Shown here: piece by piece, positions 1-64,000 of the stretch
How positions within the stretch are numbered: the first letter of the stretch is position 1
Layout of the letters: the number at the start of each line of letters is the position of its first letter
Assembly (NCBI RefSeq): GCF_000016605.1
Contig: NC_009440.1
Span: 434,001-498,000, forward strand
Source: Metallosphaera sedula DSM 5348
GTDB taxonomy: Archaea > Thermoproteota > Thermoprotei_A > Sulfolobales > Sulfolobaceae
Direction of reading: 5' to 3'
Length of the DNA stretch: 64,000 bases
Made by a program: the position numbers and the translations under genes
Notes under the pieces: model-generated
What the model was told of the DNA's origin: nothing
Databases searched by the model: none
The model's input: only the letters and a program-made list of their open reading frames with translations

Positions 1-118
1 CCATACCAATGGGAATGACCCCAGCTAGAAACTCCCTATTAAACATTAGCTCGAACATAAGGGCTAAAACGTAAATAAAGGAAAAAAGAGTTAAATTAAC
101 TCCTGTTTCGCGGTTCAT
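1..118 (-). CDS. CbsB-like multispanning membrane protein, N-terminal part only
   Basis: An ATG at 118-116 on the minus strand opens a frame that stays open to the window edge (39 codons seen). The product begins [12 protein letters not shown] and continues as a hydrophobic stretch, so it is a membrane protein starting with a transmembrane helix. It overlaps the 3' end of the CbsA-like gene by 23 bases. The cbsA-cbsB pair further along (24807-27181) has the same arrangement, a CbsA followed by an overlapping hydrophobic protein of about 313 residues, so this is inferred to be the cognate CbsB-like partner. Only the beginning is in the window, so the family call rests on context. Confidence 0.6.
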
Positions 119-1742
119 TTCCTATCTGCCTTAATAGTTTGATTATTGTATTTAGCCTTATCACTTGGGTTGGAAGAGTCCTGTAATTCATCAGGAAGAA
201 GGCAATGGCCGGAGCTGCAAAGGCGTTACCCAACAATATAAGTGGTAGGAATCCTGTGGAACTGGAGTTAGCTGGCTGGATGTAGAGGTTCCACCAGAAG
301 GATATGGACTTGAAGTCCACAGACTCTCCTGAACCACCCTGGAAGACAGCGAACGCCACGTGATAGGTCTGCCCTGGTTGTAGCTGAATCTGATAGTGGG
401 ACTCACCCTGTCCTCCAGATACTCCCACAGTGGAGAAGGTCCTGGCAAACTCCGCGATCATGTAGGGGCCTGTTGGGGTGTTAACGAACTGGAAACCTGT
501 AGCTACTACTGAGGGATCCCATAACTGCGACCCATTGACCATACCATTCATGGCCTCGAAGGGATTGACGTGGGGGTTGTCAAGCGAGGGGAAAGAAACC
601 TGATAGGCGCCACCTATGTAGTAGATCGATGAACCGTTCACGAAGGCATCAGCTATTAGTCCTTGATTTGGCAGATATCCTAGGTTAAGCGGGTCCTTGT
701 ACTGAGGATAGTGGGTGTAAGGTGGTGGGGAGGTTCTGCTGAATAAGGTGGGACCTGGATAACCAGCGTCCTGTGTATTGTTTGCCCTCGGGTTGCTGTT
801 CAAAATCCAAAGCTCAGCTTGACCGGCAGATAGGGCTCCAGAGGTTCCTGGCATCATGTGAGGTGTGTAAGCTACCTGTGTCCAGGAATTGGGAACTCCA
901 CCTAGTAACCACAGAATGGCTAACCTCTCCGGATACATGTATGTACTGTTGTAGAATAGGGATACATACCCAGCAGTGTCCTCTGGATAAAACAGGTTAT
1001 AGGTATCCTGTGCCCATGTGGTCCCGTTAAGTCCCATGGCAAGGAACTGGCTCAATGACGTCACTGGAGTCCCATTGTAGTTCAGGTTGATGGAGGTTAC
1101 GTTTATTGGATTTCCGTTGTTGAGAGGATTGCCTTGAGGATCTATGGCACCTACTATCTGGCCATAAAGCTTTCCACTTTGGTTATACACATATATCGTT
1201 ATTGGATTTGTGAGTGCTTGACCTGGTGGATAACCTAGTTGCTCCGATGTGGGAAGAGTATAGACCGAAGCCACACCCTGGTTACTCGAGCTGTAGGACA
1301 CATTCACAACCCACCAGCCCTTTGGAATGGGATGCGCGAATGGTTCCCATATTTGACCTGTAGGTGTCGTTTCAGGGCAAGCTAACCAAGACTCCTGTCC
1401 AACCACTGGAGCCTTCATTAAGATGAAGATGTAGGGTACTCCCTGCACATATGTCCAGGCAGCCTTAACATACACGATCGTCGTATGCCCTGATATTCCA
1501 TCAGGAACTGGAACTGTTGGCTCCAATGGAACCGAGCTGAAGGGTATTTGCTGCCAGAACGACTCTGATCCAGGGTTTCCTTCATTTATCTGGGCATTGG
1601 GTATATAGTACGCTGTTACAGTGTTGGCAGCGTTAGACGCAGCATTCAATAGAACATCTGCACCATAAGCTACACCAACTAAAACCAACATAAAAACGAA
1701 ACCTAATATGAGAAGAGTTTTTACATTGTTTCCATTTGCCAT
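96..1742 (-). CDS. CbsA-like extracytoplasmic cytochrome b558/566 subunit of the fox cluster
   Basis: A 548-residue protein with an N-terminal hydrophobic signal/anchor (about residues 8-28), a long extracytoplasmic domain rich in Asn-X-Ser/Thr sites, and one C-terminal membrane helix (about 497-520). This is the CbsA plan: a glycosylated heme b protein held outside the membrane that passes electrons into the respiratory chain. The start ATG has a GGTGAG ribosome site just upstream. It is third in a minus-strand operon foxB - small membrane protein - this gene - CbsB-like. It differs from the other cbsA copies in the window (478 residues) by being longer and lacking their poly-Thr stalk. In iron oxidisers such cytochromes are thought to take electrons from Fe(II) outside the cell; that role is inferred from the neighbours. 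Heme ligands were not identified. Confidence 0.75.
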
Positions 1743-1779
1743 TACACTCTCACCTCATAAACCATTAACTGTGAAAATA

Positions 1780-2022
1780 TCATTTCCTTGATCTCCTCCT
1801 TAATTCCGCGTGAGATAGTAGGGAACCTATCCCAAATAGAAAGATGGCAAGACCGAAGAAGTTTATGAAGTAGTTGGCTGTAGTCCCACTCGTGAGGTTC
1901 ATTCCATTAACGTCGAAGTATTCCACAGGGTAGGTGACAGTCGTAGTTCCTGCTACCAGCACTATGAGTCCAATTATTGCTAGGATGATTCCAAGGTATA
2001 GGAAGGAATTACTGTTGGCCAT
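1780..2022 (-). CDS. Small two-helix membrane protein of the fox operon
   Basis: An 80-residue protein with two hydrophobic helices (about 7-25 and 50-67), a short loop between them and a basic tail ending RRRSRK, so the C-terminus should lie in the cytoplasm. The ATG sits seven bases after a GGTGAG site, and the upstream foxB stop is only four bases away, so the two genes are translationally close. I do not recognise the family. Its place between subunit II and the cytochrome b suggests a small accessory subunit of the Fox oxidase complex. The 68-residue gene at 3946-4152 has a similar two-helix plan but no clear sequence match. Confidence 0.7.
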   Translation of the reverse strand: MANSNSFLYLGIILAIIGLIVLVAGTTTVTYPVEYFDVNGMNLTSGTTANYFINFFGLAIFLFGIGSLLSHAELRRRSRK

Positions 2023-2026
2023 CTTC

Positions 2027-2638
2027 TCACCCCGTGGATGAGGAATTCACGTATGGGTCCCATGTTCCCTGTGGCATTACACCACCAGTTATCTGAGAGG
2101 CTAGCGTCGCGTTGGAGGTGGCCAGTATTGTCCCGACCAGCCACGAATGGCCTAGGCCAGTGGCAGCAGTACCGCAATACTCGGCACAGGCAACATGATA
2201 TAGCCCTGGTTGCGGGAACACATACACCAGATATGAGTAGTAGCCGGGCACTGCCTCTGCACCTACGCTCAATGGGATAGTGAAGTTAGATGTTGCAGCC
2301 TGAATGAAGAATTCGTGAAACACATCTACACTATGTATTACAAACACCACTGGCTCACCCACGGGCACCACTGTGAAGTTGGTGTAAACCTTGTCGTGAG
2401 GGTAGAAGTCCCAGTGCCATTGCTGTCCTGTAACGTAAATAATGACATACGGACCCTTATAGGAGCCGATGGCATTAGTGAATTCTGCGTGTACGACGCC
2501 TTCACCGGAAGGAATGTGATCAGAGACAAAGTTAGGATTGAACCCTAGGTAATCATAAGTGCTGTACTGCGTTTCCAGAGATATGATAGCTACAATACAT
2601 AATACGAAGAATAGAGCTATTACAGTACCACGTTTCAC
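2027..2638 (-). CDS. foxB: FoxB, heme-copper oxidase subunit II with altered CuA site
   Basis: A 203-residue protein with one N-terminal membrane helix (about 5-22) and a cupredoxin domain outside the membrane. The aromatic electron-entry motif GQQWHWDF is at 71-78. CuA candidates are H108 (in DVFHEF), C151 and C155 (CAEYCG). The usual C-x3-C-x3-H-x2-M ending is changed: His is at 164, five residues late, and the Met position is Leu167. The usual family has two membrane helices; this one has one. It starts the minus-strand fox operon, with a TATA-like box at 2671-2680 and a GGTGAAA site before the ATG. It should receive electrons from an external donor and pass them to FoxA or FoxA'. The symbol follows the gene order known for Metallosphaera fox clusters. 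Confidence 0.82.
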
Positions 2639-2670
2639 CTTTTCACCTTTATAACAACCCCAATAAACCT

Positions 2671-2680
2671 ACTTAAAAAC
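2671..2680 (-). promoter_or_regulatory. foxB: TATA box of the foxB operon
   Basis: On the minus strand the sequence reads GTTTTTAAGT centred about 37 bases before the foxB ATG. A start site 25-28 bases downstream would leave a leader of roughly ten bases carrying GGTGAAA. Assigned by position and base composition only. Confidence 0.5.
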
Positions 2681-2690
2681 CTTTTGTTTC

Positions 2691-3089
2691 TTTAGTAAGA
2701 TACCATTTTCGTGTATTTCTAAAATAATAATTACAGAACATTGCCGGGATTAACACACCGTCCAGCTATTAACACACCCCAGTTTCACTTTGATAGATAT
2801 ATTTACTAATTTTATAAAATACAAAAAACTTTTACATCATACTGTACATTAACAGGGTTTAAAGATTTTTTAGTATAGCTATTGAATGGGTAATCATAGT
2901 AAGTTTTTTTAATTTAGGGATAAACTAGCTTAGTTTGAAAGAGACTGTTTTCACTGATTGTTCATTATGTTTTCACTAATGTTGTAAAAGTGTTTATGGT
3001 TAAATGGTTTTAAGTACAACGTATCACTTCGTACTCATAATAAATCTAGATTGATTGAAGTAAATTCCTTAATGTTGGAGGAGCAGAAA
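2691..3089. other. AT-rich gap between foxB and the Cys-motif regulator, with a direct repeat
   Basis: No convincing ORF or RNA gene is visible in these 400 bases, which are strongly AT-rich. The one ordered element is an 11-base direct repeat, ATTAACACACC, at 2749-2759 and again at 2768-2778, 19 bases apart, close to two helical turns. It lies about 110-140 bases upstream of foxB and could be a double binding site on one face of the helix. Its first six bases equal the half-site of the palindromes found at 30288 and 30350. The regulator gene at 3090-3608 ends at the right edge, so the rest is probably its terminator region. Confidence 0.35.
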
Positions 3090-3608
3090 CTATCCTATAA
3101 TGATCTCTGCGTCACGTTCTGCCTTCTTTATGTCCTCTATTATTCCTAGGATCGTGTTAATCCATCTAGAGTGTGGATCGGTAACGGACGAAGGAACCTT
3201 GACCTTGATTTCGTTCCTTAACAACTTGAGCCCGTATACACACTCGGCCATTAATGAACAAGAAAGGCAGTTAGCCCTCTCGTCCAGCTTCATGGTCACC
3301 TCTATCTTACCGTTAGACACAAACACTATCTTGTCTGGAATAAGCTTTATACAGTTAGCTTCATATCTATAAGATAAAATAACCTTAAATGCAAGCGCAT
3401 TATCTTCCATGAGTTTTAACTTTCTTAAATCCTTTAACAGCGAGTAATAATAGCTCTTGCTGACTCCAGACTCCTTCCTATCATCGGAGATAAGCACGGA
3501 GAAATAGGGTTCGTTCATTATCATGTCAAAGATATGCTCCTTCAAGAGAAGAATCCTGCCTGACTTTTTTATGGGCCTATTGACCTTCAGGATCCTGTAA
3601 TGACACAT
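3090..3608 (-). CDS. Putative Cys-motif DNA-binding regulator, copy A
   Basis: A 172-residue protein, one of three clear paralogues in the window (others at 29641-30210 and 38704-39243). Shared features are an N-terminal MC followed by an RP(I/V)KKS-like stretch, a central SKSYYY segment followed by a leucine-rich helix that resembles the recognition part of a winged helix, then N-A/G-(I/L)-(A/T)-FK, and a cysteine cluster C-x2-C-x5-C (here NCLSC then ECVYG). The four cysteines could hold an iron-sulfur cluster or zinc. It stands between foxB and the divergent 3946 gene. Helix-turn-helix assignment is by eye; the family is otherwise unknown to me. A role in sensing redox or iron is inference from the cysteines and the neighbours. 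Confidence 0.7.
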   Translation of the reverse strand: MCHYRILKVNRPIKKSGRILLLKEHIFDMIMNEPYFSVLISDDRKESGVSKSYYYSLLKDLRKLKLMEDNALAFKVILSYRYEANCIKLIPDKIVFVSNGKIEVTMKLDERANCLSCSLMAECVYGLKLLRNEIKVKVPSSVTDPHSRWINTILGIIEDIKKAERDAEIIIG

Positions 3609-3945
3609 GGAAGATCCTTTTTAATGTAATCATTGATTTGATATTAATAAGCTTTATTTTCATCAAATAACGGAATTATCTCCGACATAATGATATGACC
3701 ACCTTAAATTCAAGAGGTCCTGTGCCTTTGCTGATACGAATAGTTCTTTAAGGTAATAAGGACCTGGAATGGCGATTTCACGGGATCATGATTTCGTAAA
3801 ATATGTTGAACAGATGTCTAAATTTATGTTATCTATATTAGAGTGCTGAATGTTATGAGATAATGTAGTCTAAATATCACTTATCGAGGAAAATAAGGAA
3901 AGGTTTTTATTTTTGTTAGATTCGAAAGTTATACGTGAGTATAAA
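3609..3945. other. Divergent intergenic region with paired inverted repeats
   Basis: Upstream regions of the regulator (minus) and of the small membrane gene (plus). It holds two interleaved inverted repeats: ACCTTAAA at 3701-3708 with TTTAAGGT at 3747-3754, and AGGTCC at 3715-3720 with GGACCT at 3760-3765. As RNA this order would form a pseudoknot; as DNA these could be operator arms. A TATA-like TTTTTAT at 3903-3909 fits a start site near 3932 for the plus-strand gene. No ORF of note is seen. Confidence 0.3.
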
Positions 3946-4152
3946 ATGAACATGAAAGTCTGGGGTCTAATAATTCCTGGGGGCTTTTTAGTGGCCATTT
4001 CAATAATCATGTTAACGCTATATAGCTACACCCTGTTAAAGCCCAATCCAGCTTCCTTCGCATTCTCTGTTACTGGCACTGACTTAGCAGGTCTAGCCAT
4101 AGCAGTTGTTGGGCTAGCACTTATAATGGCCGGTGCATATATGCAAGATTGA
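3946..4152 (+). CDS. Small two-helix membrane protein upstream of foxA
   Basis: A 68-residue hydrophobic protein with helices at about residues 5-25 and 42-64 and a tiny C-terminal tail. A longer frame can be opened from a TTG at 3913, but the TATA-like box at 3903-3909 predicts transcription starting near 3932, and GTGAG lies a few bases before the ATG at 3946, so the shorter form is preferred. It is followed six bases later by the gene at 4159 and both lie just upstream of foxA, so they probably form a two-gene unit. No family recognised; an accessory subunit of the Fox complex is possible. Confidence 0.6.
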   Translation: MNMKVWGLIIPGGFLVAISIIMLTLYSYTLLKPNPASFAFSVTGTDLAGLAIAVVGLALIMAGAYMQD

Positions 4153-4158
4153 GATGAG

Positions 4159-4623
4159 ATGGTGAAGTTAAGGAGTTTTTTTGTGATTACCTCGGTCGTT
4201 ATACTGATAGGCTTAACAGGCTATTTTATCTTTCAAAGTCTTATACCCAATTCTGAGTTTATTCCAAGCTACAACGTCTCATACGGAGTTTACACGATTC
4301 CTGTGTACTCTCACGGGAGCATTTCCTATGAGACTGTCAAGGGCTTAAAGTTAGTAATTGATAACGAGGATAACAACACTGTTGTGAGGATATCATCCAT
4401 CTCGAACTCTTCATTCTCCACAACACCTTCAGTTTATTATTACCTCGAGTCCGTGCCCCTTTCAAACGGTTCCATTGTGAGCGCCTACGCTCCCGTCTAT
4501 GAGATATACGTTGGCTATGACACTCTCATTATCCCGATTAACTTGTCCCCTGGTCAATATAACACAGTCCTAACTGATGGGAATCAATTTTCCTTCACTG
4601 TTTCATCTAACGTCTCGACGTGA
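4159..4623 (+). CDS. Membrane-anchored extracytoplasmic protein of the fox region
   Basis: A 154-residue protein with one N-terminal membrane anchor (about 8-28) and a beta-rich outer domain with several N-glycosylation sequons (NVS, NNT, NSS, NGS, NLS). It begins six bases after the stop of the preceding small membrane gene, so they are likely co-transcribed. The domain has no cysteine pair or visible heme or copper motif. The position between the fox subunit II and subunit I genes suggests a structural or donor-binding part of the Fox complex. Function unknown. Confidence 0.6.
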   Translation: MVKLRSFFVITSVVILIGLTGYFIFQSLIPNSEFIPSYNVSYGVYTIPVYSHGSISYETVKGLKLVIDNEDNNTVVRISSISNSSFSTTPSVYYYLESVPLSNGSIVSAYAPVYEIYVGYDTLIIPINLSPGQYNTVLTDGNQFSFTVSSNVST

Positions 4624-4825
4624 GAAGGTTTTTTAGTAGTGTAGAGTATTCAAAAATCAACGTTCTTCTCCAGATCAAAACTATCCATAGAATAAAAGCC
4701 AGTAATCGGATAACATGTACTATATTTTTAATAGTTTTTGTGAAATTTTATGACCCCTTTGTAAACGATAAACTTGATCTTTCCTGATCTCCATGAGTCC
4801 TTCGAGTTTCAAAAAATTCGTTGTG

Positions 4826-4833
4826 ATTTAAAG
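4826..4833 (+). promoter_or_regulatory. foxA: TATA box of foxA
   Basis: ATTTAAAG lies 30-37 bases before the ATG at 4863, predicting a leader of only a few bases. This spacing is the reason for preferring the ATG at 4863 over the TTG at 4848 that would add five residues. Confidence 0.5.
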
Positions 4834-4862
4834 AATTCTCCTTCAAGTTGATCTTGATAGAA

Positions 4863-6620
4863 ATGGCTACTCGAGAGGAAATAAGGAGACTCGAACAGGA
4901 GAAACTGATGGAATGGAGTAGAAAGTATCAGCAAGTCCAAGAAAGAGAGGCAAAAAGATCCCTGTTGGTCAAGGTCCTTTACACCGAGGACTACAAGACC
5001 TTGAGTATAAAGCTACTGTTAGCGGCAGTTGCGTGGCTGTTCATAGGCGGTGCGTTCGCGCTATTCCTCAGGGGACAAGCGGGGCTCAGTAGCGAAGGCG
5101 TACCGGTAGTCCTCGACCCATCATACTACTTCCAGGCCATGACTAACCACGTCATGGACATGGTGTTCGGTGCGGCCTTCACGGCAGTGTTCTCGCTGGC
5201 ATTCTACATGATCCCTGCCCTGAACGGCTCTAGGTTGGTGAAATGGCCCAAGGTAGCGAACTTCGGGTTCTGGCTAAACAATTTCGCCCTCTTTATGATG
5301 AACTTGGGAGGAATACAGAACCAGTATCTGTTCACTTTCCTTAATCCACTGCAGGCATCAGTCACGTGGTACATAGGATATGGAACCATGGTTGTTGCAG
5401 AATGGTTGGAGATGGCCTCGGTAATTGGTACTAGCTTCGAGGGCAGAGTACAGGGTAAGCTAGTACCTACTCCCATTGGGTTCATTGTCATGGACATGAT
5501 AATGATGGCCTTGGCAAATATTCCCGTGTTTATTGCTGACATGTGGAGCTTATTCTCACCCATAGGTGGCCTGAACATATACCTGTTCGGTATTCCCAAC
5601 GCTGAGGTGTGGAAGGGATTGTTCTGGTTCGCTGACCATCCCCTAGTGTATTTCGTTCCCTATACTCTCTCGGGATGTATAGTTGCCATAACTCCGCTCT
5701 ACGCGAGAAGACCAATGTATAGCGTGAGGTTTACGAGATGGCTCATCCCAGTCCTCTTCGTGTTGGGATCTAGCGTCTACGTTCACCACATAGTGGACGA
5801 CCCGTGGCCCCTGATCCTGAGGGATATATTCGCCCAGACCAGCACTGCCTTGGTGGCGGTTCCCTTCGCTGCCCTCTGGCTACTCTTCTTCATCACCCTA
5901 GGCGATCCCAGGAAGTTGAAGTGGGATCCAGGGTTCGCCTTCATATTTGCCGCAGCCGTCTGGAACATAATCGGAGGAATACAGGCTGAGCCCACCAATC
6001 CAACACCTTCGCTGGACCCAACGATACATAACACAGGATGGATATTCGGTCACTTCCACATAATGCTCACTCTGTACTCTGTGGGTGGCGTGCTGGGTGT
6101 AGTATATATTGCAGGACCCTACTTACTTGGAAAGAACTGGTACAGCACCAAACTAGGATGGTTGCACTTCTGGGGATGGCAAGCGGGTATGGGATTGTTC
6201 TCAGCCGTTTCGAGTGAGGGTGGATTCTTCGGGCTAATCAGAAGGGAAGTAGCGTGGGCCGGCTTCTACGAGGTTTACTACCAGCTCATCATGATAGCCG
6301 GTTGGCTAGCAGGCTTCGCGACCATAATATTTGCCTACAACCTAGTACTAACTCTCCTCTATGGACAAAAAACACCAAAGACCGATATTGACTTGTGGGC
6401 TGTATATTCTATTGCCCTAGAGAGATATGGGATGAGAAGGGAAGGATATAGCGAGGAGGAATTACCTTTAGCACTTCCCTCAGACGGTATGATAAGGTTC
6501 GAGAAAGTATCTGAATCTGGTGGACTTAGCACAGGTCTGTCCTCAACGAAGGCTACCAACACGAAACCTGAGAAGCTCTCATTGGACAACTCACCCGATT
6601 CCATAGGAAACGCAAAGTAA
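4863..6620 (+). CDS. foxA: FoxA, heme-copper oxidase subunit I
   Basis: A 585-residue, many-helix protein. The catalytic set is present: low-spin heme ligand H96 in the TNHVMDM motif, CuB His and cross-link Tyr in DHPLVYF (H259, Y263), the His pair H308-H309 in YVHHIVDD, and H397/H399 in GHFHIM for the two hemes. The HPEVY glutamate of the A1-type D-channel is Leu260, so proton uptake must differ from mitochondrial-type oxidases. An N-terminal charged helix of about 45 residues precedes the first membrane segment. The start is fixed by alignment to foxA', which has exactly the same length with no indel. It is thought to reduce oxygen with electrons from Fe(II) through FoxB and the cytochrome b. 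Several long blocks are base-for-base identical to foxA'. Confidence 0.88.
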
Positions 6621-6929
6621 GAACGCTTTTAAGCAATCTTTTTAGCTAAATTACTCTTTTTCTCAATATATCTTTCTTCTACTATTGGACAATTACAATC
6701 CTTTTACTTTACATTACTGTTATTAGACATTATGTAGTGATTGATCAGAGTTATTTATCACCTTGGCCTTTAAGCTTAGATCATTATAGTTCATATATGG
6801 TAAAATATTTGTAGCCTAAAATATTTTCTCTTTTGACTTTAATGGAGTGACGTGTACTTGCCGGTATACTAATGACATTAAACTTCGACATGAATCTTTT
6901 TATACTTCTTTTTCTTACAATGGAGATCA
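6621..6929. promoter_or_regulatory. foxA': foxA-foxA' intergenic region with foxA' promoter
   Basis: After the foxA stop come T-rich stretches (for example around 6628-6654) that can end transcription. At 6896-6904 CTTTTTATA forms a good TATA box 26-34 bases before the foxA' ATG at 6930, predicting a leaderless message. foxA' therefore has its own promoter, unlike a simple read-through operon. This intergenic sequence shows no similarity to the foxA upstream region, although the coding parts are partly identical. No small gene is seen. Confidence 0.5.
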
Positions 6930-8687
6930 ATGGCGTCCAAAGAAGAAGTTCGAAGGCAAGATAGAGAAAAACTTCTAGAATGGGCAAGGCAATATCAAGA
7001 AGTCCAAGAGAGAGAAGCCAGAAGAAACATCTTCATGAAAGTGTTGTATTCCGAAGACTATAAAACTATGGCTATAAAATTAATATTTGCTGGATTAGTA
7101 TTTCTATTCATAGGCGGTGCGTTTGCCCTATTCATTAGGGGGCAAGCTGGACTCAGTAGCGAAGGCGTACCGGTAGTCCTCGACCCATCATACTACTTCC
7201 AGGCCATGACCAACCACGTCATGGACATGATCTTCGGTGCAGTATTCAATGTAGTGTTTGCGGTATCTTTCTACATGATACCTGCTATGAACGGATCCAG
7301 ACTCATAAAGTGGCCAAAGCTAGCTAATGCAGGTTTCTGGATAAGCATTATCGCGCTGTTTATGATGAACTTCGGCGGGGTTGAGAACCAGTATCTCTTC
7401 ACGTTCTTGAACCCATTAAAGGCATCTCCCACCTGGTACATAGGCTATGGTATGATGGTTGTGGGCGAATGGATGGAAATGGCTTCCGTGCTAGGTACTT
7501 CCTTTCAAGGAAGAGTCCCAGGTAGACTGGTCCCCACTGCCATTGGGTTCATTGTCATGGACATGATAATGATGGCCTTAGCTAACATATCTGTATTCAT
7601 TGCTGACATGTGGAGCTTATTCTCACCCATAGGTGGCCTGAACATATACCTGTTCGGTATTCCCAACGCTGAGGTGTGGAAGGGATTGTTCTGGTTCGCT
7701 GACCATCCCCTAGTGTATTTCGCCCCATATGCATTAACCGGTGCCATAGTTGCCATAACTCCGCTCTACGCGAGAAGACCAATGTATAGCGTGAGGTTTA
7801 CGAGATGGCTCATCCCAGTCCTCTTCGTGTTGGGATCTAGCGTCTACGTTCACCACATAGTGGACGACCCGTGGCCCCTGATCCTGAGGGATATATTCGC
7901 CCAGACCAGCACTGCACTTATTGCCGTTCCCTTCGCTGCCCTCTGGCTACTCTTCTTCATCACCCTAGGCGATCCCAGGAAGTTGAAGTGGGATCCAGGG
8001 TTCGCCTTCATATTTGCCGCAGCCGTCTGGAACATAATCGGAGGAATACAGGCTGAGCCCACCAATCCAACACCTTCGCTGGACCCAACGATACATAACA
8101 CAGGATGGATATTCGGTCACTTCCACATAATGCTAGCAATATACTCCGTAGGCGGTTTGCTCGGTGCCTTATACGTAGTGGGACCTGATCTCTTCGGCAA
8201 GAACTGGTACAGCACCAAGCTAGGATGGTTGCACTTCTGGGGATGGCAGGCAGGTATGGGATTGTTCGCCATAGCTTCAAGTGAGGGTGGATTCTTCGGG
8301 CTAATCAGAAGGGAAGTAGCGTGGGCCGGCTTCTACGAGGTTTACTACCAGCTCCTACTAATCGGTGGTTGGCTAGCAGGCTTCGCGACCATAATATTTG
8401 CCTACAACTTGATATTGACTCTACTATATGGCGAGAAAGTGCCTAAGACAGACATACCCATGTGGGCAGTTCAGACGGTTGCCATGGAAAGGTATGCGAT
8501 GAGAAGGGAAGGATATAAGGAGGAAGAAATGCCAGTGGCTCTTCCCGCTGACGGTATGATAAGGCTAGAGGAGAACTCGGGAATTTCCAATGGTACCCCT
8601 GTTGGAGCAAAGGCGCTAGATAACAACTCGCTAGATGTTAGTAAGGGAAGTCCTAGTAAGGGACTGACGGATCCAGGAAAAAGTTAA
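6930..8687 (+). CDS. foxA': FoxA', second heme-copper oxidase subunit I
   Basis: A 585-residue paralogue of FoxA, collinear over its whole length at a constant offset of 2067 bases. All heme and CuB ligands noted for FoxA are at the same positions (H96, H259, Y263, H308, H309, H397, H399). Sequence differences cluster in the N-terminal helix, the segments around residues 100-200, short patches such as after HPLVYF, and the C-terminal tail; the catalytic core is identical even at silent sites. The ATG follows a TATA box by about 26 bases. The two subunits may serve alternative oxidase complexes or different iron regimes, while sharing FoxB. The C-terminal 40 residues are Gly/Ser/Asn-rich and unlike those of FoxA. 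Confidence 0.87.
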
Positions 8688-8708
8688 GATTTTGCAAAAA
8701 GAAAAATG

Positions 8709-8720
8709 TTTTTTGTTTTT
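8709..8720 (+). terminator. T-tract terminator after foxA'
   Basis: A run of eleven T broken by one G, about 20 bases after the foxA' stop codon and in front of the convergent CBS gene. Archaeal termination uses such T-tracts without a hairpin. Confidence 0.5.
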
Positions 8721-8736
8721 CCCTCTCTCATCTTCC

Positions 8737-9486
8737 TCATAAACTATTAATTGCCGAGTATAATAGATCTCTCTCTGTAACTATCCCAACTAGTTTCTCC
8801 TCGACAACTGGGATCGTACCTATTCTCCTCTCCTCCATTATCCTAACCGCTTTCATGATTGTATCCAACCTTTTCACCGTGATGGGGTCTTTAGATCCAA
8901 TTTCGAGTACGTTTTGTGGTTCCACACTTCTCAAGAGGGATTTCACAATATCTGCTGCGGTAACGATTCCCACGAGTTTATCCCCGTCCATGATGGGCAA
9001 CCTTCTCACCTTATGCAAGCTCATAAGTTTAGAGGCCTCTAGTGAGTCCGTCTCCTTGTCCACTGTGAATACGTTAGGTGACATTATGGAGTCCACAAGC
9101 CCCGAATACGTTTTTTTAGCCATCAACCTAACTAAATCCCTTTCAGTGAATATACCTACTATTACATCTCCATCCATCACTGGAACGCCACCAATGTCAT
9201 GAGCTATCAATACTCTCAAAACGTCCTGGACATTATCGTCCACGTTAACCTTGATTAACTTCTCACTCATTAGATCCTTGACCCTTAACTCCATTATCTT
9301 CCTTCCATACTGAGCATAGGCATTTACAACAGTCCTTGTAGTGACTATGCCTTCGGGTTTACCGTCCTTCAGTACTATAACTCTACCAGATTTATCCCTG
9401 CTCAACACCTCAATGAGCTCTCGCATATCTGACTCGGGAGTAACTGACACGATCACCGGAGTCATTACGTCGGAAACTTTTATCAT
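8737..9486 (-). CDS. Four-CBS-domain protein
   Basis: A protein of 249 residues made only of four CBS modules in two Bateman pairs; repeating cores such as VMTP, DLMS, IMSP and the G-I-(V/F)-T-x-R/A-D motif are visible about every 60 residues. Such proteins bind adenosine nucleotides and act as energy-sensing switches for partners that cannot be named here. A frame from 9513 would add nine residues, but ATTTAAAT and an AAGCTTA-like box lie within those added codons, so the ATG at 9486 (MIKVSDVMTP) is the more likely start. It is convergent with foxA' and not in its operon. A larger CBS protein is encoded at 54906-56033. Confidence 0.75.
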   Translation of the reverse strand: MIKVSDVMTPVIVSVTPESDMRELIEVLSRDKSGRVIVLKDGKPEGIVTTRTVVNAYAQYGRKIMELRVKDLMSEKLIKVNVDDNVQDVLRVLIAHDIGGVPVMDGDVIVGIFTERDLVRLMAKKTYSGLVDSIMSPNVFTVDKETDSLEASKLMSLHKVRRLPIMDGDKLVGIVTAADIVKSLLRSVEPQNVLEIGSKDPITVKRLDTIMKAVRIMEERRIGTIPVVEEKLVGIVTERDLLYSAINSL

Positions 9487-9851
9487 GATTAATATTAATG
9501 ATTTAAATGACATAAGCTTTTCTCTAGATTACGGTTACTGATTAAAATTGAGTTCGAGAATATGAGAAAAGAGCTAAAATGATTCCAGAGATAAAAATCA
9601 CAATGTGATGAATTCCGATATGATATAGTTAATTATTACGTAAAGATGAGAATTTGATTTCGTAGTTCGAACCAGCAATCTAGATCGAAAGATTTAAAAT
9701 CTCAAATATTTTGATATTATGATATTTTGGAATTTAAACATATATGATAGCACCATTACTGGTACCTAGGCCGCACTCAATGAAGTTAATGAAACCCTAA
9801 CACCTTAAGTGTTTTCCATATCTTTATAATTGCGATAAATAATTTATTTGT
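9487..9851. other. AT-rich divergent intergenic region
   Basis: Holds the promoters of the CBS gene (minus) and of the ferredoxin-type reductase (plus). TCTTTATAAT at 9821-9830 lies 22-31 bases before the ATG at 9852 and predicts a leaderless start. Between 9541 and 9790 the sequence is AT-rich with repeated GATATT words but no ORF, hairpin or RNA gene that I can support. Confidence 0.4.
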
Positions 9852-11042
9852 ATGAGAACCTCCACTCGTTACCTCATAATAGGGAGCGGGGTATCAGGCT
9901 ATCACGCATTGGATGAACTGATCAACGCTGATCCAAAGGTTGACATGATTATGGTAACTAACGATAGTTCTCTTCCCTATGATAGACCCCCTCTCTCCAA
10001 GGAGTATATGAGAGGGGAAGTTGATAGGGAGTCGATCTTCTTCAAGTTACCCGAGACCCACAGGGACAGGATCCGCACGGGTATAACTGTGGAAAGGATC
10101 AAGGCTAACGTGGCCCAGCTAAGTAACGGGGATGAAATTGAGTTTGAAAAGGTGTTGATTGCAACAGGAGGAAGGCCTAGAAAACTCAATGTACCAGGGG
10201 GAGATAGGGTGAAATACCTTAGGACTCTTGATGACGCTGATAGAATCAGGGAGAAAGCTAAGACCTCGAGATCAGCCCTCATTGTTGGCGCTGGGTTCAT
10301 AGGAATGGAGGTTGGAGCAAGCCTCACAAAACTTGGAATCCAGGTACAAATGGTGGAGGTTAAGCCCTACATCTGGAGTACCTTCGTAGACGAGAGGGTC
10401 TCTAGATTCTTCCAGGAATATTTCGAGAAGAGAGGAGTGAAGTTCCTCCTTAACGAGTCAGTTAACGCATTTGAGGAAAGGGGAAGGGTGAAGGCTACTC
10501 TCAGTAGCGGCGGTGAGATTGAGGCTGACCTAGTTCTAGTTGCAACGGGAATTCAGCCCAATGTGGAACTTGCTGAGAGGAGTGGTATTTCAGTGAACAA
10601 CGGGATTTTGGTGGATAAGCACCTGAGAGCGAGTCTCGACAACGTCTACGCCTCAGGAGACGTTGCTAACATTGAGGATCCCGTCTCTGGTAAGAGGAGG
10701 AGGATAGAACATTGGAATAACGCTGAGTACACGGGAAGGCTCGCAGCTAGAAACATGATGGGGAAGGAGGAAGAGTACGACTTTCTCTCCACCGTGTGGT
10801 CAGATATCTTTGACTTACACATTGAATCTGCCGGGGAGACCACGGGTTATGACGAATACGTGGTAAGGGGGAAGATGGAGGACCTATCTTTCAATGTGAT
10901 ATATATCAAGGAAGGCCTAGTGAACGGGTACGTTGCCGTGAATAGACCTGGTGAGGAGCTGGAGGCTCTTAACTCCATTATCAAGGAGAGGAGGGAAGTA
11001 AGCCCGGAAAGACTGGGCAACGAGGATATTGAACTGACTTAA
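9852..11042 (+). CDS. FAD-dependent ferredoxin/rubredoxin-type NAD(P)H reductase
   Basis: A 396-residue flavoprotein of the pyridine nucleotide-disulfide oxidoreductase fold, without redox-active cysteines. FAD-binding GSGVSGYHA is near residue 11, the PPLSKEYMRG segment follows at about 47, ATGGRP at about 105, the NAD(P)H-binding GAGFIGMEVG at about 147 and the second FAD motif ASGDV at about 269. This is the layout of putidaredoxin- and rhodocoxin-reductase-like enzymes that move electrons between NAD(P)H and a small iron-sulfur protein. The start is supported by the TATA box 22-31 bases upstream. It stands alone after the fox genes. In an iron oxidiser it could take part in reverse electron flow to NAD(P)H, which is a guess from location. 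Confidence 0.8.
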   Translation: MRTSTRYLIIGSGVSGYHALDELINADPKVDMIMVTNDSSLPYDRPPLSKEYMRGEVDRESIFFKLPETHRDRIRTGITVERIKANVAQLSNGDEIEFEKVLIATGGRPRKLNVPGGDRVKYLRTLDDADRIREKAKTSRSALIVGAGFIGMEVGASLTKLGIQVQMVEVKPYIWSTFVDERVSRFFQEYFEKRGVKFLLNESVNAFEERGRVKATLSSGGEIEADLVLVATGIQPNVELAERSGISVNNGILVDKHLRASLDNVYASGDVANIEDPVSGKRRRIEHWNNAEYTGRLAARNMMGKEEEYDFLSTVWSDIFDLHIESAGETTGYDEYVVRGKMEDLSFNVIYIKEGLVNGYVAVNRPGEELEALNSIIKERREVSPERLGNEDIELT

Positions 11043-11079
11043 CGGTCTAGTTTTTAATCCACGTTAACTTCTATCTCAC

Positions 11080-11457
11080 ATGAGCTTTCTGAGGGACAGG
11101 GCTGAGGAATTCCTGGACAACGCTAGGTACAGTTTAGGTAAGGGGTACTATAACTTAGCCCTCTTCAACGTGGAGCAATTCATTCAACTATACGCTAAAT
11201 ATCTCATTTACCTGAAGGCCGGTGATTTCCCGAAGACCCACAATATTCTTTCACTCCTAGAAAGAATCGAGGATCTATATGAGGATAAGTGCAACATCAG
11301 CGTGTTTAGAAGGGACAATAAGGACTTCCTCTACGTCATCTATTTCTCGTATACCCAGGGAAGGTACTTTGGAACTGTCTTTTCAAGAGACGATGCGGAA
11401 AGAGCAGTCTCCCTTGCTAACAAGTTTAGGGAGCTGGGACAATGTCTGACTACCTGA
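11080..11457 (+). CDS. HEPN-domain protein of a HEPN/MNT pair
   Basis: A 125-residue all-helical protein. The opening RAEEFLDNARYSLGKGYYN and the KTHNILSLL segment are typical of archaeal HEPN proteins that pair with minimal nucleotidyltransferases. The RNase motif R-x4-6-H is not evident: the matching region reads RRDNKDFLYV with no histidine, so it may belong to a non-catalytic branch. It overlaps the next gene by 16 bases, which ties their translation. Many such pairs are type VII toxin-antitoxin systems in which the MNT modifies the HEPN toxin; whether this one is active is not known. Confidence 0.7.
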   Translation: MSFLRDRAEEFLDNARYSLGKGYYNLALFNVEQFIQLYAKYLIYLKAGDFPKTHNILSLLERIEDLYEDKCNISVFRRDNKDFLYVIYFSYTQGRYFGTVFSRDDAERAVSLANKFRELGQCLTT

Positions 11458-11777
11458 GGTTAGCAAAGAAGAGACAGGAAGCCCTATCTAGGCTTAACGA
11501 CTTCCTGAAGCAGATAAAGGAATTCGTGATCTCTAGGGACCCTCAAGGTAGAGTTCTACTGTTTGGAAGCGTGGCAAGGGGAAACTCAAGGCCCGATAGC
11601 GACATAGACGTTCTGATAATCTCTGACGTCCTAGGGAAGGACCTGAGAACCAAGGCTAAGACCATGGGAGATATAATGGAAATGCTAAACAATGAATTCT
11701 TTGAGATACACGTCGTTACACGGGAGGAATACGAAAACTGGTATAAGAGGTTCATAGATGTATGGGTTGAGATTTAG
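11442..11777 (+). CDS. Minimal nucleotidyltransferase (MntA-like) of a HEPN/MNT pair
   Basis: A 111-residue protein with the polymerase-beta nucleotidyltransferase signature GSVARGNSRPDSDIDVLII at about residues 38-56, giving the two metal-binding Asp in DSDID. It starts inside the 3' end of the HEPN gene (16-base overlap). Members of this family transfer AMP or oligoA to their HEPN partner and block its toxicity. It converges on copA with no gap to speak of (stop codons abut at 11777/11778). A second MNT gene at 16385 shows the same 16-base overlap with an upstream partner. Confidence 0.78.
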   Translation: MSDYLRLAKKRQEALSRLNDFLKQIKEFVISRDPQGRVLLFGSVARGNSRPDSDIDVLIISDVLGKDLRTKAKTMGDIMEMLNNEFFEIHVVTREEYENWYKRFIDVWVEI

Positions 11778-14012
11778 TTACTGGACGAAACTCCAGAGGG
11801 CAACGCTCACGCTGTTCATGGCCATTCCTAGGGCTGCGTACTCGGGTGGTAGAACTATGGGATAAAGCATTCCTGCAGCTATGGGCACCAACACCGCGTT
11901 GTAGGTAAGGGACCACGCAATGTTCTCCTTGATCTTCCTAACTGTCCTGTGGGACTGCCTTATGAGAAAAGGCAAAGCGTTCAACCCAGGTATAACTACG
12001 TCTCCGGCGTATTTTGCTAGGTCCGTCCCGCTAGACACCGCAATTCCCACGTCTGCCTCCTTCAAGGCTTGGGCGTCATTGACTCCATCTCCTACAAATG
12101 CCACACCTCCCTCCCTCTTAAGTTGCCTCACTAGCTCTACCTTATCCTCAGGGGTTAGTCCCTTTCTCAGCTCTACTCTTAGCTCCGACGCAATCCTATC
12201 AGCGTACTCGCTAGAATCCCCTGTGGCAATGATTACCCCGAATCTCCCCTTTAGTTCCTCAACTACCTCCTTGACCCCCTCCCTCATTTCGTCATTTAGC
12301 CAGAAATCTCCCGCCACTTTCCAGTCTACGCATACGCTGACATCTCCGCGAGGCTCACCTTCACAGTTCCTCTTAACGAGATCGGGCTTACCAACCAGAA
12401 CCTCATGTTGATCTACCTTCCCGTAAACTCCGCCATCCATCTCAGTGAATCCTTCCACGCCGTGAGATGAACTAGAGAGCGAAGCTATGGCTCTTCCCAC
12501 GGGATGATTACTAAGTCTCTCCAGGGACGAAGCTAACTCAACTGCACCTGGCACGTACTCCTGAAATCTCTCCACCTTGATCTCTCCCCGTGTAATTGTC
12601 CCTGTTTTGTCCAATACAAACGTCTTAACGTCACCGAGTTTCTCCAGGCTCTCGCCCCTCTTCACCACTATCCCTCTCCTTAGGAGTTTCCTAATCCCGA
12701 CCATGACAGCCATGGGAGTAGCTAAGCCAAAGCCACAAGGGCAGGCGGATGCCAGAACCGCAACCGCGATCAGGATAGAGAACGTTAGGGTTTGATGTAA
12801 TGCGTAAAACCACACCGCAAAGGAGATTAAGGCTACCACAATCACTGTGGGAACAAAGACTGCGGATATCCTGTCCGCCAAACCTTGTATCGGTATCCTC
12901 ACGGCCTCTGCCTCCCTCAATGCCTCGATAACCTGAGATATGTAGGTTCTCTCCCCAGTCCTGGTAACGTAAATCTTGAGGAAACCCGAGACGAGAGTGG
13001 ATCCCCCTATCACTGAATCGCCCTTCTTCTTTTTTGCCGGCAGAGGTTCTCCCGTGTAAATGGACTCGTTTACGTATCCCTCTCCCTCATCCACAATGCC
13101 ATCTGCTGGAACCACCTCCCCTCCCTTTACCACGACCACGTCACCAACCCTCAATTTCCTCGAGTCCACTGTCTCCCCGTTGGCCTTTGTGGCCTTCACT
13201 GACTGGAGACTAACAACATCGTTGCTGGTCCTTTCCTTGATGTATGCCTCGAGGGTCTTCCCAGCAAGGATGAAGGTTACCAGGAGGGAGGCCGAGTCGA
13301 AGAAGTATCCCGCGTGAAGGTACAGGAGGGACACTAGACTATAAACCCACGCCGTTAAGGACGACAGCGAAACGAGGACGTCCATGTTCGTCGTCCTATT
13401 CCTGAGTGCCCTGTAGGCACCAGTGTGGAACCTCATTCCCGCAAAGAAGACCACAGGAATTGAAAGAATGAATTGGAGAATAGGAATGCTGATCAACGTA
13501 AAGGGGGAGATGAGAGCCCCCACGATTAGGCGAGTCAAAAGGTCCTTGAAATCGCTTGATCTGGATAGTCTCTCCTCCTCGATTTCTATCCTGTAACCGC
13601 GTCTCTCCAGTTCCTCCCTGATCCTGTCGGACGACGCAGTCACGGGGTTGTACTCCACAATGATTAGCCCTGAGGAGGGATTTATCTTGGCAGAGACTAC
13701 TCCGTCCATCCCCTCTAGAATCTCTGTTAACCTGTGGGACTCCTCCTCGCTTACCCTAACCTTCGCTGTGAATTTCTGAAGGACAACGTCATATCCAGCC
13801 TTCCTGACAGCGTCAACAACTTCCTTGAGCCTGCCCCCCTGCAGTATAACTTTAGCATTTCCAGAAGCCAGGTTAACCCTAGCCTCTTGAACTCCCTTAA
13901 CTCCAGAAATCGCCTTGGTTACGGTTACCTCGCATGTTGCACAGTGCATTCCCAGGATTTTGAGTTCCTCTTCCTTCCTCAGTCTAAGTGAGGACTTCTC
14001 CTCAGTGCCCAT
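11778..14012 (-). CDS. copA: CopA, Cu(I)-exporting P1B-type ATPase
   Basis: A 744-residue heavy-metal ATPase. The order is a heavy-metal-associated domain with GMHCATC, a second such domain lacking its cysteines, membrane helices, the A-domain TGEP, the channel motif CPC (SACPCGFG), the phosphorylation site DKTGT, and the hinge GDGVND. The CPC plus Tyr-Asn (TYNAV) and M-x2-S pattern in the last helices point to Cu(I). A longer reading frame would begin at 14063, but the ATG at 14012 is chosen because it lies inside the stop region of copM (overlap of 11 bases, ATGGGCACTGA) and because the extra residues are antisense-like and not conserved in type. It pumps copper from the cytoplasm; CopM and CopT are beside it. 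Confidence 0.9.
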   Translation of the reverse strand: MGTEEKSSLRLRKEEELKILGMHCATCEVTVTKAISGVKGVQEARVNLASGNAKVILQGGRLKEVVDAVRKAGYDVVLQKFTAKVRVSEEESHRLTEILEGMDGVVSAKINPSSGLIIVEYNPVTASSDRIREELERRGYRIEIEEERLSRSSDFKDLLTRLIVGALISPFTLISIPILQFILSIPVVFFAGMRFHTGAYRALRNRTTNMDVLVSLSSLTAWVYSLVSLLYLHAGYFFDSASLLVTFILAGKTLEAYIKERTSNDVVSLQSVKATKANGETVDSRKLRVGDVVVVKGGEVVPADGIVDEGEGYVNESIYTGEPLPAKKKKGDSVIGGSTLVSGFLKIYVTRTGERTYISQVIEALREAEAVRIPIQGLADRISAVFVPTVIVVALISFAVWFYALHQTLTFSILIAVAVLASACPCGFGLATPMAVMVGIRKLLRRGIVVKRGESLEKLGDVKTFVLDKTGTITRGEIKVERFQEYVPGAVELASSLERLSNHPVGRAIASLSSSSHGVEGFTEMDGGVYGKVDQHEVLVGKPDLVKRNCEGEPRGDVSVCVDWKVAGDFWLNDEMREGVKEVVEELKGRFGVIIATGDSSEYADRIASELRVELRKGLTPEDKVELVRQLKREGGVAFVGDGVNDAQALKEADVGIAVSSGTDLAKYAGDVVIPGLNALPFLIRQSHRTVRKIKENIAWSLTYNAVLVPIAAGMLYPIVLPPEYAALGMAMNSVSVALWSFVQ

Positions 14013-14169
14013 GGGGCATTCCCCTTGGGCCACCCTTGAGATAGGACTCGGGGTCCTTCTCAAAGGCCGTCTTACAGTGTGGACTGCAGAAGTAGTACAT
14101 CTTTCCCTTGTACATGGTCTTGTAGGCCGAGGTCTCCTTAACTTCCATTCCGCAGACAGGATCCATCAT
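14002..14169 (-). CDS. copM: CopM-like TRASH/YHS metallochaperone, 55 residues
   Basis: A short ORF easily missed by length filters. The product starts MMDPVCGMEVKE and holds a second cysteine pair in YYFCSPHCKTAF, giving the C-x(about 21)-C-x3-C pattern of TRASH/YHS domains that bind copper. The tail is Gly/His-rich (MPHGH). Its stop overlaps the copA start by 11 bases, so translation is coupled. A TATA box, TATATTTAAA at about 14198-14207, is 30-40 bases upstream. In Sulfolobales the copTMA locus encodes a regulator, this chaperone and the ATPase; the arrangement here is the same. The second ATG at 14166 is an equally possible start. Confidence 0.8.
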   Translation of the reverse strand: MMDPVCGMEVKETSAYKTMYKGKMYYFCSPHCKTAFEKDPESYLKGGPRGMPHGH

Positions 14170-14285
14170 GTTTCATCTTGTTAGTATCTCGTTGAAAGTT
14201 TAAATATACATTGTATTCATTGTCTATTGTTTACGATGAAATGGAATCAAAATGACATTATAACTGTGATCTATGGGGGATTAAC
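14170..14285. promoter_or_regulatory. copM-copA / copT divergent promoter region
   Basis: Contains the minus-strand TATA box for copM (about 14198-14207) and the plus-strand box CATTATAAC at 14256-14264 for copT. Between them the hexamer CATTGT is repeated at a 9-base step (14209-14214 and 14218-14223), followed by ATTGT at 14226-14230, a candidate binding site for CopT. The assignment of the operator is inference. Confidence 0.4.
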
Positions 14286-14810
14286 TTGACAGATGTAAAT
14301 TCATTAAGCGAACTTGAGTACAGAATGCTAACCATTCTCAAATCAGACTCCAGGATAAGTTCCACTAAACTGGCTAAGGAACTGGGAGTCAGCAGGGCCA
14401 CAGTGGCAAAGATCCTTCGTTCCCTAAGGGAGAAGGGAATAAGGTTCACGGTTGACTTCTACGAGGAAGGCAAACTCACTGTTTTTGCAGTGGCGGACAG
14501 TTGCACAGAGGGAGCGGAGTGCTACAGACTTATTGACGGTAAATTCATGGTGACCGTCACGGGCAACATGGATCAAATTGAAGATGTATTATCCAAGTTG
14601 AAGACTGAGAGATACTTCATTGCGGTTCAGAAAGTTGGTTCAAGGAGTATTAGGAGATCCAGTTTAAAGTGTGACTACTGTGGAGGAGAGATAGCGGGAG
14701 AACCTCTCATAGTGAAGAGGGGAAAGAAGGTGTACTATACATGCTGTGCGACCTGCCAAACCCAGCTCATCAAAAAATTAAGGGTTAAGGGGGAATTGGA
14801 TCAGGGATAG
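14286..14810 (+). CDS. copT: CopT, copper-responsive HTH-TRASH transcription regulator
   Basis: A 174-residue protein with an N-terminal Lrp/AsnC-like helix-turn-helix (STKLAKELGVSRATVAKIL at about 25-43), a middle effector-like domain, and a C-terminal TRASH domain with CDYC near residue 141 and CCATC near 161, the metal-binding cysteines. The start is a TTG: no in-frame ATG precedes the HTH, and the TATA-like CATTATAAC at 14256-14264 is 22-30 bases upstream, consistent with a leaderless TTG start. It is divergent from copM-copA. CopT is known to control copper export in Sulfolobales and to be released from DNA by Cu(I). Confidence 0.85.
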   Translation: MTDVNSLSELEYRMLTILKSDSRISSTKLAKELGVSRATVAKILRSLREKGIRFTVDFYEEGKLTVFAVADSCTEGAECYRLIDGKFMVTVTGNMDQIEDVLSKLKTERYFIAVQKVGSRSIRRSSLKCDYCGGEIAGEPLIVKRGKKVYYTCCATCQTQLIKKLRVKGELDQG

Positions 14811-15007
14811 GTACGTAAGGTTGGAGTATGATTCAGGAAGAATTTCTAACTAAGGAATTATATGGCACTATTGAGTGTTAAATGAGCTACGGTCAATTTC
14901 ATTTTTCCTCAGAAATTGCGTGCGATCAGGAACGTTTAGGATACTCCACATCTTGGATAACCTCTCCCGTCATTTCGTTCTATCAAGTACAAGTGGCTGG
15001 TGAACCG

Positions 15008-16183
15008 TCATGACGAGAACTTACTTGCCAGAAGTGCTAACGCAGTTACCCCAACCTTTAGGGCATCCTCATCCACTGTGAACTTAGAGCTATGGTTAGG
15101 ATAGACTATTCCCTTCTTCTCATTTCTGGTTCCGAGGAAGATGAAAGATCCCTTAGCCCTTTGCAGAAAACGCGAGAAGTCCTCTCCACCCATCACAGGT
15201 TGCGTTTCCTTCACCTCTGCCCCAGGAATATCCTTGAGTATTTCCATGGCTCTCTTTGTGGTATCGGGATCGTTCACGGTGACAGGGTATGCGTCCTCCT
15301 TGAACTGAACCAAGCACTCGGCTCCGTATGCCTCACACACCGATTTCACAATGTTTCTGAAGGACTTAAGTGCCGTCTCTCTCACCTTCTCGTTTAGGGT
15401 CCTGATTGTTCCCTCCATCACCGCCCTGTCAGGTATTATGTTGTCCTTAGTACCAGAATGGATACTGGTCACGGAAAGGACAAAGGGTTCAAGGGGATTG
15501 ATCTGCCTCGACCTTATGCCCTGCAACGCGTTAACTATCATGGCGGAGATGAAGACTGGGTCAATTGTCTCATGAGGAGCAGATCCATGACCTCCTCTTC
15601 CCACTACCTCAACCCTGAAGGAATCGGGACAGGCCATTATAGCCCCTCCACGCGTTGCCAAGGTGCCTGAGGGATAGCCCGACATCACATGTAACCCGAA
15701 AACATAGTCAACGCCTTCCATTACTCCGGCCTCTATCATGGGAAGCGCACCACCCCTTCCTCCATCCTCCTCTGCCGGCTGGAAGATGAGTCTAACCTCT
15801 CCGATCTCGTCAAGGTGACGTGAGAGTATTGTGGCTGCACCGAGGAGCATGGCAGTGTGGGCATCGTGACCACATGCATGCATAACTCCTGGTTTCTTTG
15901 AGGCGAAGGGTAGACCTGTCTCCTCGGTCACGGGGAGGGCGTCCATGTCTGCCCTTAGGGCAACTGTTCCGCTTCTCCTTCCCTTGATGACGCCGAGGAC
16001 CCCTGTCTCGGTCCCTACCCCTTCCCTGACGTCTATCCCAAGAGACCTCAGGTAGTTGGCGACTAACTTCGCAGTCTCATACTCCTGGTATGAGAGTTCT
16101 GGATTTTCGTGTATCTTCCTTCTTAACTCTATTACCTTATCCTCTATTTCCCTCGCTTCGTTGTAAATCCTTTGAGCGTCCAT
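15008..16183 (-). CDS. M20 family metallo-aminoacylase/carboxypeptidase (CpsA-like)
   Basis: A 391-residue peptidase M20D family protein. Visible motifs are RRKIHENPELSYQEYETA near the N-terminus, the metal-binding HACGHDAHTAMLLGAA at about 102, QPAEEDGGRGG at about 139 and the dimerisation-domain GGHGSAPH at about 198. Relatives include the thermostable carboxypeptidase CpsA of Sulfolobus and N-acyl-amino-acid hydrolases; the exact substrate cannot be read. The 197 bases downstream (14811-15007) and 201 bases upstream hold no supported gene. Single-gene unit with a GTGTATAATATG box just ahead of the ATG. Confidence 0.82.
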   Translation of the reverse strand: MDAQRIYNEAREIEDKVIELRRKIHENPELSYQEYETAKLVANYLRSLGIDVREGVGTETGVLGVIKGRRSGTVALRADMDALPVTEETGLPFASKKPGVMHACGHDAHTAMLLGAATILSRHLDEIGEVRLIFQPAEEDGGRGGALPMIEAGVMEGVDYVFGLHVMSGYPSGTLATRGGAIMACPDSFRVEVVGRGGHGSAPHETIDPVFISAMIVNALQGIRSRQINPLEPFVLSVTSIHSGTKDNIIPDRAVMEGTIRTLNEKVRETALKSFRNIVKSVCEAYGAECLVQFKEDAYPVTVNDPDTTKRAMEILKDIPGAEVKETQPVMGGEDFSRFLQRAKGSFIFLGTRNEKKGIVYPNHSSKFTVDEDALKVGVTALALLASKFSS

Positions 16184-16384
16184 AACATATTATACACAAC
16201 CCCCGTTAAAAGCTGAGTTACCTTCTCATGAAGATTCTGAATGGGGTTTGAGGCTTCCACGCTCCCTGTGGAGGAGGACACTCCATATATATTGCCCTTC
16301 CCTAGTTGGTGCACAGTTAGTTCCATCCAAGAAAGCGAGAACTCTATCGTGAGATGGGACACTTCGTCCACAGAGCGAAGTAGT

Positions 16385-16708
16385 TCATAGATCAACGTAT
16401 TTGTCCACAAGTTTGAGGAAGAACTCCACTTCATCCTTTCTCATTACTTTTAGGTCAATCGCTACTTCCTCATCTAATTCGTTGAGTATCTCCAAAGTTC
16501 TCCTCAATTTCTCCTTATCACTTAGATTTTCGTCGTAAAATATTGCTATATCAAGGTCGCTTGAACCTGTAATCTTATCCTTTACTACTGACCCAAACAC
16601 TACTATCCTGTGAACCTTACCGTATCTCTTGGCTACCTCCTTAACTCTCTCTGCTATATCGCTCCAGTTTTTCCTTAGATACTCAATATACCTCAGTCCC
16701 CACACCAT
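16385..16708 (-). CDS. Minimal nucleotidyltransferase, second copy
   Basis: A 107-residue protein with the signature FGSVVKDKITGSSDLDIAIF at about 38-57, including the SDLD metal ligands. It is an MNT-family nucleotidyltransferase but only distantly similar to the one at 11442. Its ATG lies 16 bases inside an upstream reading frame that ends at 16693, the same overlap length as in the first HEPN/MNT pair, which suggests that frame once encoded its HEPN partner. With a damaged partner the protein may be orphaned. Confidence 0.72.
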   Translation of the reverse strand: MVWGLRYIEYLRKNWSDIAERVKEVAKRYGKVHRIVVFGSVVKDKITGSSDLDIAIFYDENLSDKEKLRRTLEILNELDEEVAIDLKVMRKDEVEFFLKLVDKYVDL

Positions 16709-16899
16709 TTGTCACCCCACACCTTTTTGATAAGGGGAATCAGGTCCTTCTCCAGCGTGTCTAGGCAATCTCGCGACATCTCTTCATCGACTTCTACTGG
16801 CGCATACTGTCCTTCAAAGCGACTAATCTCGACCTGATTTAGATCCTTCCTCTTGGCCTTTACCAATGACAAAAGCTGTCTTTGCCACCTTGAAGTAGA
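16693..16899 (-). pseudogene. Remnant of a HEPN-like partner gene
   Basis: A minus-strand frame ends at TGA 16695-16693, overlapping the MNT start by 16 bases. Its last 55 codons give protein-like sequence (VEISRFEGQYAPVEVDEE and LDTLEKDLIPLIKKVWG) that resembles the C-terminal helices of HEPN proteins. No ATG precedes it; only TTG codons (16872, 16866) or an internal ATG at 16779 are available, and the upstream part runs into unrelated sequence and then into the ATPase gene. I read it as a 5'-truncated HEPN gene. A short TTG-initiated protein remains possible. Confidence 0.42.
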
Positions 16900-16985
16900 A
16901 GAGGGATCTTCTACACATGAGGAGCGCTGTATCCAATGATCCCATTTGAAATCATCTATAAACCAACTAAATAATCTTAGAGGCC

Positions 16986-18170
16986 TTACTGACCTAAGAC
17001 CCTCCTATATATCTCGTCTGCAACCTTGATAAGTTCCTCTGGACCCAGACTCTCCTCGACCTCGAACTTGGGTTTGTCCCTGAGGCTCACCAGTCCCACA
17101 CGCGGAATTCCAGAACTCCTTATCCTGGAGATTGCCCTTTCAGCTTCCCTTCTATCGATTTCCCCCACCTTCACCTCATACCCTATCACTGGCTTACCAT
17201 CCTTGAGTATCACGACGTCTATATCCTCGTAAGGCGAGTATGCCATAACGCCTCCATGCTTTTCCGCCAGAAGTTCTCCAATTGCGAACTGAACCTCCCT
17301 ACCCAGAGGTAACTCGCCCACTCTTTCCGTTACGGAGACGTTATACTTAGCCTCTGCATAAAACATGAGGGACAGAACTGGAGACGATAATCTGTAATAC
17401 CACCTTGCCCTCCTCCTGGCACCGAAGATCTCCACCTTGTCCACCAATCCCAGGCCTGCTAATACGTCAAGGTAACCGCTAACCGAGGAGGCCGTAATAT
17501 CAATCCCCTTCCCCGCAAGGCTCCCAGCTATTATTGAGGTATTCCACTCCCCCTCTGCAAGTGACATGAGAATGGCCTCATAAAGGGTTGTTAACTGCCT
17601 CTCCTCTTCCTCAAAGACTTCCCCCACAAGCCCCTTGGTGACCATGTAGAGCTGGTATCCCCTTTCCTGCAAGTCCTTTACGTCCCTCAAAAAGGAGATC
17701 ACCCATGGATCCTTGTACAGGACCGCGAGCAGGGGATTCCTCACTGCATGAAGGGTCTCAGCGTAATGGATGAGCCCCATCCTGTAGGGTATTACTAGAC
17801 CGAGAAGCGGACTCTTGGAATCAAACACCCTTCTAGATATTCTGAAACTCGAACCTACCAACACGAGTTTACCGTTCTGACTCAGGGGACCAAACATTTC
17901 CCAGTACCTTTCAGGCATTCTCTGAAACTCGTTCACTACCGCGGTTCCATCACGCCTCAGAGTCTCGCTCAACTCCTTGAGGGCATCTTGGAGGGGCCTA
18001 ATTTCCCCGTCAAGGAAGAAGGCCTGTAGATCTCTCGTTACCGTGAAATAGAGGTCGTGTTTGAGGTATTTCCTGATCAGAAAGGACTTACCAACCTTCC
18101 TTCGCCCGAATATCAGGGTCCAATCCCTGAGGCTCATCACGTCCCTTTGTTCCCTTCTTTGTATTTCCAT
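16986..18170 (-). CDS. Archaeal ATPase with C-terminal DUF234 nuclease-like domain
   Basis: A 394-residue protein of the archaeal-ATPase (STAND-like, mostly mobile or defence-linked) group. Walker A is GRRKVGKS at about 22-29; a central winged-helix region follows (SSVSGYLDVLAGLGLV); the C-terminal part has a PD-(D/E)xK-like pattern, D in EDIDVVIL and E-x-K in GYEVKVGE, the DUF234 domain. Start ATG at 18170 lies directly behind three 14-base TATA-containing repeats; an ATG at 18137 (MSLRDWTLIF) is an alternative if the nearest repeat acts as the TATA box. These genes occur in large, variable families in Sulfolobales and their role is unknown. Confidence 0.75.
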   Translation of the reverse strand: MEIQRREQRDVMSLRDWTLIFGRRKVGKSFLIRKYLKHDLYFTVTRDLQAFFLDGEIRPLQDALKELSETLRRDGTAVVNEFQRMPERYWEMFGPLSQNGKLVLVGSSFRISRRVFDSKSPLLGLVIPYRMGLIHYAETLHAVRNPLLAVLYKDPWVISFLRDVKDLQERGYQLYMVTKGLVGEVFEEEERQLTTLYEAILMSLAEGEWNTSIIAGSLAGKGIDITASSVSGYLDVLAGLGLVDKVEIFGARRRARWYYRLSSPVLSLMFYAEAKYNVSVTERVGELPLGREVQFAIGELLAEKHGGVMAYSPYEDIDVVILKDGKPVIGYEVKVGEIDRREAERAISRIRSSGIPRVGLVSLRDKPKFEVEESLGPEELIKVADEIYRRVLGQ

Positions 18171-18212
18171 GGTTATATAGCTCTGGTTATATAATCCTGG
18201 TTATATAATTTA
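18171..18212. repeat. Three tandem 14-base TATA repeats in front of the ATPase gene
   Basis: Units start at 18171, 18185 and 18199: GGTTATATAGCTCT, GGTTATATAATCCT, GGTTATATAATTTA. On the minus strand each presents TATATAACC immediately upstream of the ATG. The 14-base step is not a whole helical turn. They may be alternative TATA boxes or an expanded repeat that tunes promoter strength. Confidence 0.75.
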
Positions 18213-18296
18213 TCGTGAAAATGGTACGAGTTTCAAACCAGTTTAAGGGAGAAAACACCATGAATTCATTTTTAGTTTTGTGACACTGTCTTAAGT

Positions 18297-19229
18297 ATGA
18301 GGCAGATAGATGCCCTCAAATCCCCGAGATTTTCTCAGATTTCGACCTTTGCTCGATTACCCCTCTGCGGAGACGAGAGGGTCGAGGCAGTTTTCATAGG
18401 AATTCCCTTCGATGACGCCACAACCTACAGGCCAGGGGCAAGGTTCGGTCCCATGGGTATAAGGGATGGTTCTAGGTTGTTGAGGCCCTACAACCCCTTC
18501 CAGAAGGTATATCCGCTTGACGAGCTCTCCGCCTGTGATGGGGGAGACGTGGATGTGATTCCGGGTCACATTGAGGATACCATGAAGAGGATTGAGGAGG
18601 TCCTCGTGGGAAGGATGAGGAACTCGACCCTCTTCATAGCGGGAGGGGATCACTCCATCACCCTACCAGTGCTGAGAGCAGTGCACAGGGTTCATGGGAA
18701 GGTAAACCTGGTTCACCTGGACTCGCATTACGACTTCTGGGACTCCCACTGGGGTAAGAAATACGACCACGGAACCTGGCTCAGGAGGGCCCTCGAGGAG
18801 GGTCTTCTGAACGAGGTAATACAGCTTGGGATAAGGGGCTCCCTCTTCTCCCACGAGGATGTAGAGGACTCCAAAAGACTTGGCATAACCTCCTACAACA
18901 TTAGGGAGGTGAAGGCTAACCCGGAGAAGGTGATCAGGGAAATTAATGGTCTTGAGGGGCCCACTTACATCTCCTTTGACATAGACGTGGTGGATCCAGC
19001 TTTCGCCCCTGGGACCGGGACACCTGAAGTGGGCGGGCTAACTTCGTTTGAGGCACTGGAGATCCTAAGATCCCTAAACCTGAACCTGGTGGGGTTTGAC
19101 GTAGTTGAGGTTTCCCCGCCCTACGACGTGAGCGAAATAACCTCCATGTTGGGGGCAAACCTGATATATGAGGCCATGAGCTTGAAGGCGAGGATGAAGC
19201 ATGGAGAGGGAGGTAAAGCGGGAAATTAG
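18297..19229 (+). CDS. Agmatinase/ureohydrolase family enzyme (SpeB-like)
   Basis: A 310-residue ureohydrolase. Manganese-binding motifs are present: GGDHSITLP at about 114, the [10 protein letters not shown] stretch at about 139 (usual family form DAHxD, here DSHYD) and [16 protein letters not shown] at about 226. Such enzymes split agmatine or other guanidino compounds to urea and an amine. Substrate cannot be fixed from sequence; archaeal SpeB-like proteins often act on agmatine for polyamine synthesis. The 3' end overlaps the next gene by 29 bases. Confidence 0.82.
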
Positions 19230-19938
19230 GGAGAGAATCTGGAGATTAATGGAGGAGAAGAACGTAGCTTCGTTCCCTAGACCCGTGAGGGGGAGAATAC
19301 CCAACTTCAAGGGAAGTGCCGAGGCAGCCAGGATTCTTTCAGAGACCCAAGAGTTCAGAAACGCGAGGGTCATCAAGTGCAACCCTGACTCTCCTCAGGC
19401 ACCCCTCAGAGAACTGGTCCTGAGATCGAGGAAGGTGTTACTGGTCCCCACCCCAAGGTTGAGGGGAGAGTTCTTCCTTATGACTGAAAAGGCCTGGGAG
19501 AGTCCCAGGGAAGCCTCAAGGATTTCAAACTTTTCCTCCTTCGGGGAAAGGGTTCACTTTAGGAACATACCAAGGATAGATCTAGTCGTAGTGGGTTCGG
19601 TTGCGGTTTCGCAGGATGGAGGCAGGGTAGGAAAGGGAGAAGGTTACAGTGAGCTTGAATATGCCATCCTCAGGGAACAGGGCTTGGTGGATGAAAAGGT
19701 ACCAGTCGTCACCACGGTGCACTCTATCCAGGTTGTGGATAGTATTCCGTTGGAGCCCTTCGATGTCCCCGTGGACATTTTTGCAACGGAAAAAGGACTC
19801 TTTAGGACTCCATCCAAACCTAAACCTCAGGGGCTCCTTCTTGAGTACTTAACCCCAGAGAAGATCCTAGACACCCCTTACCTCCTGGAATATCTAAAGG
19901 AGACGGGCAGGCTTAACAAGGTTCTTCGCAGAACCTAG
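19201..19938 (+). CDS. 5-formyltetrahydrofolate cyclo-ligase family protein
   Basis: A 245-residue protein with the fold motif [18 protein letters not shown] at about 141-158, the counterpart of the GxGxGYYD signature of 5-formyl-THF cyclo-ligase (methenyl-THF synthetase). The nucleotide-binding arginines and lysines at the N-terminus ([16 protein letters not shown]) fit the family. Sulfolobales use a modified pterin, so the natural substrate may differ. It overlaps speB-like by 29 bases, so the two are co-translated, and it ends one base from the convergent ABM gene. Confidence 0.72.
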
Positions 19939-19939
19939 A

Positions 19940-20230
19940 TCACTCCACCTGCTGTAAGACCCTATGGGTTGGCCTTCCCTCGATGATTGTCTTTCCATAT
20001 GAAGTGGTGTCCCTATACGCCTGACTTGACACGAATTGTCTAAACACTTCCAAGTTTTCCCATTCACTATAGATGAGGTATTCCTGAGGATCAGATACGC
20101 TCCTGTATAACTTCCCATCCTTGAAACCCGGGAAGTTCTTCTTCAGATACTCCAGAACCTTCGAGAAGGTTTCCTCAAATTCCTTTTCATGACCCTTCTT
20201 GACCCTATAATAAAATCCTACATTTATCAT
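19940..20230 (-). CDS. Antibiotic-biosynthesis-monooxygenase-fold small protein, distal gene of the soxLN cluster
   Basis: A 96-residue protein with the dimeric ferredoxin-like ABM/HmoA pattern: a first strand INVGFYYRVKKGHE, a helix with EFEETFSKVLEYLKK, FPGFKDGKLYR, and the strand EYLIYSEWENLEVFRQF. The ATG at 20230 is chosen; a longer frame from 20278 would run into soxN and adds Phe-rich residues with no family support. It lies 31 bases downstream of soxN. In the Sulfolobus acidocaldarius cbsAB-soxLN cluster the last gene is a small ORF called odsN, and this is its positional equivalent. A heme-handling role is possible for this fold but not shown. Confidence 0.65.
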   Translation of the reverse strand: MINVGFYYRVKKGHEKEFEETFSKVLEYLKKNFPGFKDGKLYRSVSDPQEYLIYSEWENLEVFRQFVSSQAYRDTTSYGKTIIEGRPTHRVLQQVE

Positions 20231-20261
20231 ATTTTGTAAAAAGGAAAAGAAGCTAAAAAAA

Positions 20262-21908
20262 TTATTCTTCCTTCTCAACGGGCTTCTTGTAGACCACGTA
20301 GTGGTAGAGAGAGATTACCTCTCCCAGCATTAGAAATACCAGTCCCAGATCCACTCCGAACAGGTTTGAGGCATAGCCAGTTGGAGGGATAGTCCACATT
20401 TGCGCCACTATTATCACAACTAGAATGAAGAGAATGCTCATGAGAACCTCCGCGAACTTCCTCTTGGTCTCATTGGAGGTGGGAGTCTCAGTGGTTGTTC
20501 TGACTTCAGGTACAGCATTGTTGGGAAAACCCTTACTCAGAACTACCTTGCCCATGGTCTTACTTCCTATAAAGAATAGCGAGCCCGTGAATAGCGTGAC
20601 CGCAAAGGTAAACAGGCTTGGATAGTCGATTAGCTCCACGACGGAACCAGCGAACAACATTGCCACCACCACGAAGAGTAGAGATGTAAGGGGTGATATT
20701 CCTCTGACCTGTTTCGTCTTGACGTCCATTGGCTTAATGAAGGTTAAACCTAGAGCTACTATAATTGCCGGTATGAGATAAGCGATAACCTGTTCCTTAA
20801 TACTTACTTCAACTCCGGGAGCAAGATCTCCCCACAGGGAGGTTTGTATAAGGTACGTAATCATGAGGATACCTATCCCAGTGAATACCTTCCTCTTGAG
20901 CGGGTGAAGTTCGTCGCTTCTATCTATGAATGGCAAGATGATGAGGTATACCAGTGGTATTATTACACCTATCATTAGAAATATTACCACGTCACTGGTG
21001 AAGTCTGCGATCTTGTAGAGGAACAGGAAGAACCACGGTGGATAGGTTGTAATATGCGCTGCAGCAGGGCTGTTGGGTGGAGGAGCTGGCTTCGGGTTCA
21101 TGAAGGGATCGAAGTATTGTGGCAGTCCGTTTAGGTAGGCTAGCGCGTTCGGGATAGCTAGAATGAAACCCCAAGTCATGAAAATCAGCGAGCTCATGTA
21201 AACGAAGTTCCTAGGCCACCATGGATTAAACTTAGACCATTCCTCCTTGGTGTAAACCGCAGGCGCCTTTGGCTTTACCTTCCTTGAGGGCATCATTCCA
21301 TACTGCTCCGCAAGGAAGAAGTGGAACACGAAAAGTAGACCTATTAAAGCCACTAGGATAATGTGCAACGCAAGTACTCTCGTGTAGTCTCCAGTGTCAT
21401 AATTCCCGAAGATGATGGGTATTAAGAAGGACAGTTGCGGAATTGAGGTGATGATTCCGGCACCAACGTCAACAGCGCTAACTGCGAGGGCGTCCCCAAT
21501 AAGGCTATATCCCAGGAAGGAAGCTCCTAGGGTGAGGACGAGCATTAAAACGCCGAGTATCCACAGGAGTTCCCTTGGCTTCTTATATGCTCCCACGAAA
21601 TAGTTCCTAAACATGTGAACGTAAGCCAGGATAATCATGGCGTAGGAGCCATATAGGTGACTATAGAGCACCACGGACCCATAGGGCACTTGATTGATTA
21701 TGGTCTCAGTTGACTGGTAACCTGCTGCTGCGTTATAATATAGCAGAAGTATTAGGCCAGATATCACGGTGTAGATAAATGATGCAGCGACCAACGCGCC
21801 TAACCATTCGTTAACGTGATACATGTAGTCTGGAGTCTTGAAGAAAGGTAGGTCATTTAATCCTAGTCTCTCCGAAAACCAGTTTGAAACCCTTTTTGTT
21901 AAACTCAT
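20262..21908 (-). CDS. soxN: SoxN, cytochrome b of a bc1-like complex
   Basis: A 548-residue membrane protein with the four heme-b histidines of cytochrome b: the SHLYGSYAMIILAYVHM pair (His-x13-His) near residues 83-97 and LHIILVALIGLLFVFHFF (His-x13-His) near 177-191. The Qo-site PEWY motif is replaced by PPWF (YPPWFF at about 288), as in archaeal SoxN/SoxC-type proteins. C-terminal helices extend beyond the usual eight. It lies 45 bases after soxL and has a GGTGAAA site. With SoxL and CbsAB it should form a quinol- or cytochrome-oxidising complex that, in iron oxidisers, may also run in reverse. Confidence 0.88.
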   Translation of the reverse strand: MSLTKRVSNWFSERLGLNDLPFFKTPDYMYHVNEWLGALVAASFIYTVISGLILLLYYNAAAGYQSTETIINQVPYGSVVLYSHLYGSYAMIILAYVHMFRNYFVGAYKKPRELLWILGVLMLVLTLGASFLGYSLIGDALAVSAVDVGAGIITSIPQLSFLIPIIFGNYDTGDYTRVLALHIILVALIGLLFVFHFFLAEQYGMMPSRKVKPKAPAVYTKEEWSKFNPWWPRNFVYMSSLIFMTWGFILAIPNALAYLNGLPQYFDPFMNPKPAPPPNSPAAAHITTYPPWFFLFLYKIADFTSDVVIFLMIGVIIPLVYLIILPFIDRSDELHPLKRKVFTGIGILMITYLIQTSLWGDLAPGVEVSIKEQVIAYLIPAIIVALGLTFIKPMDVKTKQVRGISPLTSLLFVVVAMLFAGSVVELIDYPSLFTFAVTLFTGSLFFIGSKTMGKVVLSKGFPNNAVPEVRTTTETPTSNETKRKFAEVLMSILFILVVIIVAQMWTIPPTGYASNLFGVDLGLVFLMLGEVISLYHYVVYKKPVEKEE

Positions 21909-21953
21909 GGTTTCACCTCATGAGACCATACAATTAAACTCTCACCGTTGAAC

Positions 21954-22934
21954 TCATGAACCCGAGAACGGGTTCGTGCTAGCTTGTACCTGTGTCTTAC
22001 TTCCCACCGAACTGCCGTACTGAGAGGTATCCAGATCCTTTGTGGGATCTTGTGATGGTACGCCGTCTGATCCCTCTGGGTAAGTGGCAACACCTATGGC
22101 CCCTATCGCGTAAAGGTAGTCTGTGGAGCTGTCATACTCAAGGATAACGGCGGGTAACGGTCTTTGCGTAGGGCCTGTTAATACAGCACCTCCCCCATAG
22201 GGATCGTACGTGGAACCGTGGCAGTCACAATGGATCAATGCTGGGATATTGGCCTGCTTTGCGGCTAGCAAGGCCTGAGCGGTCAGCGTGTTAGGCTCTG
22301 GAGCGGTGAGCTGTGAGGGTCCCACGTAGTTAGGAGGATAGAAATGTATGTACGGAGGCGTACAACCTAGATGCTGGCATATGGCAGAGTAGGATACGAT
22401 CGAGTTATTTGGTCCAACGCCTCCAGGGAACTTGTACGTCTTCCCAGTTTGTGGAACGGACACCTCCACGGGCGCAATGGAGACCGGATTACCAGACTTA
22501 TCGCCCAGATTGAGGAGGAAGTTGGGTTCACCTGTTAGAGGATACTCGTATAGAGTGATTATGGGGCTGTTCACTGGGATAGAGGACGCCTTCAACGGGT
22601 TCCCTGACACATCTACCAGAAGGGACTTGGGGAAGCCAGTAGCCTGCTCCACTGGCGGAACAAGAACTCTTAGCCCGGGGATTATTCCAACCACCGTCGC
22701 GGCGGCTACACCTATGACTATTCCCTTTAGGAAGTTTCTTCTCCCCTCATCAATTCCGCCCACATTTTTCCCCACATAGTTAAACAGGTAATCCTCGCCT
22801 TTCTCTACAAACTCCCTGCTATCGAACCTAGTCTTGGGATTCCTCATGGTCCTAAGTAATTTCTGTATGAAATACAGATCTGAAGTCTTCAGGACACCCT
22901 TCTCGCCGTTCCCTAACCTAATTTTTAACGGCAT
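21954..22934 (-). CDS. soxL: SoxL, Rieske iron-sulfur protein
   Basis: A 326-residue Rieske protein. Cluster-binding boxes are CQHLGC (about 186) and CDCHGS (about 235), separated by a long insertion of more than 40 residues as in archaeal SoxL. A twin-arginine-like motif GRRNFLKG at about 64 precedes a hydrophobic helix, so it is probably exported folded by Tat and stays anchored. The C-terminal tail is Ser/Gln-rich. It is followed by soxN. A [2Fe-2S] cluster outside the membrane would exchange electrons with quinol and CbsA. Confidence 0.88.
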   Translation of the reverse strand: MPLKIRLGNGEKGVLKTSDLYFIQKLLRTMRNPKTRFDSREFVEKGEDYLFNYVGKNVGGIDEGRRNFLKGIVIGVAAATVVGIIPGLRVLVPPVEQATGFPKSLLVDVSGNPLKASSIPVNSPIITLYEYPLTGEPNFLLNLGDKSGNPVSIAPVEVSVPQTGKTYKFPGGVGPNNSIVSYSAICQHLGCTPPYIHFYPPNYVGPSQLTAPEPNTLTAQALLAAKQANIPALIHCDCHGSTYDPYGGGAVLTGPTQRPLPAVILEYDSSTDYLYAIGAIGVATYPEGSDGVPSQDPTKDLDTSQYGSSVGSKTQVQASTNPFSGS

Positions 22935-23109
22935 TTAGCCTTCACATCGCTATTATACTCCCACATTTATATTAAGACTTTGTCGTTGGACTATTTGTCA
23001 ATTTAACTATTGATATATAAGGGTTGTTTGGTCCGTAAAAAGAAACCACCAAGAAGGAACTCGTTAAAGAAAGTTTTTTCCTTAATATGGAGAAATTAAA
23101 AAAGAGTTT

Positions 23110-24543
23110 CTATCTTCTAAACACCACATACAAGGAGACTAAGACTATGATAGCAACTACTGCTCCTATGATAGTAGCATCTAGAGCTACACCATTCTCA
23201 TTAGGCACAGTTGTGGTGGAGGTGGTGTTGGTGGTGGTTGTGGTGTTTGATGTTGTAGTGGTTGTTGTAGTGGTTGTGGTTGGGGCCGAATTGGAGAGGG
23301 TGAACTGGAGGAAGCCAGAGGTGATGGACTTGTCGAACAGGGTCTCACCCAGCTTGCCCTGCCAAACAGCGAAGGCAACGTAGTAGGTGTTGCCCACAGT
23401 GAAGTTGGGCATCCACTGGGCATATGCCTGAGGTACCTGTAGGGGTCTCACGTACTCCACGGTCCAGAAACCGTTGGAGTAAGTGGCTCCGGTCTTAACG
23501 AAGAAGAGGGAGCCGTTGAGGCCTGAGGAGGCCACGGGAGCGTACCATATGCCTGCCGTGTCCACTTCGTACATGTTGGTGTTGTTAGTGTAGAGCGGAA
23601 CAGCGAAGCCCTGATTACCTGGATCCGTGTAGGGTAGGCCAGTGAGAGACTCGTTATTCCATAGGTTTGCCGCGAAAGCGGGGTCGTAGGTCTTGTTGTT
23701 CTATGTGGCGCCGGAGACCCACATCCAGATGTTGGCTGCGCCTCCCTGCTGTTGTAGTGAACCACCTGCAGTTGTGAACGTATATCCGCTTAATGTTTCA
23801 CCTATATAGTCGCCTCCTATGTTCATGCAGTCAGTTGTGGGAGGAATTACGCTACCCATGTACCACATTATTGCAGCCCTGTCTGGGTAATATTGCGTTG
23901 CATTGACATAGTAGCCGTAGAACATTCCATGGTTATACAAGAGATACTGCTTCGGCAACGAGTCAGGAGTTATGATAACCCCGTTGGGTAATACCCATAT
24001 TTGAGTACCGTTAAGCATAGGCAACGTTATACCAGAGTAGTTCAGAATCAGACGACCATTTTCTTGAGTTCCATTAATGAAGGTAACATAGTTCGAGTAT
24101 GAGGTGTTAACGTAGTACGTAGTTCCTGGAGTTAGCTCCTGAAGTTGCTCAACTCCCGGACCGCTCGCAGCAGGATACTTTGCCGCTGCAGCTGCAGACC
24201 AGGCACCGAACGCTGGGTCTGGGGCTGGCCAGCTCATGAGGACCATGAGGTCAGTCCCATTCCAGGCTGTCTTCACCAGGACGTAATGGGTTAAACCGGA
24301 TGTTGGGGCCTGGGGTATGTTGGCCGTGAGCGAGATGTTGTCCCAAGGAATCTTGGACCAGAAGCTTTCAGTCCCTGGGGCACTGAGGTTAGCTGAACCC
24401 GAGATCTTGTAGGCTACTATCTGGGGAGTGGTTTGGGCCATGGGGACGCTGACAAAACCCATGATGAGTGAGGCGACCAGTAGTCCTACTCCTAGGATTA
24501 ACAAGATTTTCCTGTTGTCTAACCTGCGCATCAATTCAACCAC
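23110..24543 (-). pseudogene. cbsA2, second cbsA copy interrupted by one amber codon
   Basis: A 478-codon frame collinear with cbsA (25745-27181). It is open from the GTG at 24543 to the stop at 23110 except for TAG at 23703-23701, where cbsA has TGG (Trp281). There is no frameshift. The signal peptide, the first 119 or so codons, the C-terminal 170 codons, the poly-Thr stalk and the last helix are nearly identical to cbsA at DNA level, while codons about 120-258 diverge strongly. The promoter-proximal 49 bases are also identical. Either a young pseudogene, a sequencing error, or a read-through gene; Sulfolobales are not known to read TAG as sense. An ATG at 24531 is an alternative start. Confidence 0.8.
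23211..23770. repeat. 3' half of the cbsA duplication (copy in cbsA2)
   Basis: Matches 25849-26405 almost base for base. Differences seen are a 3-base indel in the Thr-codon run near 23253, the TGG to TAG change at 23702, and one silent change near 23739. Such identity at silent sites implies very recent duplication or gene conversion. Confidence 0.85.
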
Positions 24544-24592
24544 GAAAAAATAGTCTCGGGAAGTATAATAAACTTAAGAAATTGGACTCATG
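24186..24592. repeat. 5' part of the cbsA duplication (copy in cbsA2)
   Basis: A block of 407 bases identical to 26824-27230, covering 49 bases upstream of the start codon (including the TATTATA promoter box near 24566) and the first 119 codons. Identity ends sharply on both sides. Confidence 0.85.
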
Positions 24593-24806
24593 AAAGGTTA
24601 GTCGAAATTTAGAAACCTAAAACAGTTTTAAAGAATTTTTTAGTTATAACTCCTTTAAACCTCTCTCATTTTTTATGTCGTCTAGGGTTAATAATATGCG
24701 CTAATAATATACTACATATATAATTATTTCATATTGAGACAACTATACTGGGATGAGAGAATGAGACTTAAAGAATGTTGAAAAAGAGTAGCAGTAAAGG
24801 AGTGAA

Positions 24807-25748
24807 CTAAGTTCTGTTTTGTGCTTTGTTTATAATTCTATCTAATAGCCTGCTCTTTCCTTCTTTCATGTTGATTAGGATGACCCCAATTATCGGGTAT
24901 ATCATATAGAGAATTAAATGATAACCGTTCACCCCTAGAAATACCGTCGTTATTACCATGAAGTATCCTAGACCAGCATAGGGATTCCTGCTAAGCGCTA
25001 TGGTGACTGATAGATAAATGGCCACCGCAAGGGATATCACGAATAAGGGTAGTGAATACGGATTCGTGAGGACTATACCGAAAACTGAGGGCATTACCAT
25101 GTTCATTATTATATCCATGAACCTGTTGCTGGAAACCAGGAAATAGATTGGAAGAAACACGAAAAGCGCAGGGATTGATGCCAAGTAGGAGATCGAAGCT
25201 CTTTTTAGACTAAGATTGCGGGAACTCCAGAGCACGGTATAGACTAGGAAACTAACCAGGGAGACCTCAAATACTAGAAGGTAATTGAGCAAGAGCTCCA
25301 CATGGGATATATCCACGAGTAATCCGGCCACAATCAGCAGACCCACCATGAAGGCGGTGGGGAGATTTACTAGGGAAAGAATAGGGGCTTGGAGAAAGCT
25401 CTCGACTACACCAAGAATTCCAAGTGTGGCCACTATTACCTCGTACATTACCCATAGCGGGGATGAGAAGTAGTTATTGATAAGGGTAAAAGCTGGGGAG
25501 ATCAGTAGAAGAATACCTAGAGGTAGTAACGCCTTAACCTTTTTCCATGAGAGAATAGAGAAAATTCCTATTGACAGGTACCCCAGATATATGCCGATCT
25601 GACCCAGCCTAGTTAGAACGTTCTGGAATGGGATATGAATGGGTAGATAGGAAACCGAGAAGATAAACTGCAGAATGAATTGAAAAATAGAGGCTAAAGC
25701 CAAAAAAACCAGAACTAACTTAATTGATTCATCCCTTAGGGAGCTCAT
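24807..25748 (-). CDS. cbsB: CbsB, membrane partner of cytochrome b558/566
   Basis: A 313-residue, strongly hydrophobic protein with about nine membrane helices and a short basic C-terminus (INKAQNRT). It overlaps cbsA by four bases (ATGA), so it is translated together with it. In Sulfolobus CbsB is the hydrophobic subunit that accompanies the heme protein CbsA; it has no known cofactor motif and none is visible here. cbsA2 lacks such a partner of its own, which fits cbsA2 being the derived copy. T-rich sequence after the stop may end the transcript. Confidence 0.82.
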
Positions 25749-27181
25749 CTTCTAAACACCACGTATAGGGCTAGAAGGGCTATGATTGCTACGATTACAC
25801 CTACTACAGTAACATCCAGTGTAACGTTCCCCACACTGGAGGAAGTGCTTGTGGTGGAGGTGGTGTTGGTGGTGGTTGTGGTGTTTGATGTAGTGGTTGT
25901 TGTAGTGGTTGTGGTTGGGGCCGAATTGGAGAGGGTGAACTGGAGGAAGCCAGAGGTGATGGACTTGTCGAACAGGGTCTCACCCAGCTTGCCCTGCCAA
26001 ACAGCGAAGGCAACGTAGTAGGTGTTGCCCACAGTGAAGTTGGGCATCCACTGGGCATATGCCTGAGGTACCTGTAGGGGTCTCACGTACTCCACGGTCC
26101 AGAAACCGTTGGAGTAAGTGGCTCCGGTCTTAACGAAGAAGAGGGAGCCGTTGAGGCCTGAGGAGGCCACGGGAGCGTACCATATGCCTGCCGTGTCCAC
26201 TTCGTACATGTTGGTGTTGTTAGTGTAGAGCGGAACAGCGAAGCCCTGATTACCTGGATCCGTGTAGGGTAGGCCAGTGAGAGACTCGTTATTCCATAGG
26301 TTTGCCGCGAAAGCGGGGTCGTAGGTCTTGTTGTTCCATGTGGCGCCGGAGACCCACATCCAGATGTTGGCTGCACCTCCCTGCTGTTGTAGTGAACCAC
26401 CTGCATCCTTTAGGGTGAAGCCATCAAACTCCTGTCCAGGTACCTTTCCACCTATGTTCATACAGTCACTTGTGGGAGGAATTACGCTACCCATGTACCA
26501 CATTATTGCAGCCCTGTCAGGGTAATACCAAGTGTTATTTGTGTAGTAACCATAAAACATACCATTGTTGTACAGGAGGTCCTCCATGGGTCTTAGGGAG
26601 TGATATAGGATAATACTACCATTGGGTAAGACCTGAATCTGCGTCATGTTTGGAGTTGGTAGGGTAATCCCAGAGTAATTTAGTATTAACCTCCCTTGTT
26701 CCTGCTTCCCGTTGATAATGGCATAATAATTACTGAAGGATTTATTCAGTGAGTACGTAACTCCTGGAGTTAGAAGGATTTGCCTGAATAGACCTGGACC
26801 ACTGGCAGCAGGATAGAGTGCACCTGCAGCTGCAGACCAGGCACCGAACGCTGGGTCTGGGGCTGGCCAGCTCATGAGGACCATGAGGTCAGTCCCATTC
26901 CAGGCTGTCTTCACCAGGACGTAATGGGTTAAACCGGATGTTGGGGCCTGGGGTATGTTGGCCGTGAGCGAGATGTTGTCCCAAGGAATCTTGGACCAGA
27001 AGCTTTCAGTCCCTGGGGCACTGAGGTTAGCTGAACCCGAGATCTTGTAGGCTACTATCTGGGGAGTGGTTTGGGCCATGGGGACGCTGACAAAACCCAT
27101 GATGAGTGAGGCGACCAGTAGTCCTACTCCTAGGATTAACAAGATTTTCCTGTTGTCTAACCTGCGCATCAATTCAACCAC
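25745..27181 (-). CDS. cbsA: CbsA, extracytoplasmic cytochrome b558/566 subunit A
   Basis: A 478-residue exported protein: signal/anchor at about 12-35, a large glycosylated domain with many N-X-S/T sites, a Thr/Asn/Ser stalk of about 30 residues (likely O-glycosylated) and a C-terminal helix (about 455-473). It is the mono-heme cytochrome of the CbsAB-SoxLN complex. Start is a GTG at 27181, with an ATG four codons later as alternative; TTTATTATA about 25 bases upstream fits a leaderless or nearly leaderless message. The central part (codons about 120-260) differs from cbsA2 while the flanks are identical. Confidence 0.87.
25849..26405. repeat. 3' half of the cbsA duplication (copy in cbsA)
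   Basis: Partner of 23211-23770. Includes the Trp281 codon TGG at 26338-26336 that is TAG in the other copy. Confidence 0.85.
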
Positions 27182-27230
27182 GAAAAAATAGTCTCGGGAA
27201 GTATAATAAACTTAAGAAATTGGACTCATG
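26824..27230. repeat. 5' part of the cbsA duplication (copy in cbsA)
   Basis: Partner of 24186-24592; identical over 407 bases including the promoter. Both copies should therefore be transcribed alike. Confidence 0.85.
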
Positions 27231-27242
27231 GTCAATTCAACT

Positions 27243-29600
27243 TTAGGTTAATCTTAGTAAACTTACCTTAATCTGATCAAATATTAAGTTGAAAGTAAAT
27301 GCAGTTAAGAGAATTAGTAAGGTTACCTGGATGGGAATAGGCGTGACCAGTATTCCAAGAGAGGAGATCATTAGTACAAATAATATGTCTGCAATAGACG
27401 AGATTAGAAGCGGTTTACTTGGCCTGGAGCTCCAAATTCTTCCCCTAGTTCGAAGGAGGTAAATTGTGAACTGACCGGTAAAGACAAGCATATCGAAAGT
27501 CGCTGTGTGTATTTGGTTTACGTCCAGCCTTAGATAGATTGAAAACCAGAGGACAAAGAAGGATTCCAACAATACCAGGAAGGCCAATATCAGAGAGGAC
27601 CTGACAATTTTGTCCACGTTCCATCTCTCAGGTTTCATGGAATAGGTGACGTTGTCGGTGGCAATTGACATGGTGACGAAATCGTTGAGGAAGAGCAAAA
27701 GTATTACATCAAAGGGAGTTGTCACGAAGAACCTTGTAACAAAGAAAGAGAGCGTTAGAAAAAGGACAACCTGGAGCGTCTTTATTATCTTGTTCATCGT
27801 GTAGGTGAGCATCCTTTGATATATCTTTCTACCCGTCTTAATGGCCTCAACAATATCGGTTAATCCCTCATGCGTCAGCACCATGCTTGCAGATGCCTTG
27901 GCAACGTCTGTGGAATTGTAGACCGCAATACCTACCTCTGCCTGTTTTAGCGCTGGCGCATCATTCACACCATCCCCAGTCATTCCTACTACGTGCCCAG
28001 AATCCTGAAGCGACTTAACGATGGTGTACTTATCCTCCGGAAAGACTTCCGCAAATACCTGACATTCCTCAACGTACTTCATCTTTTCCTGTTTAGATGC
28101 TTCCCTAACCTCTCTCATATCGCAAACCCTATCCCCTATACCCACTTCCTTAGCTACCTCGACAGCTATCAGTGAGTTGTCGCCTGTTACCATCTTAGGG
28201 GACACACCTAGATTCTTTATCTCTTGGATGAACCTCGCACTGTCAGGTCTAGGTCTATCGTAAAGCGGAAGCAGACCTACGACCTCAAGTTTTTCCCTCC
28301 CAGCAGCCACAGCGATCACCCTAAAGCCCTTCGATGAGAGTAAACTTACCTGTTCATCAAACCATTTCTTATCGACACTCGCCAACTGCTCTATTACCTG
28401 AGGGGCTCCCTTCATAATCCTGAGTTCGCCCTCTGGTGTAGATATTATGGCTTCCGTCCTTTTCTTGGACGGATCAAAAGGCTCAAAGTGCAACCTGGAG
28501 TAGGATGATGTGACTCCCCTCTCCCTGGAACACTCAGCCACTGCGACATCTATGGGATCCAGTGTTGCCTCATCTGATGCTAGAAGGGCATAAACAATTA
28601 CGTCTCTTTCAGTGTAACCCTTTGAAGGGACAGGATCGCCAACCCTAAGCCTGTTCTCGGTGAGAGTTCCAGTCTTATCTAGGTTAAGGACATCCATACT
28701 GGCAGCATCCTCAGAAGCGTTAAGCCTGGTAACCAAGATTCCCTTTCTCGAAAGCTCCTCGGCGCCCAAGGCCATGGCTATGGTGAAAGTTGCAGGAAGA
28801 GCCACTGGCACTGAGGCTATTAGGACAACTAAGGAGAAAGGTAAAACTTCCTCAAGTCTTATCCCGGCTAAAAGTGCGAATAAAGTGAGGGCAACCACTA
28901 GGGTAACGTCAATCATTATCAGGTATCTCACGATCTTCATGATTATGTCCTGAATATGGGATTTGGCCTTAGCTACCTGAACTAGTTGAGTGGTCTTGCC
29001 GAAATAGGTCCTTTCCCCTGTACTTATCACTATTCCCTTGGCTTCACCTCTCTTGACTACGGAGCCAGAGTAAACCGTGTCCAAGACTTTCCTTTCCACA
29101 GGCTGTGACTCCCCGGTCAGGGCTGACTGATCCACGAGAACTTCCCCTTCCACTATCCTAATGTCAGCGGGCACAATGTCTCCAATTCTTATGGTAACTA
29201 GATCCCCAGGCACCAACTCCTTGGCCTGGATTGAGATCCACTTCCCGTCTCTCTTTACCTTAGCCATGACCTGGAGTCTTCGTTTTAGAAGTTCCACAGC
29301 GTTCTCTGCCCTGTGCTCTTGGACGAAACTTATTACGGAGTTAAAAACTAGGAGAAAGAGAATTATGTACATGTCAAGGTATTTCTGAAGTATAAAGGTA
29401 AGTACTACCGTTACTTCCAACATCCATGGCACTGGAGCCCAGAACTTTAGGAGGAATTCAATGACCGGACTCCTCTTCTTCTCCTTGACTTCGTTGGGTC
29501 CAAACTTGAGAAGCCTGGATTTGGCTTCCTCTGAGGTTAGCCCATTCAAAGTGGTGTTTAGGGATTTTAGAAGAGAGTCCAGTGTCTCATTGTCGCTCAT
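27243..29600 (-). CDS. Plasma-membrane proton-efflux P-type ATPase (P3A)
   Basis: A 785-residue P-type ATPase. N-terminal cation-ATPase domain ([18 protein letters not shown]), A-domain TGES, phosphorylation site DKTGTLTEN at about 332, hinge [10 protein letters not shown] at about 545, and ten membrane helices with no CPC metal motif, as in fungal/plant and archaeal H+-ATPases. The ATG at 29600 ([10 protein letters not shown]) is chosen over a frame from 29744 that would overlap the upstream regulator gene and adds a non-conserved Arg/Lys-rich leader. It is 40 bases downstream of regulator copy B, so the two probably share a transcript. Proton export would help hold cytoplasmic pH during iron oxidation in acid. 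Confidence 0.85.
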
Positions 29601-29640
29601 GGAAGGACCTTTACTCACCGTGATTAATGTACCTTTCCAA

Positions 29641-30210
29641 TCAAGACCTGGAGCAGGATATCTCGATTTCCTCTTCTTTCTCTTCCTTCTTCCTCGCTTC
29701 AAAGATGGAATGACTTGGGAGCTTAAGGTAAGACACGTTCTCAACTAAGTTTTTCCTTATGTGACCCATCACTTCTCTCCATGCCTCTCTTGGGTTCATT
29801 TTGCTCACCTTAGCCCCTGATTCCTTAGCAACAAGTTTCAGGTAGGAGACGCACATGGATCTGATGGAACAACTTCTACAGGAGTACTCATCTTTTTCCA
29901 GGTCCATTAGGATCAGCTCCTTATCCTCAGTGACGTACATGAGCTTCTCTTTCAACTCCATCCTTTCTCCCTTGGGTTCAAAGGATATCACTGCCTTGAA
30001 CGCGATTCCGTTCTCTTGCATAAGACCCAATTCCCTCATCTTCTCGAGAACGAAATAGAAGTAGCTCTTGCTCATCTCGCTTCTTTCGTGAGCCGATAAA
30101 ACCTTGATGAACTTGTCATTACCAATTTTATCAAATTTTTCTTTACGTAACAAAACAACATTCTTTTCTATAATAGGTCGGTCAATTTTAGAAATATTTA
30201 AGTAACACAT
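29641..30210 (-). CDS. Putative Cys-motif DNA-binding regulator, copy B
   Basis: A 189-residue paralogue of the proteins at 3090 and 38704. It starts [13 protein letters not shown], has the [19 protein letters not shown] segment proposed as the DNA-binding helix pair, the [12 protein letters not shown] stretch and the cluster C-x2-C-x5-C ([14 protein letters not shown]). It also has a longer C-terminus ending in a Lys/Glu-rich tail. It precedes the proton ATPase gene. A perfect palindrome with 8-base arms lies 17-34 bases upstream of its ATG, right where the TATA/BRE should be, which suggests autoregulation. Confidence 0.68.
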
Positions 30211-30226
30211 GATCCCAATAAAGTTA

Positions 30227-30244
30227 TTTCTTAACCTTAAGAAA
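30227..30244. promoter_or_regulatory. Perfect palindrome upstream of regulator copy B
   Basis: TTTCTTAACCTTAAGAAA: arms of eight bases around a CC centre. It lies 17-34 bases before the ATG at 30210 and so overlaps the expected core promoter. Candidate operator. Confidence 0.5.
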
Positions 30245-30287
30245 AAAGTCTTTCATAGGTAAAAGTAAATAGATTTTAAAAAACGTG

Positions 30288-30364
30288 ATTAACTAAGTTA
30301 ATTCTCTAAAACGAGGCGGTTTATTACAAGAGGTGTTCTAGTAAGGTGTATTAACCATGTTAAT
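30288..30364. promoter_or_regulatory. Two copies of the palindrome ATTAAC-N3-GTTAAT
   Basis: Perfect copies at 30288-30302 (spacer TAA) and 30350-30364 (spacer CAT), 62 bases apart, between the divergent regulator copy B and the 2-oxoacid oxidoreductase operon. The 62-base step is close to six helical turns. The half-site ATTAAC also begins both direct repeats upstream of foxB. Confidence 0.5.
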
Positions 30365-30423
30365 GCGAGTGAATGGGATGAATGATAAGTCATGTCCTTA
30401 TTTTCAGAGTTTAATATTAACAT

Positions 30424-30966
30424 ATGATCGAAATCTCATTAAAGGGCAGAGGAGGTCAGGGAGTAGTCACGGCTGGAGAGCTATTGACCAAGGCGGTGAT
30501 AGCAGAGGGAAAATACGCTCAATCTATCCCCTTCTTTGGAGGGGAGAGGAGAGGTGCGCCAGTGAGCAGTGAGGTGAGGGTGTCGGACAAACCAATCCCA
30601 CTTCACAGGAGGGTATATAACCCGGACGTTGTGACGGTGTTTGACACAACCCTGCTCGAGATACTTAACCCCCTGGAGGGCATCAAGGAAAATGGAGTTC
30701 TCATCATAAACTCGGATAACCCTAAGAAGTATTGGAAAAATACATATTATGTTAACGCCACCGAGATAGCGAGAGGCCTTGGACTAGTTGTCGCAGGATG
30801 GAGTGTGGTTAACACGGCCATGCTCGGGGCACTAGTCAAGGTAACAGGGATAGCTGACCCTGAGCTGCTGGAGGAGGCTGTCATGGAGGAGTTCCCAGGG
30901 AAGCTTGGGGAGCTTAACGCCAAGGCGATACTCCTAGGTTCGAGGGAGGTGAGGGCCCTTGATTAA
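30424..30966 (+). CDS. porG: 2-oxoacid:ferredoxin oxidoreductase, gamma subunit
   Basis: A 180-residue protein beginning with the gamma-subunit motif [17 protein letters not shown] and containing [13 protein letters not shown]. It is the first gene of a tight four-gene operon gamma-delta-alpha-beta, the order of archaeal pyruvate oxidoreductases. CCTTATTTT around 30397-30405 fits a leaderless start at 30424. The complex oxidises a 2-oxoacid with CoA, giving acyl-CoA, CO2 and reduced ferredoxin, or the reverse during CO2 fixation. Pyruvate is the likely substrate from the four-subunit layout, not proven. Confidence 0.85.
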
Positions 30967-31225
30967 GGTTCCAGCTGACATTCCGCTGGCGAGACCCACC
31001 CTGGGGTCCGCAGGAAAAACCGGAACCTGGAGGGTTCTGAAGCCCGTGATACACTACGACAAGTGCACCAGGTGTAGACTCTGCTTCTTTTACTGCGTCG
31101 AGAACACCATTGACCTGGAGAAGAACCTCTATCCCAGGATAGACTACGATTATTGTAAGGGATGTGGTGTCTGCGCCCAGGTATGTCCTACCGCCGCAAT
31201 CGAGATGATAAAGGAGGTGAAGTAG
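30959..31225 (+). CDS. porD: 2-oxoacid:ferredoxin oxidoreductase, delta (ferredoxin) subunit
   Basis: An 88-residue ferredoxin subunit with two [4Fe-4S] sites: [11 protein letters not shown] and [12 protein letters not shown]. Note the first site ends in FFYC with no Pro after the last Cys. It starts at a TTG that overlaps the gamma stop by eight bases, with a strong GGAGGTGAG site five bases ahead; no ATG is available. It passes electrons from the core complex to free ferredoxin. Confidence 0.85.
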
Positions 31226-32386
31226 ATGCAGAAGGCTTCCACCAAAAACGTGGTTAAGGCAATGGTGGGAAATCACGCAGTAGCTTACGCCGTTATGCAG
31301 GCGAAACCTCAGGTACTGGCAGTTTACCCAATAACTCCACAGACTACGATGCTTGAGAAGCTCTCAGAGTACGTGGATTCTGGCAAGTTAAAGGCCAGAA
31401 TGATCAGGGTAGAGAGCGAGCACTCAGCCATGGCCTCAATATACGGGGCTGCACTGGCGGGAGCGAGGGTGTTCACTGCGACTGCCTCTCAGGGTCTACT
31501 CTACATGACCGAAATGATATACTGGGCTGGTGGTCAGAGGGTCCCCATAGTGGCAGCTGTGGCCACAAGGGCAATCGCCTCACCCTGGTCCATCCTCGAT
31601 GATCATCAAGACTTCGTAAGCAAGAGGGATGCCATATGGATTCAAATGATGGCTGAGAACGTCCAGGAGGCCTACGACCTGACACTTCAGGCCTTCAGGA
31701 TATCGGAGAACAGCAACGTTCTCCTCCCAGTTATGATGGGGTTTGACGGCTTTATCCTCACGCATACCATGGAGAGAGTCGAGGTGTTACCCGATGACGT
31801 GGTAGATTCCTTCATCCCTCCAAGGGAATTCAATCTGGTGGATTTCACTGACCCGGTGGGAATAGGACCTGTGGCGACGCCCGACGACTACATTTTCTTC
31901 AGGCATCAGGCTCAGAAAGCTATGGAGAGAGCCAAGGGCGTCATAGATGAGGTGGGAAGGGGATTTGAGGAGTTGACAGGGAGGAGATATGGGACTACGG
32001 AGTGCTATCTCTGCGACGATGCGGACTACCTGGTAATATCCATGGGAGCATGGACTGGTGACGCAAGGGTTGCCGTGGATAGGGTGAGGGGGAAGGGGAT
32101 TAGGGCTGGTCTTCTGAAGATTAGGGCGTTTAGGCCCTTCCCCAGGGAAGTGGTTAGGAGCGCCGTGAGGAAAGTGAGGGGAGTTATGGTCCTAGATAGG
32201 GCCGTTTCCTATGGTTCCGGAGGTGTTTTGGGCATTGAGGTGAAGTCTGCCTCATATGGACTCGATGTTCCAATTCATAACGTGATAGCTGGGTTGGGAG
32301 GAAAGGATGTGAGACCCATGCATATCGAGAAAGCCTTGGAGGATCTAAGCGTGGGTGGATTGGAGGAGGAGAGGTGGCTGCTATGA
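31226..32386 (+). CDS. porA: 2-oxoacid:ferredoxin oxidoreductase, alpha subunit
   Basis: A 386-residue alpha subunit. The [13 protein letters not shown] motif (about 31-43), which contacts the substrate and CoA, and the [19 protein letters not shown] stretch are typical. The ATG follows the delta stop directly (TAGATG). It binds together with beta around thiamine diphosphate in the cytoplasm. Confidence 0.87.
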
Positions 32387-33240
32387 TGCTCATGCGCGGT
32401 AATGCGGCCTGCCCTGGATGTCCCATTCCCAGGGAGTTAGATGCCCTCCTAGAGGTCACTGGCGAAAGGACCGTACTGGTGGTGCCTGCATCCTGCTCCA
32501 CAGTAATCATGGGAGATAGCAGGGGAATGCCATCACGCGTGCCAGTGGTTCACAGTGCCTTCGCTGCCTCTCCGGCAATAGCTTCCGGGGTGAAGTCTGC
32601 CCTGGAGGCCAGGGGAGAGAAGGCCACAGTGGTGGTCTGGGCGGGAGATGGAGGGACGGGCGATATTGGTTTTGCCTCACTTAGCGGGGCTGCGGAGAGG
32701 AATGAGGACATCCTCTACGTGTGTTACGATAATGAGGCCTACATGAACACTGGAATACAGAGATCAGGCTTAACCCCCTTTGGTGCGTGGACCACGACTA
32801 CTCCCTCTGGTAAGAGGGAATGGAAGAAGCCGGTTCCACGGTTAATTGCAGAACACGGAGTACCCTACGTGGCAACAGCGTCCATTGCGTATATCTTCGA
32901 CTATCAGGCCAAGGTTAGAAAGGCGAAGGATATAGTAGGGTTTAGATATATCCACCTTCTCTCTCCATGCCCTCCAGGGTGGAGACATGATTCGAGCTTG
33001 ACCGTGGAGGTTGCTAAACTCGCTGTGGAAACTGGGATCTGGCCGCTTTACGAGATAGAGAGGGGGAAATTCAGGTTAACGAGTATAAGCAAGACGTTAA
33101 CTGACAAGAAAAAGAGGAAACCCGTGACGGAATACCTGAAGTTACAGGGAAGATTTGCCAATTTAACGCAAGAGCAGATAAAGGAGATACAGGACGAAGT
33201 TGATAGGATGTGGGAGGAACTGGTAAAGGCGGAAAACTGA
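32383..33240 (+). CDS. porB: 2-oxoacid:ferredoxin oxidoreductase, beta subunit
   Basis: A subunit of 285 residues with the thiamine-diphosphate motif [20 protein letters not shown] (about 88) and cysteines for a [4Fe-4S] cluster (ACPGCP at about 9, SPCPPGW at about 203). Two starts are possible: GTG at 32374 or ATG at 32383; the ATG forms an ATGA overlap with the alpha stop and sits a good distance from the GGAGGAGAGG site, so it is preferred. Last gene of the operon, followed by a T-tract. Confidence 0.86.
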
Positions 33241-33250
33241 TGAACCTATT

Positions 33251-33267
33251 CTTTTTATTTCTTTTTT
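33251..33267 (+). terminator. T-tract terminator after the por operon
   Basis: CTTTTTATTTCTTTTTT, ten bases after the beta-subunit stop and in front of a convergent gene. Confidence 0.55.
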
Positions 33268-33280
33268 AGAAGAGAATACT

Positions 33281-34381
33281 CTAAAAAGTTATTTTCTCCT
33301 TTATTTTCTCTATTTCGTCTAGATAGCACGACGGATCCTTCTCCCACATATCGCCTGTGACCGCCAGAGCTCTTCCCCTTAGCCCGCCGTTACACACGTC
33401 GAAGAACTTGCAGGAAGAACACTTAACCAAGGACTTTCTTTCCCTAAGTTTCTTCACCATGGGATGTGGTTCGTCCCATATTCTTTTCAGGTCTGTGATG
33501 TCACCTATCTTCACTGGAGTGAACTGATCTGGGTAAATCGTACCCTCTGGGTTAACGTCAGCTATCCTCTCACCTGACTTGTTTCCTCCATTTCTCCTGA
33601 GTAGCTCTAAGACCTTCTCCTTTCCCGTCAAGTGATACACCAGGACTCCGTCTACCGGGTTATCCGCTGTCAGGACCTCCCACTCCCCTGACTTGGCATA
33701 TTCCACTATCTTACTCACTACCTTCAATCTAGTGAAATTATCCACGTCTAGTTTCTTGTCTGCCCTTCCAGCATAGGCTAGGTGATAAAAGCATACCCTG
33801 TTAATCCCCTCCTTCCTCATCAAGTCAAACACGAAGTCCACGTACTCGTAATTCTCCCTCGTGATCGTGAATCTAAGTCCCGTCTTTAGACCTATCTCCT
33901 TTGCCGTCCTAATTCCCTTCAAGGCCTTCGCGAAGGCACCTTCCACCCCCCTGAATTTATCGTGTATGGGCTCTGGTCCGTCCAAACTGACTCCCACGTA
34001 GTCCACGTAATTCTTGAGTTCCTCCAACCTCTCCCTAGTTAACATGGTCCCGTTGGTGGACAGCTCCACCCTTATTCCCCTCTCCCATGCCTCCCTAGCT
34101 ATCAGGTGAAGGTCTCTCCTCGCCAAGGGTTCCCCTCCTGAGAGAAGGATATGCTTTACTCCCATATCTGATGCCTGCTTCACCGCATTAATCCACGTGG
34201 AGAGAGGAAGGTCCTGAAATAGTTGAGTTCCTGATCCGGAATAGCAGTGGAGACATCTCAGGTTACAGTTTCTAGTTACGTTGAACACTAGTACTGAGGG
34301 ATACCTGTCCTTCAGGCCAGCGTATCTTATCCTGTCAGCCTCCTCCTTCCTATCAGACACCAGCCTAGATATGCTTATCAT
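33281..34381 (-). CDS. Radical SAM/SPASM protein, AhbC/NirJ-like
   Basis: A 366-residue radical SAM enzyme: cluster motif C39-x3-C43-x2-C46 (NCNLRCLHCYSGS), SAM-binding LSGGEPL at about 99, and a C-terminal SPASM set (CSSCKFFDVCNGG, then DPSCY) for a second [4Fe-4S] cluster. The LHCYS form and NPEGTIYPDQF segment resemble the heme-pathway proteins NirJ and AhbC, which remove acetate side chains from 12,18-didecarboxysiroheme. It overlaps the AhbD-like gene by four bases, and they were likely transcribed together. In a region with many heme proteins a heme biosynthesis role fits; other SPASM functions cannot be ruled out. Confidence 0.62.
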   Translation of the reverse strand: MISISRLVSDRKEEADRIRYAGLKDRYPSVLVFNVTRNCNLRCLHCYSGSGTQLFQDLPLSTWINAVKQASDMGVKHILLSGGEPLARRDLHLIAREAWERGIRVELSTNGTMLTRERLEELKNYVDYVGVSLDGPEPIHDKFRGVEGAFAKALKGIRTAKEIGLKTGLRFTITRENYEYVDFVFDLMRKEGINRVCFYHLAYAGRADKKLDVDNFTRLKVVSKIVEYAKSGEWEVLTADNPVDGVLVYHLTGKEKVLELLRRNGGNKSGERIADVNPEGTIYPDQFTPVKIGDITDLKRIWDEPHPMVKKLRERKSLVKCSSCKFFDVCNGGLRGRALAVTGDMWEKDPSCYLDEIEKIKEKITF

Positions 34382-35421
34382 GCTCTCACCCTAAGCGTTC
34401 TTGGAACGTAGGTGCAGAAGGGGTCCTCATCCATGAAGTTCTCGGTTAAGCTGAAGGCCCTTGCCCTGCATCCTCCGCACACTGACCTATATTCGCATAA
34501 ACCACACTTTCCTCCTAGCTTCGACGGTTCCCTCAAACTCTTGAAAACTGGAGACTGTTCGTAGATCTCGCTAAACCGTCTAAATCTCACGTTCCCTGCT
34601 GGAATGGGAAGGAAACCACAGGGATAAACTGTACCGTCATATGCGACGAAGGCATATCCGTTTCCAGCCATGCATCCCCTTGCACCGTTCACGCTTCTTC
34701 TTCCATAGTTCTTGTCAGGAGGTAAAGGTCTCACAACTCCCATCTCGTTCATTACCCTCACTAGGTAGGGGGCACACGTCATCCTCACGTTGAGGCCTTC
34801 CATCCTCCACTTGGTTATGGTCCTCATTACCTCCTCCGCTTGCTCGGAGGTAATCATCATTTCCTTGGTGGCTCTCCCCGTGGGAATGAGCATGAAGACG
34901 TCCCAGTACACGGGCCTCAGGGCCTCAACCGTCTTTCTAAGCTCCTGCAGATGATCCACGTTATACCTACTGATGGTGGAATTTATCTGCACTGGTAGTT
35001 TCACCTCGTGTAGGGAATCCACAGCCTGTTTAGCCATTTTGAAGGCTCCCCTAACTCCCCTGAATTCGTCATGTATCTCTTCGGGGCCATCTACGCTAAT
35101 GGAGACCATACTAACTCCAGTGTCCTTGATGCGTTTGGCCACCTCCACGTTTATCCTACTTCCACTGGGGGACAACGCCGTGGTTATCTTCGCTGAGGAG
35201 TATTCGAGTATTTCAAAGATATCATCTCTCTTCAGTGCATCTCCCCCACTTATTACGAAGAGTTTCACACCTGAAGAGGCGAGGTCATCCACAAGGGACT
35301 TAACTTCCTCAGTGGTTAGTTCTCCTGGTAACCTGTTGGGTATGGCCTTAGCCCTGCAGTGTTTACAGGCCAGATCGCATGCCTTTGTGCTTTCCAGGAC
35401 AACAACGTATGGAGCTACCAT
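34378..35421 (-). CDS. ahbD: Radical SAM/SPASM protein, AhbD-like heme b synthase
   Basis: A 347-residue radical SAM enzyme with C15-x3-C19-x2-C22 (ACDLACKHCRA) and SPASM cysteines in GKCGLCEYRSVCGGCRARAF and DPFCTYVP. The CKHCRA, IPTGRA, RGCMAGNGYAFVAYDG and PCGFLPIPAGN stretches agree closely with AhbD, which decarboxylates two propionates of iron-coproporphyrin III to give heme b in the siroheme-dependent archaeal route. The SAM motif is SGGDALKR rather than GGEP. It overlaps both neighbours, by four and seven bases. The heme made would supply FoxA, SoxN and the CbsA proteins. Confidence 0.7.
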   Translation of the reverse strand: MVAPYVVVLESTKACDLACKHCRAKAIPNRLPGELTTEEVKSLVDDLASSGVKLFVISGGDALKRDDIFEILEYSSAKITTALSPSGSRINVEVAKRIKDTGVSMVSISVDGPEEIHDEFRGVRGAFKMAKQAVDSLHEVKLPVQINSTISRYNVDHLQELRKTVEALRPVYWDVFMLIPTGRATKEMMITSEQAEEVMRTITKWRMEGLNVRMTCAPYLVRVMNEMGVVRPLPPDKNYGRRSVNGARGCMAGNGYAFVAYDGTVYPCGFLPIPAGNVRFRRFSEIYEQSPVFKSLREPSKLGGKCGLCEYRSVCGGCRARAFSLTENFMDEDPFCTYVPRTLRVRA

Positions 35422-36110
35422 CTTGTAACCACCTCACCGTGATATGGGATGATTACGGAATAGGGAAGGGAAGTCAGGATCCGAAAAGAGTCTAGTGCCT
35501 CGGCGTAATTCCAGGAGAAGAACCTCAGGGGTGGAGTAAGTTTTCCCACTCCCCTTACCGCGTCCCCTGTCACAAGGAAGTTCCCGTCAAAAAGGGCTAT
35601 GTGACCCCTAGTGTGTCCAGGGACGTGCAATACCCTGAAACCTGAGAGAACTTCTCCTCCCTTAAGTGGGACGTCAACAGTTACGGGATCGTACTCGAGG
35701 TGAGCTATCCTCTCCACGGTGGACTTGAATTCCTCTTCTGAAACCTTTAGCTCATCCTTCACGTCATTATATGCAATCTCGTATCTAGGTGGACTCTTCA
35801 AGTACTCCACCTCGTTCTCGTGCGCATATATTCTCGCCCCAAGCTTCCTTAACTCCGAGGCGTTTCCGGCATGATCATGGTGCCAGTGCGTAACAACCAC
35901 ATCTGACACGTCCTCAAGGAAGTAACCCCAGGCCCTCAGATAGAGCTCAATCTTCTCGAGATTCATGGGTAGACTTGTATCGATCATCATAAGCCCACCC
36001 GAAGGACCTTTCTCCACCACAACTACGTTATGATTGAGGACTCCACCAAAGAAACCGGGCTCCACAAGTTCAAGTATTCTAATCCTACCAAGGCTAACCA
36101 TTTCCACCAA
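35415..36110 (-). CDS. Metallo-beta-lactamase-fold hydrolase
   Basis: A 231-residue protein with the full metal site: [10 protein letters not shown] at about 77-86 (HxHxDH), PGHTRGH at about 163-169 and the Asp of VTGDAVRG at about 178. It lies between the U32 gene (17-base overlap) and the AhbD-like gene (7-base overlap) in a compact four-gene operon. A start at the fourth codon (ATG 36101) is also possible. Such enzymes cleave thioesters, lactones or phosphoesters. Its constant coupling with the radical SAM genes hints at processing or protecting a pathway intermediate; no function can be assigned. Confidence 0.75.
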
Positions 36111-37218
36111 ACCTCGGAATTAGATCTATGGGCGCTTGAATCTTCCCTAAGTCAAGTTCAGAGATCTCTTTCCCCTCAACCCTCATAACTTCCCTTGCCA
36201 CTGCAGTGCAGTAACCGCACTCTGAGCAAGATCTCTCCTCGCATTGGTTATACCTGAAAAAGCTCAGCCAATTGGGCGGAAACTTTGTGTTATCCACGTA
36301 AACCTCCTTTAACACGTCATAATCCTTAGGACCTCCCACCTTCTCCATTACCTTCGGGACAGCCCTTCCCTGAGGGTAGCTGACTATGTCCAGCAAGTTG
36401 CCGTCGTACTTCCTGTTGGCGTAAGCTTTTACCGCCCTAACTAACCACTCTGTCCTCTTGTTCCTTCCCGCAATTTTGAACCTATCAAATCCCAGGCCTT
36501 CATATACTACCAGGTCCTCTGGCCTTATCCATCTCATCCTAATGATGTTAGCCAAGTCGTTCCTAACGTCTGTAGCACAGAAGAGAATGGGATACTCAAA
36601 CCACGCCTCTATTCCCCCCTCAACTGAGCTCTGTGACGAGACTATATCATGCGTTCTCCTATAGACGCAACCCCAAAGGCAAGAATTGTTGGTAATAAGC
36701 TCGAAATCAACCCTCCTCTGTAACTTCTGTAGAGATCTCAACAACCTGAAGTTCCTGTTATCGTCCTCGTGAAGTATCACCGTGTCCGCCCCAAGTTCCA
36801 TGAAGTTCTCAACCTCCCTGATATTGTAGACTCTAGCGTAGGACGAGATAGACACCTCCAACTCCGGATGCTCCCTCTTTATTAACCTGACTAGAAAGGG
36901 TAGAGCCACGACGAAGCCATCTACTCCGAAACCCACGAGTCTTTCAATTTCCTCTGATAACCTCTTCACGAACTTCTCAGAGTATTCCCCACCGTTCAGC
37001 GTAGCAGTATTCATGGTATAAAGGAACTTTATTCCAGCCTCATGCACGACGTCGAGATGGGCCTTGAACCTCTCATCGTCAACCTGTGGGAGGATGAAGG
37101 AAGCTCTCCCGTGTCCCGTCAAGGTTTTTGTGTGACTCCCAAAGATGTGGCTAACTGGGTATTCCTTTATTTTCCCTATGAGTTCATCGTCGAAATTTGT
37201 TCCTACAACGAGCCTCAT
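36094..37218 (-). CDS. Peptidase U32-family protein (UbiU/UbiV/TrhP-like) with a cysteine cluster
   Basis: A 374-residue protein with the U32 barrel features: [32 protein letters not shown], and cysteines in [14 protein letters not shown] and FCATDVRN, plus a C-terminal cluster [15 protein letters not shown]. Members of this family carry [4Fe-4S] clusters and include oxygen-independent hydroxylases of quinone (UbiU/UbiV) and tRNA; true peptidase activity is rare. The ATG at 37218 follows GTTTAAATAC by about 25-35 bases, giving a leaderless start; a frame from 37260 would include the promoter. First gene of the operon U32-MBL-ahbD-like-ahbC-like. A role in porphyrin or quinone chemistry is inference. 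Confidence 0.72.
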
Positions 37219-37335
37219 GAAATTTAGATCATTTTTATTGTATTTAAACTTGTTATACAATTAACAGCCTTTACCATCTGTTATGATGGAATAATATGGG
37301 GAAAAGAAATAGAGCATGTGCCCTCCTCTTCCTCA

Positions 37336-37410
37336 ATGTCCGCAAAAAAGGTAGTCCGGATCGAGAGAAGGGCCGGGAGATGCGGTTACTCCCCAAGCTG
37401 GGGAGAGTGA
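37336..37410 (+). CDS. Candidate 24-residue precursor peptide before the radical SAM gene
   Basis: A tiny frame, ATG at 37336 to TGA at 37408-37410, encodes MSAKKVVRIERRAG followed by RCGYSPSWGE. It ends 12 bases before the SPASM radical SAM gene, the place where RiPP precursor peptides often lie, and its basic leader plus a short core with Cys, Tyr, Ser and Trp suits radical modification. A GTG at 37318, about 25 bases after AATAATATG (37290-37298), would give a leaderless 30-residue form. No ribosome site is visible. The same bases also form a strong RNA structure, so the frame may be accidental. Treat as a hypothesis. Confidence 0.3.
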   Translation: MSAKKVVRIERRAGRCGYSPSWGE

Positions 37411-37429
37411 GGTGACCTCCCAATGGCCC
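37370..37429 (+). promoter_or_regulatory. Structured leader that can enclose the start codon of the radical SAM gene
   Basis: GGGCCGGGAG at 37370-37379 can pair with CTCCC (37417-37421) and GGCCC (37425-37429); the only unpaired bases on the 3' side are AAT, the first part of the AUG region at 37423. Inside is a second hairpin, CTCCCC (37389-37394) with GGGGAG (37400-37405) and a five-base loop. The GGTGA ribosome site at 37411-37415 lies between the two helices. The fold would hide the start codon, as in translational riboswitches or attenuators. No known riboswitch class was recognised. Confidence 0.4.
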
Positions 37430-38625
37430 TATCCAAGTTCAATATTTTTATTGATAATATAATTTTCAACACACTTACCGGTTATGCCATGGAACTAGAG
37501 CCGTGGGAGATAGAGAAGTTAAAGGGTGGAGAGGTACCTGATCACCTTAAGGAAGTAGTGGAGGAGGGATTTTCAACTCCTGGCGATTTGGAGAGCGTGT
37601 TGGAGCCACTCCTCAACAAGCCTGTCCTCGAACCTACCCTTCTCCTCACATACAACTGCAATTTCAATTGTACCTACTGTTTTCAGAAGGGATTCAGGAA
37701 AGATCTCACGGTCACGGAAGAGGTGATGAAGGGTTTCATAAACTACGTGAGGAAGAGGGAAAGAGGTAGAAAGGTAAGAGTCACGTTCTTTGGGGGCGAG
37801 CCTCTCCTAGAGCTCAAGAAGATCGAGGAGATATCTAGGTCGCTCTCTGATCTGAAGTACTCCTTTAGCGTTGTCACCAATGGTTCCCTCTTGACCAAAA
37901 GTGTAACCCAAAGGCTGATATCCCACGGACTTTCGCATGTCCAGATAACCCTGGATGGACCCCCGGAAGTTCACGATAAGAGAAGGTTTTATGTAGATGG
38001 TAGAGGTTCCTTCAACACGATAATACAAAACCTGAGAGAGGTTCAGGATCTAGTGAAGGTAGTTTTGAGAATAAACATAGACGTGAATAACCTTAACGAG
38101 GTATACACTCTTCTGGCCAAATTGGTGGAGGAGGGGATAACTAGGATCAGATTGGATCCTCACTTCGTACATACCAACCTATTTAGGAACGAATGGTGGG
38201 AAAACGTGATTCCGAAGGACCTGGAATCAGACGTCCTAGTCAAGTTCTGGGAAAAGGCCAGGGGTTACGGATTTGAGATTCCCCATGACATCTTTAGACT
38301 TGGGATCTGTGCAGCACATATAGACGAAGACATCGTGGTAGATCCTGAGGGAAAGGTCTATCCATGTTGGGCTTTCACAGGGAATCCCCTATACGTGAAG
38401 GGAAGGCTCACGCAGGAAGGTGAGGTGGAGCTACTGAATCGGTCCCTATCCGGAAGGAAATCCCTCATAATCCACGAGAAATGTAAGTCATGCCCCTATC
38501 TTCCCATGTGTATGGGAGGGTGTAGGTTCCTCTCAGTCCTTGACGGAAAAGGATACCACGGTCTAGATTGCAGGAAGGAAACTTATGAAAAGCTAGTCAA
38601 GCTATTAAAGTTTCTAATGCGGTAA
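37423..38625 (+). CDS. Radical SAM/SPASM maturase-like protein
   Basis: A 400-residue protein. Residues 1-70 form an N-terminal domain opening with FNIFIDNIIFNTLTGYAM, of the kind seen in peptide-maturing radical SAM enzymes. Then the cluster motif C79-x3-C83-x2-C86 (YNCNFNCTYCFQ), FFGGEPLLE at about 125, and a SPASM region with CAAH, YPCWAF, EKCKSCPYLPMCMGGCRF and GLDCRK. The architecture is that of RiPP maturases and anaerobic sulfatase-maturing enzymes and is distinct from the two heme-type genes nearby. A GGTGA site lies eight bases before the ATG. It is divergent from the U32 operon and followed by regulator copy C. Substrate unknown; a candidate precursor lies directly upstream. Confidence 0.75.
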   Translation: MALSKFNIFIDNIIFNTLTGYAMELEPWEIEKLKGGEVPDHLKEVVEEGFSTPGDLESVLEPLLNKPVLEPTLLLTYNCNFNCTYCFQKGFRKDLTVTEEVMKGFINYVRKRERGRKVRVTFFGGEPLLELKKIEEISRSLSDLKYSFSVVTNGSLLTKSVTQRLISHGLSHVQITLDGPPEVHDKRRFYVDGRGSFNTIIQNLREVQDLVKVVLRINIDVNNLNEVYTLLAKLVEEGITRIRLDPHFVHTNLFRNEWWENVIPKDLESDVLVKFWEKARGYGFEIPHDIFRLGICAAHIDEDIVVDPEGKVYPCWAFTGNPLYVKGRLTQEGEVELLNRSLSGRKSLIIHEKCKSCPYLPMCMGGCRFLSVLDGKGYHGLDCRKETYEKLVKLLKFLMR

Positions 38626-38703
38626 ACCCCGTTAAAGATCGAGTTAGTTATTTAGTGAGATTTCATTTTTTAAACTTTAAAATATCTAGTTATAATGAGT
38701 ACA

Positions 38704-39243
38704 ATGTGCGACTATAGAATTTTCAATACGGATAGGCCCGTGAAAAAGAGCGAGAAGATAATCATGCTGTCAAGGGAGAATTTCAACAAGTTGGGCACGG
38801 AGAATTACATAAAGGTACTATCCACAGATAGGAGAGACAGCCTAGGACTAAGCAAGAGTTACTATTACTACATCCTGGAGGACTTGAAGAGAATGGGACT
38901 CATAGAGGACAATGCCATAACCTTTAAGGCAGTTATACCCTTCATTCCCAGGCAAAGCTCACTCGACATAGATACAGGCGTACTTTATACATCAAATAAC
39001 CACCTGATCTTCATTGACATGGGATCCTCAAAATACGAATGTGCAACGTGTCCTGTTTACGCAGAATGTGTCTACGGGATAAGGAGGGTAGCCAGTGAGA
39101 TGAGAATAAAGGTAGGCAATGTTGATAACGAGGAAGCTAGGAATTTGAGGATGCCTTCTCAACTTTGGAACAAGTTGGTAAAAGGGATATTTGCAAAAAC
39201 TGTTGTTAGACTTGAAGTGATCCCGATGACAGCTAAAATGTAA
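38704..39243 (+). CDS. Putative Cys-motif DNA-binding regulator, copy C
   Basis: A protein of 179 residues, paralogue of the genes at 3090 and 29641. It has MCDYRIFNTDRPVKKSEKI, the LSKSYYYYILEDLKRMGLI segment, DNAITFKAVIPF and ECATCPVYAECVYG (C-x2-C-x5-C). The ATG at 38704 is chosen since it gives the MC start shared by the other copies and lies 25-35 bases after the AT palindrome/TATA at 38668-38682; ATG 38695 would add three residues. It follows the radical SAM gene by 78 bases but has its own promoter. The inverted repeat TTTTAAA-C-TTTAAAA over the core promoter could be its own binding site. Confidence 0.68.
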   Translation: MCDYRIFNTDRPVKKSEKIIMLSRENFNKLGTENYIKVLSTDRRDSLGLSKSYYYYILEDLKRMGLIEDNAITFKAVIPFIPRQSSLDIDTGVLYTSNNHLIFIDMGSSKYECATCPVYAECVYGIRRVASEMRIKVGNVDNEEARNLRMPSQLWNKLVKGIFAKTVVRLEVIPMTAKM

Positions 39244-39310
39244 GTTATGAGTCTATCTTATACGTTAGATGATGTTTACTATTCTGAGATAGTTGTTCAG
39301 TTTTCAAAAA

Positions 39311-39364
39311 CCATGCTTGGCGTGCCAAAATCGAGGGTCGTGGGTTTGATCCCCTCGCGCCCTC
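39311..39364 (+). other. tRNA-3'-end-like sequence, possible attachment-site remnant
   Basis: Between two convergent genes, GGGTCGTGGGTTTGATCCCC at 39334-39353 resembles a tRNA variable loop and T-arm (G-TTTGATC-C with four of five stem pairs), followed by CTCGCGCCC like an acceptor strand. The 5' half of a tRNA is missing. An inverted repeat TTGGC-GT-GCCAA lies just upstream at 39317-39328. Elements of Sulfolobales integrate into tRNA genes and leave 3' fragments, but no integrase is seen here. Weak evidence. Confidence 0.25.
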
Positions 39365-39401
39365 ACATCCTCAGCTTGCAGGAGAATCGTTTTATTATAT
39401 C

Positions 39402-40277
39402 CTAAAGTAGATCCAGACCCACCTTATCAAGGCTTCTTAACCAATCCAGGAAATTTTTGACATCTTTCTCCATGAATATAGAGCCGTGTTGTGGCGCAAT
39501 TATCCGTATGTCCATGCCCTGAATTCTGTTTAACCATTTCTCGATCGCCGCCTTACTGGGTATATACCTTCTGTGGAAACCTTCCATTAACTTCACGTGT
39601 TCCTCAAAGTTCTCAACGATCAAATACCACTTATCCTTGGGAAATATGGCTGCGCCCATATCACCCGAGAAATATACCTTGGAGATCGGGTCGTAGAAGT
39701 GGAAGTTCCCAGGGGAATGCAGGAAATGTGCCGGAACAGCCTCGATATAACTCTTCCCGAACGGTATTTTTGCACCGACACTGTTCAGTAGAGACTCACA
39801 AGTATCACTTAGACGAGATAAAGTTATATCAAGGGCCAATCCCGGAGTCGTCACGAAGATAGCATTACAACTGGAATCCCCGGTAGCAAGGTGATACCCT
39901 TCGGTTTCAAGGGCAGTTATCTCATCCATGCCAGGTGGATTATCGGTAATTACAACTTCTATGTCTTTTAATGCCTTGGAGTACATTTCCACAAATTCCT
40001 TCACATTTGGAAGTTTCGTGGGTAAAATTGATACTAATGTCAATACTCTTAAGTTTCCTTCCTGGACCAAGTATTTTCCTTCAACTTTATCTGCTATCAC
40101 ATTAATTAGACCAGTTTTTAGCCCGAATATTCTTCCGATAGTATTCGTGTAATCCCTGTCCACAAGAAGAACCTTATATTTCTCGGAGAGTTTCTTGGCC
40201 AAGAAATAGGCTATAGTCGACTTACCGACTCCACCCTTAATACTAAAAAGGGAAAACTTTACGATCCTATTAGTCAT
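39402..40277 (-). CDS. Chimera of a ParA/MinD-like ATPase and the C-terminal half of a metallo-beta-lactamase-fold protein
   Basis: A 291-residue frame. Residues 1 to about 165 are a P-loop ATPase with the deviant Walker A KGGVGKST (14-21), VDRDYTN and ITDNPPG, similar to the MinD-like gene at 41589 but cut before its last 80 or so residues. From about 168 it continues as the second half of a beta-lactamase-fold di-metal protein: AVPAHFLHSPGNF (180-192), YFSGDMGAA (202-210), APQHGSIF (261-268). The first half with the HxHxDH motif is missing. The join is in frame near base 39779. It looks like a deletion fusion of two neighbouring genes; whether the product works is doubtful. Confidence 0.72.
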   Translation of the reverse strand: MTNRIVKFSLFSIKGGVGKSTIAYFLAKKLSEKYKVLLVDRDYTNTIGRIFGLKTGLINVIADKVEGKYLVQEGNLRVLTLVSILPTKLPNVKEFVEMYSKALKDIEVVITDNPPGMDEITALETEGYHLATGDSSCNAIFVTTPGLALDITLSRLSDTCESLLNSVGAKIPFGKSYIEAVPAHFLHSPGNFHFYDPISKVYFSGDMGAAIFPKDKWYLIVENFEEHVKLMEGFHRRYIPSKAAIEKWLNRIQGMDIRIIAPQHGSIFMEKDVKNFLDWLRSLDKVGLDLL

Positions 40278-40512
40278 GTATATTCTATATGCGAACTTTA
40301 TCTTAAATATTTGTCATTATATTTATCCTGCTCAAGGTTAACTGGGTTTATTTCACTTTTTCTTTAGTTTAAATTTAATTTAGCCAGATTTTGCCTTTAT
40401 AGACGCCTGGAACACGATGAGTAACTATTACATATATTGTCTTCAATAATCAATTATAGGTTTTATAGAACATTTATATACTCCAGATAATCATTATAAT
40501 ATAGGTGAAAGG

Positions 40513-41520
40513 TTGTCCCTAGATTTTAACAGGGAGCCTGAATTTCCTCCCTACAACGTTTACCCTCCACGGTGGAGTTTCGATAACGAGAAGGCCTGGC
40601 AACTTTACAGAAGGGCCAAGAGGGAACAATGGGATGAACAAGACATAAACTGGGAAAAAGTAAAGGAGATTGCCTCAGGACTGGACAGAAAGCAGAGATT
40701 GGCCATAGCCTACTGGTGGTCCCTACTCTCCACCTTTGATAATGCCACTCCGGTCTTCGCATATGCACTGGTAAAATCACACGAGCTTCACCTGGACACC
40801 GCGGTCAAGGGAGTCATAACAACCATCACCTACGATGAGAATAGGCACAACGTGATGTGTGGGCTAGCCATAAATAGTGTATTACCTGGTTATCCCTTCG
40901 ATTTCAAACCCCAGGATGACCTGGAAAGGAAGGTAAAACTTAACACGTTATGGGCGTGGTATAATGGTTCCAGGTACTGGAAAGCTTACCTAGAGGCTTA
41001 CAGCAAGTATACGATGGACGTTCTCTTTACCTCTTTCATGATGGGAGAGGCTGCGGCGACAACAGTGTTCTCCACCATGTCCAAGGGGTCAAAGATCGAG
41101 GAATTTGGAAAGGCTTTCAAGAACACGGCCGTGGATGAGACCAGACATTACGCCTTTACTCACCTCATTATGACCAGCAACGCCGCCAGCATGAATGATG
41201 AAAGGAAGAAACTGGTGTCCAAGCAGGTTAGAGCGGGATTCGTTTTCCTTTCCCTGATAACTTACAGGCCTCCAAAGGACTTCTGGAGACTCCCTCCGTG
41301 GTACCTTGAGGTCACGGAGAAGATGGAGGATCTCGCAAGAAGCGCAGGATTCTACATTCCGGAAATGAAGGAGAAGGAGGAGGCGTGGAGAACTGCCATA
41401 ATGAGGGTGGGAGCCACACTGGGTAGGTACGGAGTTCCAATGCCTGCTATCCCTGAGCTTGGAATAACAGGTGAAGAGATAAAGGATCTTAAGGAAGACG
41501 ATTTCGTCCCAGTCTTCTAG
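40513..41520 (+). CDS. Ribonucleotide-reductase-R2-like di-iron protein
   Basis: A 335-residue helical protein with two E-x2-H motifs typical of ferritin-superfamily di-iron carboxylate enzymes: TYDENRHNVM at about 107-116 and AVDETRHYAF at about 207-216, plus MMGEAAATT at about 177 for another Glu. The N-terminal PPRWSFDNEKAWQLYRRAK and REQWDEQDINWEKV match the R2 and R2-like oxidase style; the first-helix ligand region reads STFDNATP, with Asp where Glu is usual. The start is a TTG right after AGGTGAAAGG. It lies between two ParA-like genes. It may be an R2-like ligand-binding oxidase or an N-oxygenase-type protein; substrate unknown. Confidence 0.65.
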   Translation: MSLDFNREPEFPPYNVYPPRWSFDNEKAWQLYRRAKREQWDEQDINWEKVKEIASGLDRKQRLAIAYWWSLLSTFDNATPVFAYALVKSHELHLDTAVKGVITTITYDENRHNVMCGLAINSVLPGYPFDFKPQDDLERKVKLNTLWAWYNGSRYWKAYLEAYSKYTMDVLFTSFMMGEAAATTVFSTMSKGSKIEEFGKAFKNTAVDETRHYAFTHLIMTSNAASMNDERKKLVSKQVRAGFVFLSLITYRPPKDFWRLPPWYLEVTEKMEDLARSAGFYIPEMKEKEEAWRTAIMRVGATLGRYGVPMPAIPELGITGEEIKDLKEDDFVPVF

Positions 41521-41588
41521 GATCAAGAGAGCGAAAATTTTTAAAATTTTTATCATGAAATGATTAAAACATTGGGTGTGCTATCTAC

Positions 41589-42368
41589 TTGCGAATAATA
41601 ATACTCGGAAGCAAAGGAGGGGTAGGGAAGTCCACCATTAGTCTGCTCCTAGCAAAGAGGCTATGTGAACTTGGGAAGACGGTACTTTTCGTAGATAGAG
41701 ATCAGATAGGCTACGCCTCCTGGCTAGTGGGAATCAGGAGCAAGGGCCTAGTGGCTAGCGTGGTAGATGGTGAGGAGGGGGATTACTTTGTTCAGAGGAA
41801 ATTGGGAAAGGGAAATCTTCAAGTCCTCAAATTCTATGGAGATGGCCCTAGATTAAAGGAAGATGTTAAACTAATCATCTCAGACCCAAAACTAAGAACA
41901 ACGTTTAACGAAAAGTATCAAGAGGTTATCTCGTTAGGTCATGACTTCATTGTTTTAGATAACAAGAGTACCACTTTTCCCTCCAATGACGAGATAAGAT
42001 TAGAAATTACTGCATATTCAGGACGATATCCCAATGCCCGTGGCTATAGGGTATTCGTCACGGATCCCTTTAAGATAGACATAGAGAACACGGTGTCTTT
42101 CGCTGAGAAGTTAAACAGGGAAGAGGTCCTCAAAAACCTACCGGTTAAGATTATAGGACAAGCCCTGGTAGTTAACATGGTTTCTCCTGGCAAAATTCAT
42201 GATGTGAGGAGCGACCTAAGGGAACTAAGTAGCATGTTCTCGCCCATGATTTTTGTACCTTTCTTAGAAGAATTATTCTCTTTCAGCGATGATATAGCTA
42301 GACTTCCTGACGTTGATGAAATAAGACAACTCACTGACTTAATTCAGAGCTTGGAAAACGCAGGGTGA
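41589..42368 (+). CDS. ParA/MinD-like P-loop ATPase
   Basis: A 259-residue protein with KGGVGKST at about 9-16, VDRDQIG, and IVLDNKST as the likely Walker B region. It belongs to the SIMIBI class of positioning ATPases but lacks an obvious membrane-targeting tail. Start is TTG at 41589; AATTTTTAAAATTTTTA around 41536-41552 serves as promoter. It follows the R2-like gene by 68 bases. The N-terminal part of the chimera at 39402 is its paralogue, so the two ATPases flank the di-iron gene. Function unknown. Confidence 0.7.
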   Translation: MRIIILGSKGGVGKSTISLLLAKRLCELGKTVLFVDRDQIGYASWLVGIRSKGLVASVVDGEEGDYFVQRKLGKGNLQVLKFYGDGPRLKEDVKLIISDPKLRTTFNEKYQEVISLGHDFIVLDNKSTTFPSNDEIRLEITAYSGRYPNARGYRVFVTDPFKIDIENTVSFAEKLNREEVLKNLPVKIIGQALVVNMVSPGKIHDVRSDLRELSSMFSPMIFVPFLEELFSFSDDIARLPDVDEIRQLTDLIQSLENAG

Positions 42369-42429
42369 TCTTATATTAGCGCTTTCTTGGTGCTTTACGG
42401 ATCATTGAAAAGTATGCATGTTTTCCTGA

Positions 42430-43269
42430 TCACGGGACTCTTTTGGGTATATCCCTCGATAGCAAACTCATGAACGCGAGGATTAGTGAAATCAAGGAAT
42501 ATCCCAGGGTTAATACCACCGCATCTATCCCCGTTCCAGGTATCGCAGGGAAAATTTCAAGTGCTTGAACTATAAGTGAGGCGTTAGGAATGGTACCAGC
42601 GTAAAGGAAAGGTAACTCCGTGGCTCCCCACGAGGGAAGAGCTATGGCTATGGAGTTGAACACTGGATCATTGGTGAGCCGTGCCACGAAAACTAGGACT
42701 GCCCCAATGAGGATGGAACCTATTAGCACGGAACTGGAGACTAAGAACGCTAGGCTACTCCTTCTTAGAAGTTCTCCTGACATGAAGGCGACACTGAAGA
42801 AGGTCAATGAGGAGAATATGACTGAGCCAACTAAGCCGGGGAGATACTCAAGGTCGGTCTGCGCCCCAAATAATAAATTCGAAAGTGATACCGCAAGTAG
42901 AACCATCAGGAGATATATTCCTGCAACTAGAATGTAACCTCCCACTAACTTACTCAACCCAAACTTTAACCTAGTTATAGACTTCGTAAGAAAGAAGTCC
43001 ACAGTTCCTTGTTCGTACTCCTCCGAGAGAGATCCCGAGGCAATAGAGATGGCAATGAAGTGTAATAGCAAACTTTGAGGTAGGAGAACTCCGGCCAACC
43101 AAAGTATGGGCGATATGGGAGCAATTAGCTCCTCTATCCTTGGACTTCGGATCTGTGATAGAGCCACATAAACCCCTACCTCAAAGAGAACCGTTATCGT
43201 GATTAGGGAGATCACCTTCTTCCTTGCCACTGACCTCCTAAGTTCATAGGAGATTAGATCCCACATCAC
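42430..43269 (-). CDS. ABC-2 type transporter permease
   Basis: A 279-residue membrane protein with about six helices and the [24 protein letters not shown] segment, typical of ABC-2 family permeases (NosY/NatB-like). It overlaps the ATPase gene by four bases (ATGA). The pair should export an unknown substrate, or act in membrane protein assembly as NosFY-type systems do. No substrate-binding protein gene is nearby, in keeping with an exporter. Confidence 0.78.
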
Positions 43270-44171
43270 CTTGCCTCAGCCTCCTTAATTGCCCTCTCAT
43301 AAGCTTGTTCCAAGTCCTGATCCAGGTAAAATGATTTCACCCTGACTCCGCCAAGCACTAACTCCCTCAGTAGCTCCTCCCTTGCGTCCCTCGTGAGTTC
43401 CACCACGTACTTATCCCTTCTCTCCTCCACGGACTTTACGTAGTCCAATCCTTTCACCAGTGACATGAACTGTTCCCTATCCTGGGTCTCAAGTATTACC
43501 CTAACTCCTAGGAAGCGTAGAACCAACTCCTCCGTGGTCCCAGAGAAAAACACCTTCCCGCGGTAAATGAAAATAACCCTGTGGGCCAGCTTCCTTACCT
43601 CCTCGAGTTCATGGGAAGTCATCACAACAGTGGTACCAGATTTGATAAGCTCGTTGAGAACATCCCTCATCTTGAGATTAAGGATGGGATCTGTCCCGAC
43701 ATTGGGTTCGTCCATTACGAGCAACTCCGGATTGCCCAGGAGGGCTTCAGCTAAGGCAATCCTTTGAACCATGCCCTTGCTGTACTTGGCTATCTTCCTG
43801 TCGGCGTTCTCTGTCATACCTACCAGTTCTAGAACTCTCTTGACGTCCCCTCTTTCCACTCCCTTTAGTCTAGCTGAGAGTTCCAGGAGCTCCCTTCCTG
43901 ACAGGAAAGGCGGTAAATTCGGCAATTCCTGCACATATCCTACCCTCTTAAATACATCCTTCTCCATAAAGGGGTCCTTTCCGAGTATGGAGATCTTTCC
44001 CCTGTCAGGATGGATTAGGGTCATAGTAATCCTTATGAGGGTAGTCTTTCCTGCACCATTAGGGCCCAGGATGGCTGTTATGAGTCCGCTCTCAGCTGAG
44101 ATTGTGACCCCATCCAAGGCCTGTTTGTTCCCGTAACGCTTGGCTACGTTCTCTGCCCTTAAGGTCTCCAT
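43266..44171 (-). CDS. ABC transporter ATP-binding protein
   Basis: A protein of 301 residues with Walker [10 protein letters not shown] (about 37-45), the signature helix as [16 protein letters not shown], Walker [13 protein letters not shown] and a C-terminal extension of about 80 residues found in ABC-2 exporters. The frame opens at 44186 but the ATG at 44171 (METLRAENV) begins right at the domain and is preferred. Partner of the permease that follows. Confidence 0.82.
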
Positions 44172-44225
44172 TGATCGGGATTCCAACCTCAGAGTATTAA
44201 GAATATGCCAAAGAGATTACATGGT

Positions 44226-45185
44226 TTAGGAAAAACCCGCTAGATGTGCCAATAGTCCCAGAACGTGAGTCACTAGTGCTGCTCCCAGCGCCAACCCAGT
44301 CATTACCGCCCCCTTTCTCCAGGGGCTCACATCGCTGAGTACACCTATGAGCGCACCCACTATGAAAGTGGCGACACCAGTCACGGCATATGAGGTAACC
44401 AAGCCAACTAGACCGCCTAAACCCAGGAGAAAGGGTAGGATTGGAATTATCGCTCCCATGATATAGGAGATCGCAGTGGTTCTCACACTCTCCCCTGTTC
44501 TGGACACCTCCTGGTCCTCCTCATGTTTCTCCCCTTCTAGAAGACTCCTCAGCCTAGCCTTCCTGAGGGCATTGTTCCTTATGTCCTCCTCAGATTTCGC
44601 CGAAAGATAAGCCCCAATGCTCATGGATATCATTCCCGATACTCCTACGATGAGTCCTCCCAGTGCTACATAAAGGGGAACCGAGAATATACCTGCAAGT
44701 CCTGACACCGAAGCTAGTACCTCGATTAGGCCATCGCTAATAGCGTAGATGGTATCCCTAACAGTATCCACGTTCACCTGCGTCTGTATGAGCATATCTT
44801 CGTGGACCATTTCCTGCATCATAATGTCCCTGAAGCCCTGTCTCTCCGTGTCCGTAAACTCTTGCGAGGTGGAGAAGCGGTAATATTTCTCAGCATCGTT
44901 CTCCTCGCCCGCCTCAACCATCTTTAGGACTAGGGCTAGACCCAGAACTTTCCTGAGTCTTCGCAAGATCCAGAGCTTCAATTTGTCCAGAAATCCCAAT
45001 CCCCTCAGCTTAATCCCTCTGCTTCTGGCTATACTCTCCCAGAACTTAGCATGTCTTCCCTCTCCCTCAGAGAGTTCCTGTAGTACCTCCCTGACCTTCT
45101 CGGACTTTTCGTCCCTGGCAAGAGCAGAGTAAAGTTCCTCACCGAACAGCTCTGCCCTATAATTCCTGTTAACTAACTCTTCCAT
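44226..45185 (-). CDS. Ferritin-like/VIT1 fusion, iron or manganese exporter (MbfA-like)
   Basis: A 319-residue protein. The N-terminal part (1-140) is a rubrerythrin-type four-helix domain with Glu and E-x2-H iron ligands (GEELYSALARDE, EGEGRHAKFWE, MQEMVHEDML). The C-terminal part (about 150-319) is a VIT1/CCC1 membrane domain: YAISDGLIEVLASVSGLAG opens it, followed by five helices. The same fusion, MbfA, exports iron in bacteria. In an iron oxidiser it would protect the cytoplasm from excess Fe(II). It sits close after the 45211 gene (25 bases), and both run on the minus strand. Confidence 0.8.
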   Translation of the reverse strand: MEELVNRNYRAELFGEELYSALARDEKSEKVREVLQELSEGEGRHAKFWESIARSRGIKLRGLGFLDKLKLWILRRLRKVLGLALVLKMVEAGEENDAEKYYRFSTSQEFTDTERQGFRDIMMQEMVHEDMLIQTQVNVDTVRDTIYAISDGLIEVLASVSGLAGIFSVPLYVALGGLIVGVSGMISMSIGAYLSAKSEEDIRNNALRKARLRSLLEGEKHEEDQEVSRTGESVRTTAISYIMGAIIPILPFLLGLGGLVGLVTSYAVTGVATFIVGALIGVLSDVSPWRKGAVMTGLALGAALVTHVLGLLAHLAGFS

Positions 45186-45210
45186 ACACTATATCTAGAG
45201 TAACTTGTAT

Positions 45211-45690
45211 TTAAGAATTATTCTTAACTAGTTCTCGCATGTAAACCTTCTTAAAGGTCGAGGGAACGTCCATGTCGCGGGTCGAGGCAATAAGGACGCA
45301 ACACCAGTCCCTGTACTCGTGGGGATTAGCGTCCTTTAGTACGAAGTATTTGAGGCGATCTGGAGAGGCAGTGTTTTCTATCTTCCTATAGTCCGATTCT
45401 GACGACATTACAAGATAGACGTTATCTGCCTCGATTTGTTGATCAAGAATGTACCACGTAACCTTCCTGGACTTGATTTGTTCCCAGCTTTCCTTGGGGG
45501 GAGATAACTTGAAGCCAGCTGGCGCCCTTCCTATTACCTCTTCTATTTCCATGAGTTCCACCTTATCCCTCCCAATCACGAAGAGGGCATCCCCCTTTGG
45601 GTAGTATAGGTATGTCTTCTCCGCAGAACTACCCAGAAGGATAACGAAGACCTTGTCGTTCATGTAATCTATGAAATATTCCTCTGACAT
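45211..45690 (-). CDS. Hypothetical protein, 159 residues
   Basis: A soluble alpha/beta protein with no motif I recognise. It has two adjacent cysteines (DWCCVLIAS), and several acidic patches. It is 25 bases upstream of the iron-exporter gene, so co-transcription is likely and a role in metal response is possible. No signal peptide or membrane helix. Confidence 0.6.
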   Translation of the reverse strand: MSEEYFIDYMNDKVFVILLGSSAEKTYLYYPKGDALFVIGRDKVELMEIEEVIGRAPAGFKLSPPKESWEQIKSRKVTWYILDQQIEADNVYLVMSSESDYRKIENTASPDRLKYFVLKDANPHEYRDWCCVLIASTRDMDVPSTFKKVYMRELVKNNS

Positions 45691-45748
45691 TGTGAGGAGG
45701 AAGAACAGGAAAATAAAAGGCTGTCTAATTTGACTAATCTCCTCCTGA

Positions 45749-45809
45749 GGCCCTTAGCGGGGATCTGAATAACTGGAGTGACGTCAGCTTCACTCCTATT
45801 GCATGGGCC
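45749..45809. other. Nested inverted repeats between the OFOR genes and the hypothetical gene
   Basis: Outer arms GGCCC (45749-45753) and GGGCC (45805-45809) enclose a perfect hairpin GGAGTGA (45775-45781) / TCACTCC (45790-45796) with an eight-base loop. It is located in a 263-base gap between two minus-strand genes. It might be a terminator-proximal structure, an operator or a small RNA; no ORF is present. Confidence 0.35.
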
Positions 45810-45953
45810 CAATCATGAAGAATTCTACGGGAATCTGATGGGATAAAAATTGATTATATCATAAAAATTTTATAAATAGCTTAAGGAATACCTTTGGCGA
45901 GTTGCGTATCATTCTCCTGATGATCTATTGGAAGGGATGAGTGCTAGTGATAC

Positions 45954-48753
<2,800 letters not shown>

Positions 48754-48929
48754 TATTCTCTCATGATAATATGCTTCAGAAGGTATTAAAGTGAATCTCC
48801 TGATGATTATAAACAGGTTCGATATGGTTTAAACTTCTGAAACCAGATAATGTATAATTCGTTCCATTTGTATCAGTTTATAGTCTAGGGTTGAAAACTC
48901 ATGACACGCATTAACTAGTTTGTAGCTAG

Positions 48930-49457
48930 ATGGTAAAAAGGGATAATTACCCTCATGCGGTGTTTAGACCCATGAAAACGTTAGAAGTACCTGAGACCTT
49001 GGCTACCAAACTATTTGAAATCAGCGAGAGGAGCAGAAAAAGACCCTATGATGTGATAGCGGAACTGCTGTTGGATAGGATGGAGGAGGCCGAGAGATTG
49101 AGCACGTTGTTGGATCTCAGTGTAGAGTTTGAGAAATTGGGCGATGAGCTACATTCCAAGGGAGATGCGGTCGAGGCCGGAGAGGCCTACTGGAGGGCTC
49201 TTTCCTACGCTATGAGAGCTGTAGCCATGAAAATAGGGTTTGACGTCACAACATATCAGGATCACTTCTCCCTCGTGGAATACCTTTCTTACAAACTGAA
49301 CAATGGATCACTTGTCGTGAGCTTCCTAAACGCCGAAAGGCTTCACGGAGAGTTTCACCCCAGACCCCAGAACCCAGAGGAGTTTGAGTTTAGGAAGAAG
49401 CATGCGAAACTCCTTCTTACTGAGCTAAGACATTTAATTAACGAAATGCAAAAGTAG
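48930..49457 (+). CDS. PaREP1-family (HEPN-like) protein
   Basis: A 175-residue helical protein. LGDELHSKGDAVEAGEAYWRALSYAMRAVA is the typical PaREP1 core (shown here in part), followed by a second helical half with ERLHGEFHP. These proteins are common in crenarchaea and related to HEPN domains; their function is not known. The ATG at 48972 (MKTLEVPETL), where the DNA-binding-like opening starts, is an alternative. It ends three bases before the molybdenum hydroxylase gene, so both may be co-transcribed. Confidence 0.62.
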   Translation: MVKRDNYPHAVFRPMKTLEVPETLATKLFEISERSRKRPYDVIAELLLDRMEEAERLSTLLDLSVEFEKLGDELHSKGDAVEAGEAYWRALSYAMRAVAMKIGFDVTTYQDHFSLVEYLSYKLNNGSLVVSFLNAERLHGEFHPRPQNPEEFEFRKKHAKLLLTELRHLINEMQK

Positions 49458-49459
49458 AT

Positions 49460-51556
49460 ATGCGAAGACTGGACGTAATAGATCTTATTCAAGGGAAGGG
49501 GACCTATGTAGATGATTTTCACTTCAGGGGATATTACGGAGTCCTGGTCAGGAGCCCCTATCCCCACGCAATAATCAAGTCAATGGACATCTCCGATGCG
49601 ACCAAGAAAGGAGCTAAGGTCCTGACAGGCAGGGACATGACTGTGGGAGACACTGAGGGAGAGGAAAGGGAAGGCTCTTCCCTGGGACAATCTCCGCTTG
49701 CCACCAGAAAAGTAAGGTATATGGGAGAGCCTGTGGCCCTAGTACTCGCAGAAAATCCGTATAAGGCGCAAGACCTCGCTGAGACGGTACAGGTTGATTA
49801 CGAGGAACTTCAGCCCGTGAACGATATAGATCAGGCACTGGAAGGGGAGAGCCTCGTTTTCGAGGAACTTGGTTCCAACGTTGTGGGAAATAAGGTCTTC
49901 GAGTACGGGAGTATTCCCACGGGCGGAAAGGAGGTTACACTGGATCTATACTGGTCCAGATCCTCTGGTAATCCGATTGAACCATTTGGGGTAGTAGCTA
50001 TTCCAGAGTCTTGGGGAATTAGAATACTTGCTAACATGCAGGCTCCAAACTATCTGGCAGGCGAGATCTCAAGAGCCCTCAACTTGAAGGTCGTAGCAGA
50101 ACCCCTACGCCAGGGAGGTAGTTTTGGGGCTAAGTTTTCGGTACTTAACTATGCTGTGATCATTGCCTACGCTGCCTGGAAGTTCAAGACCCCTGTTAAG
50201 TGGATCGAGACTAGGACGGAACACCTCATGGCATCAAACAGCTCCGGACCTGAGAGAAAGTTTAAGGCTAGAGCCACATTCCTCCCCGACGGGACAGTTA
50301 CCGGACTTGATATCAAGATATGGGAGGACGTGGGCGCGGCGACCTCCGGTGGACAAGCCTTCAAACCCACAGGAATTCTAGCAGGTCCCTATGCGGTTAG
50401 GAACATTAGATATGAGGTTAACTTAGTTGCGACTAACAAGAATCCTCCAGGTGCCTTTAGGGGGGCTGGAACACCTCCGCACACCTGGGCCCTCGAAAGG
50501 TTGATGGACGCGGTAGCAGATGAGCTTGGACTTGGGAGAGAAGAGGTAAGGAAAAGGAATTTCATAAAGACATTTCCGTATGAGGCCCCTTACGCCTTCT
50601 ACGACTCAGGCAACCCATCTCAGCTTTTGGAGTTAGCCCTATCCAGAAACGATATCTTCTCATTGAGGGAAAAAGGATACGGCGTTGGTCTGGCCTGCTC
50701 CACTGACCCGAGCACCCCCTCAGGACAAGAGGAAGTACATCTCTACGTAAGGAATGGAAAAGTAGTGGTAGGTATTGGTTATGGCCCTGAGGGACAGGGG
50801 AATGAACATACGGCCATGAGACTAACCTCTGAGCTCTTGGGAATCCCCCTCAACTCGGTTACAGTCGAGACCCTAGACTCGTCGAGGATAGGATCTAGCT
50901 TCGGACCTGGAGGTAGCAGGATGGCTGTGTTCATGGCTGGGGCAATCAAGGGGGCCACGGAGGAACTAGTTAGGAAAATAAGGACTAGACTTGAGAGGGA
51001 ACTAGGAAAAGAAGTCACATATCACAGTGGGGTTTTCAAGGTAAAGGGAGATGGAACTGAGATACCCATAACACAGGTGGAGGAAGAAGCCAAATACACC
51101 TTCACGTTACAGGGTAAAACTAGGTTTAACGCCTACCCCTTCGCATGTGATCTAGCAGTGGTTAAGGTGGATCGCGATACTGGAGTAATTAAGCCCGTAA
51201 AACATGTGGTATACATAGATCCAGGTACACCCTTAGACGAGGATTTAGTAAAGGAGCAGGTTATAGGAGGTACATACATCGGAATATCGCTTGCCCTCTA
51301 CGAGAGTTACGTCTACGATGAGGGTAAACTTCTCACAACCAGCCTTTCAGATTACAACATGCCAACTGCGGTGGAGATTCCTGACATAGAGATTAACATT
51401 GTTCCCACACCTTCGCCCTACACACCCATAGGCGCCAAGGGGATAGGGGAGATTCCGGTGGGAGTCGCGGCAGCAGCTGTAACTTCGGCCGTGGAGAACG
51501 CCCTACACAAGAGAGTAACTAGGGTTCCAGTGAGGCCAGAGGACATTCTAGATTAA
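49460..51556 (+). CDS. Molybdenum hydroxylase large subunit (aldehyde oxidase/xanthine dehydrogenase family)
   Basis: A 698-residue protein with the domain order of CoxL/CutA: N-terminal Ald_Xan_dh_C region (GKGTYVDDFHFRGYYGVLVRSPYPHA), then molybdopterin-binding motifs GGSFGAKF, AFRGAGTPP and the catalytic Glu in GAKGIGEIPVG near the C-terminus. It is some 40-90 residues shorter than many relatives. Medium (FAD) and small (2Fe-2S) subunits are not encoded next to it, so it must find partners elsewhere or is an unusual stand-alone subunit. Substrate is probably an aldehyde, by similarity to the glyceraldehyde oxidoreductases of Sulfolobales. It overlaps the convergent next gene by nine bases. 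Confidence 0.8.
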   Translation: MRRLDVIDLIQGKGTYVDDFHFRGYYGVLVRSPYPHAIIKSMDISDATKKGAKVLTGRDMTVGDTEGEEREGSSLGQSPLATRKVRYMGEPVALVLAENPYKAQDLAETVQVDYEELQPVNDIDQALEGESLVFEELGSNVVGNKVFEYGSIPTGGKEVTLDLYWSRSSGNPIEPFGVVAIPESWGIRILANMQAPNYLAGEISRALNLKVVAEPLRQGGSFGAKFSVLNYAVIIAYAAWKFKTPVKWIETRTEHLMASNSSGPERKFKARATFLPDGTVTGLDIKIWEDVGAATSGGQAFKPTGILAGPYAVRNIRYEVNLVATNKNPPGAFRGAGTPPHTWALERLMDAVADELGLGREEVRKRNFIKTFPYEAPYAFYDSGNPSQLLELALSRNDIFSLREKGYGVGLACSTDPSTPSGQEEVHLYVRNGKVVVGIGYGPEGQGNEHTAMRLTSELLGIPLNSVTVETLDSSRIGSSFGPGGSRMAVFMAGAIKGATEELVRKIRTRLERELGKEVTYHSGVFKVKGDGTEIPITQVEEEAKYTFTLQGKTRFNAYPFACDLAVVKVDRDTGVIKPVKHVVYIDPGTPLDEDLVKEQVIGGTYIGISLALYESYVYDEGKLLTTSLSDYNMPTAVEIPDIEINIVPTPSPYTPIGAKGIGEIPVGVAAAAVTSAVENALHKRVTRVPVRPEDILD

Positions 51557-52339
51557 CTTGCTGGCCAGGGCCTCCACAATCTCGTTCCTGAAGATTGTCT
51601 TTTTCTTGTAATCGTAATAGAGAGATGCCTTAGATCTAGGACTTAGTGTATCTCCAGCTAGAACTTCGTCAGGACTTGCCTTACCCTCTAGAATCTCCAC
51701 TCTTAGCTCTTCGCCGTTCCTTGTTACCTTGACCCTGTTCTCCGAAAGCTTTAGGTTCATGGCTAAGACTGAGGAGAAGAGGGTTAACCCCATGGGATAG
51801 AAGTTAAGCGCAACTGGACCCTGCATTAACGCATCCACCGATTTATTCTCAATGAAGATATTCCTCTTCTTCTCCAGGTTAACGACCTTTCCATCTCGGA
51901 ACGTGGCCACTATATCATCTTCCCCTTGCCTAGCTATGGCCCCCTCTAGGCTCGCATAAGACTCGTAGGGAACGAAGGTAAGCCTCATTTTCCCCTCCTT
52001 TACCATAACCTTTGCAGGTACGGAGTTGTTCTCCACAAAGGTTACCACAACATCAGTCTCGGGGGTTGCGTAATATGGGAACTGAACTCCTTCCCCAGTT
52101 TTTCCGCCCAGTCTATTAATTGCATTCTGGATAAACTTATCCCTATCGTTACTAAATGATTTATATAAATCCTCCAATCTTGAATCTAATCTTTTTATGA
52201 GAGATTTAAGAAGATCGTCCTCTAAATAAAAAGAGACTAGCTCAACTAAACCCAATTCCTTTGATAGTTTGGATGCTATCTCAGCCATGGATTTTGTTGA
52301 AGGATTCTGCAGAAACGCCTTTAGCGAGATGGGTTCCAT
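51548..52339 (-). CDS. Hypothetical protein, 263 residues
   Basis: A soluble protein with a helical first third and a beta-rich remainder (VVVTFVENNSVPAKVMVKEG, DDIVATFRDGKVVNLEKKRN). No cysteine, membrane helix or known motif. It converges on the molybdenum hydroxylase gene with a nine-base overlap of the 3' ends. I do not recognise the family. Confidence 0.6.
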   Translation of the reverse strand: MEPISLKAFLQNPSTKSMAEIASKLSKELGLVELVSFYLEDDLLKSLIKRLDSRLEDLYKSFSNDRDKFIQNAINRLGGKTGEGVQFPYYATPETDVVVTFVENNSVPAKVMVKEGKMRLTFVPYESYASLEGAIARQGEDDIVATFRDGKVVNLEKKRNIFIENKSVDALMQGPVALNFYPMGLTLFSSVLAMNLKLSENRVKVTRNGEELRVEILEGKASPDEVLAGDTLSPRSKASLYYDYKKKTIFRNEIVEALASKLI

Positions 52340-52516
52340 TGTGCCCTATAACACTGTGGTAATAAATATTTGAAGGTTTGATCCCGATTACGTAATACTT
52401 TCTGTATTTTCATTAGCTGGAACGAGATATTTGGATGTTCACCAATGCGTTCACTGATGTGAACACGGAGATTTCGCTGATTTATCTTTTATAGAGGAAC
52501 ATCGTACTTGTACTTA

Positions 52517-53104
52517 ATGAAGCCACTATACATAGGTCTAATAGCTCTAGCCTTACTGGGTTCTGGAGTTGCAGCCTCATCGGTCGCAGGATTTGGACCA
52601 ATTGCCTACATAACGTATCATATAATATCAAATCAAGGAAATGAAAATATCACCATATTACCTGCAAATATAGATCTAGGGAATTTAACACCGGGCATGA
52701 AAGGAAATGTAACAGCTAATGCCACAATAACTTTGAGCAAGGCAGATAATTATACTATCATGTTATTACATGTAGAGAAGTTAAAGAAGGACTTTTCAAG
52801 TTTCGTTGTGGAAATCACCATAGACAACCAAACCTTCAATGTGAGCGAGGATAATCCATATCACGTAATACAGCTCCAGAATGGAACCTATCAGGTCATC
52901 ATAAAAATATTCTACACGGTGTCCATGAACCCCAAGGGAGATCTCAACGTTAGTAATGAACCACTATTGATCATACACCCTGGAATCGTGAAGGATAACG
53001 GAGACCATGGCCATGGAAATCATGACCATGGGGACCACGGTAATGGAAATCAGAATTCACAGGGTAGAAATGATAATCAAGATGACGACCAAAACGATAG
53101 CTAA
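52517..53104 (+). CDS. Exported protein with a His/Asp-rich metal-binding tail
   Basis: A 195-residue protein with an N-terminal signal (MKPLYIGLIALALLGSGVAA), an extracytoplasmic beta-rich domain with many N-glycosylation sequons, and a C-terminal tail of low complexity with DHGHGNHDHGDHG followed by Asn/Asp/Gln-rich sequence. The ATG at 52517 is 23-30 bases after CTTTTATAG (52486-52494), which favours it over the TTG at 52508. The tail could bind Cu, Zn, Ni or Fe outside the cell; no family recognised. It is a single-gene unit. Confidence 0.65.
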   Translation: MKPLYIGLIALALLGSGVAASSVAGFGPIAYITYHIISNQGNENITILPANIDLGNLTPGMKGNVTANATITLSKADNYTIMLLHVEKLKKDFSSFVVEITIDNQTFNVSEDNPYHVIQLQNGTYQVIIKIFYTVSMNPKGDLNVSNEPLLIIHPGIVKDNGDHGHGNHDHGDHGNGNQNSQGRNDNQDDDQNDS

Positions 53105-53232
53105 GACAAATAATTTTTCTTGGTAACTAATTTTTCTTCTTATCTACGTCTTGAGAATTATTGGGAACCGAACATAGGTTGTCCACGTCTGGAAAACTTT
53201 AATATATTTACTGGTAAAAATACTATAAGGGA

Positions 53233-53252
53233 CTGTCCGGGGATACGGACAG
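53233..53252. promoter_or_regulatory. Perfect inverted repeat upstream of the DUF3800 gene
   Basis: CTGTCCG (53233-53239) and CGGACAG (53246-53252) around a six-base centre. AATTAAAT at 53261-53268 looks like the TATA box for a leaderless start at 53291, so the repeat lies directly upstream of the core promoter, the place of an activator or BRE-blocking site. Confidence 0.45.
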
Positions 53253-53290
53253 GATCATACAATTAAATCATGTTTATCTTCACTCTCTAG

Positions 53291-53959
53291 ATGATTGCCT
53301 CTATCGACGAATCTGGGAATCCTTCCGTTAACGATCCATTGCCCTTTGTGCTGAGCATTGCTTTGATTCAGGACGAGGAGGGATACAAGGAGGGATACGA
53401 GAATATCTCACTAAAGCTGTTTAATAAAATGAGGATCTTCAAGTATTCAGCCGATAAACCTAAGAAGGACGACCCAAAGGGGGTTAACGTAAAGGGTTTG
53501 TTCATAGAGTCAATCTCGCCCTACGTCTCCCCAATCTCGATCGTGATAGAGAAGCACGAGGACATAAAGAACCTAGTGATAGAGACTTATGGCAAGTTAA
53601 TTGCAAATCACTTAAGCGAATTAATTGTGAACAATCCAGGCTCGTCGAAGATGAAAGTAGTGTATGATAAGGTCCCCCTATTTACGTCCAGTGACAAGCA
53701 ATTCATCACTACAAATTTTTACAGATGGATGAAGGTCGCGAAATCTTTAAGGCCACACGTAGTTGTGGACCTATCATGGAAGGACAGGGATATATGGATC
53801 TCGGCCGCGGATTACGTGACAGGCATTACAAGGGATAGTGTGCTATGCGGAAAAGGACTGGTTATTCGAGAGTACTGCGATATAGTGGAGGATTGGATAG
53901 GCTTACTAAAGCCCAAGATAAGGTCTTACACAACTGAGGAAGTGAAGGTTCTTAGGTAG
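53291..53959 (+). CDS. DUF3800-family protein
   Basis: A 222-residue protein opening with ASIDESGNP, the signature of DUF3800, a putative RNase H-like fold with acidic active site; VVYDKVP at about 122 and WISAADYVTG at about 171 supply further Asp residues as in the family. DUF3800 genes are often found in mobile or defence regions. Here it stands alone after an inverted repeat. The 227 bases downstream (53960-54186) hold nothing that I can support. Confidence 0.68.
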   Translation: MIASIDESGNPSVNDPLPFVLSIALIQDEEGYKEGYENISLKLFNKMRIFKYSADKPKKDDPKGVNVKGLFIESISPYVSPISIVIEKHEDIKNLVIETYGKLIANHLSELIVNNPGSSKMKVVYDKVPLFTSSDKQFITTNFYRWMKVAKSLRPHVVVDLSWKDRDIWISAADYVTGITRDSVLCGKGLVIREYCDIVEDWIGLLKPKIRSYTTEEVKVLR

Positions 53960-54186
53960 TGAAGGTAAAGTTACTGTGCCAGACTAGGTAAGTCCCATTG
54001 AGCACATGGACTTAACTTGAGGATGAAGATTGTCCTGATGTCAAAAGCGCTACGAGACCAAGTGTTCCGCTATATCAAAGAGCCCACTTAAGTTCACTGG
54101 TGCGTCGAGAAATTTCCCTTAGGATCCATAATAACCCCACAAGATTTACATGAAAGACAGGATAACTAGATCCCAAGGACCACCAT

Positions 54187-54909
54187 CTAGCCAGTGCTTA
54201 GCTCCTCCACCGAGAACTGTACTAATTCCTTCAATCTATCTAACCTAAGATGAAAATAACTCATCGGGTCAATGTCCACAGTGACGAAACCGTCCTCTTC
54301 TCCCATCTCCGCCACAGCCTTCACGTCCACTATTTCTCCCCTCCTGTAGGGAACCACTGCAACACTTCCTCCCACGAAATTTGGAAGCTCGACTGCATTT
54401 GCGTTAACTACTGCTATCCTGTTCTCCAACGCACGCATTCTCACATATTCCCTCCACTTATCCATTCCCTCCCTGCGAATCTTGGATGGGACCAAAAGAA
54501 CTTCAACTCCCTTAGAGAACAGGGCCCTGGGAACCTCTGGGAAGTCCAGATCGTAACATATGACTATCCCTATCCTGACCCCATTCACGGTGAAGTAATA
54601 TAGCGTGGTTCCGGGTAGGAGCTTCCCCTTCTCATTCCCAAAAAGATGGATTTTCTTTGCTATGCCTGCAATCTGCCCTCTGGGCGTTATTATGGGAGAA
54701 ATGACTGAAACCTCGTCCTCCACTGCACCGGGAATAATGAAGGCGGTGTACTTTACAGCTAATCGCTGAAACTCGGCTAGGGGAAGATCATCTAGAGTCT
54801 TCACCCACTTCTCAGGTAAAAGGACTACCTGCGATCCGCTCTCCAGTGCCTTCTCTGTATTACGAAGCGCTGACTCAACTGTGGTAGGCTGCACTATGGC
54901 TATTTTCAA
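54187..54909 (-). CDS. Carbon-nitrogen hydrolase (nitrilase superfamily)
   Basis: A 240-residue protein with the Glu-Lys-Cys triad: E33 in LLPEKWV, K in AKKIHLFGNE at about 86, and Cys in GIVICYDLDFPEVPRAL at about 119. It hydrolyses an amide or nitrile of unknown nature; small forms of this size are often omega-amidases or deaminated-metabolite repair enzymes. It overlaps the upstream CBS-HPF gene by four bases, suggesting joint expression. Confidence 0.8.
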   Translation of the reverse strand: MKIAIVQPTTVESALRNTEKALESGSQVVLLPEKWVKTLDDLPLAEFQRLAVKYTAFIIPGAVEDEVSVISPIITPRGQIAGIAKKIHLFGNEKGKLLPGTTLYYFTVNGVRIGIVICYDLDFPEVPRALFSKGVEVLLVPSKIRREGMDKWREYVRMRALENRIAVVNANAVELPNFVGGSVAVVPYRRGEIVDVKAVAEMGEEDGFVTVDIDPMSYFHLRLDRLKELVQFSVEELSTG

Positions 54910-56033
54910 ATTACCTCTTCCTTGTCACCCTTTTTCTCCTGGATTCTCTTTAATCTTTTTATTAGCCTTTGCTCCAACGTGTCCACGGCCCTCTTTACTG
55001 CAGCCACTGGATCCCTGTCGCTGTCGTTTGCCACGAAATTACCTATCTTCGTGGAGATATTTACCGAGACCTTGTAGAGAGGCCTGCCCTGACTGGAGGC
55101 CTCCTCCTTGAAGGAAACCCTGAAGTTGTTTATATCCACGAACTTCTCAAGCTTCGATAGGTACCTCTCTAGAACGCCGTCCAACTGTGCCTTTAGCTCC
55201 TTGTTCCTGAGGCCTGAGGTGAGCTTCGCCTCTATGGGCATTGAGAGCTGGAACTTGGACTCGAGAGACTTTATGATGTCTATTCCGCTTATGATCCCTG
55301 AGAGAAAGTCACCCTCCATGACCGGAGCTCCCGAGATCTTGTTCTTCAACAATTTTTGAGCAACCTCCTTGAGCGGATCAACTCCAGACACCGTGATCAC
55401 AGGGGAAACCATTATTTCCTTCAGGGGGCTAGCCATAACCCTCTCCTCTTCGCTTAGGATTGAGGCTCTCTTCCTTTCGCTAAGTGGAGTGTAGAGGGCG
55501 TTAACTATGTCCCTTGTGGTAACTATTCCCACGAGCTTCTTGTCCTGGACAATTGGAATCCTTGAGATGTTGTCTCTAACCATAATCCATCTAGCCTTGG
55601 CAACTGAGTCCTCTGGGGAAAGGGTAACAGGCGGGGAACTCATGAACTCCCTTGCCCTCCCAGTCTCCAATTGACCTGAGTTTAGAAGGTAGGAAAGAAC
55701 CTGTTCCCTTGTGATAATCCCCAGAAGGTTTCTGGAGTCATCGGTGACGGGGATGGCCCTGGCCTTGGTCGTGTAAAACTTGACTATCACCTTGTTGAAG
55801 TCGTCATTCTTAGACAGGGAGATAACGGGGGAAGACACATTTATGATCCTTGTCTCCAGGTTCACCCTTCTCCTGATGAGTTCCTTGAAGGAGAGAATAC
55901 CCACAAGCTTCTTGTTGTTAACAACTGGAACAACCCACTGGTTAGCTTCCTTCATTTTGTTGAGCACATCCCTAAGTTTATCATTGGAATTAGCAACTAG
56001 GGATGGGCTCACCATGAGCTCTGAGGCACTCAT
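54906..56033 (-). CDS. Four CBS domains fused to a ribosome-hibernation-factor-like domain
   Basis: A 375-residue protein. Residues about 1-260 are four CBS modules (ELMVSPSLV, FMSSPPVTL, EIMVSPVITV and the repeated G-I-x-T-x-x-x-I/V motifs). Residues about 268-365 have the pattern of HPF/RaiA (S30AE): a strand FRVSFKEEAS, PLYKVSVNISTKIGNFVAND, then DPVAAVKRAVDTLEQRLIKR, a helix rich in Lys/Arg. CBS modules bind adenosine nucleotides, so this could silence ribosomes when energy is low. CBS-containing hibernation factors have been described in archaea; whether this is one is inferred from the pattern only. It is co-oriented with the nitrilase gene. Confidence 0.68.
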   Translation of the reverse strand: MSASELMVSPSLVANSNDKLRDVLNKMKEANQWVVPVVNNKKLVGILSFKELIRRRVNLETRIINVSSPVISLSKNDDFNKVIVKFYTTKARAIPVTDDSRNLLGIITREQVLSYLLNSGQLETGRAREFMSSPPVTLSPEDSVAKARWIMVRDNISRIPIVQDKKLVGIVTTRDIVNALYTPLSERKRASILSEEERVMASPLKEIMVSPVITVSGVDPLKEVAQKLLKNKISGAPVMEGDFLSGIISGIDIIKSLESKFQLSMPIEAKLTSGLRNKELKAQLDGVLERYLSKLEKFVDINNFRVSFKEEASSQGRPLYKVSVNISTKIGNFVANDSDRDPVAAVKRAVDTLEQRLIKRLKRIQEKKGDKEEVI

Positions 56034-56081
56034 AATGTCACGTGTAATCTTTTATTGATCTGATTATAAAAGCTACTTAGG

Positions 56082-57128
56082 ATGCACAGAACTGTTTTCG
56101 TGTGGGATGATGCTTACCTGGATTACTCCTTTCCAGGGGATCATCCCTTTAAGTCGTTTAGGGAGAGCAGAGCTAAGAAGTACATGGAGGAGAGGGGGTT
56201 CTTTCATCACATGGAAATGAGGAGGCCGGATCCAGACGATGAGAGTATTCTCTTGAATGTTCACTCTCGGGATTACGTGGACTTCGTGAAGATGAAGAGT
56301 CAGGAGGGGGAGGGATTACTGGATTATGGGGATACTCCAGCCTTCAAAGGCGTCTTCGAGAGCGCACTGAGAAGGGTAATGGGTAGCGTTACGGGGATTA
56401 GGTTGCTGGCACAGGGCTACGACCACGCAGTGAACTTGGGAGGGGGTTTACATCACGCGCAATGGGGATCAGCATCTGGGTTCTGCGTCTTCAATGACGT
56501 TGCCATTGCGGCAAAGGAGGGAGAGAAGTTCTTCAGAAGGATCGCAATTGTTGATGTGGACGGACATCACGGCGACGGAACCCAAGCGTTACTTTACGAT
56601 GACCCCAATGTTCTGAAGATATCCCTGCATATGTATCATAGGGGGTTTTTCCCCGGTACGGGAGAGATAAACGAAATTGGAACGGGGAAGGGAAAGGGGT
56701 ATACGGTTAACGTTCCTCTGCCTCCTGGAACCGCAGATGATGCCTATATTTACGCCTTTGATAACGTGGTTATACCCCTTCTGGATAGGTTTCAGCCAGA
56801 GGCCATAATCATCCAGGAGGGAGGAGACTCCCATTTCGACGATCCTCTCGTGGAGCTTAAGTTGAGCACCAGGGGTTACCTTGCATTGGTCAAGAGGATC
56901 CATGATCTAGCCCACAGGGGCACTGGAAAGATCCTGTTACTAGGGGGAGGAGGTTATAACTACGATGCGACTGCGAGAGTGTGGACAGTTTCCGTAGCTG
57001 AGTTACTCGGACTTGATGATCAGGAGGTTGAGTCTCTGCACGACTGCTGTCTTACCTCATCAAGTGCCTACATAATGGAGAGAGTTAAGCAGGTTGTAGA
57101 AGAAGTGAAAAAAGTTCACGGAATCTAG
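56082..57128 (+). CDS. Histone deacetylase/AcuC/acetylpolyamine amidohydrolase family protein
   Basis: A 348-residue zinc hydrolase: [10 protein letters not shown] at about 124, [15 protein letters not shown] at about 157 with the metal ligands, GRT-like [12 protein letters not shown] at about 245, and [15 protein letters not shown] at about 286. It removes acetyl groups from lysine side chains or polyamines. In Sulfolobales acetylation of the chromatin protein Alba and of other proteins is known, so a protein deacetylase role is possible. It converges on purT, the two stop codons abutting at 57128/57129. Confidence 0.83.
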
Positions 57129-58316
57129 TTACTTAACAAGGATGAGGGAGGAAGCCTTTCTCGCCTTGTCCCTTGCCTCATTCACATCATTTCCGTTTGC
57201 TAGTACCACTCCCATTCTCCTCTTGTCATAGGTTGAAGGTTTGCCGAAGAATCTAACCTGAACACCTGGAATAGAGAGGGCCTTCTCCACGTTCAGGTAG
57301 GATGGAGCCCAAGTCTCATATTGGGCGAGGATCACATGGGAGGCTGCTGGCGTTAATACCCTCACCTGAGGTATAGGTAAACCCAATGCTGCCCTAACAT
57401 GAATCTGAAACTCACTGATGTCTTGACTGGCCAGGGTGACGAGGCCTGTATCATGTGGCCTCGGCGATACTTCACTGAAAAGTACCCTGTTCCCTGAGAC
57501 AATTATCTCCACCCCAAATATCCCGAGACCACCCAACTCGTTCACCACCCTAGTGGCGTATTCCCTTGACCTTGCAATAACCTCCTGGCTCACCGTGGAT
57601 GGTTGCCATGACTCGACGTAATAGTAGCTGGGCCTTTGATGCTCTATGGGTTCAATGGTTCTGGTCTCTATGGATCCGTTATTCATGTGACGATAGGTGA
57701 GAACGGTGAGCTCGGTGTCCACCTTGACGTACTCTTCAACTATTACAGTTCTGCTCTTACCTCTAGCATGGGATACCGATTCCCTGAAGCCCTTCTCCAC
57801 CTCATCCTCTGATTTCACCAGAACGTGACCATGACCGCTGGAGCTCATCTCGGGTTTCAGGAGGCACGGAAATCCAACCTCTTTACACGCCCTTCTCGCC
57901 TCCTCCTCGTCGCTCGCAAAGGCGTACCTAGTTGTGGGCACGCCTACCTTTTCCGCAGCCAGCTTCCTTAACTGCATCCTGTTCATACATGTCTTCACAG
58001 CGTTTGCGTTGGGTATCACCCTGACTCCCTGATCCTCAAGGTCAAGCAATGCGTCAGTGTCAATGGCCTCTATCTCCGCTATCACCGCGTCTGGGTTCTC
58101 TCTCTTGATTATTGCCCTAATTGCGCTACCATTGAGCATGTCCACAACGTATTTCCTATGTGCAACATGCATGGCTGGTGCCATATCATATCTATCCACA
58201 GCTACAGTCTCTATTCCCATCCTCTGTGCCTCTATGACCATCTCCTTACCCAGTTCACCGCTACCAAGAAGGAGAATCTTCTTTCCGTTTCCCACCAATG
58301 GGGTTCCAAATTCCAT
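57129..58316 (-). CDS. purT: PurT, formate-dependent GAR transformylase
   Basis: A 395-residue ATP-grasp enzyme. The N-terminal [20 protein letters not shown], the central [20 protein letters not shown] lid, [16 protein letters not shown] and [16 protein letters not shown] are all hallmarks of PurT. It makes formyl-GAR from formate, ATP and GAR in purine synthesis, bypassing formyl-tetrahydrofolate. The length matches the family. Monocistronic. Confidence 0.9.
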
Positions 58317-58372
58317 GTGGGCTATTACTTGATCAACATAAAAATGTTTCGGCTTTAACTTCAGGAATTTAC

Positions 58373-58975
58373 TTAATCATGTAAAAGAGAGTGGAGCCAT
58401 CCCAGGAGGGGCCTTTGATCCATAACAAAATTGGTGAAGTATCTCCATCTCGGCGGTACCTTACAATTGGAGGAAAAGGGAGTTACCAGTGCGCCTAAGG
58501 GAAACCTCTTGGAGTACTCGAGGAGTTGTCCATAGTTGTAAAACGATACCTTAGCCTCCACTGGAATCCTGTTTTCCACCAGCAGGTCAGGGGTATTGTG
58601 ATACCTTTCTCTCGTAAGCTTGAATAGGGACTCAAAGGTCTTTACATGCCTCTCAACCTTGAACTGGGAAGATAATGTTCTATACACAAACTCCTCGAAA
58701 ACGTAGCCCATTACCCTATTCAGGGATAGAATCCTTGCCTTTCCTGGATAGGCAAGTGCAGGGAGGAGGTTGACCTCTATACCCGTGAACTGTGAGAGTC
58801 TTTTAATCTGCTCCACCAGGGAGGCCTCCTCTCTCGATAGGTGAAAGACAGGATTCTCAAGGTTTGTGTTACCGGAGACTACGGAAACTAGGGGGCCCTC
58901 AACAAAGACTAGTACCTGACCATTCTCGTCAGGATAGAGTTCCCCCTTAACAAGTGAGTATCTGAAAACATGCAC
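58373..58975 (-). CDS. Predicted PD-(D/E)xK nuclease-like protein
   Basis: A 200-residue protein. The C-terminal half holds [14 protein letters not shown], a helix with Glu as in the nuclease core, then [20 protein letters not shown] with the P-D ... E-A-K pattern, and [14 protein letters not shown], the usual Gln/Tyr helix. The first half is beta-rich and unrecognised. This is consistent with the restriction-endonuclease-like fold. It is 21 bases downstream of the 58997 gene, on the same strand. A DNA repair or defence role is possible. Confidence 0.6.
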
Positions 58976-58996
58976 ATGATAAATCCTTTCCCCGGT

Positions 58997-59458
58997 TTAA
59001 AGTGTTTCACCTTCTCCCGTTCTGCGGAATTTTCTCCAGATCTCGATCCTCTTTAACGAAGCCTTTGGATCCCTGAGACTAACCCCTAGTTGCTCCCTCT
59101 GTTCATCCTCACAACCAACGCAATCATATAGTACCCATCCTCCCTGAAATTCCCACGAATCATAGTACTCTATGGCCCTCCATCCCCTCCTCGTGATCAT
59201 GGCCCTCAACTCATGTAAGTCCATGACCGGAAAGGCCACATATTCTCTTAGCTTAAGGTAACCGATTCCCATCCTTTCCAGATTCTTTGGATGTATTAGT
59301 ATGGTGACCTGAGAGTGAATGGGGTCTATGTCGGACATCTTCACAATCTCTACCACATTGTCCTGGGATACGTAAACCGCCACATTCTCGACATCCTGAA
59401 ATAGGTCCCTCAGGTAATCCCAATCAGGAAGCTTTGACCCTAGGAGCCATGATATCAT
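58997..59458 (-). CDS. Hypothetical protein, 153 residues
   Basis: A soluble protein with a Cys pair (YDCVGCEDEQREQLG) and a charged C-terminus (LKRIEIWRKFRRTGEGETL). It precedes the predicted nuclease gene by 21 bases, suggesting a two-gene operon. No family recognised. Confidence 0.6.
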   Translation of the reverse strand: MISWLLGSKLPDWDYLRDLFQDVENVAVYVSQDNVVEIVKMSDIDPIHSQVTILIHPKNLERMGIGYLKLREYVAFPVMDLHELRAMITRRGWRAIEYYDSWEFQGGWVLYDCVGCEDEQREQLGVSLRDPKASLKRIEIWRKFRRTGEGETL

Positions 59459-59554
59459 GAACCGTTTTAACCCTTTTACCCAATAAAGTTAAACAATGAT
59501 GACGTGACGGTTTACTGAACGATGAAGAACGTTTCCCATATCTGACCTTCACGT

Positions 59555-60202
59555 TTACCCCAGCTTCACTGCAGCTAGCAAAAATGCGAAGGATAGAAAG
59601 GAAACGCTAAGGTTGTCATCTAGGATAGGCAGTACTTCCACCGCGGTGGCAATGACTGCGGAAAGGAGCCCTGGTACCGACAGAAGTAGATATCCTAGGG
59701 GTGCCGTCAGGATAAGCATTCCCACCGATCCCCAAAATCCTTTAAACCTCCTTCCATACACGTAGTTTCTCACTATCCCAGTAACCCCATCCCCGAAGGA
59801 CATGAAGATTAGGGGTAACAACGCCACATATAGGTACTTGTTACCCAACTCCCAGAAGGTGGGCTCGAGAATCCACATTACCAGGAGAACAGTGCCGAAG
59901 GAGAAGGAGAAGAAGATCTCGCCCATATTATCAGACTCTTGGAACCACGACATGGGTTGCCTTAATCTCCTGATCAGCAGGTAACCCATCATGAGATAAG
60001 AGGCAACTATCACAACAAGGGGAGATGAGAGCAGGAAGGGAGATGTTACAGCAACTACTCCCCCTCCTGCCATATGTATGAACTTTCTTGCCACATACGT
60101 GTTTGTTTTTTTCGCGACAACCTTAGAAAGTTTCAGGGTCACGAGTGCTACCCAAACCACGTAAATGATCCCTATTATTGCGTCCTTGAATGTTAAGAGC
60201 AT
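59555..60202 (-). CDS. Dolichol kinase / CTP-dependent lipid kinase-like membrane protein
   Basis: A 215-residue protein with about six membrane helices. The motifs RKFIHMAGGG at about 40, SFGDGVTGIVRNYVYG at about 136 and KGFWGSVGM at about 154 match the dolichol kinase / phosphatidate cytidylyltransferase family. It may phosphorylate dolichol or geranylgeraniol for lipid or glycan synthesis, which fits the many S-layer-type glycoproteins here. Confidence 0.72.
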   Translation of the reverse strand: MLLTFKDAIIGIIYVVWVALVTLKLSKVVAKKTNTYVARKFIHMAGGGVVAVTSPFLLSSPLVVIVASYLMMGYLLIRRLRQPMSWFQESDNMGEIFFSFSFGTVLLVMWILEPTFWELGNKYLYVALLPLIFMSFGDGVTGIVRNYVYGRRFKGFWGSVGMLILTAPLGYLLLSVPGLLSAVIATAVEVLPILDDNLSVSFLSFAFLLAAVKLG

Positions 60203-60276
60203 CCGACACTAAAGTAGTATTGGGGATTAAAAGATTTGGCTATTTCCATGAGCCTTTTGCAAATTGTTAAGTTTAC

Positions 60277-60690
60277 CTAAATTTTTCTTTTGATTCTTTC
60301 TAATCTTAGGTCCTCTTCCAGTCCCTTGAGGAATCCACTCAACCATTTTTCCAACAGAGGAGCTGAGAAGTGTTCCATCCAGCCCTCATACTCAAGCCTG
60401 ATCCTAACTTCACCCTGACCTATAGAGAAAATTAACCTCCCAGTACCCACATCATTACCGTGGGACACGGTATACGGATATGTTACCTCAGTGTTAGAAA
60501 CAAATACATTTCCCTTAATTTCATGGTCGAAAAACATGTACCTCGCCATACCTGAAAATGACTTTCCTGATACCTCGAGTCTCTTAATTGTCGGGAAAAG
60601 CTTTGGGATGACAAACCCAGGGTCGGATAGGATTACTCTAACGGCCTCAGGAGTATGAGATGTCGGTATATTTCTGGAAATTATTAACAT
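60277..60690 (-). CDS. DUF3211-like SRPBCC-fold protein
   Basis: A 137-residue protein with the pattern of a helix-grip (START/Bet v1) fold: SHTPEAVRVILSDPGFVIPKLFP at the N-terminus, beta-strands in the middle, and the long C-terminal helix LEKWLSGFLKGLEEDLRLER. Such small proteins are widespread in Sulfolobales, probably binding a hydrophobic ligand. Ligand unknown. Confidence 0.6.
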   Translation of the reverse strand: MLIISRNIPTSHTPEAVRVILSDPGFVIPKLFPTIKRLEVSGKSFSGMARYMFFDHEIKGNVFVSNTEVTYPYTVSHGNDVGTGRLIFSIGQGEVRIRLEYEGWMEHFSAPLLEKWLSGFLKGLEEDLRLERIKRKI

Positions 60691-60857
60691 AAGGTTATCA
60701 TAGTTATTATAAGATTCAAACTTTTTAAACTTTCCTATTATTTAACCTAAAAGTCGAATAATGGAGTTATGATAAGAAAAACTATTGGATTGGCGAAATA
60801 TGCATTAATGGTACATAGTACAAGTGTGTGACGAACGAGATTTTTCCGGTAGCCGGG

Positions 60858-61631
60858 TTAAGTTGGACACTCTGACGCAAGAGGACCCGCAGCCTCTAAG
60901 GTAGCATTTTGAATAAGTTGCGCTCCCTGGATTATTTGAGTGAACTGATCGATGTGAGTCAGAACGTATTCTGGACTATAACCTGACAGGATATTTGGAT
61001 TAACTATGGGCGTTGTTACAATGTATGTTCCTCCAGGTCCAGAGATAAGTATTGCAAAGTTGAGATGGGGAGGGTTAACGTAGAGTGCAGAGGGTTTTCC
61101 GTAGCTGGTCACTGGGACCTGGGTTTCGTACTTTATGATTAGTTGAGAAACCTGTGGCGGTAATCCCATCTGAGAGTATTCTTGCGTTAGAATTTGCTCT
61201 CCGGCCTGAACCAGTTGGCTCTCCGGTATCGGTGTGCCGTTGTAGGAGGCGTTCAGATACTCGTTATAGACGTAGGCGACGTAGAACTGCACGACCGATG
61301 TGGAATTAAACTGAGTAAAAATTAGACCAGGGATACTGGCCGGGCTATGTAGGGGGTCAGAGTAATGCAATTGATAGCTAAAGTTTCCATAGTTCTTCAG
61401 AGCATCATAGATAGACCATGAGGCTGCAGCTCCAACTGGACAACCTATCCAGGACTGCTCCACAATAATGATTTTCCCCTTTGGGGCTAGATCCTGGTTG
61501 CTGATTTTTACGAATTGACCTGCTGGGATAGACTGTGCACTGGTTACATAAATTCTTGAAAAGTAGAGAGAGAGAAAACTTACTACTACAACTATAACCG
61601 CGACTATGGCGAGTATTCTAGAGCTATACAC
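60858..61631 (-). CDS. DUF929-family exported thioredoxin-like protein
   Basis: A 257-residue protein with a membrane anchor (about 5-27) and an outer domain with VEQSWIGCPVGAAASWSIY, where Cys stands alone in the place of a thioredoxin CxxC, and N-glycosylation sites; another Cys is near the end (ASECPT). DUF929 proteins are typical of Sulfolobales. GTG at 61631 is the start; TTTATAATA about 25 bases upstream supports a leaderless message. The single cysteines could form a disulfide between them. Function unknown; a role in extracytoplasmic redox maturation has been considered for this fold. Confidence 0.65.
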   Translation of the reverse strand: MYSSRILAIVAVIVVVVSFLSLYFSRIYVTSAQSIPAGQFVKISNQDLAPKGKIIIVEQSWIGCPVGAAASWSIYDALKNYGNFSYQLHYSDPLHSPASIPGLIFTQFNSTSVVQFYVAYVYNEYLNASYNGTPIPESQLVQAGEQILTQEYSQMGLPPQVSQLIIKYETQVPVTSYGKPSALYVNPPHLNFAILISGPGGTYIVTTPIVNPNILSGYSPEYVLTHIDQFTQIIQGAQLIQNATLEAAGPLASECPT

Positions 61632-61816
61632 GGTATAAAGAGCTTTTTAGCTATTATAAATGTTTTTTCGAAAGTAGAACAAGAAATTATTGAATCGTTT
61701 TAGTCAAGCTTTAGCTAGAAATTTATGGACAGGAGATTATCAGGTGTTAGTGCTAAGTACTCATTCATGAAAAGATAACTTGACGAAAGAAAACAGAGTT
61801 GTAGGGACCTACCTTG

Positions 61817-62797
61817 TTATATCTCGTGGGGCTCCCTCCCTACGGTGAAATCCGTGACCCCAGTGAACCTATCTAGAAAATACTCCTTAATCTTCTCCCC
61901 AGTCTCAATAAATTCGACGACAAGCTTGGCCAGTCCAGGCCCTACCTCAGCACCGTACCCATCTAAACCGCCTGCGTAAAGAATTTTGTCCGTCATGGGA
62001 CCGTAAGCTGGTCTCATGTCTGGCGTCCCCTCACAGAACTCTCCGGCCGTGTAAAGGGGATGAAGAGATCCTAGTCTCTCCCTTGCCCTGTCCAAGACTT
62101 CATTCTCGTCCACAGGAATCCTTCTCCCAGGGGGAGACTCTATGGCCCTTCCGTCCCCCACAATGGCTATTCCTGTTCCAAGACCCAGGAGAGGTCTAGA
62201 GTAAAACCCTTTCTCATAGTCATATATGAAGTGGTTTCCCAATTCCTTGACCCCGCTGGCCACAAGGGTCGCCCAACAGTAATAGCTCTTCGTCTTCACC
62301 CCAAGGAGACATGGGTTCCACGGTCCCGCAACTACTAGATACTTATCGGCATGAATCTCCTTCCCATCCAAATAGACTTTCTCCTTAAGTAGGTCAATCT
62401 TAGCCTTTCCCCTCACAAACGGAACTGAGGATATTAGCCTTGAGATGTAAACAAGCCTATCTCCGCCCCTCGCAACTATACCATTAGCTTTGAGCCAGCT
62501 CACGTGTTCCTCCCTTATCTCTACGCCTGCTCTTTCCCAGGAATTCAGGATTTCACTGTCGACCTTACCAAGGGTTATTGAGATGAACTCCTTCATCGGG
62601 ACTGAAAACTCTCTGTAGAAATCCAGGCTCATCCTCGCAAGCTCAATGTCCCTGTCCTTAAGAAGTAGGGAATGTATCAGACTAGGGAAGACTCTCCTTT
62701 CTCCTGACTCTATCACCTTGACCTCGTGACCTTTTCTCCTCAATAGGTGATAGAGTGAGCTTCCCAGAATACCTCTTCCAACTATTACGATCTTCAA
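61817..62797 (-). CDS. FAD-dependent oxidoreductase of the D-amino acid oxidase family
   Basis: A protein of 326 residues starting at TTG 62797 with the FAD motif KIVIVGRGILGSSLYHLL (G-x-G-x2-G), VVAGPW at about 162, GLGTGIAIVGDGRA, and near the end YAGGLDGYGAEVGPGLAK. This is the DAO/glycine oxidase-like fold; the C-terminal RPAYGPM stretch is usual for substrate/FAD contacts. A longer frame begins at 62938 but would cover the divergent gene's start and promoter, and CTTATATCTT 25-34 bases upstream supports the TTG as a leaderless start. Substrate unknown. Confidence 0.7.
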   Translation of the reverse strand: MKIVIVGRGILGSSLYHLLRRKGHEVKVIESGERRVFPSLIHSLLLKDRDIELARMSLDFYREFSVPMKEFISITLGKVDSEILNSWERAGVEIREEHVSWLKANGIVARGGDRLVYISRLISSVPFVRGKAKIDLLKEKVYLDGKEIHADKYLVVAGPWNPCLLGVKTKSYYCWATLVASGVKELGNHFIYDYEKGFYSRPLLGLGTGIAIVGDGRAIESPPGRRIPVDENEVLDRARERLGSLHPLYTAGEFCEGTPDMRPAYGPMTDKILYAGGLDGYGAEVGPGLAKLVVEFIETGEKIKEYFLDRFTGVTDFTVGREPHEI

Positions 62798-62830
62798 CGA
62801 GTTTTTGAAACCCTTGGAAGATATAAGATT
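62798..62830. promoter_or_regulatory. 33-base divergent core-promoter region
   Basis: Two leaderless genes start 34 bases apart and face away from each other. The minus-strand TATA (CTTATATCTT) lies at about 62822-62831 and the plus-strand TATA (GTTTTTGAAA) at about 62801-62810. The two preinitiation complexes would overlap, so the genes could exclude each other's transcription. Confidence 0.5.
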
Positions 62831-63646
62831 ATGGAAGTCTTTGAGGGCTTCATGCTTGAGCACAGGGATGTTATCTGGTCGGTTAAGGGATGCTACCATC
62901 CCGACGGTTACGCTGTTGCAACGCCCAGGTACTTTCAAGGAAGGAAAGTGAAAACATTGAGGGAGGGAATGGAAATAGTGAGGACTTACTTTCCAAGTTA
63001 CCTACGACACGTAAGCGAAATAGGATTCGAGGTCCCTCTAGTGCCATTAAGGGAGAGCAAGGTCCTGAACCCCTTTACTAAGAGGGTGGATGACAAGTTA
63101 TTGCGGGAGTTCTTGGCTTTCTTTCGGAATACTGGAGTCACTGGTAGTTACCTCTACTTAGGGGAGGGGAAAGACTTTGACCTGTTGAGCACCAATCTGG
63201 AGAACTACCAAGTTCTAGCTGAGCTTAGAAGGAGGAGGGTTACAACATCCTTGGATGAACTCAATCCCACGGAGGTAGAGGGACTTAACCCTCAGGACTT
63301 CGTCAACCTAAAGCTACATAGGGTACTGGAAGGGAAATTCAAGGGGCGACCTTACACCTTCAAAATAGTGGAATGTGAGGATTTTGGTGAAGTGACACAC
63401 ACCGAGAGATTTGATAATGTGCTCAGGGTAGAGAAGGCCTTAAAGCCGTTTTCCCTTCCTGCGAAATACCTGGCTTCAGAGGGAATAGTTCTGACTAGCT
63501 TTAGAACCAGGTTCACTGAAATACCAGAGGGTACAGTTCTCAGGGTGAGGGGGTTCCTCCTCCATAGAAGGGGTTTCCTAGACCTGGACCTTGACCTTGC
63601 GAAGGAGGTGAAAATACTAGAGTTTGGGAAAGGGAGTGCAACCTAG
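62831..63646 (+). CDS. Predicted nucleotidyltransferase (COG1665-like)
   Basis: A 271-residue archaeal protein opening with MEVFEGFMLEHRD and WSVKGCYHPDGY, conserved among Sulfolobales. KDFDLLSTN at about 115 provides the Asp pair of a nucleotidyltransferase-like site. A substrate is not known. It is divergent from the FAD oxidoreductase. Confidence 0.62.
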   Translation: MEVFEGFMLEHRDVIWSVKGCYHPDGYAVATPRYFQGRKVKTLREGMEIVRTYFPSYLRHVSEIGFEVPLVPLRESKVLNPFTKRVDDKLLREFLAFFRNTGVTGSYLYLGEGKDFDLLSTNLENYQVLAELRRRRVTTSLDELNPTEVEGLNPQDFVNLKLHRVLEGKFKGRPYTFKIVECEDFGEVTHTERFDNVLRVEKALKPFSLPAKYLASEGIVLTSFRTRFTEIPEGTVLRVRGFLLHRRGFLDLDLDLAKEVKILEFGKGSAT

Positions 63647-64000
63647 ACACCATGAATCCGAAGGTGAAACCATTGGTAATGATTGTGAGTATTTCCATAC
63701 CCACTTGGTCTGGAACATATTTGCCTCCCAGACCCAGTTGACTTTGAAGCAACATGAGGTTCCTTATCCTGCTATATTCCCCTCCTAAATAATAGGTGAG
63801 GGGGATGATGTTCAGAAAGGGTACTTGATTAATGACCGAAAACACCAACAATACTAGGAACATCTTCAATTGGTTATCCCGTGGAGGGGTCAGAATCCTC
63901 AGATTCTGGTATCCATACAGGTAGACAGGGGAGTTCACAGGGTGCGACTCCACGTAAGTCCTAAACTTCTCCAAAGTGGAGGAGTAAATAGAGTTTGCCT
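63540..64000 (-). CDS. Membrane protein, 5' end outside the window
   Basis: The minus-strand frame is open to the window edge (ANSIYSSTLEKFRTY precedes a TTG at 63974), so the start probably lies beyond 64000. It has a hydrophobic stretch KMFLVLLVFSVINQVPFLNIIPL and a second one near GMEILTIITNGFTFGFMV, like small DUF4234-type membrane proteins. The last 35 codons overlap the 3' end of the COG1665-like gene and are Gly/Pro/Ser-rich, so a different real end is possible if the sequence carries an error. Confidence 0.45.
   Translation of the reverse strand, partial: ANSIYSSTLEKFRTYVESHPVNSPVYLYGYQNLRILTPPRDNQLKMFLVLLVFSVINQVPFLNIIPLTYYLGGEYSRIRNLMLLQSQLGLGGKYVPDQVGMEILTIITNGFTFGFMVSRLHSLSQTLVFSPPSQGQGPGLGNPFYGGGTPSP

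Follow-up and report, generated by a model that had tools for sequence, protein, structure and literature searches.

Evidence for repeated short-tract gene conversion between the tandem oxidase genes foxA and foxA' of Metallosphaera

How can two neighbouring genes be identical down to their silent sites in some stretches and thoroughly diverged in others? The question is raised by foxA and foxA' of Metallosphaera sedula DSM 5348, which lie next to each other on one strand, 585 codons each, in the window analysed here (64,000 bases, positions 434001-498000 of a closed genome of 2,191,517 bases). In window coordinates, the two genes are:

4863..6620, plus strand: foxA, heme-copper oxidase subunit I of 585 amino acids (Pfam COX1, E=1e-66), foxA-type at the diagnostic residues introduced below.
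6930..8687, plus strand: foxA', paralogous heme-copper oxidase subunit I of 585 amino acids (Pfam COX1, E=8e-72).

FoxA belongs to family B of the heme-copper oxidases (PMC3512248). Alignment to solved oxidases identified His96 as the low-spin heme ligand, His259, His308 and His309 as the CuB ligands, together with Tyr263, and His397 and His399 as other heme or metal ligands. All six histidines and the active-site tyrosine are invariant in the fox proteins (13 of 13), in keeping with a heme-copper oxidase subunit I. An AlphaFold2 model of FoxA built from these 13 sequences was discarded (mean pLDDT 45). Among 197 genomes of the order, more than one complete fox gene of this type per genome was found only in Metallosphaera. 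One Metallosphaera genome of 1.8 Mb (G006) gave no foxA match at E<=1e-60; for M. cuprina, foxD, E, F and I are the only fox losses reported (PMC7325606). Our literature search returned no paper naming Msed_0484 or Msed_0485.

At an offset of 2067 bases foxA and foxA' are 79.7% identical, against approximately 25% at every other offset within 5 bases. The initial annotation had described the pair as free of indels over its whole length, which is true up to approximately codon 547; the last 40 or so codons align only with compensating indels, and that both genes come to 585 codons is therefore partly fortuitous. It had also described blocks of identity, silent sites included, that alternate with diverged blocks and hold the catalytic histidines and tyrosine. 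These blocks were recovered to within two bases (the 209-base run starts at 5859, not 5861), and all the ligands named above fall in tracts 1 to 4 of the following list, which runs along foxA and closes with the partner of its core in foxA':

5085..5163, plus strand: converted tract 1 (partner at +2067 in foxA'), holding His96; an exact run of 59 bases (5085-5143), with one mismatch if extended.
5164..5470, plus strand: large unconverted island, approximately residues 102-203; silent divergence 0.45-0.72, and the island tree.
5532..5655, plus strand: converted tract 2, holding the CuB ligand His259 and Tyr263; 124 bases identical, silent run significant.
5655..5678, plus strand: unconverted micro-island, codons 265-272 (V265A, T268A, S270T, C272A); 7 of 8 codons differ.
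5679..5848, plus strand: converted tract 3, holding the CuB ligands His308-His309; 170 bases identical, silent run significant.
5847..5858, plus strand: unconverted micro-island, four codons around V331I; all four differ in M. sedula.
5859..6067, plus strand: converted tract 4, holding His397 and His399; 209 bases identical.
6066..6131, plus strand: unconverted island, residues 402-423, from codon maps and the three-species comparison.
6201..6212, plus strand: unconverted island, residues 447-450, from the same maps and comparison.
6213..6287, plus strand: converted tract 5; 75 bases identical.
7599..8134, plus strand: foxA' partner, at offset 2067, of the homogenised core 5532-6067.

Further exact runs lie at 5473-5512 (40 bases) and 6300-6341 (42 bases). 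Per 30-codon window, silent divergence between the two genes goes from 0.00-0.08 up to 0.6-0.75. Sliding windows of silent codons gave 0.00-0.12 across most of 5538-6000, and 0.45-0.75 at 4863-5000, at 5178-5440 and near 6348. Polymorphic silent codons match in runs of 28, 47 and 54 (p<=0.0002), while after shuffling the longest run averages 14, with a 99% limit of 25.

Comparison with other species locates the origin of this pattern. In the main tracts, the M. sedula pair differs at none of 85 fourfold sites, as opposed to 55 of 83 in the islands, which are saturated. The genes of other species are far more distant at the main-tract sites: M. sedula differs from its nearest species, M. javensis, at 40 of 83, from M. 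hakonensis foxA at 58 of 78 and from M. yellowstonensis foxA at 42 of 75. Selection on the protein alone, the annotation had argued, would not hold silent sites identical. M. yellowstonensis carries two fox copies and M. hakonensis three, and both repeat the mosaic, with the pair differing at 15/80 fourfold sites in the main tracts and 41/110 in the islands in the former, and at 10/82 and 54/91 in the latter. Tract borders are not the same between species, so the conversion events are separate. A GENECONV-style scan of nine genes (324 silent polymorphic sites) returned globally significant fragments only for pairs from the same genome; the M. yellowstonensis pair is globally non-significant (p=0.72; pairwise p=0.014) because its copies are alike almost everywhere.

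The trees of different blocks of one gene are in conflict. In the core tree, paralogues of the same genome are sisters (support 99/99 and 96/98) and orthologue clades are rejected (AU p 6e-59 and 2e-80). In the island tree it is the sister grouping of the M. sedula paralogues that is rejected (AU p 3e-5); foxA-type sequences stand apart from foxA', which itself forms no resolved clade. Moreover, the same 21 diagnostic residues tell the two gene types apart in M. sedula, M. hakonensis and M. yellowstonensis, and flanking-gene order relative to the fox copies is unchanged between species. With the saturated islands, the shared residues place the duplication before the homogenisation. Silent sites and trees together show that homogenisation of the core came after the species split and took place separately in M. 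sedula, M. hakonensis and M. yellowstonensis. Silent-divergence windows, fragment scan and orthologue trees, the checks proposed with the annotation, all agree with its reading of gene conversion; the word "ongoing" is an interpretation of the missing silent differences rather than a population observation.

Type-state switches were counted at sites for which the type difference is the same in the remaining two species. In M. sedula, 7 residues of foxA have changed to the A' state and 1 of foxA' to the A state; the corresponding counts are five and nine in M. yellowstonensis and two and three in M. hakonensis, all of them only indicative, as single substitutions can mimic such switches. Since switches are seen in both copies, transfer may run in both directions, with an only indicative leaning in M. 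sedula towards foxA as the recipient.

The initial annotation considered the diverged regions as allowed to differ. They do differ, but they are not merely allowed to, as the same residues have been kept through independent conversions in three species. In M. sedula, codons 265-272 and the four codons around V331I differ at silent sites too and are flanked by perfect identity. The first of these islands, beside a CuB histidine, differs in all three genomes that have both types; the second is also present in M. hakonensis, and two of its codons differ in M. yellowstonensis. Codons 265, 266, 268, 270, 272, 330 and 331 differ in all three species: 7 coincident island codons against 0.5 expected from circular shifts (p=0.0008), and, for the wider core, 22 against 3.2 (p=0.00005). 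The same small islands have thus outlasted independent conversion. In each species, silent divergence is also clustered within 4 codons of the diagnostic residues (p=0.014, 0.024 and 0.003), these residues having been defined on the same three species as the recurrence test.

The third foxA reported for M. hakonensis HO1-1 (PMC7325606) serves as an internal control:

Locus L061, 5379-7136: third M. hakonensis foxA copy, with the A' state at most diagnostic residues.

It lies several kilobases away from the other two copies; both of its ends have diverged strongly from foxA', to which it is identical at silent sites along approximately 450 bases. Across five islands (residues 265-275, 329-332, 402-424, 447-458 and 475-479) it shows no difference from foxA'. 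Because of this identity, island sequence is convertible between like copies, where the type is not lost, which favours selection over a recombination cold spot. We infer from these data, and from the recurrence in three species, that the islands are best explained by selection for two oxidase types, acting against the turning of A into A'. Given type residues kept by selection, the two genes most likely encode functionally distinct oxidase subunits of iron respiration; the literature consulted offers no functional contrast between FoxA and FoxA', and no expression or activity data for the two copies.

Two genomes with a single fox gene bear on the fate of the pair. In M. javensis (locus L062), the gene is in the foxA state at the first 12 of the 21 diagnostic residues, which reach to 331, and in the foxA' state at the other 9, from 404 on. 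The interval in which the type switches contains the 209-base tract. The M. javensis gene is bordered upstream by the 154-aa gene otherwise found in front of foxA, and downstream by the CBS-domain gene otherwise found behind foxA'. Switch and neighbours together are what would be expected of a crossover inside this core interval. The flanking DNA (62% vs 60% upstream, 55% vs 52% downstream) is weakly informative overall, and the argument is carried by gene order and diagnostic residues. The other gene has a more intricate structure:

Locus L063, 6924-8678: single fox gene of G009, with three or more changes of type from end to end.

It is foxA-type up to residue 140, mostly A'-type from 179 to 449, foxA-type again at 510-511 and A'-type at 515.

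Could the core be identical for reasons other than conversion? It comprises the most conserved segments of the protein, and constraint on silent sites through codon choice, an overlapping gene or RNA structure could be imagined to hold it. Orthologues, however, have diverged at the very same fourfold sites, both in M. javensis and in M. hakonensis, and silent constraint is therefore excluded; we give it virtually no credence. Nor does an independent tandem duplication in each species, with young pairs alike and fast-evolving diverged parts, fare much better, even if it would account for core trees that group copies by genome. A young duplicate is expected to show uniform silent divergence, and what is observed is far from uniform. 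The type-specific residues common to three species, the silent saturation of the islands within each genome and the unchanged order with respect to flanking genes also go against it. The non-uniform divergence and the shared residues refute recent duplication, which we regard as highly improbable.

More serious is the idea that conversion is real and the islands are unselected, either left over by chance or sitting in recombination cold spots. In Sulfolobales, conversion is by nature patchy (PMC4471258; PMC3914695), and diverged stretches resist further conversion, so that remnants could persist; indeed, self-reinforcing divergence could account for part of the large islands. The recurrence of the same small islands in three species and the identity of the third M. 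hakonensis copy to foxA' over exactly these islands speak against it, and we consider it rather unlikely. A further doubt touches the hybrid genes alone, in that the single genes of M. javensis and G009 might be assembly collapses of two real copies. Near-identical tandem genes are prone to collapse, the M. javensis AS-7 assembly carries the label of a metagenome-assembled genome, and the foxA-foxA' order has been described as general in the genus (PMC7325606). On the other hand, both genomes are single contigs of approximately 99% completeness, and the longest identical tract of the M. sedula pair is just 209 bases. Collapse is unlikely, though it keeps some weight, and the M. sedula result is unaffected even if it occurred.

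The explanation that we favour, with a probability of roughly 0.87, is that foxA and foxA' arose by an old tandem duplication and undergo repeated short-tract conversion within each genome, with selected islands and occasional crossing-over, and that they most likely encode two distinct oxidase subunits. The duplicates are common to at least three Metallosphaera species. Each event would be a short-patch, non-reciprocal homologous recombination, as described experimentally in Sulfolobus. Conversion would spread freely where both proteins need one sequence, in the helices bearing the heme and copper ligands, and selection would remove any conversion in which type-specific residues are lost, so that islands as small as four codons remain. 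Rarely, crossing-over in the homogenised core would delete one copy and leave a hybrid gene, as in M. javensis. More tentatively, and with slightly less than even confidence, we suggest that the resisting codons (V265A, S270T and C272A by CuB, V331I, 404-422 and 448-449) determine the two oxidases, and that single-gene species run a hybrid.

A second pair in the window has the same kind of mosaic:

23110-24543 and 25745-27181, minus strand: the two cbsA copies (cytochrome b558/566 subunit A).
23701-23703, minus strand: in-frame TAG in the first cbsA copy, interrupting a frame that is otherwise open and similarly long.

Approximately the first 300 bases of the cbsA copies are identical, and again some 400 bases; identity in between is 58-79%, with indels within the diverged part. 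In the identical parts, each copy is 82-93% identical to M. javensis cbsA. The TAG sits near an identical block, and the second copy and the orthologues are intact.

Neofunctionalised duplicates under conversion pressure are known from human RHD/RHCE and the primate red/green opsins, and from the models of Innan and Teshima. Those genes share with the fox pair narrow peaks of divergence at selected sites in an otherwise homogenised gene; they are eukaryotic, whereas the fox pattern is archaeal, repeated in three species and provided with an internal third-copy control. Archibald and Roger reportedly described partial, lineage-specific conversion between archaeal chaperonin paralogues, which, so described, resembles the fox case in another gene family. 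Among prokaryotes, 26 genes have been listed under long-lasting concerted evolution, tuf, mtrA, amoA and haoA among them; all seven archaeal cases are from methanogens, and neither Metallosphaera nor Sulfolobales appears in the text (PMC6053082). As in those cases, fox copies within a genome resemble each other at silent sites more than they do their orthologues, in several species and in genes of central energy metabolism; unlike them, the fox genes are only partly converted, with recurrent islands left over. Short-patch, discontinuous conversion has been reviewed for S. acidocaldarius (PMC4471258), and short discontinuous tracts have been described in S. islandicus (PMC3914695). The interrupted fox tracts of 59-209 bases fit such a process, with several short tracts amid recipient sequence in the same archaeal family. 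The Sulfolobus cases concern marked DNA against the chromosome, or exchange between strains, whereas the fox genes are tandem paralogues on one chromosome. We found no report of conversion in fox genes in the literature, with subscription papers mostly outside coverage.

Conversion-driven concerted evolution that spares selected islands is already known, and the fox pair is a new, unusually clean archaeal case of it. Beyond the initial annotation, the analysis adds the recurrent islands of a few codons, the third-copy control and the hybrid gene. The pair is a clean crenarchaeal addition to the concerted evolution of respiratory genes, and suggests that short-patch conversion shapes a wild chromosome in the very family in which laboratory work described it. 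It also carries a warning, as whole-gene fox trees blend two histories. Finally, it narrows what may distinguish two terminal oxidases in iron oxidation to a few residues open to testing; if our reading is true, conversion in Metallosphaera would amount to a natural residue-level scan of the determinants of oxidase type.

Follow-up and report, generated by a model that had tools for sequence, protein, structure and literature searches.

The window analysed here is a stretch of 64,000 nucleotides of the thermoacidophilic archaeon Metallosphaera sedula DSM 5348, corresponding to positions 434001-498000 of a single 2,191,517-base contig. Within it, we identified a respiratory gene cluster that reads, on the minus strand, ATPase, cbsA1, cbsB, cbsA2, soxL and soxN (Table 1). 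The two cbsA copies, which are the only ones in the genome, form a pair of direct repeats that enclose cbsB and are spaced 2.6 kb apart. Msed_0504 and Msed_0505 have been described as CbsA and a P-type ATPase, respectively (PMC12529230), and since this pair agrees with the gene order found here, cbsA1 is Msed_0504; by counting from it, cbsA2 would be Msed_0502. Of the two, cbsA1 is the functional one, supplying the bc1-analogous cbsAB-soxLN complex. The cluster was reportedly already written soxNL-cbsABA in a 2008 transcriptome study of M. sedula, and therefore the two-gene state was probably known before and the existence of two cbsA genes in this species is probably not new in itself.

Table 1. 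Features of the cbsA-soxLN cluster, in window coordinates.
Feature	Position	Strand	Description
cbsA1 (Msed_0504)	25745-27181	minus	Intact, 478 aa, cytochrome b558/566 subunit A; TIGR03154 803 bits (cut-off 468.4); EB_dh match
cbsB	24807-25748	minus	Between the cbsA copies; TIGR03155 210 bits (cut-off 150.4)
cbsA2	23110-24543	minus	Mosaic paralog with internal TAG; rest of frame open to the normal TAG stop at 23110-23112
soxL	21954-22934	minus	Rieske gene, next after cbsA2; kept in relatives
soxN	20262-21908	minus	Cytochrome b gene
5' tract, cbsA1	26824-27230	minus	Partner of cbsA2 24186-24592
5' tract, cbsA2	24186-24592	minus	407/407 bases identical to cbsA1; promoter included
3' tract, cbsA1	25850-26405	minus	Partner of cbsA2 23212-23770
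3' tract, cbsA2	23212-23770	minus	556/559 bases common with cbsA1; 2 substitutions and a 3-base indel
Divergent centre, cbsA2	23771-24185	minus	Paralog type; nearest is the second CbsA of M. yellowstonensis
49-base identical island	23835-23883	minus	Inside the divergent centre; corresponds to cbsA1 26470-26518
Divergent C-terminal tail, cbsA2	23110-23211	minus	About 100 bases, unconverted; carries the membrane anchor
Amber TAG	23701-23703	minus	Codon 281 of cbsA2, Trp282 of cbsA1
AGTCCAAY, then CTTAA within 12 bases	27212-27226	minus	Upstream of cbsA1
AGTCCAAY, then CTTAA within 12 bases	24574-24588	minus	Upstream of cbsA2
AGTCCAAY, then CTTAA within 12 bases	22972-22992	minus	Upstream of soxL

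cbsA1 is a full member of the CbsA family of the Sulfolobales (TIGR03154), and cbsA2 follows the same domain plan but has a mosaic composition and a stop at codon 281. A profile match assigns CbsA to the EB_dh haem b family, and profile and fold searches retrieve EbdC together with subunit C of nitrite oxidoreductase; the predicted CbsA1 structure (mean pLDDT 60, from 11 sequences) is adequate for this fold match, not for detailed mapping of the centre. Like EbdC, the haem b subunit of type II DMSO reductases (PF09459; PDB 2ivf chain C), CbsA has a haem b domain by profile and predicted fold, but it exceeds EbdC in length and has a Thr-rich linker and an anchor at the C-terminus. For EbdC, Lys and Met have been reported as the haem ligands (PMC8840923). 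In the profile alignment, the conserved Lys corresponds to CbsA1 Lys406, which is invariant in 11 sequences and is taken as the predicted Lys ligand of CbsA; Met227, also invariant, is a candidate for the other haem ligand on grounds of motif similarity.

Elsewhere in the window (1443-1742, minus strand; G000:C1:435443-435742), a segment of a 552-aa open frame weakly resembles the N-terminal region of CbsA (35%), and the frame perhaps encodes another haem b protein.

Identity tracts and divergent segments of cbsA2

A first-pass annotation of this DNA had described cbsA2 as matching cbsA1 over 407 bases at the 5' end and about 557 bases at the 3' end, and the alignment agrees with it almost to the base (Table 1). 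The 5' tract reaches upstream to 49 bases before the GTG start in the base-by-base alignment. Within the 3' tract, the differences are those that had been listed: a silent Gly change (GGT/GGC at 26375/23740), the change from Trp to stop (TGG/TAG at 26337/23702), and an indel that gives cbsA2 one additional Thr codon. The divergence of the centre, previously placed at codons 120-258 or thereabouts, spans approximately codons 121-262; over codons 127-227, the two copies have a DNA identity of 62%, with dN of 0.28 and saturated dS. We additionally identified two features that the annotation did not mention, namely renewed divergence in the last 100 bases or so, where the tails share 53% amino acid identity, and the 49-base identical island in the centre, which is perhaps a third, short conversion tract. 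Five N-glycosylation sequons lie in the centre of each copy, four of them at equivalent positions, and offer no clear contrast.

The coding alignment of the two genes contains 203 differences over 1431 aligned bases, and its longest identical runs are of 448 and 358 bases, compared to a maximum of 106 in 20,000 permutations of the coding differences. These run lengths differ from those of the tracts because the coding alignment excludes the promoter and places the indel otherwise. Thus, the identity tracts between the paralogs extend far beyond what is expected by chance.

A conserved element close to the promoter, consisting of AGTCCAAY followed by CTTAA, precedes cbsA1, cbsA2 and soxL, which account for three of only four such sites in the genome. 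Among the other Sulfolobaceae copies examined, AGTCCAA(C) was found upstream of cbsA in 23 of 25 cases and upstream of soxL in most, and the short element AGTCCAAC is present upstream of both genes in nearly all Sulfolobaceae examined. This short element may represent a putative operator, binding a regulator of the cbsA/soxL respiratory cluster. In a ChIP-seq study, the cbsA1-ATPase intergenic region (window 27182-27246) was among the most enriched AbfR1 sites (PMC12529230). Part of this region is exactly duplicated before cbsA2, and ChIP reads inside the shared tract are therefore not uniquely placeable.

Relatives and the origin of the cbsA2 centre

We compared the cluster with its counterparts in five further Metallosphaera genomes (G001-G005), M. 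javensis and M. yellowstonensis among them. All five contain one cbsA at the locus, orthologous to cbsA1 and followed by cbsB, soxL and soxN. In none of the five does a cbsA, or a remnant of a second one, occupy the cbsB-soxL spacer, where the alignable sequence is practically confined to the conserved soxL promoter region. Similarly, no recipient in the unconverted state was found in these genomes; the one similar sequence is that of M. yellowstonensis, at another locus.

In comparison with M. javensis, cbsA1 is 95.3% identical in its N-terminal part, 95.6% over residues 128-262 and 82.4% in the tail, and cbsA2 is 67.9% identical over residues 128-262 and 55.9% in the tail; over residues 263-430, both copies are 99.4% identical to it. 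Since its identity to M. javensis stays high in the centre, the 3' part and the tail, cbsA1 is, judged by sequence, an ordinary orthologue over its full length, and in cbsA2 this holds for the converted ends only. The earlier idea of a variable, donor-facing centre does not hold for cbsA1, whose centre is conserved like its N-terminal part, and only that of cbsA2 is odd. A hypervariable region was rejected for the same reason, that cbsA1 centres are conserved between species.

Trees of the two regions conflict. The centre places cbsA2 apart from cbsA1 and beside the second M. yellowstonensis CbsA (99/93), and residues 263-430 place both copies together inside Metallosphaera. Constraining the cbsA2 centre to join cbsA1, or cbsA1 and M. 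javensis, was rejected (p-AU 0.005), which speaks against its recent derivation from cbsA1, and a position deep within the Metallosphaera cbsA clade was not rejected (p-AU 0.10). In the 14 columns where cbsA2 and the second M. yellowstonensis copy each carry a residue absent from every other row, the two agree in 6, and any other pair of rows agrees in at most three. A shared ancestry of the two is likely, with the reservation that the join involves a long branch. The divergent tail of cbsA2 is of insufficient length for placement in a tree.

By tree and shared residues, the second M. yellowstonensis CbsA (L010/L050) is the closest known type for the cbsA2 centre, but it is intact, occupies a separate locus, lacks the end conversion, and is only about 54% identical in the centre. 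It is 60% identical to cbsA1 and is accompanied by its own cbsB-like gene elsewhere in the genome. At this locus (L010, L020, L050), away from soxLN, we noted the second cbsA, the cbsB-like gene (30% identity) and the AGTCCAAC element, and a transposase-like ORF approximately 4 kb upstream.

Between cbsA1 and cbsA2, dS amounts to 0.026 for codons 2-126 and 0.008 for codons 259-430, and is saturated in the centre; the first of these values arises in the codons just beyond the tract edge, as the 5' tract itself contains no differences. The corresponding values between cbsA1 and M. javensis are 0.82 and 0.91, indicating that the conversions are recent relative to the species split.

We consider it probable, with good confidence, that cbsA2 is an old resident paralog that was overwritten by cbsA1 at both ends and then inactivated by a nonsense change. 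An old, divergent CbsA paralog would have resided between cbsB and soxL, and gene conversion from the neighbouring cbsA1 would have replaced its 5' end, together with the promoter, and its 3' end, recently in this lineage, and perhaps also the 49-base stretch in the middle. The original centre and C-terminal tail would have been left in place. Following the 3' conversion, a single G-to-A change would have turned Trp codon 281 into amber. The direction from cbsA1 to cbsA2 is suggested by the resemblance of both cbsA2 ends to the ordinary Metallosphaera orthologue and by the ordinary character of cbsA1 over its full length. We infer the unconverted resident cbsA2 indirectly, because none of the other genomes carries a cbsA in the interval from cbsB to soxL. 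Both the conversion tracts around the centre and the very recent inactivation of one copy, as proposed by the first-pass annotation, find support in the alignment, the trees, the dS values and the permutations.

It could instead be argued that cbsA1 was recently duplicated with its promoter, and that a centre and tail were subsequently imported by recombination from a foreign or distant CbsA gene. M. sedula alone among the Metallosphaera compared has a second cbsA at the locus, and the identical ends are compatible with a recent copy. However, this history would require at least two separate imports, for the centre and the tail, and more if the 49-base island is counted; the sequence just outside both tracts is unrelated to the flanks of cbsA1; and a search of 197 genomes from the order, of viral contigs and of plasmids gave no donor for the cbsA2 centre, its best match being 70% identical. 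We consequently regard it as unlikely.

The amber codon and the predicted truncated product

The numbering of the amber site differs between the copies because cbsA1 has one residue more before it. The codon is TGG (Trp) in cbsA1 and in all 7 of the other Metallosphaera-type copies compared. As the TAG sits inside the converted tract, it would most simply have arisen after the 3' conversion.

The 280-aa ORF of cbsA2 scores 389.1 bits against TIGR03154, under the cut-off of 468.4, and the full frame, with the stop passed as X, scores 709.5 bits, well above it, a pattern one would expect if the loss is young. Translation stopping after residue 280 would leave out the predicted Lys ligand (Lys406), the C-terminal half of the haem domain and the membrane anchor. 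Since this fragment is the most that cbsA2 would yield, we infer that the gene as sequenced is in effect a very young pseudogene.

If the TAG were read through, or were a sequencing error, cbsA2 would yield a full chimeric CbsA. The frame is otherwise open, with the high score given above, and counterparts of the invariant Met227 and Lys406 are present in it. However, TAG is a normal stop here, ending 15 of the 44 non-overlapping long ORFs of the window (the interrupted cbsA2 ORF counted) and also the cbsA2 frame itself. No tRNA with a CUA anticodon was found among 44 Rfam tRNA matches, a list that is not quite complete, with tRNA-Trp and tRNA-Cys missing; and the matches to PylS fell below the cut-off. 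Read-through of the amber codon is therefore unsupported. One doubtful tRNA (L087, with loop TTCTAACA) is best read as tRNA-Arg(TCT), which is otherwise missing from the list. As regards sequencing error, the TAG lies 68 bases from cbsA2-specific sequence, so that correct placement of reads should be possible and misassignment at 23702 is unlikely; a base-call error there is conceivable. We judge a full-length product from cbsA2 to be quite improbable on either ground.

The suggestion of a switchable cassette, in which recombination between the copies would swap centres or repair the stop to give alternative CbsA proteins, draws on the divergent centre flanked by long identical stretches 2.6 kb apart, but it is extremely unlikely: a crossover between direct repeats flanking cbsB would delete cbsB and one cbsA rather than switch them, the cbsA1 centre is that of an ordinary orthologue and follows the species tree, so that there is no sign of past exchange, and there is a single alternative centre and no cassette array. 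A phase- or antigen-variation cassette is likewise unsupported, given only two gene copies and no inverted repeats of at least 40 bases between window positions 20000 and 32000.

Precedent for partial conversion between archaeal operon paralogs

Partial concerted evolution has been described for mtrA-1 and mtrA-2 of the methanogen mtr operon (PMC4632066). As with the cbsA pair, these are archaeal operon paralogs in which one part is gene-converted and another part is kept distinct. The mtrA pattern, however, is ancient, has arisen repeatedly and is conserved from genus to genus, both genes having apparently been retained, whereas the cbsA case is recent, confined to one genome, and has a nonsense mutation in the recipient. 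Partial gene conversion between archaeal operon paralogs is thus precedented, and cbsA is a recent, single-genome instance with an added nonsense change.

One might speculate, with little confidence, that cbsA2 represents a second Metallosphaera CbsA lineage with its own electron-donor specificity, its centre kept by selection and its ends homogenised to suit the shared CbsB and SoxLN. It would then have been a working chimera until the stop arose, possibly in the sequenced strain alone.

For the biology of M. sedula, the stop should be checked before cbsA2 is treated as a second functional CbsA. Measurements of cbsA in this species by expression profiling, ChIP or proteomics would be affected by the copies being indistinguishable in the shared tracts, promoter included. 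More broadly, the locus would provide an archaeal example of an old paralog masked by partial conversion, in which whole-gene identity mimics a recent duplicate and the older history is retained in the centre and tail alone.

Follow-up and report, generated by a model that had tools for sequence, protein, structure and literature searches.

A probable deletion scar joining a ParA/MinD-type ATPase gene to half of an ODP-family gene in Metallosphaera sedula

Deletion-made fusion pseudogenes arise where neighbouring genes on the same strand become joined inside their coding parts and the intervening DNA is lost. Two protein families appear to meet in this way at the locus described here: the MinD/ParA/NUBPL-type P-loop ATPases (PF01656, PF10609) and the ODP family of oxygen-binding di-iron proteins (PF19583; solved chains 6qrq and 6qnm), whose members are single-domain relatives of flavodiiron proteins without a flavodoxin domain. 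One ODP, that of Treponema denticola, is described as an oxygen sensor for chemotaxis (PMC7666581). In Metallosphaera sedula DSM 5348, an archaeon that thrives in heat and acid, a single open frame begins as an ATPase of the first family and ends as the second half of an ODP-type protein. As set out below, this chimera is very probably a fusion pseudogene that was generated by a deletion, and thus a species- or strain-specific scar rather than a new kind of protein.

A single open frame composed of two severed domains

The DNA analysed, called the window throughout, is a stretch of 64,000 nucleotides of the M. sedula chromosome, at G000:C1:434001-498000. On its minus strand, an ATG-to-stop frame runs unbroken over 291 codons from 40277 to 39402. 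The frame, its parts and its neighbours are as follows:

38695..39243, plus strand: left flank gene of 182 aa, syntenic with Metallosphaera javensis (92% identity)
39402..40277, minus strand: chimeric open reading frame of 291 codons with an ATG start, read from the sequence as a single open frame
39402..39767, minus strand: back part of the chimera, C-terminal half of an ODP-family metallo-beta-lactamase-fold protein (residues ~168-291), matching ODP model positions 93-194 and residues 123-250 of the M. javensis protein (82% identity)
39768..39783, minus strand: junction zone that fits either parent poorly, with blastn segments stopping at 39784 and 39767
39784..40277, minus strand: front part of the chimera, MinD/ParA-type P-loop ATPase (residues 1 to ~165, with KGGVGKST and TDNPPG), supported by Pfam CbiA/ParA, 78% identity to M. 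javensis ParA1 and alignment to full-length relatives
40513..41520, plus strand: right flank gene of ferritin-like di-iron oxygenase type (AurF and RNR-R2 similarity weak, under curated cut-offs), syntenic with M. javensis (98%)
41589..42368, plus strand: neighbouring ParA/MinD-type ATPase, complete, syntenic with M. javensis (70%)

A preliminary description had read the frame as an in-frame chimera of a ParA/MinD ATPase with half of a beta-lactamase-fold protein, and both the unbroken frame and the Pfam matches bear this out. CbiA is matched at residues 10-163 (E 2.8e-8) and NUBPL-type ParA at residues 10-146, with the deviant Walker A motif KGGVGKST at residues 14-21, while ODP is matched at residues 165-265 (E 1.5e-38) by positions 93-194 of the 194-position model alone. 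The parents switch at gene positions ~494-510 (window ~39784-39768), which agrees with the join previously placed near 39779, and both Pfam domains are severed there. The ATPase part ends at about residue 165 where its relatives of ~241 residues run to ~226 or more, so that the chimera, although it has a Walker A motif, lacks the final ~75 residues of what would be a complete ~240-residue MinD/ParA domain. Likewise, its back part falls short of a full-length ODP domain of ~194 positions: the C-terminal motifs AHF (as AHFLHS), SGD and PQHG, which we take from flavodiiron proteins to be metal ligands, are all present, and the N-terminal metal-ligand motif (SHQDPD or THQDPD in 16 aligned relatives) is missing. 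The earlier assignment of the back part to a flavodiiron-type protein without its HxHxDH half was therefore right about the missing N-terminal half, but the family is ODP and its motif reads SHQDPDV.

Comparison of the chimera with its own genome gave 18 matches at E<=10, all of which, save the chimera itself, touch the ATPase half only. The neighbour at 41589, to which the front part had originally been aligned, is indeed homologous (44% over residues 9-92), but an ATPase at 1317.0-1317.5 kb is the closest one in this genome (63% over residues 4-167) and M. javensis ParA1 is the closest overall (78% over residues 4-164). Several ParA/MinD-like genes, one of them split in two (81 and 197 aa), form a cluster at G000:C1:1311743-1318075 (L035). 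The locus tag of the chimera is presumably Msed_0517; a literature search for this tag found no paper, and the literature searched yielded no report of a ParA-ODP fusion.

The Metallosphaera javensis locus and the missing stretch

We compared the window with M. javensis AS-7 (AP024487.1; genome G004), the nearest species with a matching locus (L030). Gene order around the locus is the same in both genomes: a radical SAM gene and the 182-aa gene stand on one side, and genes for the ferritin-like di-iron protein, ParA, an ABC permease, an ABC ATPase and a ferritin-like/VIT-type protein on the other (the last three names are our own reading). Amino acid identities of these flanking genes are, in order, 86, 92, 98, 70, 95, 89 and 92%. 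The 98% of the ferritin-like di-iron protein at 40513-41520, compared with 70-95% in its neighbours, marks it as unusually constrained. Immediately upstream of the chimera start, the two loci align only in part.

Related genomes had been proposed as the place to look for separate ParA and beta-lactamase-fold genes, and M. javensis has both within this same syntenic block:

L030:7144-7701, minus strand: M. javensis ParA1, a separate ATPase gene
L030:3424-4176, minus strand: M. javensis complete ODP protein of 250 aa, a separate gene

The two genes are co-oriented and lie ~3.4 kb apart between the same flanks as the chimera, though ParA1 is frame-broken near residue 170. In ParA1 (L030:7144-7701), ParA-like sequence goes on in another frame after this break, which could reflect decay or a sequencing error in a metagenome-derived genome. 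Between the two parents stand genes for a 114-aa protein, a 105-aa protein and a DsrE-like protein (plus strand) as well as a second ATPase, ParA2. The preliminary description had proposed a deletion between two adjacent genes; deletion is supported, but the parents are not adjacent in M. javensis, where two pieces of an ODP operon (see below), the DsrE-like gene and the second ParA separate them by ~3.4 kb.

By blastn, window 39784-40321 corresponds to L030:7205-7745 and window 39409-39767 to L030:3431-3789, and ~3.4 kb of the M. javensis map is missing from the window, with the join at 39768-39784. A base-by-base look revealed no visible microhomology between the parents at the join, where ~10-16 bases match neither parent well, although the ~20% divergence from M. 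javensis could have wiped out a short original microhomology. Both a repeat-mediated deletion and a repeat-mediated collapse of the assembly were rejected, given that 39200-40500 contains no direct repeat of at least 12 bases and no microhomology is visible. We also considered an excision linked to a mobile element or tRNA through a tRNA T-arm-like stretch at 39339-39361, between the 182-aa gene and the chimera, and rejected it: this stretch has no second copy within 3 mismatches in its own genome and none in the M. javensis locus. ARAGORN called no tRNA in the window, and Rfam returned nothing up to E 1 at 38600-41600. The ~160-base spacer from the 182-aa gene to the chimera differs from the M. 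javensis locus.

What is missing at the join is largely missing from the rest of the genome as well. When the complete M. javensis ODP protein was searched against the M. sedula genome, residues 123-250 alone were matched, at the chimera locus and with 82% identity; the next match had an E of 0.23, and the N-terminal half found nothing better than this elsewhere. Since only the C-terminal half of ODP is found, this genome is without a complete ODP gene. The 114-aa, 105-aa and nucleotidyltransferase proteins of M. javensis had no match in the M. sedula genome, the nucleotidyltransferase gene sitting outside the deleted stretch. Partial exceptions are ParA2, which has a 70% relative at another place (1316.8-1317.5 kb), and the DsrE-like protein, for which only distant paralogues were found at other places (29%, E 3.3e-12, and two weaker ones).

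An assembler that skipped ~3 kb between two real and intact parents would likewise leave the ODP half and two small genes missing from the assembly. However, the assembly consists of one contig of 2,191,517 bases with 99.99% completeness, and without a direct repeat or a visible stretch shared by the parents there is nothing obvious on which an assembly could have collapsed, so that we regard an assembly error as unlikely. Six further complete M. sedula strain genomes are listed in PMC7325606, those of ARS50-1, ARS50-2, ARS120-1, ARS120-2, SARC-M1 and CuR1.

Distribution of the fusion and the ancestral arrangement

When the whole chimera was searched against 41 genomes, its own included, no match among those listed spanned both halves in any of the 40 others, and such a match would rank near the top of those listed. 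In a sample of 398 genomes of the phylum, again including its own, 36 genomes were matched at E<=1e-12 and its own alone covers both halves (0 of the 397 others), though a search of this kind would overlook fusions whose ATPase part is far more divergent. We therefore reject a conserved ParA-ODP fusion family, and the suggestion that the frame might represent a new conserved domain combination is not borne out. Taken together, the separate parents in the same syntenic block of M. javensis and the lack of the fusion in every other genome searched argue for a deletion scar over a conserved combination.

The ODP gene itself is widespread. Of 31 Sulfolobaceae genomes, 19 contain a full-length, stop-free match, and each of the five other genus members is among them; matches with an E above 1e-12, which are distant relatives, are left out of this count. 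In genome G018, a full-length match is interrupted by two stops (G018:C19:10222-10788), and broken or partial pieces are found in G006, G022 (G022:C1:1655877-1656486) and G015; the broken ODP-type copies of G018 and G022, which belong to other genera, indicate that loss of ODP copies happened more than once.

At 12 of the 16 complete-ODP loci that were compared (M. javensis left out), a gene for a protein of 245-267 aa stands directly upstream of ODP on the same strand (L031, L032, L033, L034, L039, L040, L042, L045 and L047-L050), and at nine of these 12 the called frames of the two genes overlap by exactly 4 bases. ODP therefore usually comes second in an operon of two genes. The last ~110 residues of the upstream protein match the M. 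javensis 114-aa gene, and its N-terminal half has a weak STK_08120-like similarity that lies under the curated cut-off (two members tested). In M. javensis, the first gene of the operon is already short, with the 105-aa gene as its likely other half. This conserved Sulfolobaceae operon of a ~250-aa protein followed by an ODP-type protein offers a lead to the role of ODPs in archaea.

Genomes G002 and G005 have the same flanking genes around the ODP pair, and the ATPase next to this pair points in the opposite relative direction; an inversion common to M. sedula and M. javensis therefore probably preceded the deletion. These two genomes also bear on the possibility that the fusion is the older state and that the intervening genes were inserted in M. 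javensis. The extra genes of M. javensis (the second ParA, the DsrE-like gene and the nucleotidyltransferase pair) are indeed not at this place in G002 and G005, and if some intervening genes are M. javensis gains, the ancestral gap between the parents may have been smaller than ~3.4 kb. Yet in G002 and G005, too, these flanks enclose an ATPase and a complete ODP as separate genes, complete ODP genes occur in 19 of the 31 family genomes, and an insertion cannot make conserved missing halves. An older fusion is thus highly improbable.

For the deletion that we favour, the following course can be proposed. In the ancestor, as in M. javensis, a complete ODP-type gene and a ParA/MinD-type ATPase gene would have shared a strand, with a few genes separating them; we infer that the ATPase parent was intact, as M. 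javensis ParA1 is itself frame-broken. A single deletion, measuring ~3.4 kb by the M. javensis map, would have run from about codon 165 of the ATPase to about codon 126 of ODP, and the frame would have survived by a one-in-three chance. The missing stretch itself is apparent from the comparison, and its loss in a single event is the presumed route. It would have taken the front half of the sole ODP-type gene together with the small intervening genes. Any resulting protein would presumably be expressed from the ATPase promoter. It would retain the Walker A motif but miss the final third of the ATPase, and it would carry three metal-binding positions while the half of the beta-lactamase sandwich that faces them is gone. 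Most likely, the outcome would be an unstable or inactive protein and the loss of ODP function.

Constraint, age and relation to known families

One observation counts against a scar: neither half shows decay, and no stop interrupts the 291-codon frame. Of 46 sites at which 16 intact relatives do not vary, the ODP half has kept 44, compared with 46 of 46 to 46 of 48 when the intact relatives were each left out in turn. Measured against 15 outgroups, its average identity equals or exceeds that of the intact M. javensis protein (of 127 positions, 98 versus 95 are identical to G002 and 95 versus 97 to G003), and the ATPase half is no more distant from five relatives than M. javensis ParA1. Relative to M. 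javensis, dN/dS is 0.065 for the ATPase half, and pN is 0.086 with pS saturated for the ODP half; seven flanking genes gave pS of 0.61-0.69 and dS of 1.26-1.93. We simulated neutral evolution with substitutions only, starting from the present sequence, and counted the runs in which the frame stayed open and no more than two changes fell on the 46 sites. At 0.02 substitutions per site 34% of the runs qualified, at 0.05 4% did, and at 0.07 or more 0 of 400 did. The lack of decay and the simulation, set against the dS of the flanks, therefore imply that the fusion is recent on that scale or that its product is constrained.

Constraint would be expected if the chimera were a functional new two-domain protein, with halves that fold together or separately and a product that selection keeps in this species. 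The open frame, the 44 of 46 invariant sites and the low dN/dS-like pattern of both halves relative to M. javensis fit such a protein. However, this constraint can largely predate the fusion, as the parents are apart in M. javensis; both folds are cut mid-way, a search of the rest of the genome for an ODP relative did not recover the missing N-terminal half with its ligand motif, and none of the other genomes searched yielded the fusion. A selected function is accordingly improbable, and we think just as little of its more specific form, in which the ATPase promoter drives transcription of the fused frame and the ODP half is structural or able to pair with another chain. Of the two ways to account for the preserved sequence, we prefer a recent fusion, roughly within the last tenth of the lineage, over constraint: it is simpler, and both folds are cut. 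As a deletion scar, the locus amounts to a natural loss of ODP that is useful for asking about the role of ODPs in archaea, and it is otherwise ordinary.

Among known families, residues 168-291 of the chimera align to the last half of both solved ODP chains with AHF, SGD and PQHG kept, and the complete M. javensis protein matches these structures over residues 8-248 (6qrq, E 2.7e-73; 6qnm, E 2.5e-67); unlike them, the chimera lacks the front half, in which the SHQDPD motif and the opening strands of the sandwich lie. With the MinD/ParA/NUBPL-type ATPases it shares KGGVGKST and TDNPPG, but it stops at about residue 165 of the ~241 in full-length relatives and has lost conserved segments of the VNM...IPFYKELLF type. 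Compared with deletion-made fusion pseudogenes in general, its frame stays open with no visible decay yet, and it exemplifies how a deletion can fuse two genes into an open, in-frame chimera, which automated annotation could label as a ParA or an ODP-family protein.
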